Assembly (NCBI GenBank): GCA_016935355.1 | Contig: JAFGRC010000024.1 | Span: 33,050 to 97,049 of the forward strand | DNA length: 64,000 bases | Reading direction: 5' to 3' | DNA from: Bacteroidales bacterium | Lineage (GTDB): Bacteria > Bacteroidota > Bacteroidia > Bacteroidales > UBA10428 | Shown here: one piece after another, positions 1-64,000 of the stretch | Numbering within the stretch: the stretch's first letter is position 1 | Layout of the letters: each line of letters opens with the position of its first letter | Translations under genes and position numbers: made by a program | The notes under the pieces: model-generated | Database searches by the model: none | The model's input: only the letters and a program-made list of their open reading frames with translations | What the model was told of the DNA's origin: nothing

Positions 1-221
1 CGTGCTTTCTCATACAGGCGGGTGAATGTCGGGCGGGATATGTGCATTTTTTCAGCAGCTTCTTCCTGGGTAAGATTTTCATAATCTGCAAGCCTTATGG
101 CTTCAAACTCTTCAAACAACAGATTGACCGATTCCAGCTCACGCATGGGAATGCCAAACGGCTTGTACCCTTCCATGGGTGGCATCATGGCAATCCTTCT
201 GCGTCTGATTCGATTCGGCAT
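1..221 (-). CDS. DUF134/UPF0251 family HTH DNA-binding protein (partial, runs off window start)
   Basis: Reverse-strand translation from ATG at 221: MPNRIRRRRIAMMPPMEGYKPFGMPMRELESVNLLFEEFEAIRLADYENLTQEEAAEKMHISRPTFTRLYEKA, matching the DUF134 N-terminus; not in the ORF track because truncated. Confidence 0.85.
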   Translation of the reverse strand, partial: MPNRIRRRRIAMMPPMEGYKPFGIPMRELESVNLLFEEFEAIRLADYENLTQEEAAEKMHISRPTFTRLYEKA

Positions 222-270
222 TCTTTTTTATTTAAAAGTACAATAAATTTTTTTACAAATTTAACATATC

Positions 271-290
271 AAACGAACATAAGTTCATTT
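271..290. promoter_or_regulatory. imperfect dyad AAAcGAAC-ATAA-GTTCaTTT in the DUF134/nikR divergent intergenic region
   Basis: Perfect GAAC-N4-GTTC core (275-286) with flanking AAA/TTT. Confidence 0.3.
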
Positions 291-376
291 AAAATGATTT
301 TTATTATGAATTTGAAAAAAACTGTTTTATGTTGTATAAAAAATCGGAAATGATCATTACAATATCAGAAAAAATA

Positions 377-415
377 TATATTTGCAGAGTGTTACGAAAT
401 TTAAAATAATAACAC
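377..415 (+). promoter_or_regulatory. nikR promoter (-7 TATATTTG, 377-384) and candidate NikR operator GTGTTA-N15-TAACAC (389-415)
   Basis: Exact match to Bacteroidota -7 consensus TAnnTTTG; perfect 6-bp inverted arms ending 1 bp before the nikR ATG (417). Confidence 0.65.
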
Positions 416-416
416 T

Positions 417-818
417 ATGTCAGTAATCCGGTTTGGAGTTTCCCTTGAACAGGAAATGCTTGATACTCTGGATGAATACAGCAATGACAATCAACTTGCA
501 AACAGATCCCAGGCAATACGACATCTGATCAACAACAACCTGGTGGAAAAAAAATGGCAATGCAACCATATTGTAGCAGGTTCCATTACCCTGGTCTACG
601 ATCACCATAAACATGATATGTTGAACCACCTGACTCAAATTCAACACAAATATTTTTCCGTCATACTTTCATCGCTGCACTTTCATTTGAATCATGACAA
701 ATGCATGGAGATCATTGCAATAAAGGGGAAAGCCGTATTGCTGACCAAACTTGCAGATGAACTCATTGCAGTAAAGGGGATACAACACGGAAAACTGACC
801 ATGAGCAGGGCCGATTAA
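417..818 (+). CDS. nikR: nickel-responsive transcriptional regulator NikR (ribbon-helix-helix plus ACT-like metal domain)
   Basis: N-terminal VIRFGVSLEQEMLDTLDEY RHH and metal motif LHFHLNHDKCMEIIAIKG (HxH...C). Confidence 0.9.
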   Translation: MSVIRFGVSLEQEMLDTLDEYSNDNQLANRSQAIRHLINNNLVEKKWQCNHIVAGSITLVYDHHKHDMLNHLTQIQHKYFSVILSSLHFHLNHDKCMEIIAIKGKAVLLTKLADELIAVKGIQHGKLTMSRAD

Positions 819-883
819 TTTTTTTCTCAGTGAGTAACACGAAAACATAAACAGTGACACCAATTATTATTTGCATTTTTCAC

Positions 884-2917
884 ATGTATTTCACAAAAAA
901 AATAAAAACTGCATGGCTTTTTGTTGCCGTAATGATCCCGGTGCAAAACCTGTATTCCCAGGAAATGCTTATGGACACCATTATGCTGGATGAGATCGTT
1001 GTTACCGCGACAAAAACACAGCGAAATCTGAAAGATGTGCCGGCAAGGATCTCCGTCATCAGGTCCGGGATCATTGAAAACGCGCCGGTATTGGAGCTGG
1101 ATGACATTTTGAGATTCACCGCGGGGATCAATGTGAACCGTTCCACGGGTATTTACAGCCAGAGACCCATGGTTACCCTTCGCGGGCTTTCGGGTGACGA
1201 ACAATCCAGGACACTGGTATTGATGAATGGCGTGCCCATCAATACTTCCGATGAAGGCGGGGTGAACTGGAACCGTATGAATCCGAATGATATTGACCGC
1301 ATTGAGGTATTTAAGGGTCCTGGCTCCTCACTTTACGGCAACAATGCAATGGGAGGCGTGATCAACCTGATCACCAGAATACCATCAACCCCGCAGGAAG
1401 TATATGCGGCCATCTCCTATGGTACTTTCAATACCATAAGAGAGGACCTGAACATCAGGATCCGTACAGGAAAGGGTTTTTACGGATCGCTATCACAATA
1501 TTATGTACAAAGCGACGGCTACAATAATATTCCTGAAGAAGACCGCACGCCGTATGATGTCGCAAGGTCGCTCGAAGAAATCGGCATTTCCGCGAGGGCG
1601 GGATTCGATAAAAATCGCTGGTTCAATGCTGAAATGCAGTATGATGTTTTCAGGGACAAAAGGGGTGAAGGTTATCAGATTTATACTCCTGATGGCTGTT
1701 ATCGGAATTTCAACACGAATTTATTACGGGGTAACATAAAAGGCAGTGGTGAAAAAACACGCTATGACCTGAACCTTTACTATCAGCTGGAGCATTACTA
1801 TGACGTAAATGAAAAGCTCAGAGGAACGGCTTATACACGATACGATGTGAATTCTTTTCGTGTGGATATGGGGTTACTGTTCAGCATCAGCAGGGAATTG
1901 ACTGAAAACAATACGTTGACCGGAGGATTTGAGTTGAAGCAGGGAAGCATTAAAGGGGGAGATTACTATCAGACAGAACCCTATGATACGGTCTACAATG
2001 CAGGAAAAATCCGTACCCTTGCAGGTTATATCCAGGATGAACATGCATTATTCAAAAATAAAATAAGGCTCATTGCCGGTTTACGCTTTGACCGGGTCAC
2101 ATTTGCCGACGGTGAATTTTATACTACCGACCCATGGAACACAACACCGGAACTGACCGATCACACATGGTCGGAAATATCACCCCGTCTGGGCCTGCGT
2201 TTTAATTTCATCCGGGAAGTCAGTGCCTATGTATCCTACTCTCACGGTTTCAGGGCTTCCATTTTGGATGATCTTACCCGCACAGGCTGGATGTGGGTTG
2301 GTCCGAAATATGCAAATCCCGATCTGGGTCCCGAATCCATTAACAATTATGAAACCGGACTGGATATCACACCCGTCATTAATATGAAAATATCAGCATC
2401 AGCTTATTATGCCAAAGGAGATGACATGCTGTATTATGTTACCACCGGTGACAGCCTTTTCGGCCGTCCCATTTACATCAGGGAGAATGTTACCTCTGTA
2501 ACGATGAAAGGTCTGGAATTTGAAATGAATTACGAACTTCTGAATAATATTAACCTGCTGGCCAGTTATAATTATGCAGATTCTAAAATAGGTACTTTTG
2601 CCGAAAGACCGGAGCTTGTCAATAAACAACTGTCCTATGTGCCCAAACACAGGGCCTCCGTAACAGTACTCTGGAGAAACAAGATTGTCAACTTAAATAT
2701 CAGGGGATTGTATAAAGGTGACCAATTTGGCAATGACTTAAATACTGAAATAATTGACTCTTATGTCACTTTTGACGCACAGTTATCCCGGTCAATTAAG
2801 CAGAACTTTACCGTTTCACTGGATATTCAGAATATCCTTGACAACCGGCACATGGAAACAATTGACTATATCGCACCGGGGAGAATCATGTCCTGCAGAA
2901 TGGCTGTCAAGTTTTAA
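884..2917 (+). CDS. TonB-dependent outer-membrane receptor
   Basis: Signal peptide from ATG 884 (MYFTKKIKTAWLFVAVMIPVQNLYSQ), TonB box-like EIVVTATKTQRNLKDVPARISVI, plug and barrel motifs (VFKGPGSSLYGNNAMGGVINLIT). Confidence 0.93.
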   Translation: MYFTKKIKTAWLFVAVMIPVQNLYSQEMLMDTIMLDEIVVTATKTQRNLKDVPARISVIRSGIIENAPVLELDDILRFTAGINVNRSTGIYSQRPMVTLRGLSGDEQSRTLVLMNGVPINTSDEGGVNWNRMNPNDIDRIEVFKGPGSSLYGNNAMGGVINLITRIPSTPQEVYAAISYGTFNTIREDLNIRIRTGKGFYGSLSQYYVQSDGYNNIPEEDRTPYDVARSLEEIGISARAGFDKNRWFNAEMQYDVFRDKRGEGYQIYTPDGCYRNFNTNLLRGNIKGSGEKTRYDLNLYYQLEHYYDVNEKLRGTAYTRYDVNSFRVDMGLLFSISRELTENNTLTGGFELKQGSIKGGDYYQTEPYDTVYNAGKIRTLAGYIQDEHALFKNKIRLIAGLRFDRVTFADGEFYTTDPWNTTPELTDHTWSEISPRLGLRFNFIREVSAYVSYSHGFRASILDDLTRTGWMWVGPKYANPDLGPESINNYETGLDITPVINMKISASAYYAKGDDMLYYVTTGDSLFGRPIYIRENVTSVTMKGLEFEMNYELLNNINLLASYNYADSKIGTFAERPELVNKQLSYVPKHRASVTVLWRNKIVNLNIRGLYKGDQFGNDLNTEIIDSYVTFDAQLSRSIKQNFTVSLDIQNILDNRHMETIDYIAPGRIMSCRMAVKF

Positions 2918-2942
2918 AAATCGTGTTCATTCCGAATTCAAT

Positions 2943-4034
2943 ATGAGAACAATACAATATCTGATCCCGTTCATTTTATCCGCCCTCATCATGGGGTGCA
3001 AAAGCAATCCCTTATCAAATCAGGATGGGGAAACAGCTGTCACGGACATGCTGGGAAGGCAGGTCATGATCCCGTCCGCTGTAAATAGAATAGTGGGATT
3101 GCGTGCAGGGGCATTGCGACTTCTGGTTTATATGGATGCAGTTGATATGATTGCAGGAGTTGAAGAATCTGAAACAGATGAAACCAGACCGTATTTGCAG
3201 GCGCATCCGTCATTGAAAGAGTTACCTGTGGTCGGTCCCTCCATGGGCGGTGATGCCGAACTGATCGTAAAAATAAATCCCGATGTCATCTTTATCAGCT
3301 ATACCACAAAAGAGGATGCTGATGCCCTCCGGCATAAAACCGGTATACCGGTAATTGCCGTTGAATGTCCTGAGTTCGGTACGGAACGTGATATCCTTTA
3401 TGCATCTTTATCCCTGATCGGCAAAGTACTGAACAAGGAACAGCGGGCTGATTCACTGATATCTTATATTGACCGGTCGGTTGAAGAACTCCACAACCGT
3501 ACAGCAGAAATCCCCGTGCAAAAAAAACCTTCGGTTTACATCGGAGGTGTTCCATACAGCGGTTCACACGGTATTAACTCAACGCAACCCTGGTTCCCTC
3601 CATTCATGTTTGTCAATGCCATCAATGCGGCTTCAGAAATTGATGAAAGACTTGTTTCTCATGTTAAAGGTACCTATATTGATAAAGAACAACTGCTGAT
3701 GTGGGATCCTGATGTGTTATTCATTGATGAGTCCGGTTTAAGCATGGTCAGACAGGATCTGGCGAAAGGTACAGCCTTGTTCAGCAATTTAAAGGCTGTG
3801 CGAAATGACAGCATATTCATACTGCTACCTTATAACAACTATGCCGTTAATTACGAACTGGTCCTGGCAAATGCCTGGTATGCGGGTAAAATATTATATC
3901 CGGACAATTTTGCAGATGTTGAGATCCAGGAAAAAACGGATGAAATATTGAATGTTTTTCTGGGCCAGGCATTTTATAAAAAACTGATGAACAACTCATC
4001 TGCTTTAAGGCAGCTTAAAAAAGATGAATTCTGA
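2943..4034 (+). CDS. ABC transporter substrate-binding lipoprotein (FepB/BtuF-type)
   Basis: ATG at 2943, lipobox LIMGC; TDMLGRQVMIPSAVNRIVGL and INPDVIFISY motifs. Confidence 0.9.
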   Translation: MRTIQYLIPFILSALIMGCKSNPLSNQDGETAVTDMLGRQVMIPSAVNRIVGLRAGALRLLVYMDAVDMIAGVEESETDETRPYLQAHPSLKELPVVGPSMGGDAELIVKINPDVIFISYTTKEDADALRHKTGIPVIAVECPEFGTERDILYASLSLIGKVLNKEQRADSLISYIDRSVEELHNRTAEIPVQKKPSVYIGGVPYSGSHGINSTQPWFPPFMFVNAINAASEIDERLVSHVKGTYIDKEQLLMWDPDVLFIDESGLSMVRQDLAKGTALFSNLKAVRNDSIFILLPYNNYAVNYELVLANAWYAGKILYPDNFADVEIQEKTDEILNVFLGQAFYKKLMNNSSALRQLKKDEF

Positions 4035-5104
4035 TGCCGGAAAGGATTATCGCACAATACCGCAATTCCCTGAAAAGGAGGTCATACTTCATCATAACGG
4101 TGTCTGCCGTTCTGCTGATCACTATCTATATTGCACTGGTTTCGGGTTCGGCTGATATCGGCATCAAAGATCTGATCGACCTGCTGCTGGGTAAAGGAAC
4201 GCCTTTAACATCGCAGATCGTTTTGCAGATCAGGATGCCACGCATTACCGGTGCCATCCTGGGTGGCACCGCGCTTGCAATATCCGGTGCGGTGATCCAG
4301 AGCCTGTTGAGAAACCCCCTGGCTTCACCTTTCACGCTTGGGATCTCCGGAGCATCCGCGTTTGGTGCAGCTTTCGCCATTATTGTTCTCGGAGCGGGCA
4401 GCAGCTATGCCGGCTCAAATGATATTCCTTTAGTCACACAACCCTATCTTGTCACGGGTTCAGCGTTTGTATGGAGCCTCGGCAGTGTTGCCGTTATCCT
4501 GCTGTTGTCGAGATACAGGGGAGCAACGCCTGAAATCATCATCCTTTCCGGTATTATCATCAGCTCACTGTTCGCGGCAGGTATTTCTGCCATGCAATAT
4601 TTTGCTGACAACGTGCAACTGGCATCTATTGTATTCTGGACATTCGGGGATCTGGGAAGAGCGTCCTGGAAGGATACACTCATCCTGGTGTTGATACTCC
4701 TCCCGGTCCTGGTTTATTTCATATACCAGCGCTGGAACTATAAATCCCTGAATTCAGGTGACGATTATGCCAGAAGTCTGGGAGTCAACGTTACAAGGGT
4801 CCGGTTGTCGGGTATGGTCGCGGCATCTCTTGCAACGGCTGTCGTGGTATCCTTTTACGGCATTATAGCCTTTGTCGGACTGGTGGTCCCTCATATTGTA
4901 CGCCGCATCATCGGAAGTGACGAACAGTTCTTAATACCCGCCGCGGCTGTTTTTGGAGGAATGTTTTTATTGCTGGCCGATACACTGGCAAGAACCATCA
5001 TATCTCCGGTGATCCTGCCGGTGGGTATTCTGACATCTTTTATCGGTGCTCCTTTATTCTTATTTTTGCTGATAAGGGGCATGGAAAAAAGTTACTGGAC
5101 ATGA
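4034..5104 (+). CDS. FecCD-family ABC permease
   Basis: RMPRITGAILGGTALAISGAVIQSLLRNPLASPFTLGISGASAFGA and GLVVPHIVRRIIG signatures; overlaps preceding stop. Confidence 0.95.
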   Translation: MPERIIAQYRNSLKRRSYFIITVSAVLLITIYIALVSGSADIGIKDLIDLLLGKGTPLTSQIVLQIRMPRITGAILGGTALAISGAVIQSLLRNPLASPFTLGISGASAFGAAFAIIVLGAGSSYAGSNDIPLVTQPYLVTGSAFVWSLGSVAVILLLSRYRGATPEIIILSGIIISSLFAAGISAMQYFADNVQLASIVFWTFGDLGRASWKDTLILVLILLPVLVYFIYQRWNYKSLNSGDDYARSLGVNVTRVRLSGMVAASLATAVVVSFYGIIAFVGLVVPHIVRRIIGSDEQFLIPAAAVFGGMFLLLADTLARTIISPVILPVGILTSFIGAPLFLFLLIRGMEKSYWT

Positions 5105-5120
5105 CTCATTCTTTGACCGT

Positions 5121-5879
5121 ATGAAAATAACTGTCCACGATATTGAATTCAGCTACAACGGGTCGCCTGCATTGCAAAATGTAAACACGGCAATAGAAAA
5201 AGGTGATTTTGTCGCCCTGGTAGGTCCCAACGGTTCAGGGAAAAGTACTTTAATCAAATGTCTGAACGGCATATTAAAGTACAGAAAAGGAGCCGTGCTC
5301 ATTGATGACAGACCAATGGATGCTTTCACACCCAATGAACTGGCAAAAGAAATGGCTTACGTTCCCCAGAGCGAAAACAAAAAATCGGCATTGCATGTTT
5401 TCGACGTCATACTGTTGGGCCGTAAGCCCTATATATACTGGAAACCTTCTGAGCATGACCTCAGGGTTACCGCCAATATCATGAAAACACTTCATCTGGA
5501 AGATCTGGCCATGCGTGACGTGAATACATTAAGCGGAGGACAGCAGCAAACCGTTTATATTGCAAGGGCACTTGCCCAGGAACCGGACATCCTGCTTCTC
5601 GACGAACCTACGGCCAATCTGGATATAAAACACCAGGTTGAGGTGCTGGAACTTTTAAAAAAACTGGCCAACAACGGAATTACCGTTATTATTGCCCTGC
5701 ATGACATCAATATGGCGATGCGGTATGCCACCAGAATCATGATGTTGAAAAAAGGCAGCATATTTGCGAGCGGTGGCAGAGAAACCATTACAAAAGAGAA
5801 TATTGAAGAGCTTTATGATATTAAAGTGCACATTATCAGGGACAATGGCAATATTTTTATCGTTCCTGACAGATCGTGA
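5121..5879 (+). CDS. ABC transporter ATP-binding protein (FecE/BtuD-type)
   Basis: Walker A GPNGSGKST, signature LSGGQQQTVYIARAL, Walker B ILLLDEPTANLD. Confidence 0.95.
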   Translation: MKITVHDIEFSYNGSPALQNVNTAIEKGDFVALVGPNGSGKSTLIKCLNGILKYRKGAVLIDDRPMDAFTPNELAKEMAYVPQSENKKSALHVFDVILLGRKPYIYWKPSEHDLRVTANIMKTLHLEDLAMRDVNTLSGGQQQTVYIARALAQEPDILLLDEPTANLDIKHQVEVLELLKKLANNGITVIIALHDINMAMRYATRIMMLKKGSIFASGGRETITKENIEELYDIKVHIIRDNGNIFIVPDRS

Positions 5880-5901
5880 AACAAATTGAGATTATTATAG
5901 T

Positions 5902-7014
5902 ATGGACACATATCAAATTAAACCGGTTGGCTTTGTTGTCAATGAATTTAATGATCCCGGCGACCGCCATAAAATAAAGGAACAACCGAGTACAATCATC
6001 ATACATGATATTTTCATTGAAGGACTTCTTAATATCGAAGCATGTGCGTTTCTTGACATTGTTTATTATTTGCACAAATCCGAAGGGGATCAGTTGTCCG
6101 GCACTACACCTTCCGGTGCCTTGCGCGGCGCTTTTGCCTCCCGGAGTCCCTTACGGCCTAATCCGATAGGCATTACAACGGTAAAGCTCCTGGAACATGA
6201 TCATAACAAACTGGTGGTAAAGGGACTTGATGCCATCAACCGGACTCCTGTAATCGATATCAAATGCTGCGACACATCCCTGTTTGCTGCTGAACTGGAT
6301 TCGAACTCCGTTCACAATTCCATTCTGATGGCGGACCCGCGGATTGAGATCAGGAATCATATAATAAATAGCCAGACTGAAATATTGATGTTGAAAGCCG
6401 GGCAAATGCACGGACATTATTGTCCGGGGCTCGCGATGGGTGTTATGGCAGCAACCTATGCCATGCATGAATTGACGACCGACTCCGACGGTATGGAGGA
6501 CCTGCTGGCCATCACCGAAACCAACAATTGTTTTTCCGACGGTGTGCAATTCGTTACAGGATGTTCGTTTGGCAACAATGCGCTGATTTTTAAAGATATA
6601 GGCAAAACAGCTTTTACATTGACAAAACGTGACGGCAAGGGCATCAGGATTTGTTCGAGGCATGAATCAAGAAATGTCATTCAGGAGGCATTCCCCGGTT
6701 ATCAGCAGTTATATGAAAAAGTGATAGCACAACAGGATCATGATCCCGGACTGGTAGCAAAATATAAAAAATCAGCACTGGACCGGGCTTTCGGGACTTT
6801 ATCCCTTCCGTTTGACAAACTTTTTACCGTCAGCCGCATCCGTGCTGACATCCCCCCTTATGCACCCGTTCATGAGAGTATGGTCTGTTCCGTCTGTGGC
6901 GAAAGTGTAATGGCTTCAAGGACCGTCAAACGGAACAAAAAACCGGTGTGTGCGGTTTGTGCCAGGACACCCTGTAATACACTTACCGGGGAAGGGATCA
7001 TAATAAACAAATGA
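5902..7014 (+). CDS. fusion of TrmO/TsaA-like domain with FmdE-like domain and C-terminal zinc ribbon
   Basis: N-term PVGFVVNEF...SPLRPNPIGITTVKLL (TrmO-like); middle GHYCPGLAMGVMAATYAMHEL...NNCFSDGVQFVTGCSFGNNALIFKDIGKTAFT (FmdE); C-term CSVCGE...CAVCA. Confidence 0.85.
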   Translation: MDTYQIKPVGFVVNEFNDPGDRHKIKEQPSTIIIHDIFIEGLLNIEACAFLDIVYYLHKSEGDQLSGTTPSGALRGAFASRSPLRPNPIGITTVKLLEHDHNKLVVKGLDAINRTPVIDIKCCDTSLFAAELDSNSVHNSILMADPRIEIRNHIINSQTEILMLKAGQMHGHYCPGLAMGVMAATYAMHELTTDSDGMEDLLAITETNNCFSDGVQFVTGCSFGNNALIFKDIGKTAFTLTKRDGKGIRICSRHESRNVIQEAFPGYQQLYEKVIAQQDHDPGLVAKYKKSALDRAFGTLSLPFDKLFTVSRIRADIPPYAPVHESMVCSVCGESVMASRTVKRNKKPVCAVCARTPCNTLTGEGIIINK

Positions 7015-7392
7015 TTGAAGGTGTTTACTGAAAAACATTATCAACAGTATTTTTCCTGACCTTCCTCAAATACCAGTCCTTTTTGTCCTGAAATTCATGA
7101 AAACCGTCCGGTCTCATATACGCCTGTCCCTGTAACCGTAACAAAATTAGCCAATTTATCCGAACCATCATGAAAGTGACAGATTCAACATAAACGGGTA
7201 TATACAGCCAGTAAACAGTATAATATCCTGTTCGATATCGTACAATACTGTTCAGAATCATAACATTGATACCGAATGCATACACTTGTAAAACACTGTA
7301 ACATATTGAAATTCTGTTCAATATCTTCTTTGGCATGGTTCATGCATTGATGATATTACACTGAATAACCTGCAGTATCAAATTAAAGCAAT

Positions 7393-7701
7393 ATGAAAAT
7401 TACGCTTCAACCCAATGAAATGATCATCAGAGCAGGAAACTCAAACCTGCTGCTGAATGGACAGAAGATAAACGGAAAACTGATTGCCACGAATCAGCGG
7501 ATATATTTTAAAACCATCCGGGAAGACTACAGACAGAATGACAGGGAAATCATGCCCGGTGAGATCAGTGAGCTGCATTTTTTCAATACCATGTGGGTCT
7601 TACCCAATGGTATGAACATCAAGACCAAAAACGGTGGCGAAATTCACTTTGAAGTAAACAATCGCAGCGAATGGGCCAAAATCATCACGAAAATGTATTG
7701 A
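7393..7701 (+). CDS. small PH/GRAM-like domain protein
   Basis: MKITLQPNEMIIRAGNSNLLLNGQKINGKLIATNQRIYF pattern of GRAM-like proteins; no paralogue in window. Confidence 0.6.
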   Translation: MKITLQPNEMIIRAGNSNLLLNGQKINGKLIATNQRIYFKTIREDYRQNDREIMPGEISELHFFNTMWVLPNGMNIKTKNGGEIHFEVNNRSEWAKIITKMY

Positions 7702-7748
7702 CTTGTCCCGTATCTATCGTCAGGAACCGTTAACATCTCTTAAACAGG

Positions 7749-9209
<1,461 letters not shown>

Positions 9210-9300
9210 TCATGCAATAAAAATATCAACTTTTACACCACCTGATATTCTGTTCCATGCAGATTCAGTAATTCACGTATCAGATTCAGTGTTTTTCGTA

Positions 9301-9954
9301 TTATATGTCTATTATATTGTTCCGGATCGCAAACTTTATCATGTCGACCGATGTTTTCAGGTTGAGCTTCTGCATGATATGATTCTTATGAGTCTCGACG
9401 GTACGGACACTTAGAAACAGTTTGTCCGCTATTTCCTTGTTTGTAAGACTGCTGCCCCACAATCTCAGGATCTCGATTTCACGGACGCTGAGGTTGCTGA
9501 TATCAGCAGAACCATCATCACTTTTCAGTTTGTTTACATATTTGTTCAATAGCAAACTGGTAATGGACTTGCTGAAATAATCATGGCCGTTTCGCAAAGT
9601 ATAAATTGCTTCTATCAGCTCATTCCGTTCCGTCTCTTTGGAGAGAAAACCTTTCGCACCGGCCTTAATGATTTTCAGTACCGTTTCTTCGTCACTGTGG
9701 ACGGAAATGACCAGGATCATAACTTTCGGATGGGATATACCGACTTGCATCATCAGATTCAGCAGCTGAATTGAAAGAATATGCACATTTATGATCAGAA
9801 CATTGATCTTCAAAATCATGAGCTGATCCAAAAGCTTGTTTTTTGAATCAGTCTGGAGCATGATTTCCATATCTTTTACATTGTTCAGCAATGAGCTGAT
9901 GCCCTCCCGAACAAGCCTGTGCTCATCATAAACAGCCAGTGTAATATTCCCCAT
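9301..9954 (-). CDS. NarL/LuxR-family response regulator with non-canonical receiver (Asn at the phospho-acceptor position)
   Basis: Receiver-like N-term plus HTH LSVREIEILRLWGSSLTNKEIADKLFLSVRTVETHKNHIMQKL; KINVLIINVHIL replaces the usual VLLDxxMP. Confidence 0.88.
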   Translation of the reverse strand: MGNITLAVYDEHRLVREGISSLLNNVKDMEIMLQTDSKNKLLDQLMILKINVLIINVHILSIQLLNLMMQVGISHPKVMILVISVHSDEETVLKIIKAGAKGFLSKETERNELIEAIYTLRNGHDYFSKSITSLLLNKYVNKLKSDDGSADISNLSVREIEILRLWGSSLTNKEIADKLFLSVRTVETHKNHIMQKLNLKTSVDMIKFAIRNNIIDI

Positions 9955-9960
9955 AACGCT

Positions 9961-12900
9961 TTAATTATAAATGACTGCAGATGTTTTTATTCTTCCGTCC
10001 ATATATACCAGCAGTGGTTTTTCGAAGCGGACATGTTTGAAATACCTGGTCTGGTGCACAATGTATTGTTCGTCCAGTATGTTCCATCTGATAAAGTCGT
10101 TCATGGATGTTTCCTGAATGGAAAAATACCCGATATTCATGGAAGTCAGATTGTGGAAAAAATGCGAACCCAATGACGAATCCAGCGGAAAATTTGCCAG
10201 GCTGACTTCAACGATAACCTTGGCGTTTGAGATCTGCGGCCATATGACGGGTATCCCGAGGAAAGGATCGCGCGTTCCCCATCTTCCGGGACCGATCAGG
10301 ATATATTGCTTGTTTTGCCGGATCATTTTGTTGTTCAGCTTGTCGATCTCAGCAACCATCTCCTGGGTTTTCAGCTTATCAAAATGTTTGATATCGATAA
10401 AGATCACATCCTGAATGTAATTGACTTCACCGTTACCCAAACTTGATCTCGTATACAATAACATTTGTGATCTGTCAAGTTTGTCAAAATCAATACTGAG
10501 ACTATAGTGGCTACCTATCAGCGGTTTGATCTGCAGCAGATAGAACGACGGAAGGTTGTTTTCCGTCCTGTTCAGATCAACCGCATATTCAATCTCAACC
10601 GGGGATCCCAGGGCCTCTTCCATAGTAATAAGCATATTATCAATTGTTTCCGCAAGAGGTATGTAATCATACTTCAATATATCGGCAAAATTCAGTATGC
10701 GCGGACCGGCATCCGATAAACCGGGTTCTATCCTGTCATTATCAGGATTATAGACCGAAACACAATGATTTAATGTCTGCTGTTTTTCTGCTTCACTGAT
10801 ATCAAGCAATAAAAGAGAAGCCAGTTCACCGTTTTTGACGTAGTCAAAATCATTCTTGGAACAATCAAGCGCATAGAACTTTACCTGTGAGGTATTGATC
10901 AGGTCCTTGGTCGTGAACATTTCAACATTCGGGTATTTTGGTGAAAACCTGTAGGAATTCCATCCTTCCATAACATAAGAACCCAAACCGAAAGCCACAA
11001 CCGCAAATCCTTCCTCCGGTTTCATATGGGCGACGGGATAATAATTAAATGATTGTGCAACTCCGCTCAGATGCGGGTAATAATAACTGTCGTATTGTGC
11101 GCCAACCAGTTCCTGCAGGACAATAGCCATTTTTTCTTCCTCAACCTTATGGTTTATGGATCTGAAGAAGTTCTTCGATTTCCCGGAAAAAACCGATGCG
11201 TATACCAGTTTTATGGCATTGACCAGACTTTTTAATACTGATTTTTTATTTCCCCTGTTGTTCGGCAGAATGTAAGTATCAAAAATACCTGCAAATGGCT
11301 GAGTGAGAGAATCTTCAGAAATACTTGATGAACGTACGGCAATCGGTTTCTCAACCTGATCCAGGAAAAACTCAAGCTTTTTAATCAGACTTTCAGAGAG
11401 ATCTGCCCGGATGAAATGATTTTTTAAGTCACCGAATTCCATTTCAGGATTGATAATAAAATCAAACAAATCATTTCTTTCAATAAAATCTTCAAATTCA
11501 TCCGTACCGACGATCGCCGTAACCGGGGCCCTTATGTTGATCCTCCCGTTCAGCGCTGAAAAGTCGAGGTTATTGACCAGTGCATTGATAAAGGCCAGCC
11601 CTCTTCCTTTCCCGCCAAACGATCCCGGGGATAACGACACGATGTTCTTTTCATCCAGCGTAGCCGTCTCATCAAAGTTCAATACCTTACCCTTCTTTTT
11701 TTCGTCTTTGTATTTTTTAATTGTATCAATAAATAATTTCTTTGATTCCACAACCTGCCGGATATCGTCAATTCTTAAAGGATTCAATGTTCTTGCCAGT
11801 TCGATCTCCCCTCTTGCCATGAGCCATAATGAAAACTGGTTTTCCGAAGCGTGCAGATAAAATGTCTCATCAGGGATGGCTTTGAGCAGTGATTCGAATT
11901 CTCTCATTGAGCTGGCAACTGCTATCGGCCTGCCTTCTTTATCCCTGAAAATAAAGTCGCCAAAGCCCAGATAAGCATTCAGGAAATTCTTCAGATCATT
12001 TAAAAGGGTTTCTGAATTTTTATTGATGAAACTGACATTCAGCTTCCCGGCCAGCTGCTCATTGCTTTTTTCGGATGACTGAAGAATAATGGGCAGGTTA
12101 AGAATATGAGATTTCATGTATTTGATAAACCGGATCCCCGCTTTTTTATCAGGCCTGCCATCTCTTTCAAATTCCACATCCGATATCACACAAAGCAAGA
12201 AATCCTTATACTTTTCAAAGATGCTCATCGCATCCTCATAATTCGTGGCATGTAATATTTTTGGCCTCGACCTCATTTTGCAAATCTTGTCAAGTTCATT
12301 TTTTTCCACTTCAGGCAATACCTGCTGTACCTGACCAAATACTATGGAATATAAAATGGGAAGGTATTTGGAATAGTACTGGGCAGAATCTTCGATCAGG
12401 AGAATAATCCTCACCAGACCTATTTTGGTGTCATTTTCAACATTTACCTGATCCTCTATCGATTTGACCATCGCAAAGAAGATCTGTGAATCGCCGGTCC
12501 ACATAAAAAGCTTATTAACCGAGCTGATGGTGGGAACCAGCTCTTCAAAATACTGTATGTTACTCTTCTGGTTCAGCAAAAGATATATCAGGAGATCCGG
12601 GCACTTTTCCCTGATCTGATCGCTCAACCTGACCGGAGTCTCCCGGTCCATTCCCACCATAATGATCACAAGATCAAAACGTGTATTGTCAAGCAGACCC
12701 ATAGCTTCCTCGGTTGTGGTAACACCCGTGATCCTCGGCAGGGAAAAAAGACTGTACTGGTATATGATTCCCATGAACTGCTCAAAGAAACTGCTTTCAT
12801 TTTCGAGCGTGAAGGCATCGTATAGGGTAGCGACAAAAAGTATCTCTTTCACCTTATACTTCATCATGTCAAGATATATATATTTCTCAATGGTTTGCTG

Positions 12901-14544
12901 ATTGAAGAAAAGCTGCAGGGGTCGTTTATTCCTGATCAGGGATTGCCGGTATTCGTCAGGTTTAAAGACCGGTACCGCGCTGAACTTTATCTTGTTGATA
13001 ATTTCCCTTCCCTTGTAATTATTCAGATAGCCGCTTATCAGTTTACCCAGATTGAATATCAGATTCCGTTCTTCTTTCATAAACGGACCTTCGTATGAAT
13101 CCGGAAATTCCTTCTGGTAGAATACTTCAATGATCCCCTTTTTGTTGTCAACAGTGATGAAATTCTCTTTCTGTACCCACATGGTTTCGGAAAAATTCCT
13201 GCTGACATAGGTTTTTCCTTCAAAGCGGATCCTTGCAGCGGTATATCCGGGATACTGCCATGATCCTGGTATAATTGAGACGATTTTTTGTAATGTTTCA
13301 TCGACGGGCCTGCTCATGGAAATGATCCGGGTGGTCTGATTAATAAGCTTCAGTTCCTTTAACCGTTCCCGGTTTTCATACAACAGGTTGTTAAAGACAT
13401 TCCTGATTGCCGAACCGGCAATCAGGCTTGCAATATTGATCAGCAGATCCCGCTCCTCCTTTAAAAATGGACCTTCATCAGCTTCAGGAAATTCCTTCAG
13501 ATAGAAAACCTCAATAATGCCTTTAAGCTTTTTGGGACTTTCAAAACTCTGACGCTGAACCCATAATGTTTCAATAAAATTTTTACTGGTAAAGATCCGG
13601 GAATCATATGTGATCCTGACAGCTGTATATTCGGGATATTGATAGGCTTCCGGCAGAATGGCACAAATGGTCTGCAATGATTCATCCACAGTCCTGCTCT
13701 CCCTGAGGATCAGTGAAGTCTGATTAAGTCCCCTTAATTCCTTTAATCTTTCAGCGTTCTTCTGGATCAGCTGCTCCAGTTCAATCTGGGAACCTGAATT
13801 TGAAATCAAAGAGGACAAGGTGTTGATGAGCATCAGTTCTTCCTTCAGGAAAGGACCTTCAAAGGCCACCGGGAATTCCTTCAGATAATAGATTTCAATA
13901 GTCCCGGTTTTCAACTTTGGTGTTTCGAATGTCTTGTTCAGCACCCAAGGTGTTTCCTTAAACTTTCTGCTTGTGAAGACCATGTCCCCGAATGTAATTC
14001 TGGCGGCTGTATACGCCGGATACTGAAAAGCTTCGGGAAGCAGCAGACAGATCTCCTGCAACGACTCTTCAAATGAAATGCCACGTTTCAGTATCTCTGC
14101 CGTTCTGTGTATGCTTGTCAATTCTTTGATCCTCTCGGTGTTTTCATGCAATATGCCGGCCAGTAAATAATTGGATATTTTACCCGAGATCAGGTCACCA
14201 ATATTTGCTATAAAACTGTTATCCTGTTTCAGCAACTCTTTGGCCGATATTTCATTTAATTTTCCCGAATGGTGGATTTCGATAATGCCCTTGATCTTAT
14301 CCGTTATGTCAAACAAATGCCTTTCAAGCCAGCGTGATGTCTTGAAATCTGCACTTCTGAATTCATGATGATCATATGAAATATAAACTGACAGTTTGTC
14401 GGGTTCAACATATGCCTCCCGGATGATATCACAAATCTGCTGTAAAGCCAGCTCTATCGATCCTGTTTCATTCAGCAGCTTCGCAGTCTTTGTTATGGCT
14501 GATAACCTTCGACCGGCAACCTCATAATCCAAATGTTCCGCCAT
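9961..14544 (-). CDS. 1527-aa multidomain protein: four sensor-like repeats, two receiver-like segments, PEP-synthase/PPDK-type ATP-grasp domain
   Basis: Repeats GIIEVFYLKEFPEADEGPFLKEERDLLINIASLI x4; REC-like IILLIEDSA...CVISDVEF...ILQSS...FINKN; ATP-grasp SPGSFGGKGRGLAFI...PIAVRSSSISEDSLTQPFAGIFDTY. Confidence 0.85.
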   Translation of the reverse strand: MAEHLDYEVAGRRLSAITKTAKLLNETGSIELALQQICDIIREAYVEPDKLSVYISYDHHEFRSADFKTSRWLERHLFDITDKIKGIIEIHHSGKLNEISAKELLKQDNSFIANIGDLISGKISNYLLAGILHENTERIKELTSIHRTAEILKRGISFEESLQEICLLLPEAFQYPAYTAARITFGDMVFTSRKFKETPWVLNKTFETPKLKTGTIEIYYLKEFPVAFEGPFLKEELMLINTLSSLISNSGSQIELEQLIQKNAERLKELRGLNQTSLILRESRTVDESLQTICAILPEAYQYPEYTAVRITYDSRIFTSKNFIETLWVQRQSFESPKKLKGIIEVFYLKEFPEADEGPFLKEERDLLINIASLIAGSAIRNVFNNLLYENRERLKELKLINQTTRIISMSRPVDETLQKIVSIIPGSWQYPGYTAARIRFEGKTYVSRNFSETMWVQKENFITVDNKKGIIEVFYQKEFPDSYEGPFMKEERNLIFNLGKLISGYLNNYKGREIINKIKFSAVPVFKPDEYRQSLIRNKRPLQLFFNQQTIEKYIYLDMMKYKVKEILFVATLYDAFTLENESSFFEQFMGIIYQYSLFSLPRITGVTTTEEAMGLLDNTRFDLVIIMVGMDRETPVRLSDQIREKCPDLLIYLLLNQKSNIQYFEELVPTISSVNKLFMWTGDSQIFFAMVKSIEDQVNVENDTKIGLVRIILLIEDSAQYYSKYLPILYSIVFGQVQQVLPEVEKNELDKICKMRSRPKILHATNYEDAMSIFEKYKDFLLCVISDVEFERDGRPDKKAGIRFIKYMKSHILNLPIILQSSEKSNEQLAGKLNVSFINKNSETLLNDLKNFLNAYLGFGDFIFRDKEGRPIAVASSMREFESLLKAIPDETFYLHASENQFSLWLMARGEIELARTLNPLRIDDIRQVVESKKLFIDTIKKYKDEKKKGKVLNFDETATLDEKNIVSLSPGSFGGKGRGLAFINALVNNLDFSALNGRINIRAPVTAIVGTDEFEDFIERNDLFDFIINPEMEFGDLKNHFIRADLSESLIKKLEFFLDQVEKPIAVRSSSISEDSLTQPFAGIFDTYILPNNRGNKKSVLKSLVNAIKLVYASVFSGKSKNFFRSINHKVEEEKMAIVLQELVGAQYDSYYYPHLSGVAQSFNYYPVAHMKPEEGFAVVAFGLGSYVMEGWNSYRFSPKYPNVEMFTTKDLINTSQVKFYALDCSKNDFDYVKNGELASLLLLDISEAEKQQTLNHCVSVYNPDNDRIEPGLSDAGPRILNFADILKYDYIPLAETIDNMLITMEEALGSPVEIEYAVDLNRTENNLPSFYLLQIKPLIGSHYSLSIDFDKLDRSQMLLYTRSSLGNGEVNYIQDVIFIDIKHFDKLKTQEMVAEIDKLNNKMIRQNKQYILIGPGRWGTRDPFLGIPVIWPQISNAKVIVEVSLANFPLDSSLGSHFFHNLTSMNIGYFSIQETSMNDFIRWNILDEQYIVHQTRYFKHVRFEKPLLVYMDGRIKTSAVIYN

Positions 14545-14730
14545 TGATATGTTTTTTAATCAATATCCAAAATTACAAAACTGTCGGATATATTTTGTCA
14601 TCCAGAGGATCAGAGAAACATCTCTTAAAGCAAAAAATGGGATGAGTGCACTCCGGGGTAAGGTTTAGTGCTGATGAAATGCAACGAGCAGCTTATGAAA
14701 CCGAAAATTTCAAAAAGGATGTTGATTCCG

Positions 14731-16203
14731 TCAGATCCCGGATAAGTACCTGTGTATTGCAAATGCGGCCTTTCTTCCATCTCCCATGGCAGCAATAACA
14801 GTGGCACCACCCCTTACGATATCACCTCCTGCATAAAATCCTTCAACATTTGCTTTCATCAGTTCTCCGCAAACTTCAATAGTACCGGAAGGAGTGACCT
14901 TAAGTTCGGGCATGTGCATTGATATTAAAGGATTGGGGGAAACCCCGATGCTGACAATTACCATATCTGCCTGGAGAGAATATTCCGAATCTTTGAGCGG
15001 TACCGGTCTGCACCGTCCCGATGCATCGGGCTCACCCAATTCCATTCTGCGAAGTTTAATCCTGTTCACCCTTCCGTTTTCATCTGCAAGATATTCAACC
15101 GGTTCATTCAGGTTTAAAAATTCGACTCCCTCTTCCATGGCGTGCTTGATCTCTTCTTTTCTTGCAGGCATTTCATTAAAAGACCTCCGGTAGATGATCA
15201 TTGCCCGTTCAGCACCCAGCCTTTTTGCCGTTCGAACGGAATCCATGGCTGTATTTCCTCCGCCGATCACGGCTACATTTCTTCCATAAAACACAGGAGT
15301 GTCATAATCCTGTTTTGCTGCGCCCATCAGATTGATCCTTGTGAGATATTCATTGGCAGACATGATGCCAACGTGATTTTCTCCGGGAATGTTCATAAAC
15401 TTTGGTAATCCGGCACCACTGCCGATAAAGAAAGCTTTATAACCCGACTCTTTCAGATCATCATGCGACAATGTTTTACCGATGATGATATTTGTGTAGA
15501 ACTTAACGCCTATCTTTTTCAGGTTGTCGATCTCAAATTCTATGATATGATTCGGCAGCCTGAATTCAGGTATGCCATAACGCAACACTCCTCCCAGTTC
15601 GTGCAATGCTTCATAGACCGATACCTGATACCCGTAACGGGCAAGGTCACCTGCTGCTGCAATACCTGCGGGGCCCGATCCGACCACAGCCACTTTTACC
15701 TGTGATATTTTCCCGATTTCAGGAATATAAGTTGTACCGGATTCTCTTTCGTAATCTGCAACAAACCTTTCGAGATAACCGATTGCAACAGGTTCTTTAT
15801 TCAGCTTATCAAAATAAATGCAATTCTTCTCACACTGAACCTCCTGCGGACAAACACGGCCGCAAATTGCAGGGAAAAGATTGCTTTGTTTGATGACCTG
15901 TGCAGATTTTAAAAAATCACCGGCCTCAATGTACTTTATGAATGTTGGTATATCAACACCGACCGGACAACCCTGTATGCAGGGCGGATTGGCACAATCC
16001 AGGCAACGCTGCGCCTCCTTTACGGCCTCAAAGACTGACAAACCCTTATTCACCTCGGTATTGCCCTTCAATCTTTCAATAGGATCTTCCATGGGCATCA
16101 CGACCCTTTTGATCGCCATTCTTTCCTTTGCTGTCATCGATTTGCGCAGTTCTTTGCGCCACTCATCTCTTATCATAACAGGCTCAATGCTTAATTCCTT
16201 CAT
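14731..16203 (-). CDS. NADPH-dependent glutamate synthase small-subunit-like / NfnB-like flavoprotein
   Basis: CLDCANPPCIQGCPVGVDIPTFIKYI, VAVVGSGPAGIAAAGDLARYGYQVSVYEA, NVAVIGGGNTAMDS. Confidence 0.9.
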   Translation of the reverse strand: MKELSIEPVMIRDEWRKELRKSMTAKERMAIKRVVMPMEDPIERLKGNTEVNKGLSVFEAVKEAQRCLDCANPPCIQGCPVGVDIPTFIKYIEAGDFLKSAQVIKQSNLFPAICGRVCPQEVQCEKNCIYFDKLNKEPVAIGYLERFVADYERESGTTYIPEIGKISQVKVAVVGSGPAGIAAAGDLARYGYQVSVYEALHELGGVLRYGIPEFRLPNHIIEFEIDNLKKIGVKFYTNIIIGKTLSHDDLKESGYKAFFIGSGAGLPKFMNIPGENHVGIMSANEYLTRINLMGAAKQDYDTPVFYGRNVAVIGGGNTAMDSVRTAKRLGAERAMIIYRRSFNEMPARKEEIKHAMEEGVEFLNLNEPVEYLADENGRVNRIKLRRMELGEPDASGRCRPVPLKDSEYSLQADMVIVSIGVSPNPLISMHMPELKVTPSGTIEVCGELMKANVEGFYAGGDIVRGGATVIAAMGDGRKAAFAIHRYLSGI

Positions 16204-16210
16204 ATTGATA

Positions 16211-17044
16211 TCAATTGGCAACCTTTCCTTTCAGAAACTCCCCGTAATTATATTTCTCTTCTTTTTTGTATCCGGCGAGCCGGATAAGCAATTCATCAAA
16301 ATCGACTTCATGAGCATTGAACTCAGGTCCGTCAATACATGCGAATTTTCTTTGTCCTGCCACGGTAACCCTGCATGCCCCGCACATCCCCGTCCCATCT
16401 ATCATAATTGTATTCAGACTGGCAATTGTGGGAATGTTGTACTTTTTCGTAAGCAAGCTGGTGTATTTCATCATAATGGCCGGACCAATGGTAACCGCCT
16501 TATGAATTGTTTCTCGCCGGATGATTTGCTCCATCCCTTCCGTGATCAGTCCTTTCATGCCCTGACTGCCATCATCCGTCATCACCAGTAATTCATCGGA
16601 AAAAGCACGCATCTCTTTTTCGAGTATAACCAGCTCTTTTGTCCGGGCAGCCAATACCGTTACAATACGGTTGCCTGCTTCGTGAAATGCCTCAGCGATG
16701 GGTAAAAGCGGTGCTATTCCAACCCCGCCACCGGCACACAGTACGGTCCCGACTTTTTCAATGTGTGTGGGACGGCCCAGGGGACCGACAACATCGGTTA
16801 CCGTTTCTCCGACTTTCAGACTCGCAATTTTATGACTGCTGACACCAACAATCTGTACAATCAGCGAAATGGTTCCCTTCTCTGCATCCGATCCGGTTAT
16901 TGTCAGCGGAATCCGTTCACCCTTCCGTCCTATTTTCACAATCACAAAATTTCCGGGTTGTCTTTTTCTGGAAATCAGTGGCGCTTCAATTTCAAACCTG
17001 ACAACATTCTTTCCAAGGTTTTCTTTTGCAATAACCTTATTCAT
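16211..17044 (-). CDS. sulfide/dihydroorotate dehydrogenase-like FAD/NAD-binding protein (NfnA-like)
   Basis: MNKVIAKENLGKNVVRFEIEAPLISRKRQPGNFVIVKIGRKGERIPLTI; C-terminal cluster motif GTGMCGACRVTVAGQRKFACIDGPEF. Confidence 0.9.
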   Translation of the reverse strand: MNKVIAKENLGKNVVRFEIEAPLISRKRQPGNFVIVKIGRKGERIPLTITGSDAEKGTISLIVQIVGVSSHKIASLKVGETVTDVVGPLGRPTHIEKVGTVLCAGGGVGIAPLLPIAEAFHEAGNRIVTVLAARTKELVILEKEMRAFSDELLVMTDDGSQGMKGLITEGMEQIIRRETIHKAVTIGPAIMMKYTSLLTKKYNIPTIASLNTIMIDGTGMCGACRVTVAGQRKFACIDGPEFNAHEVDFDELLIRLAGYKKEEKYNYGEFLKGKVAN

Positions 17045-17276
17045 GCCCTTTTTCGTATGAAAATAATGTATCTTCACTAAACAAATAAAAGACTAATAAA
17101 TATTACGTATTTCCTCTACGTAAATGACGTAACGGATTTTCTCACGCGTTTTCCGTTTTCAGGTACTGACCGTGTATTAATTCCGCCCTTTAATCTTTTA
17201 TTCACCAAATTGAATTTGTAAATTTACATGAGATGCAAACTGCAAAGGTAATCAAATATACTATTTGCATATTGCT

Positions 17277-18101
17277 ATGATGTTGCTGAAACAAAACATG
17301 CGACAAATGAATGGCACCAGTCATAAAGGTTTTCTGCCATATCAGCCGGTCCGTGAAATTTTTAAAGAAATTGGGGCTATTGCATCGTTTTCTACAACAG
17401 TAACCAGGCAACTCTTTAAAAGGCCTCTGGAACTCCCGGAATTATTAAGGCAGTCCTATTACCTGGGATACAAAGCCCTGCCGCTGGTACTGATCACGGG
17501 ATTCATCCTGGGTATGGTATTGACTATACAGATGAGACCCCTGCTGGTGGATTTTGGGGCTGAATCAGAATTGCCCGGATTGGTTACCATTTCTATTGTC
17601 CGTGAGATCGGACCCGTTATAATCGCCCTGATCTGTGCGGGGAAAATTGCCTCGGGAATAGGCGCGGAACTGGGTTCCATGCGCGTCACAGAGCAAATTG
17701 ACGCCATGGAAGTATCAGGGACAAATCCTTTGAAGTTCCTTGTGGCAACACGTGTTTTATCAACCACATTCATGGTTCCCCTGCTTGTTATTGTTGCCGA
17801 CTTTATTTCCCTGATCGGATCTTACACTGCCATGAACATTCACAGCAATATATCCCTCTCACTGTACCTGTCACTTTCCTTTGATGATCTTACCTTTCTG
17901 GACGTGATCCCGGCTACGGTAAAAACTGTTGTGTTTGGTTTTATCATAGGTATTGTGGGCAGTTATAAAGGCTATCATGCAGAAATGGGTACCGAATCGG
18001 TCGGAATAGCAGCCAATTCAGCTGTGGTAACCGCCTCCCTGTCTATTTTTGTGATCGACCTGCTTGCTGTACAAATCACGGATCTGATTTCCATTCTGTA
18101 A
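17277..18101 (+). CDS. MlaE-family lipid ABC transporter permease
   Basis: ALPLVLITGFILGMVLTIQ...SIVREIGPVIIALICAGKIASGIGAELGSMRVTEQIDAMEV. Confidence 0.93.
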   Translation: MMLLKQNMRQMNGTSHKGFLPYQPVREIFKEIGAIASFSTTVTRQLFKRPLELPELLRQSYYLGYKALPLVLITGFILGMVLTIQMRPLLVDFGAESELPGLVTISIVREIGPVIIALICAGKIASGIGAELGSMRVTEQIDAMEVSGTNPLKFLVATRVLSTTFMVPLLVIVADFISLIGSYTAMNIHSNISLSLYLSLSFDDLTFLDVIPATVKTVVFGFIIGIVGSYKGYHAEMGTESVGIAANSAVVTASLSIFVIDLLAVQITDLISIL

Positions 18102-18104
18102 CAT

Positions 18105-18836
18105 ATGGAAAAATTAATTGAAATACAGGACTTACGAAAGTCATTTGCGGGCAGAGAAGTATTAAAGGGCATTGACCTTACATTGAAAAGGGGTGAAAAT
18201 GTTGTGTTGCTGGGCAGGTCGGGTATCGGAAAAACGGTGCTGATAAAGTGTATTGTCGGTTTGGTCATACCGGACTCAGGTATCATTAAAGTGTTTGGTG
18301 AAAACATAAAAGGCCTGAACGGCGAAGGATTTAATGAGTTGCGAAAGAAAGTCGGCTTTTTATTCCAGGGTGGTGCTGTGTATGATTCCATGACGGTCCG
18401 TGAGAACCTTGAGTTCCCGGTCCGGAGAAACCTCATGATCAAAAAAAATCAGGGTGAGATCGAAGAAATGGTAAAAAAGGCACTGGGCAATGTCGGTCTG
18501 CTTGATGCGATCGACAAAATGCCCTCCGAGCTGTCAGGCGGTATGCGAAAACGTTTGGGACTGGCCAGGACCTTAATTCTGAATCCGGAGATCATACTCT
18601 ACGATGAACCGACGACGGGACTGGATCCGATTACTTCAAAAGAAATTATTGAGCTGATCCTGAAAATTCAGGAGAAGTACAATACCTCTTCGATTATCAT
18701 CACACATGATATGCATTGTATCAGATCAACAGCAAACCAAATCCTGCTGATCAAAAACGGTATCATTTACGCGGAAGGTACTTTGAGCGACTTTATGAAC
18801 AGTCAGGATAAAGAAATTAAATCGTATTTTTCTTAA
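18105..18836 (+). CDS. MlaF-type ABC ATPase
   Basis: Walker A GRSGIGKTV, LSGGMRKRLGLARTL, ILYDEPTTGLDP. Confidence 0.94.
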   Translation: MEKLIEIQDLRKSFAGREVLKGIDLTLKRGENVVLLGRSGIGKTVLIKCIVGLVIPDSGIIKVFGENIKGLNGEGFNELRKKVGFLFQGGAVYDSMTVRENLEFPVRRNLMIKKNQGEIEEMVKKALGNVGLLDAIDKMPSELSGGMRKRLGLARTLILNPEIILYDEPTTGLDPITSKEIIELILKIQEKYNTSSIIITHDMHCIRSTANQILLIKNGIIYAEGTLSDFMNSQDKEIKSYFS

Positions 18837-18847
18837 AAAAACCTGTC

Positions 18848-19786
18848 ATGCAAAACAAAACATCGAATTATGTTAAACTGGGTATTTTCGTTGTATCCGC
18901 AATCCTCATATTCGTGCTCGCCATCTATTACCTTGGTAGCAAACAACACCTTTTCAGAACAAATTTTGTTGTTTATACCGATTTCAGAACTGTAAAGGGA
19001 CTCAAGACAGGGAACAACGTCAGGTTTTTGGGAATAGATGTCGGGACCGTATCCGCCATTACGATCATCAATGAGTCACTGATCAGGGTCAGAATGACCA
19101 TTGACGAGGACGTAAAACAATTTATCAAGAAGGACTCAAAAGTTGAGATCGACAGTGAGGGACTTATGGGAAGCAAAATCATCACAATCATTCCCGGAAC
19201 GATGTCTGCCGGTATTGTTGATGATGACGATACGCTGGAATCCATAGAAACGGTAAATGTTGAGGATATTCTGTCAGAACTGGAAAGAACAACAGGATAC
19301 ACAACCCGCGTAGCTTCCAACCTTGATGAAATTACCCGGAAAATTAACCAGGGCGAAGGCGATCTGGGAATGCTTGTAAACGAAACCTCTCTGAAAAACG
19401 AACTGGACCGGTCCACCCGGGAAATTAATCTGCTGGTGCAGGAACTCAGACAGGTGATCAGTAAGTTCAACTCCACTGATAATGATATGGGCCGGTTGCT
19501 TAACAATAACAGCGTTACGGAAAGGTTTGCCGGCATTGCCGAAAACCTTGACAGTGCCTCTTCTGATGCGCGCAAAATAACGCAGGAACTGAACCGGGCT
19601 GCCGAAGCCATCAATTATGGCAGTGGAACCATACACCGGTTGATATACGACACCATTTTTATCCGGGGAATTGACACTACCTTATTGAATGTAAATGCCG
19701 GGATCGATGAGGTAATCGAGACTGCCGACGCAATTAAGAAAAGCTGGATCATAAACGTGGGCTCAAAAAAAGGGAAGAATAAATAA
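18848..19786 (+). CDS. MlaD/MCE-domain protein
   Basis: KLGIFVVSAILIFVLAIYYLG anchor, YTDFRTVKGLKTGNNVRFLGIDVGTVSAI MCE motif. Confidence 0.9.
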   Translation: MQNKTSNYVKLGIFVVSAILIFVLAIYYLGSKQHLFRTNFVVYTDFRTVKGLKTGNNVRFLGIDVGTVSAITIINESLIRVRMTIDEDVKQFIKKDSKVEIDSEGLMGSKIITIIPGTMSAGIVDDDDTLESIETVNVEDILSELERTTGYTTRVASNLDEITRKINQGEGDLGMLVNETSLKNELDRSTREINLLVQELRQVISKFNSTDNDMGRLLNNNSVTERFAGIAENLDSASSDARKITQELNRAAEAINYGSGTIHRLIYDTIFIRGIDTTLLNVNAGIDEVIETADAIKKSWIINVGSKKGKNK

Positions 19787-19843
19787 GAACATATTTAAAA
19801 TACCATCATATTTGCATAGATGATTAATAAGTAAAGTTTACCG

Positions 19844-22057
19844 ATGGATCGTATCAGGAAATTTGGCACGGCACCTGTTTTCTTTACAGCGATATCAACC
19901 ATACTGGGGGCCATACTATTCCTAAGGTTCGGATATGCCGTCGGTACCCTGGGTTTCTGGGGTGTTGTTCTGATCATCATGCTCGGTCATGCAATAACCA
20001 TCCCCACTGCCCTTGCCATTTCCGAGATAGCCACCAATAAAAGGGTTGAAGGCGGAGGCGAGTACTTTATCATTTCAAGGTCATTCGGATTGAACATCGG
20101 GGCTACCATCGGTATCGCGCTTTTCCTTTCTCAGGCCATCAGCGTGGCTTTTTACGTTATCGCATTTACCGAAACCTTCGAGTTCTTCTTCAATTTCATG
20201 AAGGACAAGGCTGGTATAAACCTTCCCAGACAGATCATCAGCATACCTGTAATGCTGCTGCTTGCCATGATGATCTTAAAAAAAGGTGCAAACCTGGGTG
20301 TTAAAACACTTTATCTGGTTGTTGCCGTATTGTTCATTTCTCTTTTTTTATTCTTTATCGGAAAAACTGCGCACGCCGACCAGTCTTCCTTTAACCTGGC
20401 AAACGCCCAGTTCCGCAATACTTTCGATTTTTTTAAGGTTTTTGCCATTGTCTTTCCGGCATTTACAGGAATGACGGCGGGAGTGGGACTTTCAGGTGAC
20501 CTTAAAAATCCGTCCAGATCCATTCCGCTCGGCACGACACTTGCGACAATTTCCGGAATGATCATTTACTTCTTTGTGATCTACAAACTTGCCCTGTCTG
20601 CCAGTCCGGATGACCTTGTGAACAAACAACTGATCATGAGTGAAATTGCAGTTGCCGGGATGGTGGTGATACCCCTTGGACTTGCAGCTTCAACAATATC
20701 TTCGGCACTCGGTTCCGTGATGGTGGCACCCCGCACGCTTCAGGCACTTGCATACGATCATTCCTTTCCGATACCCATCGTGAACCGCTGGCTTGCGCGC
20801 TCCAGAAAAACTGATCAGGAGCCCGTCAATGCCTCTTTTGTCACGTGTTGCATTGCATTGTTGTTTGTCGCTCTGGGAAATGTTAATGCTGTCGCCCAGA
20901 TCATCTCCATGTTCTTCATGGTCACTTATGGTTCATTATGTCTGATCTCATTCCTGAATCATTTCGGTTCTTCACCTGCATATCGGCCTTCATTCAAATC
21001 AAAATGGTACCTTTCGCTTACCGGATTTATCGTTTCCGTCTGGATCATGTTTAAGATCAATACCGTTTATGCTGTAGTTGCATTTTCCTTAATGACTGCA
21101 CTATACATTTTTATAAATACTTATCATTCAAAAAGGAAAGGACTGGTTTCCATTTTTGCAAACACCATCTTCCAGATCAACCGCAACCTTCAGGTTTACC
21201 TGCAGAAAAGAGGCAGCCACAAGACCTATACTGAATGGCGCCCGAGTGCCATCTGTATTTCCAGGTGCTCATTCGAACGCAACAATGCGCTGAAACTCCT
21301 CAGCTGGATTTCGTACCGGTATGGATTCGGGACCTACCTTCACCGCATTGAGGGCTATTATTCAAAAAGCACATACCAGCGGGCCCGTGAGGAGCTGCAA
21401 AAATTACTGAAAAATATTAACACTGACAGCTATGTGTACATCGACACCATCATATCACCTTCTTACACAACCGCCGTTGCCCAGGCTATTCAGATACCGG
21501 GCATTGCCGGAATGGAAAACAACATGGTTATTTTTGAATTCGATAAGGAAAAACCGGATGAACTGCCTGCCATTATTGATAATTTCAATCTGGTTAATGC
21601 CGGTAATTTTGACGTGTGTATTCTTGCAGCAAGCCACAAACCCAAGTATTATAAGAACGGTATCCACATATGGATCAAATCGACCGATTCGGAAAATGCC
21701 AATCTCATGATCCTGCTGAGCTTTATCATTCTGGGGCATCCCGACTGGCATCAGGGGAACATCAGAATCTTTGATATTTGTAAGCAGAAAAATTATAATG
21801 AGACCAGTGACCTTATGGATGATCTGATCGAAAGCGGCCGGCTTCCCATTACCTCAAAGAATGTTGAGATCATCGTCCAGAAAGACGATGTATCCTCCAA
21901 AAAGCTGGTCAATACCTATTCCGCCGAAGCCGGATTAACCATCATCGGTTTCCGGGAGGAAACCCTGAACCACGAGGGAGAGAAGCTGTTCACCGGATAT
22001 GATGATCTGGGAGATCTTCTCTTTGTCAATTCCTGCACACAAAAGATCATAGATTGA
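19844..22057 (+). CDS. APC-superfamily transporter resembling cation-chloride cotransporters (SLC12-like), with long cytosolic C-terminus
   Basis: APVFFTAISTILGAILFLRFGYAVGTLGFWGVVLIIMLGH...VEGGGEYFIISRSFG; C-terminal NMVIFEFDKEKPDELPAIIDN...GIHIWI. Confidence 0.8.
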   Translation: MDRIRKFGTAPVFFTAISTILGAILFLRFGYAVGTLGFWGVVLIIMLGHAITIPTALAISEIATNKRVEGGGEYFIISRSFGLNIGATIGIALFLSQAISVAFYVIAFTETFEFFFNFMKDKAGINLPRQIISIPVMLLLAMMILKKGANLGVKTLYLVVAVLFISLFLFFIGKTAHADQSSFNLANAQFRNTFDFFKVFAIVFPAFTGMTAGVGLSGDLKNPSRSIPLGTTLATISGMIIYFFVIYKLALSASPDDLVNKQLIMSEIAVAGMVVIPLGLAASTISSALGSVMVAPRTLQALAYDHSFPIPIVNRWLARSRKTDQEPVNASFVTCCIALLFVALGNVNAVAQIISMFFMVTYGSLCLISFLNHFGSSPAYRPSFKSKWYLSLTGFIVSVWIMFKINTVYAVVAFSLMTALYIFINTYHSKRKGLVSIFANTIFQINRNLQVYLQKRGSHKTYTEWRPSAICISRCSFERNNALKLLSWISYRYGFGTYLHRIEGYYSKSTYQRAREELQKLLKNINTDSYVYIDTIISPSYTTAVAQAIQIPGIAGMENNMVIFEFDKEKPDELPAIIDNFNLVNAGNFDVCILAASHKPKYYKNGIHIWIKSTDSENANLMILLSFIILGHPDWHQGNIRIFDICKQKNYNETSDLMDDLIESGRLPITSKNVEIIVQKDDVSSKKLVNTYSAEAGLTIIGFREETLNHEGEKLFTGYDDLGDLLFVNSCTQKIID

Positions 22058-22491
22058 AACGCAGATTAAACCGTTTTCTTTACCCTGCAACATTGGTGTT
22101 GTTTCTTACTGCAGGCTGCTTCCGGGATAAGGTCTATACCCGGACAAATGAAAGTCAGTCCGGGCGAAACAAAAACAATCAGGTTGCACAAAACACTGAA
22201 AATACCGCTCTTCAGGTTGTTGAAAACAAAAGTATCGAAAATACCGGAAGCCAGAACCCGGTAAACCCCGACAGAAAAGTGGAAGATTTTCTGAACAGCA
22301 GAATCAGAAGCTGGCGTGACGCAAATGTGCCCTATGCCGATGGTAAATTGCTGCATGATATTATAGTTGATCACAACTATCAGCATGCTGTTGAAATCGG
22401 TACTTCAACGGGCCATTCTGCCATATGGATCGCATGGGCATTGAGTAAAACAGGGGGCAGACTGATCACCGGAATCTGGCTTCCGTTTTAG
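22054..22491 (+). pseudogene. 3'-truncated lipoprotein class I SAM methyltransferase (partial paralogue of 25941..26603)
   Basis: Shares VEDFLNS..RWRDxNVPxxDGxLLxDIIVxxNYxxAVEIGTSTGHSxIWIAWALSKTGGxLIT with the downstream gene, then ends abruptly in GIWLPF*. Confidence 0.75.
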
Positions 22492-23831
22492 TGGTAATAG
22501 CTTCCTCCGCCTCCTCCAAACCTCGGATTCACAATATTGTTGTAAATCGATCCGAATGTATAGCTGATGCCGACACCGCCATCATACCTGAAATTGGTTT
22601 CCAGCTCCTTCAACCTCAGGTAAATTTCCTGCTCCGACCGGCCACCTTTTGCAAGTTCGATCTGGTTGTGTATGAGCGCTACCCCTCCGTTAACATTCAG
22701 TGAAAGCCCCTTAAAGAGTCTTATTCTGATATAACCGTCAAGCTCAACGCTGTTCTTTCTAAAATCATGCAAATAATTTGATGCTCCCAGGGAAATATTG
22801 ACCGAACCCCATCTTTGCTCAACATCCAGGGAAATATCAAGCACCTGCTCAATCAGCTTTTCCTCCACCTGGTCATAAACCGTTGAGTCGACATAATTGT
22901 TGTATATAAATCCCAGGCTGTACCTGATCACCAGCTGTCTTTGATTGGACTGGGTATACGGGAAAATGTTGTATTCAATCGCCGGTTGCAGTCCTATTTT
23001 CAGATTCAGGTTGCTGTAAGTAGATGATGAAGTACGTGCAATCAAACCAACCGACCAGTGATCCGCTATACTTTTTACCGTCAGACTGTTAAAACTCCAG
23101 GATTTTCTTATCGCTTCGGTCCTGACTTCGACTGTATCCCCCGTTTCCTCATCTTTTTTTTCACGGATGAATATATTCATATTGAAACTGTGGTTAAAAT
23201 TGTTCTGCAGTTTCCATTCGGGCGTTACCCTGTTTGCGGATATCCTGTTGCTCCAGGAATATTCCCGCTCACTTTTTTCCAGACTGAATTCGGGTTCCGT
23301 CTCGAGGTCAAAAACCCAGAAGTTCCATTTATCGGCAACCTGTTCATGTTCCTCCTGTGTCTCTCCTTCATACCTGATCGATACATTCCTGATGATCGGA
23401 GTTTTTGCCACATAGCGCATGAGTCCTGCTGCTATTGTATTGGTGAGTCCCGTGCGGGTAATGTCCTGGGTATCATCCGGACTGCTGCTATAGGTCAGTG
23501 TATCCTTTATGCCTTCAAAATTCTCCTGGCCTGAATAAAACAGTGTATATTCCGAACCTCCGCTTCCGGTCGATTGTCGCGTAACCTGCAAATAGACCTG
23601 AGCCTCACGGACATCCCTGACATAATTGATATAGGGCATTTCTTCCCGCATGTAATTCATGTCACACGACTGGCAATCCATGAATAAACGTATCGCATTT
23701 TTTCGTGTTGTATCCGCATCTGAAACGTCATCCTGCGCAGATACCAATGCAGTAAAAAACAGTGGTAATATCAGCCAGGCAATGATAACCTTCCCGGCAG
23801 CAATCGATAATTTTCTTTTGGTCATAACCAT
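22488..23831 (-). CDS. predicted outer-membrane beta-barrel protein
   Basis: Signal peptide, CQSCDMNYMREEMPYINYVRDVREAQVYLQV, alternating beta strands, Gly-rich end. Confidence 0.65.
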   Translation of the reverse strand: MVMTKRKLSIAAGKVIIAWLILPLFFTALVSAQDDVSDADTTRKNAIRLFMDCQSCDMNYMREEMPYINYVRDVREAQVYLQVTRQSTGSGGSEYTLFYSGQENFEGIKDTLTYSSSPDDTQDITRTGLTNTIAAGLMRYVAKTPIIRNVSIRYEGETQEEHEQVADKWNFWVFDLETEPEFSLEKSEREYSWSNRISANRVTPEWKLQNNFNHSFNMNIFIREKKDEETGDTVEVRTEAIRKSWSFNSLTVKSIADHWSVGLIARTSSSTYSNLNLKIGLQPAIEYNIFPYTQSNQRQLVIRYSLGFIYNNYVDSTVYDQVEEKLIEQVLDISLDVEQRWGSVNISLGASNYLHDFRKNSVELDGYIRIRLFKGLSLNVNGGVALIHNQIELAKGGRSEQEIYLRLKELETNFRYDGGVGISYTFGSIYNNIVNPRFGGGGGSYYH

Positions 23832-23907
23832 TTCATTTAAATTAGTATGGTGTTATGCCTGCTGTAAGAATGGCAGACACCAGAAAATGTTAATATTCCT
23901 GCCGTAA

Positions 23908-24002
23908 ATATTCATAAAATATTGAATATCATAAAAGAATTTGAACCAATTGACTCACTGGGCATACCAATAACCCTACGCCATTAATATTATGCATAAT
24001 AT
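23908..24002. promoter_or_regulatory. two inverted repeats in divergent intergenic region: ATATTCA-N8-TGAATAT (23908-23929) and ATATTATGCATAATAT (23987-24002)
   Basis: Perfect dyads read directly from sequence. Confidence 0.5.
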
Positions 24003-24092
24003 GGGTTTACATTATGAGAAACCGGGATTTGGTACATTTTTTTTCAAAATGATTTTTCAAATCAATACTTTTGACGGCATGATGACGAAAGA

Positions 24093-25094
24093 ATGAAAAA
24101 CAAAATTGCACTTCAAACGGTCTTCTGGATCATCGTATTGGCTATAAATATAGCGTTATGGTACCGCTTTGATGATTTCAGATCGGAATGGCTTGATGAA
24201 ACCGCCTATATCATTTGTTACGGTTTCGTATTTTATTTCAATGTTCTGTACCTTTTTCCAAAATACTACAGTACAAAAGGAGAAATTTATTTTCTTTTCA
24301 GTATACTGCTGATCCTGTTTTTTACCATAGCAGGACCAATACTCAACGGTCTGATTTACTACCTGCTGGGGCACCATCGTATTCGCTGGTTCAGAAGTAC
24401 TGAAGTTTTTACTCAGTCCCTCTGGTTAATATTGATCTATCTTGCAGGAACCGTTTATTCCATTCAGGAAATGCTTAACAAGCAAATCAAACGCAATCAG
24501 AAAATTACGGAAGAAAAACTGGAAACGGAATTGCAATTGCTTAAAAACCAGATAAATCCACACTTTCTCTTCAATGCATTGAACAACATCTATTCGCTTT
24601 CCTATACGAAATCGGACCGGGCCCCTGAAAGCATTCTGAAACTGTCCGACATGTTGCGTTATGTAATTGAGGACTGCAGCAAGGATCATGTAACCCTCAA
24701 CGAAGAAATTGCTTACATCATTAATCTCGTTGATTTTTACAAAATGAAGAGCCCTGAAAAAAGAAATATTAAGTTATCCTATAAAGTTGATCACCCCGGC
24801 CTATCCATTGCCCCGATGCTTTTTATCCCCTTTGTCGAGAACAGCTTTAAATACAGTAGGATAGAAGAAGATCCCTCAGGTTTTATTGACATAACACTCA
24901 ATGAAAACAATAACACGGTTATCTTTGCAATTCAGAATTCAATATTTTCAAAAAGAACTATTTTACAGGGTTCCGGACAGGGGATCTCCAATGTAAAACA
25001 AAGACTGGATATTATTTATCCACAGCAGCATTCGTTGACAATTGAGGGTGATGACAAAGCATATTATCTCGAATTGAAAATAGATCTGGTATGA
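24093..25094 (+). CDS. LytS/YehU-type sensor histidine kinase
   Basis: His_kinase motif LKNQINPHFLFNALNNIYSLSY and C-terminal GQGISNVKQRLDIIYP. Confidence 0.93.
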   Translation: MKNKIALQTVFWIIVLAINIALWYRFDDFRSEWLDETAYIICYGFVFYFNVLYLFPKYYSTKGEIYFLFSILLILFFTIAGPILNGLIYYLLGHHRIRWFRSTEVFTQSLWLILIYLAGTVYSIQEMLNKQIKRNQKITEEKLETELQLLKNQINPHFLFNALNNIYSLSYTKSDRAPESILKLSDMLRYVIEDCSKDHVTLNEEIAYIINLVDFYKMKSPEKRNIKLSYKVDHPGLSIAPMLFIPFVENSFKYSRIEEDPSGFIDITLNENNNTVIFAIQNSIFSKRTILQGSGQGISNVKQRLDIIYPQQHSLTIEGDDKAYYLELKIDLV

Positions 25095-25822
25095 AATTGA
25101 ATTGTGCTGTTATTGATGATGAATACCTGGCAAGGCAATATATTATAGACTATATAAAAAAGCTGCCTTTTTTAAATCTTGTTGGTGATTATAATTCACC
25201 TTTGCTTGTCATTGAAGAAATCAAGCATAACAAAATAGATATTCTTTTTCTTGACATCCAGATGCCGGATATAACAGGACTGGATTTTCTGAGATCGCTG
25301 AATCCCCAGCCCTATATAATCTTCACCACTGCGTACAAAGAATATGCTCTTGACGGGTATGAACACAATGTGGTTGATTACCTGCTTAAGCCATTTTCAT
25401 TCGACCGTTTTCTGAAGGCTGTAAATAAGGTTATCGATAAGATACAGCAAGAAACAAAGCAGCCGGCTGGTGATAATAATCATGACATAAATGAGAAACC
25501 CCGGATTGAGGATACTTACATGATCATCAGGGCAGACCGGAAACTCTATAAGATAAATTACGATGATCTGATATACATGGAAGGACAAAAAGCCTATGTT
25601 ACCTTTCATACAAAAGAAAGAAAAATTACCGCACTGATCACTTTAAGGGAACTTGAAGATACTTTGCCTGAAGATCTGTTTGTGAGAATACACAAATCAT
25701 TCATAGTGTCCGTTAAACATATCGATTCACTGGAAGGGAACCTGCTTGAGATCGACGGTAAGAAGCTTTCTGTCGGTACCAGCTACCGTGGTCGTGTTGA
25801 AAAACTGTTCAGAATAAAATGA
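25091..25822 (+). CDS. LytTR-family response regulator
   Basis: Receiver ILFLDIQMPDITGLDFL plus LytTR YMEGQKAYVTFHTKERK...FVRIHKSFIVSVKHID. Confidence 0.95.
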   Translation: MKLNCAVIDDEYLARQYIIDYIKKLPFLNLVGDYNSPLLVIEEIKHNKIDILFLDIQMPDITGLDFLRSLNPQPYIIFTTAYKEYALDGYEHNVVDYLLKPFSFDRFLKAVNKVIDKIQQETKQPAGDNNHDINEKPRIEDTYMIIRADRKLYKINYDDLIYMEGQKAYVTFHTKERKITALITLRELEDTLPEDLFVRIHKSFIVSVKHIDSLEGNLLEIDGKKLSVGTSYRGRVEKLFRIK

Positions 25823-25940
25823 ATTCCTCAGGTCAATACCTGTTAAAAGTTGTTAAATCTTTAAACCAAAAAGCAGATACTTATATTTATTTTGAATAAG
25901 AACATTAGATTTACCATAAAATACAAAAAACAACAGTAAA

Positions 25941-26603
25941 ATGAACCTTATTTCCAGTAAAAATATCAGCATCCTGATCATGCTGTTCTTTATTGCTGCC
26001 GGCTGTATGCAGGATAATGCCTATACACAGACCGGACAAAGACCTGCTGTAAATGAAATTGACAGGCAGGTGCAGGATTTTTTAAACAGTAATGCCTACC
26101 GCTGGCGTGATATGAATGTTCCGGCAACTGATGGACAGTTGCTGTACGACATCATTGTGGAAAATAATTATAAAAACGCCGTTGAAATCGGTACTTCAAC
26201 GGGCCATTCGGGAATATGGATCGCCTGGGCCCTGAGTAAGACCGGAGGCAAACTGATCACAATTGAGATCGATGAAAGACGGCACAAAGAAGCTCTTGCC
26301 AATTTCGAAAAAGCAGGCGTAGCCGATTATGTTGATGCCCGGCTCGCCGATGCCCATGAACTTGTGCCACAATTAAAGGGACCTGTGGACTTTGTTTTCA
26401 GTGATGCCGATAAAGACTGGTACATCAATTATTTCAAAGCTCTGGATCCAAAGCTTGTTGTCGGAGGATGTTTTACAACACACAACGTAAGCAGGAGAAG
26501 CAACTTCAATTTTTACAACTATGTCAGCAGTCTGTCCAACTATGAAACCACGCTGGACACCAGGGGTGGTGGTGTGGCAATAAGTTATAAAATAGCAGAT
26601 TAA
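25941..26603 (+). CDS. lipoprotein class I SAM-dependent O-methyltransferase
   Basis: Lipobox FFIAAGC; AVEIGTSTGHSGIWIAWAL, TIEIDERRHKEALANFEKAG, VDFVFSDADKDWYINYF. Confidence 0.85.
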   Translation: MNLISSKNISILIMLFFIAAGCMQDNAYTQTGQRPAVNEIDRQVQDFLNSNAYRWRDMNVPATDGQLLYDIIVENNYKNAVEIGTSTGHSGIWIAWALSKTGGKLITIEIDERRHKEALANFEKAGVADYVDARLADAHELVPQLKGPVDFVFSDADKDWYINYFKALDPKLVVGGCFTTHNVSRRSNFNFYNYVSSLSNYETTLDTRGGGVAISYKIAD

Positions 26604-26611
26604 AAGGACAG

Positions 26612-27967
26612 ATGGTTGACGGATCGGAAAATCATTTACCGCGTAAGATAGGTTTATTTTCAGCTTCCAACATCGTTATTGCCAACATGATCGGAGCCGG
26701 GATCTTCACAACTTCCGGACTGCTGATGAGTGGACTGAACAATCCGTGGTTACTGATCACACTGTGGGTGGTTGGCGGCGTTGTTGCCCTGTGCGGAGCC
26801 CTTTCCTATGCAGAACTCGGAGCCGCCATGCCTCATGCAGGTGGAGAATATGTCTTCCTTTCGCGGTTGTACCATCCTGCATTCGGTTTTCTGAGCGGAT
26901 GGGTCTCTTTTATCGTGGGGTTTTCCGCACCCATAGCCGCCTCAGCAATCGGATTCAGTGAGTATTTTTTCAGGGCGTTCCCCGGACTTATTGAAGTCGG
27001 TACCTCTGGTGTTTTCCTGTCCACCTACCTGAGCAAGATCCTTGCCATTTTCATTATACTGCTATTTACTTTCATTCATTTACGGGGACTTGAATTCGGT
27101 GCAAAAGTACAGAACTACCTTACGCTGTTAAAAGTCGGTCTTATTGTGGTATTGATTTTCCTGGGTTTGTCATTTGGAAATGGAAATTTCAGCCATTTTT
27201 CCATGGGTACCCCGGTCGCTTTTAATTTCAACGCACTCAAAACCATGGGACTGTCACTCATGTGGATCATGTTTGCATACAGCGGATGGAATGCCTCGAC
27301 TTATATCGGCTCCGAAATCACCAACCCGGTCAGGAACCTGCCTCGCTCACTGTTGTATGGGACCGGTATCGTAATGATCATGTATGTTCTGCTGAACATC
27401 ATTTTTGTATATGCAACACCCCCTGAAGAAATGAAAGATGTCATATCCATCGGGGGACTGACGGTCCGGAATCTGTTTGGAAGCTCAATGGAATTCACTT
27501 TCTCACTGCTCATAGCATTTGCATTGTTCTCATCCTTAAGTGCCTTTATTATAATTGGCCCCAGGGTTTATTATTCCATGGCACTGGACGGATATTTTTT
27601 TAAAGTTATGGCAAAAGTTCATCCGAGATTCAACGTGCCTTCAGCTTCCATCATGTTACAGGCAGGTATTGCGATCATCATGGTCCTCTCAGGAACATTC
27701 GACCAGATCCTTACCTATATGGGTTTTTCACTCGGACTATTTCCGATATTAGCTGTTGCAGGTGTGTTTAAACTGAGGGCATCGGGAAAGAGCAAGCTGA
27801 TGCTTCGTGGTTTCCCCTGGCACCTGGTTGTTTATCTGTTTTTTGGAATCATGATGCTCGTACTTTCATACCTTGAACGCCCCGTCGAGTCTTCCATAGC
27901 ACTGGCTACTGCAATCGTAGGGATACCTTTATTTTATTTCTTCAAAAAGAAAAACCACGGTAATTAA
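26612..27967 (+). CDS. APC-family amino acid permease
   Basis: IGLFSASNIVIANMIGAGIFTTSG...GALSYAELGAAMPHAGGEYVFLSRLYHPAFGFLSGW. Confidence 0.92.
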   Translation: MVDGSENHLPRKIGLFSASNIVIANMIGAGIFTTSGLLMSGLNNPWLLITLWVVGGVVALCGALSYAELGAAMPHAGGEYVFLSRLYHPAFGFLSGWVSFIVGFSAPIAASAIGFSEYFFRAFPGLIEVGTSGVFLSTYLSKILAIFIILLFTFIHLRGLEFGAKVQNYLTLLKVGLIVVLIFLGLSFGNGNFSHFSMGTPVAFNFNALKTMGLSLMWIMFAYSGWNASTYIGSEITNPVRNLPRSLLYGTGIVMIMYVLLNIIFVYATPPEEMKDVISIGGLTVRNLFGSSMEFTFSLLIAFALFSSLSAFIIIGPRVYYSMALDGYFFKVMAKVHPRFNVPSASIMLQAGIAIIMVLSGTFDQILTYMGFSLGLFPILAVAGVFKLRASGKSKLMLRGFPWHLVVYLFFGIMMLVLSYLERPVESSIALATAIVGIPLFYFFKKKNHGN

Positions 27968-27991
27968 TTACATTTCGTTATTTACAAGAAA

Positions 27992-28936
27992 ATGAACCAT
28001 GATCATATACTTGTAAAGATTTTGTTTATTATATTTACACAAATTACAACCGTGACAGGCAGTAAAATCAACCGGGTGATTCAGATTGGAAGTAAAGAAC
28101 TCGGTATTCTGGCAGTCATCAGTCTGGGTGTTTTTCTGTTCGTCCTTTTCTTTCAACCTTTCCCATTTGAATACAGGGATTTTAATGACAGTTTACTGTT
28201 TATTGCAGGACTGGGAGGTATTGTTTTTCTCATCCTCTGGATCACCAGGATCATATTCTCTTTCCCCTGGAATTCAAGGCAGGATCAAAATCCTGATGAC
28301 CTGATGCCATCCTATCTTCATGGATTCCTGATCCTGGTCCTCTGTTCGGTTGCTTTTTTATTCTATCTGCGTTATGTGGGAAAAATACCCGTTACTTTTT
28401 ATAATGCCTTTAAGGTGGTTTTAATTTGTTTTGTTCCTCCGCTGGTACTTAGGCTGTATTATACATACAAGCGTCTTGCGCTTCAAAGCAAAATCCTGGA
28501 ATATGAAAGAGAAAGCCTGCAAGGGCAAATTGAATCTTACAGGGAAAACAACCTGAACAAAAGAATTGAGTTCATTACCGATAACATCAGGGAAAACCTG
28601 ATGCTGCTGCCGAGAGATATCGTATGTATCAGATCAGCAGACAATTATGTGGAAATCATTCATAAGGAAGAAGAACTTTTTAAAAAGAAACTGATCAGAA
28701 ATACACTCAGAAATGTTGAACAAATGCTGAAACCCTGGTCGGTTTTTATCCGTTGTCACCGTACCTGCATTGTAAACATTCTTCATGTACAAAATCTCTA
28801 TAAAAAGTATAACAACCACCACATTAAGATCAAGGGATATGATGAAGAGATTCCTGTCTCGCGGCAGTACCTTTTCCGACTTAAAGAAGCCCTGGATAAG
28901 GGCCAGGGGCAGATAAAATTCGCCCCCGCCGACTGA
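27992..28936 (+). CDS. membrane-anchored LytTR-domain transcriptional regulator
   Basis: Several TM segments followed by DIVCIRSADNYVEIIHKEEE...FIRCHRTCIVNILHV LytTR domain. Confidence 0.85.
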   Translation: MNHDHILVKILFIIFTQITTVTGSKINRVIQIGSKELGILAVISLGVFLFVLFFQPFPFEYRDFNDSLLFIAGLGGIVFLILWITRIIFSFPWNSRQDQNPDDLMPSYLHGFLILVLCSVAFLFYLRYVGKIPVTFYNAFKVVLICFVPPLVLRLYYTYKRLALQSKILEYERESLQGQIESYRENNLNKRIEFITDNIRENLMLLPRDIVCIRSADNYVEIIHKEEELFKKKLIRNTLRNVEQMLKPWSVFIRCHRTCIVNILHVQNLYKKYNNHHIKIKGYDEEIPVSRQYLFRLKEALDKGQGQIKFAPAD

Positions 28937-29067
28937 AACTCGCCTCCCGTAATCGTTTTATGCCACTTATCAGCCGCTGCTGGTCCCTAAAATTTTCCCG
29001 GAACATGTTATGGATATAACTTTATCCCGGATTATGAATTCTTTATTTTATTAATTCTTTATTGATC

Positions 29068-30549
29068 ATGAATATATTACTTGTATATCCCAAATTCCCC
29101 GATACTTACTGGAGTTTCAAACATGCACTGAAATTCATTTCCAAAAAATCCCTGAACATTCCGCTCGGACTGATCACTGTTGCTTCAATGTTGCCGGAAA
29201 CGTGGAATAAGAAACTAACCGATATGAATGTTTCAAAGTTGAAAGAAAAGGATATTGCATGGGCTGACTTTGTATTCATCAGTGCAATGGCTGTGCAGTC
29301 CGCCTCAGTCAGGGAGGTTGTCAGACAATGCATACAATTAAATACCAGAATTGTGGCCGGTGGACCATTGTTTACTGAAGAATTTGAACAGTTCCCTGAT
29401 GTTGATCATCTTGTTCTGAATGAAGCGGAAGTCACACTGCCTTTGTTTATCAGTGATCTGAACAACGGGGTTTTAAAGAGAATTTACCGGACCGATCAGT
29501 TTGCAGATATAACCCAATCACCTGTTCCGGATTATTCACTGCTCAGCCACCGGCATTATGCAATGGCCGGGATCCAATATTCCCGGGGTTGTCCGTTCGA
29601 TTGCGAATTCTGTGACATCACTGCTTTGTTCGGACGGCGTGTCCGGACAAAAACTCCCGCTCAGATCATTGATGAACTCACCTTGATGCATAAATCGGGA
29701 TGGCGTGGAAGTGTGTTCTTTGTTGATGACAATTTTATTGGACATAAAAAGAAAATTAAGACCGAACTTTTACCGGAAATGATCAGATGGATGAAAGCAA
29801 ATAAACAGCCGTTTATTTTTACTACTGAAGCATCCATAAATCTTGCGGACGACAAGGAACTTATGGAGATGATGGTCGCTGCCGGTTTCAACAAAGTCTT
29901 TGTTGGTATTGAAACACCCGAAGAATTATGTCTGACGGAATGTAACAAGTTTCAAAACAACAAGCGGGATATGGTATATAATGTAAAATGCATTCAACAG
30001 TCGGGAATGGAGGTCACCGCAGGTTTTATCGTTGGATTTGACAATGACCCGGACAATATTTTTCAGCGCCAGGTCGATTTTATTCAGCAGAGCGGCATCA
30101 TCACTGCGATGGTAGGATTGCTCAATGCACCACGTCTGTCAAAATTATACCAGCGTTTGCATGGTGAAGGAAGAATCATTTCGTCATTCTCCGGTGACAA
30201 CACCGATTATTCCATGAACTTCATCCCCAAAATGGACAGGGAAACGCTGATGAAAGGTTACCAGAAGATCATTCACGGGATCTATTCCAGTAAATCCTAT
30301 TATGACAGGGTGCTGCTGTTCCTGAAAAACTATGATCCGCCCTTCAAGGCACAACGCAAAATCACATTGAAAAAGCTCTCAGCACTTTTGAAATCCATCC
30401 TGATTCTGGGGATCCTGAAAAAAGATCGGCAATACTACTGGAACCTCTTTTTCTGGGCTCTGTTCAATAAACCGAAATCCTTTCCCCTGGCCGTTACATA
30501 CAGCATCTACGGTTATCATTTCAGAAAGGTATTCCACAGGGACATTTGA
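29068..30549 (+). CDS. B12-binding-domain radical SAM protein (DUF4070-type C-terminus)
   Basis: MNILLVYPKFP start, radical SAM CxxxCxxC: YSRGCPFDCEFCDITALFGRRVRTK. Confidence 0.9.
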   Translation: MNILLVYPKFPDTYWSFKHALKFISKKSLNIPLGLITVASMLPETWNKKLTDMNVSKLKEKDIAWADFVFISAMAVQSASVREVVRQCIQLNTRIVAGGPLFTEEFEQFPDVDHLVLNEAEVTLPLFISDLNNGVLKRIYRTDQFADITQSPVPDYSLLSHRHYAMAGIQYSRGCPFDCEFCDITALFGRRVRTKTPAQIIDELTLMHKSGWRGSVFFVDDNFIGHKKKIKTELLPEMIRWMKANKQPFIFTTEASINLADDKELMEMMVAAGFNKVFVGIETPEELCLTECNKFQNNKRDMVYNVKCIQQSGMEVTAGFIVGFDNDPDNIFQRQVDFIQQSGIITAMVGLLNAPRLSKLYQRLHGEGRIISSFSGDNTDYSMNFIPKMDRETLMKGYQKIIHGIYSSKSYYDRVLLFLKNYDPPFKAQRKITLKKLSALLKSILILGILKKDRQYYWNLFFWALFNKPKSFPLAVTYSIYGYHFRKVFHRDI

Positions 30550-30749
30550 TTCAGCCGTTTTTTTAATAATTGGTTGTATCTGGTATTTTTGTATCCGGAA
30601 ATCAATCAGACACTTTGGAACCCATACACAGCTGCTGGGCAAAACAGACTGCCAAAAACGCAATTTTATACAGGAGCGTGGTCTTTGTGAGAACATTGCA
30701 TTATATTCGCTGGCAACAACAATGCATCGTTAACCATTATTATCATAAC

Positions 30750-32897
30750 ATGTCACGGAAAATCATCCTGTTCATCATTGGCATCCTGTTTACAGCCAAT
30801 TTCTTCGTCACAGCTCAAAAAAATCTTTCCATTGAAGATTGCGTAACCGGATACGCATCTTACCTCAGGCCTGCGGACCTGGAAAAGATATCATGGCGGC
30901 CGGCAACCTGCAACTTCACCTATGTCGAAGCGGAAAAACTGGTACAGGTACCGGCAACCGGAAGCAAAGCGGATCAACTGACCGATCTGCAAAAACTCAA
31001 TGCCTGTTTGTCGGAACGGAATATGGGACCGTTTTCCACTTTTCCCGACCATCACTGGATCAATGAACATGAAATATTGTTTAACGACAATGTGCTGTTT
31101 ATCTGGTACAACATTGATGAGCAAAAGATCAATAAAGCAACCCGATTGGCAGACCAGGCAGAAAACATAGATTTCAGTCCATCCTGCGATCATATTGCCT
31201 ATACCGTTGAAAATAATCTGTTTGTTGCTGATCCGGAAGGTAAAATTTACTCAGTCAGCATCAGCCGGGACAGGTCAATTGTCAGCGGACAGACTGTGCA
31301 CAGAAATGAATTCGGGATTTCAAAAGGTACTTTCTGGAGTCCGGGAGGAAATGTTCTCGCTTTCTATGTTAAGGATGAAACAGATGTTAGCGATTATCCC
31401 CTGGTGGATGTTACGGAAAGCGTGGCCGCGCTGCAGCAAATCAAATATCCTATGGCAGGAATGCAAAGTGAAAAAGTAAAAGTGGGGATTTATCATATGG
31501 AAAGCCATACATCTGTATTTCTTGACACGGGAGATCCCGACGATCATTACCTGACCAACATTGCATGGAGTCCCGATGAAAAATACATTTATCTGGCTGA
31601 ACTGAACCGTGACCAGAATCATTTAAGGATGAATCAGTACAGTGCTGAAGACGGTTCTTTTGTTACCACCATTTTTGAAGAAAAAGATCCCATGTATGTT
31701 AATCCCCTGCATCCAATAGTATTCGTGCCAGGCAAACCGGATCAGTTCCTCTGGCAAAGCAGAAAAGACGGATACAATCATCTTTATCTGTATCACCTAA
31801 ACGGTACCATGTTGAAGCAAGTTACGAACGGTAAATGGGAAGTACTGACGTTCTATGGTTTCAGCCAATCGGGTGGTGAGGTATTCTTTATTGCAAATAA
31901 GGACGGAGTGTTGAATGAAATGCTTTACAGGGCAACCCTGTCAGGCGAAGATGTACATGTCGTTACTCCTGAACCGGGAGTGCATGAGGTCATGTTAAAT
32001 ACCACCGGAGATCTCATCATTGACAGGTTTTCCAGTACCACCGTTCCAAACACCATTCAAATCAGAAACGGAAATGGTAAGCTGGTCAACCTTGTCCTGA
32101 AAGCCGGCAATCCATTGAAGGAATATGCCCTGGCAACCATTGAGGATGGAACCATCCGTGCAGCAGACGATACCACAGAGCTGCACTACAGGCTTTTCAT
32201 ACCAAATCAGATGGTCCCGGGACAAAAATACCCGGCTGTTGTTTATGTGTACAACGGACCTCTGAATCAGCTGATCAAAAATACATGGATAAACCGTACG
32301 GAACTCTGGCTGCATTATATGGCAAATCAGGGCTATGCCGGATTTATTCTGGACGGTCGCGGATCGGCCAACAGGGGCAGGGATTTTGAGCAGGTTATTT
32401 TCAGATCGCTGGGAACTCATGAAATGAAAGACCAGATCAAAGGCGTGGAATTCCTCAGATCGCTTGAATTTATTGATCCCGGAAGAATCGGTGTCTACGG
32501 TTGGAGTTACGGCGGTTTTATGACGATTTCCTTAATGACATCATATCCGGAGGTATTCAGGACGGGTGTTGCCGGGGGACCGGTGACGGACTGGAAATAC
32601 TATGAGGTAATGTACGGAGAACGTTATATGGATACACCGGACACCAATCCCGAAGGCTATGCCGGAACGAGCGTATTGAACAAGGTGCAAAACCTTAAAG
32701 GTAATCTGCTTGTCATTCACGGTGCCATGGACCCTGTGGTTGTCTGGCAGCACAGTCTGATGCTGCTCAGGAAATGTGTGGAGGAAAATGTCCTCGTCGA
32801 TTACTTTGTGTACCCCACCCATGAGCACAATGTTACAGGCACCGACCGGGTGCATCTGATGCGGAAAGTGACGGATTATTTTGTAAAAAATCTGTAA
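30750..32897 (+). CDS. dipeptidyl-peptidase IV-type S9 serine peptidase
   Basis: Signal peptide from ATG 30750; active-site GVYGWSYGGFMTISLMT; catalytic D and H in VIHGAMDPVV and YPTHEHNV. Confidence 0.93.
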   Translation: MSRKIILFIIGILFTANFFVTAQKNLSIEDCVTGYASYLRPADLEKISWRPATCNFTYVEAEKLVQVPATGSKADQLTDLQKLNACLSERNMGPFSTFPDHHWINEHEILFNDNVLFIWYNIDEQKINKATRLADQAENIDFSPSCDHIAYTVENNLFVADPEGKIYSVSISRDRSIVSGQTVHRNEFGISKGTFWSPGGNVLAFYVKDETDVSDYPLVDVTESVAALQQIKYPMAGMQSEKVKVGIYHMESHTSVFLDTGDPDDHYLTNIAWSPDEKYIYLAELNRDQNHLRMNQYSAEDGSFVTTIFEEKDPMYVNPLHPIVFVPGKPDQFLWQSRKDGYNHLYLYHLNGTMLKQVTNGKWEVLTFYGFSQSGGEVFFIANKDGVLNEMLYRATLSGEDVHVVTPEPGVHEVMLNTTGDLIIDRFSSTTVPNTIQIRNGNGKLVNLVLKAGNPLKEYALATIEDGTIRAADDTTELHYRLFIPNQMVPGQKYPAVVYVYNGPLNQLIKNTWINRTELWLHYMANQGYAGFILDGRGSANRGRDFEQVIFRSLGTHEMKDQIKGVEFLRSLEFIDPGRIGVYGWSYGGFMTISLMTSYPEVFRTGVAGGPVTDWKYYEVMYGERYMDTPDTNPEGYAGTSVLNKVQNLKGNLLVIHGAMDPVVVWQHSLMLLRKCVEENVLVDYFVYPTHEHNVTGTDRVHLMRKVTDYFVKNL

Positions 32898-32906
32898 AAA
32901 TAACGA

Positions 32907-34499
32907 TCAGATTATTATTTCCTCATTTGCAGCATCCCAGAATATTTGCCTGTTGTTCCTGTAAGCCAGTGTTCCCATATGTGCCGTCATGGCTTCCTCA
33001 AAAGCCTCGTCTATATTGCAGCTTGGAACTTTATTCGTGCGTACGCAATCGATCCATTCCTTAAGATGCAGATGCGTGGTATCGACCTCCAATCCATTTC
33101 TTACTGTAGTCAGGAGTCCTCTTGCAGCAAAATAATCAGCTGTTGCAGATGAGATACCATCCACTCCTCCTGCAAGTCCGGGAGTAAAAATGTATATGGG
33201 TTCAGCCGTATCGATTTCTCCGTTCTGGATTTTTTCGGCATATTTTGTCGAATTCTGATCGGCAAATATCTGCAGGGAGCGTCCGATATCCATGTATCCG
33301 TCATGACCCATGATCTTCTTACCCCTGTCCATTGAGCTTGCAAGTGTCGCACTGTACATAAAAGACAGGTTTCGGTTGGGATACTCGAACTGAGTCGTCA
33401 AAACATCAGGAACAGTGCGCCCGTCCTTAAAGAAATAAACCCCTCCTGAAGAAACGGCGGATGACGGGATCCCCAGATCCAGGATCTGGTTCAGGGCATC
33501 ATATTCATGGGTGAGCAGGTCACCTGACAATCCGGTACTGTAATCCCACCAGCACCTCCAGCGGAAGAATCTTTCCAGACTGAAATCATGCCAGGGTGCG
33601 GGACCGATAAACTGTTCCCAGTCAATGGTTTCCTCACTGGCATCTTCGTGTATCGGATAAACCCAGGCCCCGTTGCCAGAATTCCGGTTTGTCGTGACCT
33701 CGATCAGATTCACCCTGCCGACAATTCCTTTCTCATATGCTTCTTTCGCCTTGATATAATTATCGGTCTGCCTTCCCTGGTGTCCAAGCTGGAAAACCAC
33801 ACCGCTTTCCTTGACGACTTTTCTCACTTCATAGGTCTCTTCAACGGTCCATGTCAATGGCTTTTCGCAATAAACATGTTTTCCGTTTCGTGCAGCTTCC
33901 ATGGTCATTGGTCCGTGCCAGTGATCAGGTGCCGCAATGATAACGGCATCAACTTCAGGCGCTGCACACAACTCCTGATAGGTTCTGTAACGAGTAGGTA
34001 ATTCAGCACCCAGGGAACCGTCACTTCCCTCCCTGTTGACATTGGCTCCGGTCTCCCGGGCCATTCTCCCATAGGTGTCGAAAATGTCACAGACGGCAGT
34101 TATCCTGATATTCAGGTTTTCCTGTTTCCGGAACATATCGACGGGAGTGTAGCTAACCCCACTGATCATATCATCAACCATCGTGGGATGCGCAAAACCC
34201 AGGGCCTGGGCCAGTTGCTTGCCACGTATGCCGTAACCGATAAGACCAAGGTTTATGGTTTTACTGTCCGGATCGGTCAACGGAAGACCAACGATCGGAT
34301 CCGTATTCAGGCCAAGTTCGTTGGCCACACTTTTCAACGCTTTCAGTCTGTCCAGCCTGGCCTTTCTTAAAACACCATATGCCAGTGCACCGGCAATAGG
34401 CACTGTCGCCAACCCTTTCAATATATCACGGCGACCAACCTTCAAACCACCCTTATCGCTCCCTTTATTTTCAGTTGTGTTATTTTGATCATCAGCCAT
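32907..34499 (-). CDS. Gfo/Idh/MocA-family oxidoreductase with twin-arginine signal
   Basis: GRRDILKGLATVPIAGALAYG Tat-like signal; INLGLIGYGIRGKQLA, HVYCEKPLTWTVEE. Confidence 0.9.
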   Translation of the reverse strand: MADDQNNTTENKGSDKGGLKVGRRDILKGLATVPIAGALAYGVLRKARLDRLKALKSVANELGLNTDPIVGLPLTDPDSKTINLGLIGYGIRGKQLAQALGFAHPTMVDDMISGVSYTPVDMFRKQENLNIRITAVCDIFDTYGRMARETGANVNREGSDGSLGAELPTRYRTYQELCAAPEVDAVIIAAPDHWHGPMTMEAARNGKHVYCEKPLTWTVEETYEVRKVVKESGVVFQLGHQGRQTDNYIKAKEAYEKGIVGRVNLIEVTTNRNSGNGAWVYPIHEDASEETIDWEQFIGPAPWHDFSLERFFRWRCWWDYSTGLSGDLLTHEYDALNQILDLGIPSSAVSSGGVYFFKDGRTVPDVLTTQFEYPNRNLSFMYSATLASSMDRGKKIMGHDGYMDIGRSLQIFADQNSTKYAEKIQNGEIDTAEPIYIFTPGLAGGVDGISSATADYFAARGLLTTVRNGLEVDTTHLHLKEWIDCVRTNKVPSCNIDEAFEEAMTAHMGTLAYRNNRQIFWDAANEEIII

Positions 34500-34514
34500 T
34501 TTGAATAATTTTAG

Positions 34515-34997
34515 TTATTTATTAATCCGAAAGAACCTGTCCAGTCCAATAATACGGCCTGTCGGAAACACTATCGTCACCGCCAGGGCCAATATTTCCA
34601 CCAGGTTCTTGTCAACGATCAGATAATTTCCTTCCGTTGGAAAAGCAAACTCAATCCCCAGAAAAGGAGGATGCGATAAATAATATAAGGATACCAGCAA
34701 AATACCTGCATAGGCAGATAATTTCGTGAAGATGCCAAGCACAAGACCCAAACCGATCAGGAACAGGCCCCATTCATTACAAAAATCCACAATTTTCAAT
34801 ACACCATCATTTTCGGCAAGTGTCGTGAAAAAACCAGCCATGAATCCTTTTGAATCCATCAGATAGGCCAAAGACGTCCACGATGGATTGATAATTTTGA
34901 TGATTCCCTCATACAGAAAATGCCAGCCTATTGCAACCCTCAACAAAACAAGCCAGGTGAGCTGGCAGCCTGAATAATTCTGCTCCTTTACAGCCAT
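34515..34997 (-). CDS. DoxX-family membrane protein
   Basis: LVLLRVAIGWHFLYEGIIKI...NEWGLFLIGLGLVLGIFTKLSAYAGILLVSLYYLSHPPF. Confidence 0.85.
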   Translation of the reverse strand: MAVKEQNYSGCQLTWLVLLRVAIGWHFLYEGIIKIINPSWTSLAYLMDSKGFMAGFFTTLAENDGVLKIVDFCNEWGLFLIGLGLVLGIFTKLSAYAGILLVSLYYLSHPPFLGIEFAFPTEGNYLIVDKNLVEILALAVTIVFPTGRIIGLDRFFRINK

Positions 34998-35488
34998 TAG
35001 ATTTTTTTTAGTTAGTTGGTTCAATAATAAACATGAAACGTTTAATAAGCACTAAATATAATAATTTAATTTATTCCTCATCATTAACGGAAGATTAATT
35101 TTCTTTGAACCATGTTGTCATTCATCTATTAATAGGGACTTTGAGCAAGGTTAACATGTATCCACTGGTTAAATTCTTCAACCATTTATGATTCATCCGG
35201 GCTCAGCAATGATAAACCTGGATATACTGATTCATGGCATAAACACTGCTGCTCATTGGATATATGCTCATTATGTATCACATCAAATATTATAAACAGA
35301 TGTGGAAAAAAAATACAAAGATATGATTTCCAGAGTTGCAGCAAAATTTTCAGTGCATGCTTAACAATGGTGAACAGCAGGATGAAAAATGTTTTCGTTC
35401 AGGGAATGATAAAATCTGCAAAGCCGACAGCGACAACGGATGAAAAAGTCTGCAGTCCGGTAAAAATCAAAATTCATGTTCAAACCGT

Positions 35489-36163
35489 TCACTCTTTATT
35501 TGCTGAAATTACAATGACCATTTCACCCCGCGGAGCGTGCTGCGAAAAATGGACCGTCAGTGCTGAAAGATTTCCCCTGATCGTTTCTTCAAATACTTTG
35601 GTAAGTTCACGGGAAACAGTACACATTCTTTCATTGCCAATCACCTGCTGCAGGTCGTGTAACGTTTTCAGCAAACGATGTGGTGATTCATACAGAATTA
35701 TGGTCCGTTTCTCCTGTGCCAGGCCGGATATCCGTGCTTTCCTGCCTTTTTTATGCGGCAGAAATCCCTCAAAGCAGAACCGGTCGCCCGGGAATCCTGA
35801 ACTGACAAGCGCAGGAATCAACGCAGTGGCCCCCGGAAGACATTCCACACCAATGTTCTCTTTGATGCATTCCTTGATCAGCAGATAACCGGGATCGGAA
35901 ATTGCGGGTGTGCCTGCATCAGATACCAGCGCGACTTTCTCCCCTGATTTGATGCGTTGCACAATCTCAGTGACTTTCCGGTATTCATTAAATTTGTGGT
36001 GTGATTCCATCCGGGTTGAAATGCCGTAATGGTTCAGGAGTTTTTTTGTATTGCGAGTGTCCTCGGCCAGTATAACATCAACCTCTTTCAAAATGCGAAC
36101 AGCTCTGTAGGTAATATCCTCAAGGTTACCAATCGGGGTTGGGATCAGGTACAGCTTACTCAT
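35489..36163 (-). CDS. rsmI: 16S rRNA (cytidine1402-2'-O)-methyltransferase
   Basis: MSKLYLIPTPIGNLEDITYRAVRILKEVDVILAEDTRNTKKLLNHYGI; SDAGTPAISDPGYLL. Confidence 0.96.
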   Translation of the reverse strand: MSKLYLIPTPIGNLEDITYRAVRILKEVDVILAEDTRNTKKLLNHYGISTRMESHHKFNEYRKVTEIVQRIKSGEKVALVSDAGTPAISDPGYLLIKECIKENIGVECLPGATALIPALVSSGFPGDRFCFEGFLPHKKGRKARISGLAQEKRTIILYESPHRLLKTLHDLQQVIGNERMCTVSRELTKVFEETIRGNLSALTVHFSQHAPRGEMVIVISANKE

Positions 36164-36935
36164 GCCTGCCTGTTATATACTTCCTTCTGATAATATTCAG
36201 CAATATCTGAACCGTTTCACAGTCCATATCCCAGTCAAAATTCTGGATCATGTAGTTGTATGCTTCATTGAAATTCAATGCATCATCCAGAATTTTAATG
36301 GTCTCTTCATAACCCGTCAGATCGTTATTGAAAAGTTCCCGGACAAAAGTGAACCGGTCATTGATCCCGATCGCTGATGTAATGCTTGTAACCGGGCTGG
36401 TTTGTCCGATTGGACCACCGTTTTGCTGCACAACAGTCTCGTGAATGCTGTCATATAGCGATGTTCGTCCGCTGAATCGTTCCGACAGAATTCTGGCTTC
36501 CTTTTCCGTCTTTTTCTCCCCGGCTTTCGAAATATCAGAAGCTGAATCTTCCGTGCGTTCTTTTGCGACCGGAACTTCATCCTCTGTTGAACGGGCAGTA
36601 ACCTCTTCCACCTGAATATCCGTTATGGTTTCCGCTTTGATTTCCGGCCTGGTCTCCGGTTTGGATTCCGACCCGGCATCGGGTTTGGTTTCTGGTTTCG
36701 TTTCCACTTTGATTTCCGGCCTGGCATCGGGTTTGGTCTCAGGTCTGTTTTCCGGTTTGGTTTCCTTCTGGTATTGCCTGAGCAGCAGCATAATATCATA
36801 AAGGTTCCTGATCTTCTGAAGTGCAAGATCCAGCTCAATGCCGGGAATTTCACCCTGTTGCGGAAATTTCTTGATCAGCTGTTCAATTTCATACAGGCTC
36901 TCCAGTCCTGCCTGAATTGTGTACCGGTAACTCAT
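36156..36935 (-). CDS. conserved hypothetical protein with Lys/Pro/Glu-rich repeat linker
   Basis: Long ORF overlapping rsmI start by 8 bp; ETKPxxRPETKPDARPEIK repeats; helical C-terminal domain ENDRF-like NDRFTFVRELFNNDLTGYEETIKILDD. Confidence 0.75.
   Translation of the reverse strand: MSYRYTIQAGLESLYEIEQLIKKFPQQGEIPGIELDLALQKIRNLYDIMLLLRQYQKETKPENRPETKPDARPEIKVETKPETKPDAGSESKPETRPEIKAETITDIQVEEVTARSTEDEVPVAKERTEDSASDISKAGEKKTEKEARILSERFSGRTSLYDSIHETVVQQNGGPIGQTSPVTSITSAIGINDRFTFVRELFNNDLTGYEETIKILDDALNFNEAYNYMIQNFDWDMDCETVQILLNIIRRKYITGRHE
36624..36764 (-). repeat. in-frame imperfect tandem repeat encoding (E/P)TKP(D/E)xRPE units
   Basis: Translated ETKPENRPETKPDARPEIKVETKPETKPDAGSESKPETRPEIKAET. 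Confidence 0.8.
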
Positions 36936-37101
36936 AATAATCTTGTATTATCAAGTAAAATTACAAATAATCAACATTTATTTATTGTAATTATTGCCTG
37001 ATGATTCACAAAAAGGTCAACCTTTTTCAGGGATTGTTACACGTTTCAGAATCGTTTCGTGTTTCTGAACCGTTTCAAGCTCACTATTCATGTTCGTTCA
37101 C

Positions 37102-37109
37102 TATATTTG
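37102..37109 (+). promoter_or_regulatory. Bacteroidota -7 element TATATTTG immediately upstream of murF-alr ATG
   Basis: Exact TAnnTTTG match 6 bp before ATG 37115. Confidence 0.5.
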
Positions 37110-37114
37110 CAATC

Positions 37115-39580
37115 ATGGTTTCGTACGACATTGAAAATATATCCCGGATTCTCGGTGGCAGGACCGAAGGGAAAACCAACATAACCATCCGGAACATTCT
37201 GACCGACAGCCGCACCGTTACCGTGCCGGAAGTTACCCTGTTCTTTGCCCTTAAAGGCCACAACCACAATGGGCATGATTTCATTTCCGGTCTCTATCAG
37301 CGGGGTGTTCGTGCATATGTTGTATCAGAAGGAAATGAACTTCATGATGATTATCCTGACGCAGGTTTTATTATGGTGGAAGACACCCTCCAGTCCTTGC
37401 AACAGCTTGCCGCCCATCACCGGGAAACGTATACCTGTCCGGTTACAGCCATTACCGGAAGCAACGGGAAGACGATCATTAAAGAATGGCTGTATCATTG
37501 TCTGGCGGATATTCTTCCGGTCACCCGCAGTCCGAAAAGCTATAACTCACAGATTGGGGTACCTCTCTCGCTTTGGCTCCTGGATGATCAGACCCGACTG
37601 GGTATCTTTGAGGCCGGTATTTCACTTCCCGGTGAAATGAACAGGCTCCGGCAGATGATCAAACCCGACATTGGTATCTTCACAAACATTGGAGAAGCAC
37701 ACCAGGAAAACTTCCTGAACATTGAGCAAAAAATTGAGGAAAAACTGAAGCTTTTTTATGGCTGCCGGTATCTTGTTTTTTGCCTGGACCACCATAACAT
37801 CAGAAGTTGCATTGAACGCAGTCCGGAACTTGCAGGAGTGGAACTGTTCCGCTGGTCTTTCACAAGCAAGGCCGATTTACAGATAACCGGGACGATCAGG
37901 AAAAAAGGCACTACCAATATCAAAGGGATTTATGATCATAAGTCCATTGATGTAACCATACCGTTTACCGACAGCGCATCCATTGAAAATGCCATTCATT
38001 GTCTTGCATTTCTGCTGTTGCAGAAAATTGATCCAGATGCGATCATGTCGCACATGTCTTCACTTCCACCCGTTGCCATGCGTCTTGAACAGAAGAGCGG
38101 CATCAACGGATGCACGATCATCAATGACAGCTACAATTCCGATATTACATCACTCTCCATTGCGCTCGATGTGCTGGAAAGACAACTCCAGCACAAAAGG
38201 AAAACCCTCATCCTGTCCGATATCTTTCAAAGCGGGAAAAAACAGGTTGAACTTTACAAAACAGTGGCCGGTCTTTCTGCTGAAAAGAGTATCACACGGA
38301 TTATCGGTATTGGCGATGCCATATGTGAATACAGACAGTTCTTTACCATACCCGGAAGGTTTTACCATACCACGGATGAATTCCTGTATCAGTTCAATCC
38401 TGATGACTTTCAGGATGAATGTGTTTTGATCAAAGGTTCAAGGCATTTCAGGTTTGAAGGAATTTCGGCTTTGCTTGAGCTGAAAAAAAATACGACAAGG
38501 CTTGAGATCAATCTGAGTGCCCTGGTTCACAATCTGAACCATTTTCGTTCCCTGCTGAATCCCGGCACTAAAATTATGGTTATGGTAAAGGCGCTTTCCT
38601 ACGGAAGCGGCAGGCATGAGATAGCCGGTGTATTGCAGCACCAGCGTGTTGATTACCTGGGGGTGGCCTTTGCAGATGAAGGTATCGTGCTGCGAAAAGC
38701 CGGGATAACCCTTCCCGTCATGGTCATGAATCCCGAACCCGAGTCCTTTGACCTGATCATACAGTACAAACTGGAGCCGGAGATTTACAACATTAAAAGT
38801 CTGCTTTCATTCAATGATGCCGTGATCCGCAACCAGGAAACAGATTTTCCCGTCCACATTAAAATTGATACAGGTATGCACCGGCTCGGATTTGTCGAGT
38901 CTGAAATCAGTGTGCTGAGCGATACGCTGAAAAAATGCAGAAACATCAGGATAAGGTCAGTATTCTCTCATCTTGCCGGCAGCGATGAAGAAATTTTTGA
39001 CAATTTCACACAACAACAAATCCGGAGTTTCGGGCAACTTTCAGAAAGAATTTCGGATGCCCTCGGATATCCTGTTATCAGACATATTCTTAATACGTCG
39101 GGCATAGCGCGTTTTCCTGAAGCACAATATGAAATGGTCAGACTGGGAATCGGCCTGTATGGCTTCATCAATGTCAATTCTGACAAACTCAGAAATGTCA
39201 GTACCTTAAAAAGTACCATACTGCAGATCAAATCCGTTAAAAAGGGTGATACGGTAGGATACAGCCGTATGGGTAAACCCAAAAAAGACTCCAGGATTGC
39301 TGTAATACCTGTCGGATATGCCGACGGACTGAACCGGAAACTGAGCAACGGAAAAGGAAAATTTCTGGTAAACGGAAAACTGGCGCCCGTCGTGGGCAAT
39401 ATATGTATGGATATGACCATGATCGATGTTACCAACATCCCGGTCGAGGAAGGCGACGAGGTCATCATTTTCGGTGATGACATTCCGCTGATACAAATGG
39501 CCGATGAACTCGGAACCATACCGTATGAAATTCTTACAGGCATTTCCGAACGGGTAAAGCGGGTTTACTTCCATGAATAA
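37115..39580 (+). CDS. bifunctional UDP-N-acetylmuramoyl-tripeptide:D-Ala-D-Ala ligase / alanine racemase (MurF-Alr fusion)
   Basis: MurF ITGSNGKTIIKEWLYHCL then Alr MVMVKALSYGSGRHEIA, IDTGMHRLGF, MGKPKKDSRIAVIPVGYADGL. Confidence 0.95.
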   Translation: MVSYDIENISRILGGRTEGKTNITIRNILTDSRTVTVPEVTLFFALKGHNHNGHDFISGLYQRGVRAYVVSEGNELHDDYPDAGFIMVEDTLQSLQQLAAHHRETYTCPVTAITGSNGKTIIKEWLYHCLADILPVTRSPKSYNSQIGVPLSLWLLDDQTRLGIFEAGISLPGEMNRLRQMIKPDIGIFTNIGEAHQENFLNIEQKIEEKLKLFYGCRYLVFCLDHHNIRSCIERSPELAGVELFRWSFTSKADLQITGTIRKKGTTNIKGIYDHKSIDVTIPFTDSASIENAIHCLAFLLLQKIDPDAIMSHMSSLPPVAMRLEQKSGINGCTIINDSYNSDITSLSIALDVLERQLQHKRKTLILSDIFQSGKKQVELYKTVAGLSAEKSITRIIGIGDAICEYRQFFTIPGRFYHTTDEFLYQFNPDDFQDECVLIKGSRHFRFEGISALLELKKNTTRLEINLSALVHNLNHFRSLLNPGTKIMVMVKALSYGSGRHEIAGVLQHQRVDYLGVAFADEGIVLRKAGITLPVMVMNPEPESFDLIIQYKLEPEIYNIKSLLSFNDAVIRNQETDFPVHIKIDTGMHRLGFVESEISVLSDTLKKCRNIRIRSVFSHLAGSDEEIFDNFTQQQIRSFGQLSERISDALGYPVIRHILNTSGIARFPEAQYEMVRLGIGLYGFINVNSDKLRNVSTLKSTILQIKSVKKGDTVGYSRMGKPKKDSRIAVIPVGYADGLNRKLSNGKGKFLVNGKLAPVVGNICMDMTMIDVTNIPVEEGDEVIIFGDDIPLIQMADELGTIPYEILTGISERVKRVYFHE

Positions 39581-39592
39581 AGCTGTCTGCTC

Positions 39593-40678
39593 ATGAATAT
39601 ATGTTTTTTTAACAGCAAAAGGGCATGGGGCGGCGGTGAAAAATGGCATTTTGATATGGCATCAGCATTGCTGGGCAAAGGATATCGTGTTGTGCTGATT
39701 GCCGGCATTCAATCGGATTTGATGATGAAGGCCCGGACCGCGAATATTCCCTGTTATCCGGTCAAAGTAACCAACATAAGCTTTCTGAACATTATCAAAG
39801 TTTTGAAACTGGTCCGTTTTTTCAGGCAGCAGAAGTATGAAACCATCATCATCAATCTTTCAGCCGACCTGAAGCTGGCAGGCATCAGTGCCAAAATGGC
39901 CGGGATCAGAAACATAATCTACCGGAGGGGCAGCGCAATACCCGTCAGAAATACCCTGTTCAACCGCTTTTTATTTCACCGGATCATTACAGGAATCATT
40001 GCCAATTCAGATGAAACAAAGCGCACCATTCTTCAGAATAACAGCAAGTTGTTCCCCCGGGAAAACATGATCACATTATACAACGGGGTCAATCTTGAAG
40101 CGCTTGACAGTCAGCCTGTGATCAAAATGTTTGACAGGAAAGAGAATGAAGTGGTGATTGGGAATGCTGGAAGACTGGTCCATCAAAAAGGGCAGCGATA
40201 CCTGGTCGAACTGGCTTCGATATTGAACAGGGAAGGTATTGATTTCAGGATTGTTGTGGCAGGAAACGGACCGCTTGAACCGCAACTTAAACAAATGGCC
40301 CTGCAAGCCGGAGTTCAGAACAGGATCACGTTCCTGGGTTTTGTCGTGAACATCAAAGCATTTATGGAGTATGTCGATATTTTCGTTCTCACCTCTTTGT
40401 GGGAAGGATTTGGTTATGTTCTTATCGAGGCCATGGCATGCCGGAAACCTGTCGTTGCATTCAATACCAGCAGCAATCCCGAAATCATCGTACAGAATGA
40501 AACCGGATATCTGGTCGGGTTGAAAAATATGGAGGAAATGGCAGCAATGGTCGACAAGCTGATAAAAGACCGTCCGTTACGGGAAGCAATGGGTCAAAAG
40601 GGTCGAAAACGCGTTGAAGAAGCCTTCGATATAAAAGTAAGCCAGTCCCGGTTCGAATCATTTCTCAGGAACTTATAG
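39593..40678 (+). CDS. group 1/family 4 glycosyltransferase
   Basis: NAGRLVHQKGQRYLVELASIL, VVAGNGPLEPQLKQMA, SLWEGFGYVLIEAMACRKPVVAF. Confidence 0.92.
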   Translation: MNICFFNSKRAWGGGEKWHFDMASALLGKGYRVVLIAGIQSDLMMKARTANIPCYPVKVTNISFLNIIKVLKLVRFFRQQKYETIIINLSADLKLAGISAKMAGIRNIIYRRGSAIPVRNTLFNRFLFHRIITGIIANSDETKRTILQNNSKLFPRENMITLYNGVNLEALDSQPVIKMFDRKENEVVIGNAGRLVHQKGQRYLVELASILNREGIDFRIVVAGNGPLEPQLKQMALQAGVQNRITFLGFVVNIKAFMEYVDIFVLTSLWEGFGYVLIEAMACRKPVVAFNTSSNPEIIVQNETGYLVGLKNMEEMAAMVDKLIKDRPLREAMGQKGRKRVEEAFDIKVSQSRFESFLRNL

Positions 40679-40754
40679 TATATCGTATCCCGTTATCCAC
40701 AACGCATTCCTTGCACATCATTACACCATTACACTGAAAACAATTATTTGATTT

Positions 40755-41519
40755 TCAGTTCTTCATGAAATTCATGAACAGGATTCTGCCAAGCAGATGG
40801 AGACGTTTATTGTGTATGCTGGAGTCTATTTTCTTTATCAGGCAATATATCCGGATTACGGGATACAATGGAATAAAATAAATCAGGGATGTGTTCTGCA
40901 ACTTATCAATTGAAATGTCGGCCAGTTTCAAACCATTCCTGAGCCCCAGGTTTTCATACTGGTTTATGGTCAGGGAGGATACGTGCTGAAGTCCATCATT
41001 CCTTTGATGGTCAAGTGCCTTGAAAGTATAAAAAAATCCGGAGAACAAAAATCTTATTCTCGATTTAAGCGATAATATATTGGGTGTGGAGAAAATCAGC
41101 CTCCCGCCTTTTTTAAGGATCCTGCCACACTCCCTGAAGAACATCTCATGATCGTGCACATGTTCCATGACCTCAACGGCAATAACCATATCAAATGAAG
41201 CGGCATCAAAAGGCATGTCTTCCCTCAGATCGACCTTATGGCAACTGAGCTGATCAAAAAAAAAGTTTTCCGGATACAAATCTGACGCGGTCACATCATA
41301 TCCGTCCTCCCACAGTCTTTGCGTGAATGCTCCGTGACCCGAACCGATTTCAAGGATCTTGGGATTGTCAAATGCTTTCAGCTCTTTCACCAGATAGGGA
41401 TAAAATGTTTCATGTATTCCGGGCATGGTAATGGGGACTACTTTCTTTTCCATAAGTTCTAACAATGGTTTCATAAGGTTCCGGCCTGACCTCCAAATAT
41501 ACATATTTAAGTTCGACAA
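40755..41519 (-). CDS. class I SAM-dependent methyltransferase
   Basis: ILEIGSGHGAFTQRLWEDGYDVTASDLYPEN, FDMVIAVEVMEHVHDHEMFFRECGRILKKGGRLIFSTPN. Confidence 0.9.
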   Translation of the reverse strand: MSNLNMYIWRSGRNLMKPLLELMEKKVVPITMPGIHETFYPYLVKELKAFDNPKILEIGSGHGAFTQRLWEDGYDVTASDLYPENFFFDQLSCHKVDLREDMPFDAASFDMVIAVEVMEHVHDHEMFFRECGRILKKGGRLIFSTPNILSLKSRIRFLFSGFFYTFKALDHQRNDGLQHVSSLTINQYENLGLRNGLKLADISIDKLQNTSLIYFIPLYPVIRIYCLIKKIDSSIHNKRLHLLGRILFMNFMKN

Positions 41520-41526
41520 GATTTGT

Positions 41527-41534
41527 TATTTTTG
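41527..41534 (+). promoter_or_regulatory. -7 element TATTTTTG upstream of NCS2-type permease
   Basis: Exact TAnnTTTG match 19 bp before ATG 41554. Confidence 0.45.
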
Positions 41535-41553
41535 TTCAGGAAGGATTGCAATC

Positions 41554-42849
41554 ATGATCGAGAAAATCTTTCACCTCCGGGATAAGAATACCACCATAAG
41601 GACGGAAACAGTTGCGGGTATCACAACTTTCATGACCATGGCTTATATTCTGGCCGTTAATCCACAAATACTCAGTGAAACCGGTATGGATCGCGGTGCC
41701 GTCTTTACTGCCACGGTCCTTGCTTCGGTAATTGCCATTTTCCTTATGGCTTTTTATGCCAATCTGCCTATTGCACTGGCACCCGGTATGGGCTTAAATG
41801 CTTTTTTTGCTTATACCGTTGTGATCAATATGGGTTACAGCTGGGAAATGGCATTAACCGCGGTATTTATTGAAGGTATTATTTTTATTTTACTCTCATT
41901 TTTTAAAGTCCGGGAAGCAATCGTAAACAGCATCCCGATAAATCTGAAACATGCCATTTCAGTCGGTATCGGTCTTTTTATTGCGCTGATCGGCCTGAGC
42001 AATGCTGGCATTATAACGGGCAATCCGTCCACACTGGTTTCCCTCGGAAATCTGTCTGATCCTGCAGTTTTGATGGCGCTTTCAGGTATTGTCTTAATCG
42101 GCGTTCTGCTCGTTTTAAAAATAAGAGGTGCCCTGATCATCGGGATCATCATCGTCACACTGGCCGGAATTCCTTTGGGGATTACACAAATACCGGAACA
42201 GGGAATCGTGGCCGCACCTCCTTCCCTCAGTCCGGTCTTCTTTCAATTCGATTTCCATAAAATTTTTGAGCCGGAGATGCTGATCGTAGTGTTTACATTT
42301 CTTTTTGTAGATATTTTTGATACCGTAGGGACACTCGTTGGTGTATGTTCCAAAGCAGGGCTGCTCGACAGTGGCGGAAACGTGCCAAGGGTAAGACGTG
42401 CATTGCTGGCTGATGCGGTAGGCACAACATGCGGAGCCATTTTCGGAACCAGTACCATCACATCTTATATCGAAAGTGCAGCAGGCATATCAGCAGGAGG
42501 CAAAACGGGACTGACGGCACTTGTCGTTGCCCTGTTGTTCATTGCTGCCCTGTTCCTGTCACCGGTTTTCCTGATGATTCCTTCATCAGCCACAACACCT
42601 GCACTCATCATCGTGGGATTGTTCATGATCAGTCCGGTTAAAAACATAAACCTCGGGGATTATTCCGAATCTATACCGGTTTTCCTGACCATAATCATGA
42701 TGCCTCTGGCATACAGTATTTCAGAAGGTATTGTCTTCGGCATATTTAGTTTTGTTTTATTAAAGCTTTTTACCGGCCACCGGAAAGAAATTTCTGTTGT
42801 AATGTATATTCTGTGTATTTTATTCATACTGCGACACCTGCTGCTGTAA
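41554..42849 (+). CDS. AzgA-type purine (adenine/guanine/hypoxanthine) permease
   Basis: EIFHLRDKNTTIRTETVAGITTFMTMAYILAVNPQIL and APGMGLNAFFAYTV. Confidence 0.94.
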   Translation: MIEKIFHLRDKNTTIRTETVAGITTFMTMAYILAVNPQILSETGMDRGAVFTATVLASVIAIFLMAFYANLPIALAPGMGLNAFFAYTVVINMGYSWEMALTAVFIEGIIFILLSFFKVREAIVNSIPINLKHAISVGIGLFIALIGLSNAGIITGNPSTLVSLGNLSDPAVLMALSGIVLIGVLLVLKIRGALIIGIIIVTLAGIPLGITQIPEQGIVAAPPSLSPVFFQFDFHKIFEPEMLIVVFTFLFVDIFDTVGTLVGVCSKAGLLDSGGNVPRVRRALLADAVGTTCGAIFGTSTITSYIESAAGISAGGKTGLTALVVALLFIAALFLSPVFLMIPSSATTPALIIVGLFMISPVKNINLGDYSESIPVFLTIIMMPLAYSISEGIVFGIFSFVLLKLFTGHRKEISVVMYILCILFILRHLLL

Positions 42850-42881
42850 ATTGTCCCCGAAAAATTATGATGATATAATTT

Positions 42882-42889
42882 TATCTTTG
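42882..42889 (+). promoter_or_regulatory. -7 element TATCTTTG upstream of PASTA protein gene
   Basis: Exact TAnnTTTG match 30 bp before ATG 42920. Confidence 0.45.
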
Positions 42890-42919
42890 CCTGATCGTTA
42901 ATATTTAATATCACTAATT

Positions 42920-43768
42920 ATGGTTTTCAATACAGTCAGACATTACATCAAAAGTATCATACAGTATATTTCTGAAAGAATAGTCCTCAGGAATTTAATA
43001 TTTGCCTTTCTGATCTTGATTGCGGGTGTATTTCTGATTCTGCAGATCCTCAAAATATACACCCGGCACAAACAGAACCTTTCAGTTCCCGATTTTACCG
43101 GTCTGACCCTGGAGGAAGCGAGTGATGCAGCTCTGAACCGGGATCTGAGAATCGAGGTATTTGATTCGGTTTATCTTTCCGATTTCGAACGCGGCACTGT
43201 TGTCGATCAACATCCGGCACCTGCTTTCAAGGTGAAAAAAAACCGGAAAATATTTCTTACCATGAATGCCGTCAATCCCGAGAAAATTGTCATGCCCGAT
43301 CTTGTTGCTCTCACATTCAGGCAGGCAAGGTCAAGACTTGAATCATTCGGACTGAAAACCGGAGATATCACATACGAACCCAATATCGGCGTTAACGTTG
43401 TGCTCGCCCAAAAAGTAAACGGCGTGAATGTCATTCCGGGAGATTCCATCATCAAAGGTGCATCTATAGACCTGGTGCTGGGTCAGGGCTTAAGTGAACA
43501 ACAAACAGGCGTTCCGAAACTGGTCGGACTTACCCTTGAAGAAGCAAAAATTATGGCATCTGACCGGTTTCTGACTATTGGTGCCGTTGTGCCGGATGCC
43601 ACCATTGTCACGGAAGAAGATGAAGCTGTGGCTAAAGTATTCAGGCAGGTACCGGGACCCGGACCGGAATCGACACTTGCACTGGGCTCTTCCATTGATA
43701 TCTGGCTTACACTTGACAGCATTAAAGTTCAGGAATCCATTCAAATCATTGATTCACTATTGAACTGA
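42920..43768 (+). CDS. membrane-anchored protein with three PASTA domains, no kinase domain
   Basis: TM segment then VPDFTGLTLEEASDAAL, MPDLVALTFRQARSRLESFGL, VPKLVGLTLEEAKIMA. Confidence 0.9.
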   Translation: MVFNTVRHYIKSIIQYISERIVLRNLIFAFLILIAGVFLILQILKIYTRHKQNLSVPDFTGLTLEEASDAALNRDLRIEVFDSVYLSDFERGTVVDQHPAPAFKVKKNRKIFLTMNAVNPEKIVMPDLVALTFRQARSRLESFGLKTGDITYEPNIGVNVVLAQKVNGVNVIPGDSIIKGASIDLVLGQGLSEQQTGVPKLVGLTLEEAKIMASDRFLTIGAVVPDATIVTEEDEAVAKVFRQVPGPGPESTLALGSSIDIWLTLDSIKVQESIQIIDSLLN

Positions 43769-45648
43769 TGTTACGGTGCAGGCATATGGGTTTAGTATTA
43801 TGCATCACACTGATTCATTTCAGTGCATCGGGACAGTCTCTGAAAGGTCTATCTGAAAACCAGGTGATCAAAAAATTCAGGTCTTCCGAATTTGGCTTTA
43901 AAAAATCAACAGCTGCTGCTGTTGAAAATACCCTGCCTTTTTTTGAAGACTTTTCAACATCATACGTTTACCCTGATCCCCTGAAGTGGGAGGACAGTCT
44001 GGCATTTATCAATACATCATTTCCTGTCGATCCTATGTCTGTCGGTGTGGCCACAATGGATGCCGTTGATTCGGACGGTAATATCTATGCAATTAACGAT
44101 TTCCCCGTATCATCCGATAAGCTCACTTCAAAACCTTTTAATCTTCAGGCATATGCCAATTCAGAGGACACTGTCATACTGAGTTTTTTTTATCAGTCGG
44201 GCGGCTTTGGTGAAGCTCCCGAAATCAATGACTCCCTGCTGCTTGAATTGTATTCACCCGCAGACGACCAATGGTATGGCATCTGGTTTGCAGTAAAAGA
44301 TACATTTACTGCCTTCGAACAGGTCATTTATTCCATTCCCGATACATTCTGTCAGGAAGGATTCAGGTTCAGATTCCGTAATTATACGAGCATGTCTGCA
44401 AACGATGTAATTGGTGGGAAAGGAGCGCTCAGCAATGTTGATTTCTGGAACATTGATTATATAATGATGAACACCGAATCCATCTCAAAGCACCAGTCCA
44501 TAAATGATATCTCCCTCGCTGACCCTCCAAAATACCTGCTTGATTTTTACGAGATCATACCCTGGAGCCACCTTAACGATGCCCAGAGCATCACGCGAAA
44601 CATGCTTCATTACACAATACGGAACCTTGAAAAAACAGGAGATTCAGTGAATATCGGAAGAAGTTATTATGTAAAGGACCTGCAATCAGGTTTTACTGAA
44701 TTTGCGGAACAATCATACGGCAAATTCGGACCGAACACACTGGAAAGAAGAAATGATCCGTTTTTTACACCTTTTGTCAATTCCGGCGATCATGATGAAG
44801 GTATACTGGAGGTGAGCGCATATCTGATTACACCGGCCAGTCAGTTCAAAGCAAATGATACGGCCAGGACATACCTGAATTTTAAAGACTATTATGCTTA
44901 TGATGACGGCATACCGGAATATGGTTTTGGCATTTCAGGAGAATCAACAAACGGAGCCATGCTTGCATACCGTTTCAGGGTTTATAAGCAGGATACCCTG
45001 AGCGCCATTGACATCTTTTTTAATAACACCCGCGATCAATATACTGCAGGTGAAAAATTTCATTTATGTGTCTGGGAAGATGAAAATGGGAAACCGGGAG
45101 AAATGATTTATATTTCACCTGAAACATTCACGCCTGAGCACAAAGGATTCCTCGATCCGGTGAGATATCCGGTTAACAGTGATGTGGATATGATCATTGA
45201 GGATTCGGTTCTGTACGTCGGATGGATGCAGCTTACAGAAGAGTTTCTCAATGTTGGATATGATGTAAACCGCAACAGCAGGGATAAGATATTTGTCAAC
45301 ATTACGGGTGAATGGTTCAATCCGGGTACAAGTATACTTCCGGGTTCACTGATGATCCGTCCGGTTTTTGGCAGTAAGGCAGTCGTGACACACACGGCTG
45401 AATATGATGAAAGTGATGCGGATATTATCATCTTCCCGAATCCTGCAAAGGACCTGTTGCATATCCTTGGGGAAAATCCCCTGATCAACCGGGCAATACT
45501 TTATGACGGACTCGGCAGACCTGTTTACTCGGCAGATGACGCATCGTTTCCCATCGATGTTTCTGTGTTTCCCTCCGGTATATATTATTTAAGGATCCGA
45601 TGGACAGACGGCAGCAGCATCAGTAAAAAGATCATCATCAGTCATTAA
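43768..45648 (+). CDS. secreted protein with T9SS type A C-terminal sorting domain
   Basis: Signal peptide; C-term IIIFPNPAKDLLHI...AILYDGLGRPVYS...FPSGIYYLRIRW...SKKIIISH. Confidence 0.9.
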   Translation: MLRCRHMGLVLCITLIHFSASGQSLKGLSENQVIKKFRSSEFGFKKSTAAAVENTLPFFEDFSTSYVYPDPLKWEDSLAFINTSFPVDPMSVGVATMDAVDSDGNIYAINDFPVSSDKLTSKPFNLQAYANSEDTVILSFFYQSGGFGEAPEINDSLLLELYSPADDQWYGIWFAVKDTFTAFEQVIYSIPDTFCQEGFRFRFRNYTSMSANDVIGGKGALSNVDFWNIDYIMMNTESISKHQSINDISLADPPKYLLDFYEIIPWSHLNDAQSITRNMLHYTIRNLEKTGDSVNIGRSYYVKDLQSGFTEFAEQSYGKFGPNTLERRNDPFFTPFVNSGDHDEGILEVSAYLITPASQFKANDTARTYLNFKDYYAYDDGIPEYGFGISGESTNGAMLAYRFRVYKQDTLSAIDIFFNNTRDQYTAGEKFHLCVWEDENGKPGEMIYISPETFTPEHKGFLDPVRYPVNSDVDMIIEDSVLYVGWMQLTEEFLNVGYDVNRNSRDKIFVNITGEWFNPGTSILPGSLMIRPVFGSKAVVTHTAEYDESDADIIIFPNPAKDLLHILGENPLINRAILYDGLGRPVYSADDASFPIDVSVFPSGIYYLRIRWTDGSSISKKIIISH

Positions 45649-45657
45649 TACGGCAGC

Positions 45658-46683
45658 ATGCAGGAAGAAACAAACGACCAGGCAGAACTTTATGAACATT
45701 ACAATTTCATTGCCGATAAGGGTCAGGGATTGCTGCGGCTGGACAAATTCCTTTCCAACAGACTGGAGCATGTGTCACGCAACAAGATCCAGAATGCAGC
45801 AAAAGCCGGCAATATACTTGTAAACAATCATGCCGCCAAACCAAGCTATAAAGTAAAACCCCTTGATGAAATAGCTGTTTTGCTTCCCTATCCGCACCGG
45901 GAATTCGAGCTCATACCTGAAAACATACCTGTTAATATATTGTATGAAGATGATTCCCTGATCGTGGTAAACAAAGACGCAGGAATGGTTGTCCATCCCG
46001 GTCACGGCAACTACACCGGTACTCTTGTAAACGCCCTGGCCTGGCATTTAAAAGACCTGCCCCTGTTTCAGAAAGGTGAAATCCGTCCGGGACTGGTCCA
46101 CCGCATAGACAAGGATACTTCGGGAGTCCTGGTAATTGCAAAAACCGAGCTGGCACTCAATAAACTGGCAAGGCAGTTTTACGAAAAAACTGTAGACCGC
46201 AGCTATCACGCTTTGGTTTGGGGCCGCTTCAGACAGGCTGAAGGGACCGTAACCGGAAACATTGGCCGGAGCATCAGGGACCGTCTGAAAATGCAGGTCT
46301 TTACCGATGCAGAATCCGGTAAACCCGCTGTTACACATTATAAAGTGATCGAGGACCTCGGTTATGTCAGTCTGGTTGAATGCAGGCTGGAGACCGGAAG
46401 AACCCATCAGATCAGGGTACATATGGCCCATATCAACCACCCTGTTTTCAATGATGAACGTTACGGAGGAAACAAGATCCTCAGGGGCACTACATTCAGT
46501 AAGTATAAGCAATTTGTTGACGACTGTTTTGCTTTGTTGCCCACACATGCACTCCACGCCAGATCACTGGGATTTCAACATCCTGAAACCGGACAGGACA
46601 TGTTCTTTGATTCGGAACTTCCCGGAAATATGCAACAGATAATTGAAAAATGGCGAAATTATTCAGGAAAGGTCATTGACTGA
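45658..46683 (+). CDS. rluD: RluD-family 23S rRNA pseudouridine synthase
   Basis: S4-like N-term; PGLVHRIDKDTSGVLVIAKTELALNKLARQF; ETGRTHQIRVHM. Confidence 0.95.
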   Translation: MQEETNDQAELYEHYNFIADKGQGLLRLDKFLSNRLEHVSRNKIQNAAKAGNILVNNHAAKPSYKVKPLDEIAVLLPYPHREFELIPENIPVNILYEDDSLIVVNKDAGMVVHPGHGNYTGTLVNALAWHLKDLPLFQKGEIRPGLVHRIDKDTSGVLVIAKTELALNKLARQFYEKTVDRSYHALVWGRFRQAEGTVTGNIGRSIRDRLKMQVFTDAESGKPAVTHYKVIEDLGYVSLVECRLETGRTHQIRVHMAHINHPVFNDERYGGNKILRGTTFSKYKQFVDDCFALLPTHALHARSLGFQHPETGQDMFFDSELPGNMQQIIEKWRNYSGKVID

Positions 46684-46782
46684 TATTGCTGATCATACCG
46701 GATTCAGTTTATTCATAGTACCTCCGGACAAAAGAATTTATTCCATGTATATTGTTATATAAAGAAATCTGCTGCAAGGAAT

Positions 46783-46986
46783 TTAATGATACTTCTCACC
46801 AAGTTCCTTAAGTTTCCTCCGCAAATCATGCAACTCATGATCCCTGATGCTTTCCCTCACTTCGGTGTACAATTTCAGAAGATCAGCCAGTTCCTCATCC
46901 TTACCCAGCTTTTGCTCAAACTCTCTTTTCTCCTCATCGCTGAGCGATCCATCCAGGTAATCTTCAACCATCCTCGATTTTTTCAT
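46783..46986 (-). CDS. 67-aa small protein overlapping the upstream sigma-factor gene; putative minimal anti-sigma-like partner
   Basis: MKKSRMVEDYLDGSLSDEEKREFEQKLGKDEELADLLKLYTEV resembles anti-sigma N-termini; overlaps sigma gene by 23 bp. Confidence 0.65.
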   Translation of the reverse strand: MKKSRMVEDYLDGSLSDEEKREFEQKLGKDEELADLLKLYTEVRESIRDHELHDLRRKLKELGEKYH

Positions 46987-47560
46987 TTCTCAATTCTTGA
47001 TAACCATAAGTAGCTTGTATTTTTTTCATTAAGGTTAATCTGCAGCGGTAACACCGGTTTTTTGTGTGTTGTTCATTCTTAAATCCCATGATGCGCGTAA
47101 TCTCCCGGATCGACCTGCCTTCGTGGAACAGTGTCAGGATCTTCTGACAGTTCTGGCTCATTTTTTCAAATATGCTCCTGTACAGAAAAAGTCGTTCATT
47201 GTGATCGTATATTTCTGCGACATCCGATCCATGATCAATGCATTCTTCTTCAAGGATGAATTGATCAACTTGTTTTTGCCTTTTTTTCAGTTCCCTGAGC
47301 CATAATATCCTGGAAACAGAATGAATATAGGTTTTTATGGAACAGGTTAACCTGAAACCGTCATCCCTGAATTTCTGAAACAGGATCATAATGGCATTCT
47401 GGAAAATATCCTTCGCGTCATCATCCGAGCCGTTGTTTTTAATGACAAAGAATCTGACAGACTGATAATACAGTGCATATAAACGACTGATGACTTTTTC
47501 ATCGCGTGAAATGAGTCCGTTGATCAGATCGCTTTCTGTAAAATTATGAGAATGTTTCAA
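46964..47560 (-). CDS. ECF-like sigma-70 family RNA polymerase sigma factor
   Basis: DAKDIFQNAIMILFQKFRDDGFRLTCSIKTYIHSVSRILWLRELKKR (region 2) and HEGRSIREITRIMGF (region 4). Confidence 0.85.
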   Translation of the reverse strand: MKHSHNFTESDLINGLISRDEKVISRLYALYYQSVRFFVIKNNGSDDDAKDIFQNAIMILFQKFRDDGFRLTCSIKTYIHSVSRILWLRELKKRQKQVDQFILEEECIDHGSDVAEIYDHNERLFLYRSIFEKMSQNCQKILTLFHEGRSIREITRIMGFKNEQHTKNRCYRCRLTLMKKIQATYGYQELRNEKIEDG

Positions 47561-48015
47561 TGCTTTATGCTGTTAACGGGTAAAAAGTAACCCTTTCAAT
47601 TAAAAAAATAAAAATTGCTGATTACATTATAAAATAATGTACCATTTTTAAAATGGAACTGCATATCAATACATTTGCATTTATTAATATTTCAAATATA
47701 CAATTGAATTATAATTTAATACAAATATTTACATTGTTTTCTTTACATATTTATGATTTTTTCATCTGTTTTAGACAGGAAGGTTCACCATTTGCCGACC
47801 TGATCTGATGCATCCAGGAAAAATTTTCATCTGATGTACACCTGCCGGCATCAAAAGTTATATCCTCAAAAGAGAAAAACAATATTGAAAAATTGATTAT
47901 TTTTATAAATGTGTCCGCATTCAGGATTGTTCACTTTCCGCAGGAATTGCATTATAATTTCTTCGTAAACCCTGAAACGTGACCATATTCACAGGAATGA
48001 TCAAACGATTGCATC

Positions 48016-50589
48016 ATGAATGAAGCAATGAATCATAAAACAGCGTTCATTCCCCTTTACCTCGGGATTTCCGGTCACCATGACATATGTAACGCGGACA
48101 AACCGCAGCTTAAACAAATGATAAAGGACATCATTGAAGAAAAGAAAGTTCAATATCCGGATACCCCTGTCATAATGCTGACTCCTCTGGCAGAAGGGGC
48201 TGACAGGCTGGCCGCATTTGCATCTCTTGAATGCGGCATATCATTTATCGCACCGCTTCCCATGCCGGTTGACGAATACCGGAAAGACTTTACAACCTCG
48301 GAATCCCTGCATGAATTCAATGAACTGCTTGATAAGGCAGATTCCTGGTTTGAATTGCCTCTACCACACGGAACAAGAACTGAAGAATTGCAGCAAAACA
48401 AAGAAAAACGGGATGAACAGTATTATCAAAACGGATTGTTTATTGCGAGGCAATCGCAATTGCTGATTGCACTCTGGGATGGCATTGATAATGAAAAACA
48501 GGGGGGTACCGCTCACATTGTGAAACTGAGAAAAACCGGCCTGCCGTCATCACACCCGCAATTGCAGCAAAGATTGCAGAATCTCCAGTCAGGTCCTATC
48601 TGCCATATCCTCACGCCGCGCAAAGACTCACCTAAGCCTGCCGGAGCTTTCAAAAAAAAATTGATCTGTTCGGACTATCGGGGCAGTGACGAAAACGCGT
48701 TAGTGGAAATGGACCAGCAGTTGCTCGGTCATGTAGATGCCTATAATCGCGATGTGCAAATGCTTGCCCCAAAACTGAAGGAGAAGATCCGGCAGAGTGA
48801 AGAGAACCTGGTACATGATCAAAGTATTTTAACGTCAAGCCCTGAACTTCAAAGGATCGCACAATACCATGCCATTACAGATTCCCTTGCCACTCATTTT
48901 AAACACAAACGTTTTATCGCTTTAATAATATTGCTGGTGCTTGCAGTGGTTGCATTTATATTTTTTCTGATCCAGCTGGAGTTTTGGCAAAAACCTGTCA
49001 TACTTCTTCTGTATCCCCTGATCATGGGATTGGGTACCTTATGGTTTCTGAATTCAAACAGAAAACGTTACAGAAAAAAACATGACGATTACCGCGCCCT
49101 TTCTGAAGCATTCAGGATTCAGTATTTTCTCTCCATTGCGCAAAGAAGGATCAATGTGTCGGAATATTATCTTCAAAAGTACAAGAGCGAACTTGAGTGG
49201 AGGATCTATGCGCTTCGTGCAGCAATGCTGAAATGCAGCACAGAAGGAATTAAGGGTGCTGTTAATACTGTTGAAAGCAACCTGAGTGATTGCAATTACA
49301 TTAAAGATTACTGGGTGTCAGATCAGCATGAATATTTCAGAAGATCAAGCCTGAAATACAAGCATCTGCATAAAATGCTCCGGTACTCCGGCAATATCCT
49401 GTTTTTTGCATCGTTGGGCGCAGCATTATTCTTATTCTTTATAAGCTTACGAGCGGACCACATACTTACATTCATGAATAACCATGAGGATGTGGCACAT
49501 TCTGTTCTGGTGGTTTGCTCGCTTGGATTTCTCGTTGTTTCAGGAGCAGTCCATGGATACAATGAAAAGATGGCCTTTTCCAGACAATCCAGAACCTTTG
49601 AACAGATGTGCCAGCTTTTCAGAATGGCCGGTGAAAAACTAAGAATTGCAATTGAATCAGATAACCGTAGTGAAGCAGTTGAGATCATCCGGGAACTGGC
49701 ACAGGAATCATTAATGGAAAACCTTGAAGCACATCAACAAGAACTGCAGGTAATCAATACCCTGCTCGAAGAACAAAAAGAGGAACTGTTCCGGCAAAGG
49801 GAAGAACTGAAATCCACCCTTGAAAACCTTCATAAGACACAGCAGCAACTTATTGAATCCGAGAAAATGGCGGCTTTAGGCGGACTTGTTGCCGGAGTAG
49901 CCCATGAGATCAATACACCGGTAGGGATTGGCATTACAGCCATCACCACTTTGATGGATGATTTTGAAAAAATAGCCGGGCTGTTTAATAGAAATGAAAT
50001 CACCCGGGAGGACTTCAGGAAATTCTTAGAATCAACGAAGGATGCAGGAGCACTCATCCAGAAAAATCTTGAACGCACTGCTTCACTTATCCAGAGTTTC
50101 AAACAGGTTTCCGTGGACCAGGTCTCGGAACAGCAACGAATATTTGTTTTCAGGGATTACCTCAATGATATCCTTTCCAGCCTTCAACCGAAATTCAGCG
50201 GAAAGCATATTGATTTTAACATTGAATGCGATGAAAAGCTGGAACTGGACTCTTTCCCCGGTGTCTATGCGCAGATCTTCACCAATTTTTTATTGAACAG
50301 CCTGCAACATGGATTTGCTGACAAGGAGGCAGGTACTATTGGAATTAAAGCTGATATAAACAAAGATTTACTGGAAATCCAGTATCGTGATGATGGGGCA
50401 GGTATCAGCAGGAAAGACCTTCCGCATATCTTCGAACCCTTTTATACCTCGGATCAACGCAAAGGTACAGGACTGGGGCTGAATATTATCTACAACCTTA
50501 TCAAACAAAAACTGCACGGAAACATAACCTGTGAAAGCGAACCGGGGCAAGGGGTGTTGATTAAGATCGAAGTGCCGGTGAATCGATGA
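48016..50589 (+). CDS. predicted SLOG-like N-terminal domain - multi-TM - coiled coil - histidine kinase fusion
   Basis: LGISGHHD...LTPLAEGADRLAAFASLECGISFIAPLPMPVDEY; about 4 TM; MAALGGLVAGVAHEINTPVG; HATPase DDGAGISRKDLPHIFEPFYTSDQRKGTGLGLNII. Confidence 0.85.
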   Translation: MNEAMNHKTAFIPLYLGISGHHDICNADKPQLKQMIKDIIEEKKVQYPDTPVIMLTPLAEGADRLAAFASLECGISFIAPLPMPVDEYRKDFTTSESLHEFNELLDKADSWFELPLPHGTRTEELQQNKEKRDEQYYQNGLFIARQSQLLIALWDGIDNEKQGGTAHIVKLRKTGLPSSHPQLQQRLQNLQSGPICHILTPRKDSPKPAGAFKKKLICSDYRGSDENALVEMDQQLLGHVDAYNRDVQMLAPKLKEKIRQSEENLVHDQSILTSSPELQRIAQYHAITDSLATHFKHKRFIALIILLVLAVVAFIFFLIQLEFWQKPVILLLYPLIMGLGTLWFLNSNRKRYRKKHDDYRALSEAFRIQYFLSIAQRRINVSEYYLQKYKSELEWRIYALRAAMLKCSTEGIKGAVNTVESNLSDCNYIKDYWVSDQHEYFRRSSLKYKHLHKMLRYSGNILFFASLGAALFLFFISLRADHILTFMNNHEDVAHSVLVVCSLGFLVVSGAVHGYNEKMAFSRQSRTFEQMCQLFRMAGEKLRIAIESDNRSEAVEIIRELAQESLMENLEAHQQELQVINTLLEEQKEELFRQREELKSTLENLHKTQQQLIESEKMAALGGLVAGVAHEINTPVGIGITAITTLMDDFEKIAGLFNRNEITREDFRKFLESTKDAGALIQKNLERTASLIQSFKQVSVDQVSEQQRIFVFRDYLNDILSSLQPKFSGKHIDFNIECDEKLELDSFPGVYAQIFTNFLLNSLQHGFADKEAGTIGIKADINKDLLEIQYRDDGAGISRKDLPHIFEPFYTSDQRKGTGLGLNIIYNLIKQKLHGNITCESEPGQGVLIKIEVPVNR

Positions 50590-50691
50590 AGGTATTGTAC
50601 TTCAATACTTTCAGGTTCTGTTGTGGAATCCTTTCATGTGTAAATAATTTAATTTTAATGGTCACATGTAACTCGCGATGAACCCCGAAGG

Positions 50692-50716
50692 ACTCAGCGA
50701 AGCTAATTTAAGCATG
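50692..50716. repeat. 25-bp direct repeat copy 1 (ACTCAGCGAAGCTAATTTAAGCATG)
   Basis: Identical to 50741..50765. Confidence 0.95.
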
Positions 50717-50740
50717 CTTTTTTGTGAACCGAGCTTGCGA

Positions 50741-50765
50741 ACTCAGCGAAGCTAATTTAAGCATG
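50741..50765. repeat. 25-bp direct repeat copy 2 (ACTCAGCGAAGCTAATTTAAGCATG)
   Basis: Identical to 50692..50716, 49 bp apart. Confidence 0.95.
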
Positions 50766-50851
50766 TTAAATTATTTCATGAGATGATCCTGAACAACCTT
50801 TAAAAGATCAAAGATCTCAGGGTGATATCGCACACATCGGTTGAGCAGTAA

Positions 50852-51130
50852 AGAAATCAGCGCAAACCCATCGCTGAAATTGCAGAAGAACTTAATGTAA
50901 ACTATATTGTGGAAGGCAGCGGACAAAAATACGGTAATGCTTTCCGACTGAGGGCACAATTAATTATGGCAGAGCATGAGACCCATCTCTGGGATGAATT
51001 TTACCAACAGGAAATAAACAACGCAGCAAAAATTTTCAATATACAGATCCGGATTGCTGCAATCATTGTCTCAGAACCTTTACTTTCAGGTCCTATGCTT
51101 CATGATGCCAAAACAGGTTGCATATTATCT
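50852..51130 (+). pseudogene. remnant of TolB-like (FlgO/adenylate-cyclase-TPR associated) domain gene
   Basis: RKPIAEIAEELNVNYIVEGSGQKYGNAFRLRAQLIMAEHETHLWDEFYQQEINNAAKIFNIQIRIAAIIVSEP; no ATG start, in-frame stop just upstream, no TPR tail. Confidence 0.65.
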
Positions 51131-51133
51131 TAT

Positions 51134-51161
51134 GTTTCAAGTTTCAAGTTTCAGGTTCAGG
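51134..51161. repeat. heptamer tandem repeat (GTTTCAA)2-GTTTCAG-GTTCAGG spanning the gcvP stop codon
   Basis: Read directly from sequence. Confidence 0.85.
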
Positions 51162-54044
51162 CGGTGTACAGCTACAGACCAGGTTCCGATCACCGTAGGC
51201 TTCATCCACACGGCTTACCGAAGGCCAAAACTTGTGTTCTTCCAGCCATTTCAGCGGAAATGCAGCCTTTGTTCTTGTATAGGAGTGTTTCCATTCATCG
51301 CTTGCTATCATGGTCTCGGTATGGGGCGCATTCTTCAGAACGTTATTATCTGTGTTGCCGGATTCAATCACCTCCTGAATCTCCTGCCAGATTGCCTTCA
51401 TTGCTTCAATGAACCTGTTGAGCTCCTGAAGGGACTCACTTTCGGTGGGTTCCACCATCAGGGTGCCGTGTACCGGAAATGAGAGTGTAGGTGCGTGAAA
51501 ACCATAATCCATAAGTCTTTTGGCAATATCGGCCTCGGTTATGCCCGCGAGATTTTTAAATGCACGGCAGTCGAGGATCATTTCATGCCCGACAAATCCG
51601 TTTGCACCTTTATACAGAACATTATAGTAATCATTCAGGCATGATGCAAGATAGTTCGCATTCAGAATGGCGATCCTGCTGGCATGTGTTAAACCTTCCC
51701 CTCCCATCAGACTGCAATAAGCATGTGAAATGACCAGAATGCTTGCACTTCCGAAGGGTGCGGATGAAACAGCCGAAATACCGCCACTTGTTCCCGTATC
51801 AACCACAGGATGTGCGGGCAGGAACTTTTCCAGATGATTTGCCGCAAGTATGGGTCCCATACCCGGGCCCCCACCCCCATGCGGTATGGCAAAAGTCTTA
51901 TGCAGGTTCAGGTGACAAATATCTGCGCCGATAAAGGCAGGACTGGTCAGTCCGATCTGCGCATTCATATTGGCACCGTCCATATAAACCTGACCACCGT
52001 GCTGGTGAATGATATCGACCATCTCCCGGATTGCCTCTTCAAACACCCCGTGCGTTGAAGGATAGGTGACCATAAAAGCGGCCAGACAGTCGCGGTGTAA
52101 CTCAGCTTTTGCCTTGAGGTCACTTACATCAATATTCCCATGATCATCACAATTGACAACGACAACATTCAGTCCGGCCATTGCAGCGCTTGCCGGATTG
52201 GTACCGTGTGCCGATGCCGGTATCAGCACTACATCGCGGTGCGACTGACCCAGGCTGGCCAGATATTTTTTTATGACCAGCAGTCCGGTATACTCCCCTG
52301 CCGCACCGGAATTGGGCTGAAACGACACCCCATTGAATCCGGTTATGGCCTTTAAAAAATCTCCGAGTTCACGAATGATCTGCTGGTATCCTTCAGCCTG
52401 ATCAACGGGCACAAAAGGATGGATGTTGCCGAATTCCGGCCAGCTTAGCGGCAGCATTTCCACTGCTCCGGTCAGTTTCATGGTACAGGAACCGAGTGAA
52501 ATCATACCGTCTGTCAATGCAAAATCCTTTCGTTCCAGTTGTTTCATATACCGCATCATCCCGGTTTCGCTTCTGTAATTTTTAAATAGCGGCAGGTCCA
52601 TGTACCGGTCCGTACGAAGGAATTGTTCATCGATTTTTACAGTCTGATCTGATCTTGTAATATCCTGCACAGATTGAAAAGCATCTTTGATCTTCCGGAC
52701 ATCCTGACCTGATGCCTGTGCAAAAACTTCAATGATACCGTTCAGGTCAGCGATGGTTGTGGTTTCATCCAGACTGATGCCCACACTTCTGTCGTTGAAA
52801 TACCGGAAGTTAATCCCGTGATCCAGTGCCAGTGAGCGTATCATGTCCTGCGGAACATACCCGGGCAGAGGTACCCTCAGCGTATCAAAAAATACTTTGT
52901 TATCCTGTTGATATCCCAGTTTCGTCAGCATGTCCGACAAGGTTACTGCATATGTATGGATGCGCCGGGCAATGGACTGCAAACCCTCGTATCCGTGGTA
53001 TACCGCATACATTCCGGCCATAATGGCCAGCAAAGCCTGGGATGTACAAATATTGGATGTGGCCTTTTCACGTTTGATATGCTGTTCCCTGGTCTGCAGC
53101 GCCATGCGGTATGCACGCCGGTTCTCCCGGTCAATGGTAACCCCGATGATGCGTCCTGGAATGAAGCGCCTGTATTCACTCTTTGCTGAAAAATAAGCGG
53201 CATGAGGTCCCCCATAGCCCATGGGAATGCCAAACCGTTGTGTTGACCCGACAACCACATCAGCACCCCAGTTTCCCGGGGGTTTCAGCATAACCAGACT
53301 CATAACATCTGCTATCACCGCCAGGGCGATACCGCGGGCATGCAACCGTTCTGCAAATTTAACGTAGTCAACTATTTTTCCATCGCCGGCCGGATACTGT
53401 ACCAATGCGCCAAAGTAGTTTTCCTCAGGATTCATGGTTGTGAAATCACCCGTAACAATTTCAATTTTCAATGCTTCAGCACGGGTTTTTATTACAGCCA
53501 GAGTCTGGGGAAAAATATTAAGATCGATAAAAAAACTTTTGGAACCTTTTGCCAACTTTTCCTTTGAACGTGCATTGTACAGCATGATCATTGCTTCAGC
53601 GGCGGCCGTTCCCTCGTCCAGCAACGAAGCATTGGCCAGCTCCATGCCGGTCAGCCCGGTGATGACCGTCTGAAAATTGAGAAGCGCTTCCAGTCTTCCC
53701 TGTGAAATCTCAGCCTGGTAAGGTGTATAGGAAGTGTACCAGCCCGGATTTTCCAGAATGTTCCGCTGTATTACCGGAGGCATGAAAGTACCATAATACC
53801 CCATGCCGGTATATGTTTTGAATATTTTGTTTCGCTTTGCAATTTTGCGGATCCTGTCAAGGTACTCCTGCTCACTGATGCCTTCCGGAATGACAGGGAA
53901 AGCATTCAGACGAATGGAGGCAGGTATGGTTTTTTCGATCAGTTCATCCAGACTTTCAACCCCGATCTTTTTCAGCATACCCTGCAAATCTGTTGTCCGG
54001 GGACCTGTATGCCGGTATGCAAAATGGTCACTGTTCATGTTCAT
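51144..54044 (-). CDS. gcvP: glycine dehydrogenase (decarboxylating), P-protein
   Basis: FAYRHTGPRTTDLQGMLKKIG; PLP motif CHLNLHKTFAIPHGGGGPGMGPI. Confidence 0.97.
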   Translation of the reverse strand: MNMNSDHFAYRHTGPRTTDLQGMLKKIGVESLDELIEKTIPASIRLNAFPVIPEGISEQEYLDRIRKIAKRNKIFKTYTGMGYYGTFMPPVIQRNILENPGWYTSYTPYQAEISQGRLEALLNFQTVITGLTGMELANASLLDEGTAAAEAMIMLYNARSKEKLAKGSKSFFIDLNIFPQTLAVIKTRAEALKIEIVTGDFTTMNPEENYFGALVQYPAGDGKIVDYVKFAERLHARGIALAVIADVMSLVMLKPPGNWGADVVVGSTQRFGIPMGYGGPHAAYFSAKSEYRRFIPGRIIGVTIDRENRRAYRMALQTREQHIKREKATSNICTSQALLAIMAGMYAVYHGYEGLQSIARRIHTYAVTLSDMLTKLGYQQDNKVFFDTLRVPLPGYVPQDMIRSLALDHGINFRYFNDRSVGISLDETTTIADLNGIIEVFAQASGQDVRKIKDAFQSVQDITRSDQTVKIDEQFLRTDRYMDLPLFKNYRSETGMMRYMKQLERKDFALTDGMISLGSCTMKLTGAVEMLPLSWPEFGNIHPFVPVDQAEGYQQIIRELGDFLKAITGFNGVSFQPNSGAAGEYTGLLVIKKYLASLGQSHRDVVLIPASAHGTNPASAAMAGLNVVVVNCDDHGNIDVSDLKAKAELHRDCLAAFMVTYPSTHGVFEEAIREMVDIIHQHGGQVYMDGANMNAQIGLTSPAFIGADICHLNLHKTFAIPHGGGGPGMGPILAANHLEKFLPAHPVVDTGTSGGISAVSSAPFGSASILVISHAYCSLMGGEGLTHASRIAILNANYLASCLNDYYNVLYKGANGFVGHEMILDCRAFKNLAGITEADIAKRLMDYGFHAPTLSFPVHGTLMVEPTESESLQELNRFIEAMKAIWQEIQEVIESGNTDNNVLKNAPHTETMIASDEWKHSYTRTKAAFPLKWLEEHKFWPSVSRVDEAYGDRNLVCSCTPPEPET

Positions 54045-54081
54045 GGCTCAGGCTTAAAAATTGTAAAAATGCATGACTTCA

Positions 54082-54720
54082 CTATTTCAAAAAAGGATTT
54101 GTATCATATTCGTGTCCGATTGTGGTTGCGGGACCGTGCCCGGGATACACGACCGTATCACGTGGCAGGACCAGCAACTTGTCCCGTATTCCACTGATCA
54201 GCATTCCATAATTTCCACCGAACAAGTCCGTTCTTCCAATGCCGCCATTAAAAAGCACATCCCCGCAAATCAGCAGCTTGTCGGATTCCGAGTACAGACA
54301 AATGCTGCCGGGTGAATGACCCGGCACAAGAATGGTTAGTAAAACCGAATCGCCAAATTCAATTTTTTCATTTTCTTGCAGGAACCTGTCCGGATGCGGA
54401 GGCGTTTCAATTTGAAATCCGAACATGCCGGCAATTTCCCCTGCTTTTTCAAGCAGAAAAAGTTCGTCTCTATGGATCCAGACCGGACAGCCAAATTCCC
54501 TTTTGAAAAAAGCATTTCCTGCAATATGGTCAAAATGGCCATGGGTATTAATGATGCATACAGGACTCAGGGATTCGCCGGCAATAAAGCTTTTCAGTTC
54601 ATTGCACTTGCCATTGTCCCAGCAACCCGGATCAACTATGATGCATTGCCGGGTATCGTCGTGCAGTACCAGGGCATTCACGCCCATATCATTACACACA
54701 AATATTTTAATACCGATCAT
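54082..54720 (-). CDS. MBL-fold hydrolase (glyoxalase II-like)
   Basis: INTHGHFDHIAGNAFF, VPGHSPGSICLY, YPGHGPATTIGHE. Confidence 0.93.
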   Translation of the reverse strand: MIGIKIFVCNDMGVNALVLHDDTRQCIIVDPGCWDNGKCNELKSFIAGESLSPVCIINTHGHFDHIAGNAFFKREFGCPVWIHRDELFLLEKAGEIAGMFGFQIETPPHPDRFLQENEKIEFGDSVLLTILVPGHSPGSICLYSESDKLLICGDVLFNGGIGRTDLFGGNYGMLISGIRDKLLVLPRDTVVYPGHGPATTIGHEYDTNPFLK

Positions 54721-54751
54721 TACATGACATGTAATACGTTTTATTATACTT

Positions 54752-55402
54752 TCATTCCTTGCCCTTCAGCATGGGAACGAAAACGAACAATCCGTGCTCA
54801 GACTTTTCTGTTTTGTTATCCCCCGTTTTTTCAATTAAGGTCATTACCTGTGAGGAACCCTTCCCAAAAGGTAAAACCATCCGTCCTCCAACCTTTAGTT
54901 GCTCAAGCAGGTTTTCGGGAATTTCAGGTGCTGCGGCGGTAATGAGTATTCGATCAAAGGGTCCGTAAGTGGGCAATCCCAGATTGCCGTCACCGTAAAA
55001 AAAATTTACCCGGTAATTCAGTCTGGTGAGCAATGTTTGTGATTTGAGATACAGGTCCTTTTGACGCTCTACGGTATAAACCTTGGCTCCCATTTCAGCC
55101 AGTATTGCCGCCTGATAACCGGAACCTGTTCCGATTTCCAGCACCCTGTTCAAAGGATCCACCGAAAGCAGCTGTGTCTGAAATGCAACCGTATAAGGTT
55201 GTGAAATGGTCTGTCCCGAACCGATCGGAAATGCCTGATCCTTATATGCAAAATTTATGAATCCGGAGTCCATAAATGCATGCCGGGGAACCATATTCAT
55301 GGCCGATAATACACGTTCATCGGTGATCCCTTTTTGCCTAATCTCATCAATGAGCTTCTTTCTTAATCCTTTATGTCGATACCCATCCTCAACTTTTACC
55401 AT
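54752..55402 (-). CDS. pcm: protein-L-isoaspartate O-methyltransferase
   Basis: VPRHAFMDSGFINFAYKDQAFPIGSGQTISQPYTVAFQTQLL; VLEIGTGSGYQAAILAEMG. Confidence 0.95.
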   Translation of the reverse strand: MVKVEDGYRHKGLRKKLIDEIRQKGITDERVLSAMNMVPRHAFMDSGFINFAYKDQAFPIGSGQTISQPYTVAFQTQLLSVDPLNRVLEIGTGSGYQAAILAEMGAKVYTVERQKDLYLKSQTLLTRLNYRVNFFYGDGNLGLPTYGPFDRILITAAAPEIPENLLEQLKVGGRMVLPFGKGSSQVMTLIEKTGDNKTEKSEHGLFVFVPMLKGKE

Positions 55403-55504
55403 AGGGCGGTCCGGCTTTATCAACAAATTTAGTTGATAAGTCGAATCTAAAAAAAAAATCCCCTGTTTCTAAAAAATTTATGTTTGTGTCTAATCCGGGT
55501 TATG

Positions 55505-56443
55505 ATGAATGTAGGAATAATCGGGTCGGGCATCAACCTGAACAGGCATGTCAGGATATTGAGGAAAATTCAGGATGTCAGAATTGTCGGACACTGTTCT
55601 TCATGTGTTTCGCAAAAAAATCTTCCCGGTTCAAATGATCTTGATCACTATCCTGACCCTGATTCGCTGATTGATGATTCCGATGTCATGATCGTAGCGG
55701 ATTCAGGTTATTTGAATTATAAACTGGTTGTAAAAACACTCAGGAAGGCGAAACACGTTTTTCTGTATCCCACTGTTGTGCGGTCGGCAAATGATGCCAT
55801 GCAACTTGTCAAACTGGCCCGTGAGGCAAATGCGTTGCTTAAAGCGGGCAATGTCGGCAGTATAAACCTGAAGGGACTCCACGGTATGATAACGGACGTT
55901 TCAGGGATCAAGTTCATTGAACTTCATTATTATAAAAGTATACGACAGTCATCATCAGCAGATTCAATTCCTGAAGCCCTGCTGATCAATACACAGGTTG
56001 TTCACAGCCTTGTAAAAAGTCCGGTCCTTTCCGTTAAGGCAAAGGGACTGAGCATGCTGTCCGTCAAACCTGAGATCGTCAACGCGCGTCTGGATTACAA
56101 CAATGGATGCGCCGTAAATCTTACCTGCAATACTGTTGCTGCCAGGGATGACTTTGAGTCCACTATAGTTTTAAAAGACAAATGCATTAAATATGATTTC
56201 ATTTCTCACACACTAACCACCTGGAAAATTCAACATAAAATAAGTCATAAAGATTCGCCACTGATTATTGACAATGTTGAAATCGAGCATACTGATCCAC
56301 TTTTTGATGAACTTTCCGGCTTCATTTTATCCGCAGGCTCAGGATCCAGACATCAGACCGATAACGAATGCGGATTTGAACCTTTTATGCTTGCGGAAAG
56401 AATCCTGGAAAAAGTAAGAAAAAGCGTCATTCAATTTACCTGA
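55505..56443 (+). CDS. divergent Gfo/Idh/MocA-like NAD-binding protein
   Basis: MNVGIIGSGINLNRHVRILRKIQDVRIVGHCSS Rossmann start; VFLYPTVVRSANDAMQLVKLAREANALLKAGNVG. Confidence 0.7.
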   Translation: MNVGIIGSGINLNRHVRILRKIQDVRIVGHCSSCVSQKNLPGSNDLDHYPDPDSLIDDSDVMIVADSGYLNYKLVVKTLRKAKHVFLYPTVVRSANDAMQLVKLAREANALLKAGNVGSINLKGLHGMITDVSGIKFIELHYYKSIRQSSSADSIPEALLINTQVVHSLVKSPVLSVKAKGLSMLSVKPEIVNARLDYNNGCAVNLTCNTVAARDDFESTIVLKDKCIKYDFISHTLTTWKIQHKISHKDSPLIIDNVEIEHTDPLFDELSGFILSAGSGSRHQTDNECGFEPFMLAERILEKVRKSVIQFT

Positions 56444-56609
56444 AAATTCACACGCCAAGCGATGTACCTCTTGTGATCCAAAGTCTCTGCAACAAAAAGG
56501 ATCCGGATGTATTTATCGAATTCTGTATTGTGATTAATTCAATAATTGATGCCATATTTGCTTTTCCTGAAAAAACCAGATCTTATAGGACAGCTTAAAT
56601 AAGTTCATT

Positions 56610-58037
56610 ATGAACGGTTCCCCGGTTATGAACAAAAGGGTTCAGACACTGAAATATTTCATTGCCGATTTTCTGTCAGCATTTATAAGCTGGAACGTTG
56701 CTGCGTATCATTTCAAACAGTATCTGATAACTTATCCCCGGAACGAAGGAATTTCCGCTTCGCCTTACCAGGTATACTACTGCGGCCTGATCCTGGTGCC
56801 TGTTTTCTGGCTTCTGCTTTACAGCCTTTCAGGATATTACAAAGATGTATACCGGAAATCAAGATTGTCTGAACTTCTGCAAACAATCGGCAATACATTT
56901 ATTGGCGTGGTTGTTCTTTTTCTGATACTGGATGGAAAGCTGAACCTATACCTATATAATGATTCCCTGTACGCGTTGTATTTCTTTTCCCATTTTCTGA
57001 TAACCTATATACCCCGGTTCATCATCACAACCATTACCGCAAAGCAGATCCGGCGTGGTAAAATCGGTTTTAACACCCTGATCATCGGCAGCAATGCAAA
57101 AGCTGTCGATACATATCTTGAAATAAAGGACCAGGCAAGAAGAAACGGGAACATATTCGTGGGTTTCATCGATGTGGATGATAAGACAAAAAACCTGCTT
57201 TCTGAATATATGAAACACCTGGGCAGCATCGACAACATCCGGAATGTTATATCAGGCCATAAAATTGAGGAAGTAATCATTGCCATTGAGTCATCTGAGC
57301 ATCATCTGATCAACCGGATTATCAACAAGCTGATTGAATCTGATGTGGTCATCAAAGCCATTCCGAGCATCCATGATATACTGACCGGTAAGGTGAAAAT
57401 GAATTCGATACTCAGTATGCCTTTGATATTGGTATCACATCAATTGATGCCGGCCTGGCAGGAAAATGTAAAAAACATACTGGACTTTACCATTGCATTC
57501 CTGGCACTGTTGATCACCCTGCCGCTTACGCTCTTTTTGATCGTTGGAATCAGCATCACTTCACCGGGACCGGTATTCTACAGCCATGAACGCATTGGCA
57601 GGTATGGCAAACCTTTTACCATATATAAATTCCGTTCCATGCACACGGGAGCCGAAAAAAACGGTCCCGAACTCTCTTCAAAAAACGATGACAGAATTAC
57701 CAGATTCGGCAGGTTTATGCGCAGAACCCGGTTTGATGAAATCCCCAATTTTTATAATGTATTGAAAGGTGACATGTCTCTTGTCGGTCCCCGTCCCGAA
57801 CGCAAGTATTTCATTGACAAGATTGTGGAAAAAGAACCGCATTACATGCACCTGCTTAAGGTGAAACCGGGCATAACCTCGTGGGGACAGGTTCAGTATG
57901 GATATGCGGAAAACGTTGAGCAAATGGTGGCGCGACTGAAATATGACCTGATCTATCTGGATAACATGTCGCTTTATGTGGATCTCAAGATCATAATATA
58001 TACCATATTAACCATTCTGAAGAGAAAGGGTGTCTGA
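56610..58037 (+). CDS. polyprenyl glycosylphosphotransferase (WcaJ/WbaP-like sugar transferase)
   Basis: SPGPVFYSHERIGRYGKPFTIYKFRSMH, TRFDEIPNFYNVLKGDMSLVGPRPERKYF, KPGITSWGQVQYGYAENVEQMVARLKYDLIYL. Confidence 0.94.
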   Translation: MNGSPVMNKRVQTLKYFIADFLSAFISWNVAAYHFKQYLITYPRNEGISASPYQVYYCGLILVPVFWLLLYSLSGYYKDVYRKSRLSELLQTIGNTFIGVVVLFLILDGKLNLYLYNDSLYALYFFSHFLITYIPRFIITTITAKQIRRGKIGFNTLIIGSNAKAVDTYLEIKDQARRNGNIFVGFIDVDDKTKNLLSEYMKHLGSIDNIRNVISGHKIEEVIIAIESSEHHLINRIINKLIESDVVIKAIPSIHDILTGKVKMNSILSMPLILVSHQLMPAWQENVKNILDFTIAFLALLITLPLTLFLIVGISITSPGPVFYSHERIGRYGKPFTIYKFRSMHTGAEKNGPELSSKNDDRITRFGRFMRRTRFDEIPNFYNVLKGDMSLVGPRPERKYFIDKIVEKEPHYMHLLKVKPGITSWGQVQYGYAENVEQMVARLKYDLIYLDNMSLYVDLKIIIYTILTILKRKGV

Positions 58038-58607
58038 GTTTCCTTTTATTCCTTCCAGTGTAAACACCTTCAGTTGTATATATTCCGGCCCTTCTTTTCT
58101 GAGTATGCTTTCATACAAAACGATCTGCGGAATAAACTGCTGGTAAAATGTAAAGTCCCGATAGTGTTCCAACAGTTCTGCAAGCCTGTTTTGTGCAGAT
58201 AATGACTTGATCCTGCCCAGTGTCAGGTGTGGTGAAAATGCTTTGTCCTCCGGATGAAAACCCTGCCGGGTAAGTTCATCATCGACCTTTTTTTTCAGAT
58301 CCTTTAACCCGGCCGGATGATCGCTTCCGATCCAGATCACCCGTGGTTGCCGGAAGTTTTTAAAAACACCCAGCGAGTTTAATGTAAGCTGAAACGGATG
58401 AATTTCAGCTGTGACTTTTAATACTGCATCAGATATCAATGCAAGATCGTGCTCGTCCGTATCGCCAAAAAATCTGAGTGTAAGATGAAGCAGGTCCGGA
58501 TCAACCCATTTAATTTGTCCGCCATGCAATGCACGACGTATTGCCTCAATATCCTTCCTGAAGTGCTCATCAGGATAAATATCAAGTGCCAGAAATGTTC
58601 TTTTCAT
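58008..58607 (-). CDS. thpR: RNA 2',3'-cyclic phosphodiesterase
   Basis: Start MKRTFLALDIYPDEHF; two HxTL motifs (LLHLTLRF, SPHLTLGRIK). Confidence 0.93.
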   Translation of the reverse strand: MKRTFLALDIYPDEHFRKDIEAIRRALHGGQIKWVDPDLLHLTLRFFGDTDEHDLALISDAVLKVTAEIHPFQLTLNSLGVFKNFRQPRVIWIGSDHPAGLKDLKKKVDDELTRQGFHPEDKAFSPHLTLGRIKSLSAQNRLAELLEHYRDFTFYQQFIPQIVLYESILRKEGPEYIQLKVFTLEGIKGNSDTLSLQNG

Positions 58608-58762
58608 TTTGTCCGGGTTTATAATACCATGATTGCATTCAAAAAAAACAGTTTGAATTGTGCACATATAAACGATGCCCATCATTCAAAAATACACCAT
58701 TAATATAGGTTCTTCATAAAAAAATCAATAAATTACCTTTTTATCAAAACACTGTGACAGCT

Positions 58763-59422
58763 ATGGAAAAATCAAGAAAATTCGCAGTTGTATTATCGGG
58801 TTGCGGAGTCTTTGACGGTTCTGAGATCCATGAGGCCGTCATGACACTCTATGCAATTGTCAAAAATGGCGGCAGCTATGATATTTTTGCACCTGACATC
58901 AGACAACATCATGTAATTGATCATTTTAAGCACCAGGAAAGCAATGAAATCCGGAATGTTCTGGCTGAGTCAGCACGCATTGCACGCGGGAAAACAAAGC
59001 CCCTGAGTCAGTTTGATGCCGGAAAATACGACGGGCTGATTTTCCCCGGCGGGATGGGTGCAGTGAAAAACCTGTCTGATTTTGCTTTTAAGAAAAGCAA
59101 TTGTTCTGTAAATAAGGATGTTGAGCATGCGATCAATGAGATGGTACGCATGAAAAAGCCCATTGGAGCATGTTGCATCGCACCAGTCATCATTGCAAGG
59201 GTCCTGGGGAACGTCAAAGTTACCGTCGGAAACGATATGTCGACGGCAAAAGCTTTGGAAGAAATGGGAGCCACGCACCAGATAACCTCATTCGGACAGG
59301 TCGCCGTTGATGAAAGGTTAAAAATTGTCACGACTTCAGCCTATATGCTCGATGCTGATATAGCACAGATTGCCTGTGGAATCGAGAACGTAATAACGGG
59401 TATGATGCAAATGATGGACTGA
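58763..59422 (+). CDS. elbB: ElbB-type isoprenoid biosynthesis glyoxalase-like protein
   Basis: VVLSGCGVFDGSEIHEAVMTLYAIVKNGGSYDIFAPD; GLIFPGGMGAVKNLSDFA; KPIGACCIAPVI. Confidence 0.95.
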   Translation: MEKSRKFAVVLSGCGVFDGSEIHEAVMTLYAIVKNGGSYDIFAPDIRQHHVIDHFKHQESNEIRNVLAESARIARGKTKPLSQFDAGKYDGLIFPGGMGAVKNLSDFAFKKSNCSVNKDVEHAINEMVRMKKPIGACCIAPVIIARVLGNVKVTVGNDMSTAKALEEMGATHQITSFGQVAVDERLKIVTTSAYMLDADIAQIACGIENVITGMMQMMD

Positions 59423-59424
59423 AT

Positions 59425-60051
59425 TCAGATGATGCCGTAATCGATCATCATAATGATCTCTTCAATAAGGTAATCTTCACCCATCGGATCATATCTCGAT
59501 TTCAGATTTGAACCGAATATTCTTGCAACAGCCTGCCAGAAAAAAGCCTGAAAAGATCCTCTGAGTTCTTTTACAAGGTCATATGAAGTATGCCGGGTTT
59601 CACGGTCAATGAGTTTTATCAGAATACGCCCCTGTGTGATGGTCAGTTTGGTCAGTTCACCTTCAAACCGGTCTTTTAAATCCTTTTCCACCTGCTTGAT
59701 GTATTCCTTCTGTTCCTTCTCCGTTTTCATTCCGGACAGGTTTATTTCAACTTCCCTGAACATTTCTCCTGCTATGAGCGCATATGGATAAGCCTTTTTC
59801 ACATTATAGATCAGGCGTTCATATTGACGGAGGTCACGTTTGGAATCGAATTCCTGACGCGGATAAATGTTTGCCTCACGTATATTTGAAATCAGAATCG
59901 TATCTCCGTCAACAATGCGTCCATAGACAGGATAGCCCTCATACTGCATCCTCACTGTATCCTGTGACCATACAGCCACCTCCGGAATGTATAAAAGTCC
60001 GGCAATAATCAGGAACCTGAATCTTTCTTTAAGCATATCCAGAGATATCAT
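59425..60051 (-). CDS. DUF4294 domain-containing protein
   Basis: YGRIVDGDTILISNIREANIYPRQEFDSKRDLRQYERLIYNVKKAYPYALIAGEMF. Confidence 0.85.
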   Translation of the reverse strand: MISLDMLKERFRFLIIAGLLYIPEVAVWSQDTVRMQYEGYPVYGRIVDGDTILISNIREANIYPRQEFDSKRDLRQYERLIYNVKKAYPYALIAGEMFREVEINLSGMKTEKEQKEYIKQVEKDLKDRFEGELTKLTITQGRILIKLIDRETRHTSYDLVKELRGSFQAFFWQAVARIFGSNLKSRYDPMGEDYLIEEIIMMIDYGII

Positions 60052-60239
60052 CCAATCATAAAACGATATTTGGCTTCAAATGTTATGGTATCGAATGTTC
60101 CGCACATCAGATCCATTTTTCATTCCGGTTTCAAATTGAATCCGCAATCACGTTACTCCTGGTCAATTGAACAAATTACACCATTTCAGAAATACAAAGT
60201 TAACAAAATGCTGCTGTTCATACAGCCGGTAAAATGTTA

Positions 60240-60247
60240 TATATTTG
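60240..60247 (+). promoter_or_regulatory. -7 element TATATTTG upstream of Fer4/CDGSH gene
   Basis: Exact TAnnTTTG match. Confidence 0.45.
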
Positions 60248-60285
60248 CAGATATCGTTATGTACGTTTCCATAAATTGTTTATCT

Positions 60286-60735
60286 ATGTATCAAGGCAAC
60301 AAAAAATATACCAACGGGGAAATCACAGTTTTCTGGTATCCTAAAAAATGCATCCACGCAACGCATTGTTACCGTGAACTGATAGAAGTTTTCAATCCCG
60401 GGAGAAGGCCCTGGATCAATATGAATGGTGCTCCGACAAAGGAGATCATCCGGGTGGTAAAGCTTTGCCCGACACAGGCCCTTGACTATAAATATAACAA
60501 TGAGGATGCCAATATACAGAAGAGCGGGGATCAATCCGTTGCCGAAAAAATGGTGGCTGAGGCGAGGATCATGAAAAACGGCCCGCTGGTATTGAAAGGA
60601 GATTTCACGATCATTGATGCTGACGGGAAAGAGATCAAGCATCATAAGACATCTTTGCTATGCAGGTGCGGAGCTTCAAAAAATCCGCCTTTTTGCGACG
60701 GTACGCACAGTAAGACAGGTTATCTGGGCAACTGA
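60286..60735 (+). CDS. iron-sulfur protein with Fer4_19-like N-terminus and CDGSH zinc-finger-type [2Fe-2S] motif
   Basis: VFWYPKKCIHATHCYRELIEVFNPGRRPWI; CRCGASKNPPFCDGTH. An in-frame ATG at 60259 is an alternative start. Confidence 0.85.
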   Translation: MYQGNKKYTNGEITVFWYPKKCIHATHCYRELIEVFNPGRRPWINMNGAPTKEIIRVVKLCPTQALDYKYNNEDANIQKSGDQSVAEKMVAEARIMKNGPLVLKGDFTIIDADGKEIKHHKTSLLCRCGASKNPPFCDGTHSKTGYLGN

Positions 60736-60751
60736 ACAAAAAAATGTTTTT

Positions 60752-60961
60752 ATGGAAATTGAAAATAAATCCGGTGTAAAAACACCTGAAGTAAAAATTC
60801 TAAAAGATGGCCCGATCATACTGAAGGGATTTTTCAGGTTTAGAACCTCATCCGGTGAAGAAACGGAAAAAGAACATGAGATTTTACTCTGCGGTTGTGG
60901 TAAATCAGGCAACAAACCGTATTGTGACGAAACGCATAAAAAAAACGTCATTAAAAGCTGA
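60752..60961 (+). CDS. small CDGSH-type iron-sulfur protein
   Basis: GPIILKGFFRFRTSSGEETEKEHEILLCGCGKSGNKPYCDETHKK. Confidence 0.8.
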   Translation: MEIENKSGVKTPEVKILKDGPIILKGFFRFRTSSGEETEKEHEILLCGCGKSGNKPYCDETHKKNVIKS

Positions 60962-60967
60962 ACCGTA

Positions 60968-62155
60968 TCAGAAAAATTCTTTTATCAGATCACCTGCATC
61001 CTGAAGTGATAATGCCGGGTGAACATCCAGTCCCGATTGTTTAATAATTTCCATGGCCTCTTCGGCATTTGTTCCCTGTAACCGCACGACAACAGGTACC
61101 CTCACTTTTTTCAACGATCTGAACGCATCCACCACGCCCTGTGCCACCCTGTCACACCTGACAATACCCCCGAAAATATTGATCAGAATGATTTTAACGT
61201 CAGGATCTCTGAGAATGATCCGGAACCCGGATTCTACGGTCCGGGCATTGGCTGTTCCCCCCACATCCAGGAAATTGGCCGGTTCCCCTCCGGAAAGTTT
61301 GATGATATCCATGGTGGCCATTGCGAGCCCCGCACCATTAACCATACAACCCACATTGCCCCGAAGTTTGATGAAATTCAGATTGCTTTTCAAAGCTTCA
61401 GTCTCGGCATCATCTTCCTCATCCGGATCACGCAACTGCTCATAATCAGGGTGTCTGATCAATGCATTATCATCCAGGATAATTTTAGCGTCAAGTGCCA
61501 GAATGCGCTCGTCTGAAGTTCTCACTAAAGGGTTTATTTCAATCAACGATGCATCAAGATCTACATACGCTTTATACAGGTTTAAAAGAAACCGGATCAT
61601 TTCTTTAAATGCATTCCCGTTTAAACCCAGATCAAAGGCAATCTTTCTTGCCTGGAACTGCTGCAACCCCAGACCCGGATGGATTTCTTCCCGGTGAATA
61701 AGATACGGTGTCCGTTCAGCAACAACTTCAATATCCATTCCCCCCTCTGTGGAATACATGAAATTAAGCCTGGCCGTTGCCCGGTTCAACACGATGCTGA
61801 TATAAAATTCATTTACAGAATTTTTGCTCGCATGATATACATTTTCCTCAATTAATAATCTCCGCACTTTTTTCCCTTCCGGGCCGGTCTGGTGCGTGAC
61901 CAGCTGCATACCCAGCATATCGGTGACGTGTTTCCGGAGTTGCGGCAGACTTTCAGCTATTCTGACACCACCCCCCTTACTCCGGCCGCCGGCGTGTATT
62001 TGTGCCTTGATCACCCAGCTGTTTTTTCCGGTCTTTTTCTGCAGCATACCGGCCAAAGTTTCCGCCTGTTCCGCACAGTCAATCATGCCACCCTCAGGTA
62101 CATTTACGGCAGCAGCTTTCAGAAGCTTCTTGCCCTGGTATTCGTGAATGTTCAT
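60968..62155 (-). CDS. sucC: succinate-CoA ligase (ADP-forming) beta subunit
   Basis: MNIHEYQGKKLLKAAAVNVPEGG; VIKAQIHAGGRSKGGGVRI; GNVGCMVNGAGLAMATMDIIKLSGGEPANFLDVGG. Confidence 0.96.
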   Translation of the reverse strand: MNIHEYQGKKLLKAAAVNVPEGGMIDCAEQAETLAGMLQKKTGKNSWVIKAQIHAGGRSKGGGVRIAESLPQLRKHVTDMLGMQLVTHQTGPEGKKVRRLLIEENVYHASKNSVNEFYISIVLNRATARLNFMYSTEGGMDIEVVAERTPYLIHREEIHPGLGLQQFQARKIAFDLGLNGNAFKEMIRFLLNLYKAYVDLDASLIEINPLVRTSDERILALDAKIILDDNALIRHPDYEQLRDPDEEDDAETEALKSNLNFIKLRGNVGCMVNGAGLAMATMDIIKLSGGEPANFLDVGGTANARTVESGFRIILRDPDVKIILINIFGGIVRCDRVAQGVVDAFRSLKKVRVPVVVRLQGTNAEEAMEIIKQSGLDVHPALSLQDAGDLIKEFF

Positions 62156-62236
62156 TTGCCAAAGATTGTAAGTACGAAAATATCTATTTTTTAATCTACT
62201 TTTATCCTTGTTAACAAATCGATAACATAATCTCCC

Positions 62237-62776
62237 ATGAAGAAACTGCTGAATGTGGAATTAAACCGCCTGACCGTCGTGGAATTCAGAAAAGCCAGGA
62301 AATATCCCGTAGTGGTGGTCCTGGATAATGTCCGCAGTCTGAACAATATCGGATCCATATTTCGTACATGTGATGCTTTTCTTATTGAAGCAATATACCT
62401 GTGCGGAATAACCGCCACACCTCCCCACCGGGAGATTCACAAAACTGCCCTGGGAGCGACTGATTCTGTTCCCTGGCAGTATTTTGAAAATACCGTTGAA
62501 GCTGTTCAGACACTTAAAAACAAGCAATACAGGATCATTGCGGTAGAACAAACCGAGAACAGTACACCGCTGAACGAATTGAATATCATGAAAAATCTGA
62601 AATATGCCCTGGTTTTCGGTCATGAGATAAAAGGAGTTGAACAGCCGGTTGTCGACATATGTGATGAAAGTATAGAGATACCGCAAATGGGGACCAAACA
62701 TTCGATCAATATTGCTGTAAGTGCCGGTATCGTATTGTGGGAGTTCTTCAGGTCCTATCAGAAGAAGCGATCATGA
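62237..62776 (+). CDS. TrmH/SpoU-family RNA methyltransferase
   Basis: VVLDNVRSLNNIGSIFRTCDAF, ALVFGHEIKGVEQPVVDICDESIEIPQMGTKHSINIAVSAGIVLWE. Confidence 0.95.
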   Translation: MKKLLNVELNRLTVVEFRKARKYPVVVVLDNVRSLNNIGSIFRTCDAFLIEAIYLCGITATPPHREIHKTALGATDSVPWQYFENTVEAVQTLKNKQYRIIAVEQTENSTPLNELNIMKNLKYALVFGHEIKGVEQPVVDICDESIEIPQMGTKHSINIAVSAGIVLWEFFRSYQKKRS

Positions 62777-62832
62777 ACTTTGTCACTTTCTTTCAGCAGC
62801 ACTGAATGTGAGCTTTCCAGAGGTCATGGTAT

Positions 62833-62867
62833 AAAAAAGAGCGGTTCCGGCGGAACCGCTCTTTTTT
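62833..62867. terminator. bidirectional intrinsic terminator AAAAAAGAGCGGTTCC-GGC-GGAACCGCTCTTTTTT
   Basis: Perfect 10-bp GC-rich stem flanked by A and T tracts between convergent genes. Confidence 0.95.
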
Positions 62868-62888
62868 ATTTTATTGGTCAAACAGCGC

Positions 62889-64000
62889 TTACTGAACGAT
62901 CTGCATAAAAGTTGCATCGCTTGCCAGTTTCAGCAATTCAGCATCTTTCAGGGCATATTCCTTAATGGAACTGTCCAGACTGATTGCACTGCGTAAGTTG
63001 CTATAAACGGCCGAATTATTTCCACCTCTTGCAGCGGCGATGGCCTTAAGATAGTATACCCATGCATCCTTCACATCACCGAGCTGATTCAGCGTCGTCA
63101 TGGCGCGGTCATAATTTCCATTTAACAACTGGGCCAGTGCAGCATTGAATGAGGGCTCGTTACCAAAATAATTTGCAGCGGCTGCATAATCACCCTGCAT
63201 GATCTTGATGATACCCAGGTTATAGCTTACTTCACTGCCTGCACTCATGACTGAGGTCAGCAGTTGCTCGGCCGTTGCGATATCACCTTCAGCAAGGGCA
63301 ACAGCTCCAAGATTGGCTTTTATCGCGACAGCATCTTCGATGTCCTGAGCTGATTCAAGGGAAGCTTTCGCTTCATCCAGCCTGTCGAGTTGCAGGTATA
63401 CATTACCCAGATTGTTGTGTGCCCTGAAGCAACCGGGATAAACTCTTGCTGCAGCCTCATAAATTGCAGCCTTTTCATTAAGGTTATTGGTCAGCGTTGC
63501 TGCATAGAGGATTTCTTCAACATTCAATGAACCGGGATCCGTACGAGCCAGGTTCATGATCTCACTGTCTGATTTGCCAATTACATCAACGTTTATGGTC
63601 ATTACGGAACGGCGCAACTGGGGCAGAATTTTCTCTGCAATTTCTTCATATGCCTGTGAAATGTTCTTGATTTCCCTTTCCCTTACGACAGGATCAGAAT
63701 ACATTGACAATACACGCAGGATCAGATCTTTATCCTGAATATCCGAAGCTTCCATCAACTCCCTGAAACCGTTCCAGTCCTCCGGTGTACTCATCAGATT
63801 CAGGAATCCAGCAGCTTCAGCCTCAGTAATCTTGTTGTCCCCCAGTGCTCTTGCAAGGTATTGCTGGGCAGTACTTTCACGATTTTCTGAAAGTCTGGTG
63901 TTCAGATCAAGCGGGCCGTCGGGAGAGGCGTATGCAGAGATTTCAGCACCTTTAATTTCTATGTTCTCCGCAGCCTTAGCGGCAACCATGCTTTCTTCCA
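62889..64000 (-). CDS. TPR-containing, OmpA-like outer-membrane-associated protein (partial, runs off window end)
   Basis: ISAYASPDGPLDLNTRLSENRESTAQQYLARAL (OmpA-like periplasmic pattern) then TPRs (YEAAARVYPGCFRAHNNLGNVYLQLDRLDEAKASLESA); frame stays open to 64000. Confidence 0.85.
   Translation of the reverse strand, partial: EESMVAAKAAENIEIKGAEISAYASPDGPLDLNTRLSENRESTAQQYLARALGDNKITEAEAAGFLNLMSTPEDWNGFRELMEASDIQDKDLILRVLSMYSDPVVREREIKNISQAYEEIAEKILPQLRRSVMTINVDVIGKSDSEIMNLARTDPGSLNVEEILYAATLTNNLNEKAAIYEAAARVYPGCFRAHNNLGNVYLQLDRLDEAKASLESAQDIEDAVAIKANLGAVALAEGDIATAEQLLTSVMSAGSEVSYNLGIIKIMQGDYAAAANYFGNEPSFNAALAQLLNGNYDRAMTTLNQLGDVKDAWVYYLKAIAAARGGNNSAVYSNLRSAISLDSSIKEYALKDAELLKLASDATFMQIVQ

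Follow-up and report, generated by a model that had tools for sequence, protein, structure and literature searches.

The window, a stretch of 64,000 nucleotides from a Bacteroidales genome, contains at 9961-14544 an open reading frame of 1527 aa with no internal stop. As the first-pass annotation stated, this gene ends 6 bp from the downstream gene of a 217-aa regulator. The encoded protein consists of four GAF-like repeats, two receivers (Rec1 and Rec2), a linker, a PPDK_N ATP-grasp domain and a conserved C-terminal domain, and relatives from the same genus and family share 59-71% identity with it across nearly the full length. The features of the locus are as follows.

7749..9197, minus strand: NADP-specific glutamate dehydrogenase (GDH), a conserved neighbour of the family (ORF table, neighbourhood counts)
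9301..9954, minus strand: LuxR/NarL-type regulator, 217 aa, with Asn for the phospho-acceptor Asp at residue 56 (ORF table, domain search, alignment)
9961..14544, minus strand: sensor-receiver-ATP-grasp protein, 1527 aa (ORF table, domain search, relatives)
14179..14508, minus strand: GAF-like sensor repeat 1, residues 13-122, which has diverged most among the four (iterated profile, alignment)
13798..14136, minus strand: GAF-like sensor repeat 2, residues 137-249 (iterated profile, alignment)
13414..13752, minus strand: GAF-like sensor repeat 3, residues 265-377 (iterated profile, alignment)
13024..13368, minus strand: GAF-like sensor repeat 4, residues 393-507 (iterated profile, alignment)
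12430..12903, minus strand: Rec1, an Asp-less receiver, residues 548-705, with the phospho-acceptor replaced by M/T and the Lys by W (Pfam, PDB, alignment)
11959..12429, minus strand: receiver-like domain Rec2, residues 706-862, with E718, D719, D789, S823 and K842 (alignment, Pfam)
11620..11958, minus strand: linker domain without an assigned family, residues 863-975, in which the motif H...N.FS.WL is conserved (alignment)
10519..11619, minus strand: PPDK/PEP-synthase-type ATP-grasp domain, PPDK_N, residues 976-1342 (PF01326, AF2 model, Foldseek)
9964..10515, minus strand: conserved C-terminal domain, residues 1344-1527, with GxGRWG, E1446, S-x-G-[ST]-H1461-F-F and Y1473 (alignment, model)
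10162..10164, minus strand: codon of H1461 (alignment)
14731-16221, minus strand: GltD/NfnB-like flavoprotein gene, found repeatedly near the sensor-type gene (neighbourhood counts)
16211-17077, minus strand: SudB/NfnA-like flavoprotein gene, which recurs near the sensor-type gene together with the preceding one (neighbourhood counts)

The four N-terminal repeats proposed at first were all recovered by an iterated profile of 115 positions, with scores of 99-165 bits. Repeats 2 and 4 align with repeat 3 at 54-55% identity, and repeat 1 at 34%. The repeat-family profile gave a weak match in the PDB to the GAF chain of the NifA-like protein Nlh2 (4g3v, E 0.0018), and the match to Pfam GAF was also weak (3 of 33 repeat-family members, best E 0.006). 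Other proteins combine the same repeat with a histidine kinase, a Crp-type regulator or a nucleotidyltransferase. Related genomes encode hybrid GAF/PAS sensor histidine kinases that share the repeat (L056, L057, L058, L060, L061), and most of these contain receivers, as the window protein does. Unlike these kinases, the window protein has no HisKA or HATPase domain, and the ATP-grasp module occupies that place.

Rec1 and Rec2 agree with the initial description of a degenerate receiver followed by a segment with the full residue set. Rec1 is a receiver homologue, detected by Pfam Response_reg in 37 of 39 members and matching PDB receivers at E 3e-7. In all 39 members M/T replaces the Asp and W the Lys, which makes Rec1 an Asp-less receiver. 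Rec2 stays below the cut-off for Pfam Response_reg (20/39 members at E<0.1, best E 1e-4). In an alignment of 75 sequences E718, D789, S823 and K842 are invariant and D719 is found in 74, and this conservation of E/D, D, S and K makes Rec2 look like a maintained active site.

The PEP-synthase-type ATP-grasp was confirmed as PPDK_N (PF01326, residues 976-1342, E 3e-33). Foldseek with the AF2 model of this domain found rifampin phosphotransferase (RPH, 5hv1, E 7e-15), then PEP synthase (PEPS, 2ols) and PPDK (1kbl), and NCBIfam relatives of the window protein include the prodigiosin ligase PigC. The checked ATP-site residues, G977-G978-K979, R1071, E1319 and Q1338, do not vary among 67 members, the most distant at about 24% identity, and on this ground the ATP-grasp also looks like a maintained active site. 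The nucleotide domain is thus homologous to that of rifampin phosphotransferase, PEP synthase and PPDK, but in the window protein it comes without a PEP/pyruvate or rifamycin domain and without a recognisable PF00391 phospho-His domain. The first reading, that the protein has neither a histidine kinase core nor a complete PEP synthase, also held: profile searches of the 1527-aa protein gave no match to HisKA or HATPase_c at E up to 1, and PEP-utilizers and PEP-utilizers_C matched neither this protein nor family members. The C-terminal PEP/pyruvate-binding barrel was not found, and the protein ends after the 184-aa C-terminal domain.

For the part after the ATP-grasp the first-pass annotation had listed only missing domains. 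This needs correcting: about 180 residues with extremely conserved motifs come next, and they are modelled with high confidence in the predicted structure. The claim that a swivelling His domain is missing agrees with the profile and fold searches, but a conserved domain with an invariant His sits in its place. Across 67 members, H1461 is the single His that never varies within the ATP-grasp plus C-terminal module. In these 67 members hmmscan found no PF00391 swivelling phospho-His domain with its GGxTSHAA motif, hhalign gave no match between the C-terminal domain and the His domains of PPDK, PEPS or EI, and Foldseek with the isolated C-terminal model gave nothing significant (best E 0.03), with no phospho-His domain in the top 50. 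A divergent PF00391 is therefore unsupported by the three methods and stays a possibility only. The weak Foldseek matches were to glycosylases, LD-carboxypeptidase and others. Hints toward a phospho-His domain come from the location of the S-x-G-[ST]-H-F-F motif where a helix starts and from the succession of strands and helices. A stand-alone C-terminal domain was rejected, because practically all matches of a profile search lay in long ATP-grasp-family ORFs or in fragments; a 275-aa case (L068) adjoins a run of N, retains the end of the ATP-grasp and looks like a fragment.

The Rec-Rec-ATP-grasp-C-terminal core of about 1000 aa is an old family of several phyla. It was found in 101 of the 117 Bacteroidales genomes sampled, as well as in several other phyla, mostly without sensor repeats and usually without the regulator. 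The GAF array is an add-on to this older core, and the sensor protein with its regulator is a local, sensor-equipped version of the family. Relatives of about 580 aa carry this ATP-grasp and C-terminal domain but no receivers. A divergent relative of the ATP-grasp, present as a fragment, lies next to glutamate synthase.

The most consistent neighbours of the core family are GDH and the KorAB-type 2-oxoacid:ferredoxin oxidoreductase. In a phylum-wide sample NADP-GDH lies within 5 kb of 19 of 23 core genes, and near the same genes KorAB was found in 0/23 and Nfn in 1/23. GDH is near 14 of 21 sensor-type genes in the order-level sample and near 6 of 11 genes at loci outside Bacteroidales, mostly in other phyla; GDH or Kor is near 26 of 35 sensor-type genes in the best 80 GTDB loci. 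Core-only genes often come after KorA-KorB, including arrays of KorA-KorB-sensor core-core-GDH, and 8 of 18 order-level core-only genes have neither GDH nor Kor nearby. The linkage of GDH and core is preserved in three different orientations, and several genomes with two GDHs have two GDH-core pairs. Closest relatives among the cores usually lie beside GDHs of matching type (Mantel r 0.71, p 2e-4 by permutation). This linkage could reflect co-expression instead of regulation. The presence of GDH or 2-oxoacid oxidoreductase genes next to relatives in several phyla indicates that the 1527-aa protein probably helps control carbon/nitrogen balance.

The pairing with the regulator is also conserved, as a NarL-type regulator lies within 5 kb of 13 of the 21 sensor-type core genes of the order-level sample. 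The annotation had suggested that the ATP-grasp stands in for a histidine kinase and passes phosphate to this neighbour. Simple phosphotransfer of this kind was rejected, because the phospho-acceptor Asp of the LuxR-type regulator is lost in nearly all relatives, mostly to Asn. Any coupling of the two proteins is, for the same reason, probably non-phosphorylative. A role in anti-phage defence was likewise rejected, since PADLOC gave no match for the 1527-aa protein and the nearby genes are metabolic.

Starting from the domain content, the active-site invariance, the missing histidine kinase core and the conserved linkages, all observed directly, we lean narrowly towards a signal-integrating ATP-grasp enzyme for the glutamate/2-oxoglutarate node, as judged from sequence. 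The four GAF-like domains would be the input, and the Asp-less Rec1 might be a docking or dimer surface. Together with the chemically competent Rec2 they would control the PPDK-type ATP-grasp module, which may use ATP jointly with the C-terminal domain, where H1461 would probably carry the phosphoryl group or act in catalysis. From the gene linkage, the module might modify or regulate the co-encoded GDH and/or the 2-oxoacid:ferredoxin oxidoreductase, and the LuxR-type protein may carry the state to DNA through protein contact, not phosphorylation.

A possible alternative, to which we give some weight, is an ordinary response regulator with an enzymatic output, in which the ATP-grasp enzyme is switched by phosphorylation of D789, the phosphate coming from an external histidine kinase or a small phosphodonor. 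In that case the protein would receive the signal and not send it, with the GAF domains as secondary inputs. The phospho-acceptor residues kept in Rec2 agree with this, and response regulator censuses, where they mention REC-PPDK, place it among the regulators with enzymatic domains (PMC5847659). In L126 and L139 the gene immediately downstream of the core encodes a HisKA_3 histidine kinase, but there the kinase adjoins a NarL-type regulator with an intact Asp, which is a more obvious partner, and inspection of the ORF tables found no kinase adjoining the gene in the window. This reading overlaps with the signal-integrating enzyme, and the main difference is the origin of the signal.

PPDK_N domains in known members (PPDK, PEPS, RPH) act by phosphorylating a His. 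The protein might therefore be a non-classical histidine kinase, in which the ATP-grasp phosphorylates H1461 and the phosphoryl group then moves to D789 of Rec2 in the same chain, replacing HisKA/HATPase chemistry. The position of the invariant H1461 at a helix N-terminus after Ser/Thr, as in the TSH motif, is consistent with this, as are the strand and helix order around it in the model and alignment, the intact Rec2 residues and the occurrence of the sensor repeats on true histidine kinases. We nevertheless consider it unlikely, given the negative hhalign, PF00391 (0/67) and Foldseek searches and the ~580-aa relatives, in which the ATP-grasp and C-terminal module occurs with no receiver. The fuller form of this idea, an independently evolved histidine kinase class for carbon/nitrogen balance in which a PPDK-type ATP-grasp and a new phospho-His domain signal through the same-chain intact receiver to GDH activity, is more doubtful still. 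It is also improbable that the core is a metabolic enzyme which starts from a product of 2-oxoglutarate/glutamate metabolism and makes a small molecule, phosphorylated or ligated, its receivers and GAF domains having a purely allosteric role. The significant fold matches, all to metabolic enzymes, and the relationship to PigC would suit such a role, but signalling is where receivers and sensor arrays typically occur, and separate GDH-core pairs in one genome are more in keeping with a dedicated regulator than with one step of a pathway. The source genome also has a separate ordinary PPDK of 911 aa (L001/L150), on which ground we rejected the gene as the genome's own PEP synthase or PPDK.

The pairing with GDH and 2-oxoacid:ferredoxin oxidoreductase provides a direct, testable hypothesis for regulation of the 2-oxoglutarate/glutamate branch point in Bacteroidota. 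Phosphorylation of H1461 by the ATP-grasp module, if it occurs, would give histidine-aspartate signalling a second route.

In nitrogen signalling of the GlnD/GlnE type, dedicated signalling enzymes act on nitrogen assimilation. The likeness is a functional analogy only, as the core of the window protein has no homology to these enzymes, although its relatives carry sensor-nucleotidyltransferase fusions. REC-PPDK response regulators have been recorded in censuses (Galperin et al., PMC5847659), and PPDK effectors have been associated with Asp-less receivers (PMC4395418). As described there, these regulators have the same core layout as the window protein, with one or more receivers, one of them Asp-less, followed by PPDK_N. 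Rec2 of the window protein has the acidic pair, Asp, Ser/Thr and Lys of such receivers, with a weak family match. The census passages on REC-PPDK mention it only briefly and describe no intact second receiver, C-terminal domain, GAF array, regulator partner or GDH link, and in the literature searched we found nothing on the function of the core family or its link to GDH. Fusions of REC and PPDK are already on record. What appears to be new is the connection to glutamate, the C-terminal domain and the version with the GAF array.

Both genes of the pair reported in the first-pass annotation are present, 6 bp apart, and they and their surroundings in the window are as follows.

14544..9961 (-): ORF of 1527 aa
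residues 976-1342 of the 1527-aa protein: PPDK_N (Pfam, E 3e-33)
residues 605-664 of the 1527-aa protein: weak receiver match (Pfam)
9954..9301 (-): ORF of 217 aa with receiver and GerE (LuxR) domains (Pfam)
14731-17077, same strand, upstream of the 1527-aa gene: NfnAB-like flavoprotein pair (GltD-like and SudB-like)
5902-7014: ORF, by eye an apparent fusion, TrmO/TsaA-like in its N-terminal part and FmdE-like in its C-terminal part

The common form of the protein is a core of about 1000 aa (Rec1-Rec2-linker-ATP-grasp-C-terminal domain) without sensor repeats; variants have 1-4 N-terminal repeats (sensor-type), lack the receivers (about 580 aa) or have the arrangement sensor-PPDK_N-C-terminal domain-nucleotidyltransferase (about 1060 aa). 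The core or its relatives occur in 57 of 60 relatives, in 101 of 117 genomes of the order (C-terminal profile) and in 38 of 197 in a sample across the phylum, with a few marginal cases among them. Records labelled Acidobacteria, Spirochaetes, Cloacimonadota, Riflebacteria, Aminicenantes, Myxococcales and others also carry them, although many are MAGs whose single taxon labels may be wrong. The window's genome has a second, core-only copy adjoining KorA-KorB (L034). One ortholog (L087 / L018, G014:C17) has an in-frame TAG, with the sensor array and the receiver/ATP-grasp part in separate ORFs; this may reflect a pseudogene, an error in sequencing or a genuine split.

NADP-specific glutamate dehydrogenase (GDH) lies within 5 kb of 19 of the 23 phylum-wide core genes with enough flank, the oxidoreductase KorAB near none and the flavoprotein pair Nfn near one. 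At order level, GDH is near 14/21 sensor-type genes, the LuxR regulator near 13/21 and NfnAB-like genes near 6/21, and core-only genes have KorAB nearby in 8/18 cases and GDH in 5/18. GDH or KorAB is near 26 of 35 sensor-type genes in the best 80 GTDB loci, a set picked by similarity to the query, and GDH is near 6 of 11 core genes in a subset outside Bacteroidales, mostly from other phyla; all these samples are phylogenetically non-independent. The linkage is kept across three gene orders, and in loci such as L039 the order is KorA-KorB-(small ORF)-sensor core-core-GDH. Two GDH-core pairs occur in several genomes. Similar cores tend to have similar GDHs (Mantel r 0.71, p 2e-4, 18 pairs, with a contribution from shared species history), which shows co-inheritance of the pairs; this fits dedicated partners, and whole-pair duplication could also yield it. 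Divergent members of the ATP-grasp family lie directly upstream of a glutamate synthase large subunit gene (L068:3-4424, a fragment) and near a second GDH-like gene (L260, about 900 aa). From the observed domains, invariances and linkages we infer that the protein may be an ATP-grasp signalling enzyme serving the glutamate/2-oxoglutarate node; this is the best-supported reading, to which we give roughly an even chance, and its ligand, catalysis, target and direction of signalling are predictions.

The four N-terminal repeats proposed earlier are true homologues of one another (iterated profile, alignment). The repeat domain is widespread and covered well by no Pfam model; we name it, with moderate confidence, a divergent GAF-like domain because Pfam GAF matches 3 of 33 family members and the family profile hits the GAF domain of the NifA-like protein 4g3v (E 0.0018). 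A sensory role is supported by its fusion to HisKA/HATPase kinases (L056, L057, L058, L060, L061), a Crp-like regulator (L044) and nucleotidyltransferases (L059, L046, L065). The L044 gene (5741-6853), a sensor repeat with a cNMP-binding/Crp-type regulator, adjoins a core-only gene. Sensor-nucleotidyltransferase fusions are found at L046:2405-4028, from L229:8223 onward and in L065/L066/L067. In L046 a calcineurin-type phosphoesterase gene adjoins the fusion; L229 is arranged similarly, with an unassigned 282-aa ORF where L046 has the phosphoesterase. L065 carries a sensor-ATP-grasp-nucleotidyltransferase fusion next to a gene from the same phosphoesterase cluster. These fusions and phosphoesterases may also belong to the signalling network.

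The segment annotated as a degenerate receiver (Rec1, 548-705) is a clear receiver homologue (E 3e-7 against PDB receivers; Pfam hits in 37/39 members), and in every member Met or Thr replaces the phospho-acceptor and Trp the Lys. For the second (Rec2, 706-862) the claimed full residue set stands, with E718, D789, S823 and K842 invariant in 75 sequences and D719 having a single exception; the receiver family match is weak and sub-threshold (20/39 members at E<0.1, best 1e-4), so its assignment, as a diverged receiver with an insertion, comes mostly from the residue pattern. An ordinary enzymatic response regulator, in which the signal reaches Rec2 from a separate kinase, is conceivable given these residues, and we hold it to be somewhat doubtful. 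In the GDH-core clusters L126, L135 and L139 the regulators retain the acceptor Asp, and in L126 and L139 a Pfam-confirmed kinase lies beside them. The Asp is kept by only a handful of the approximately 30 regulators that are linked to sensor-type genes; the others have mostly Asn, also Val, Gly, His or Ser. The Asn of the window's regulator is therefore a family trait and not a single mutation, and the LuxR regulators paired with sensor-type genes form a conserved family of Asp-less receivers.

In 67 members, with identities as low as 23-26%, neither the ATP-site residues nor GxGRWG, E1446, S1457, G1459, H1461, F1462, F1463 and Y1473 in the C-terminal domain vary. AlphaFold2 gives confident models both for the two-domain module (pLDDT 90.8) and for the isolated C-terminal domain (pLDDT 92.4); Foldseek matches the module to rifampin phosphotransferase, PEP synthase and PPDK, with E values from 7e-15 to 2e-5. 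The annotation was right that a kinase core and a complete PEP synthase are absent: Pfam and a further domain search matched no HisKA, HATPase or PEP-utilizing domain. On inspection, the C-terminal domain resembles a phospho-His domain in its strand/helix order and in having [ST]H where a helix begins; homology was unsupported by hhalign against phospho-His domains (no match), Foldseek of the isolated domain against PDB (no significant match, best E 0.03) and Pfam (no consistent match among members). A non-classical histidine kinase, in which the ATP-grasp module itself generates the signal through H1461, the sole invariant His of that module, is unlikely. Our confidence in the signalling enzyme of the glutamate/2-oxoglutarate node overlaps with that in both alternatives, because all concern parts of the same model.

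A literature search in a limited paper collection found no paper on the function of the family or its GDH linkage. The REC and PPDK combination is listed in a response-regulator census (PMC5847659), and an association of PPDK effectors with Asp-less receivers has been noted (PMC4395418).
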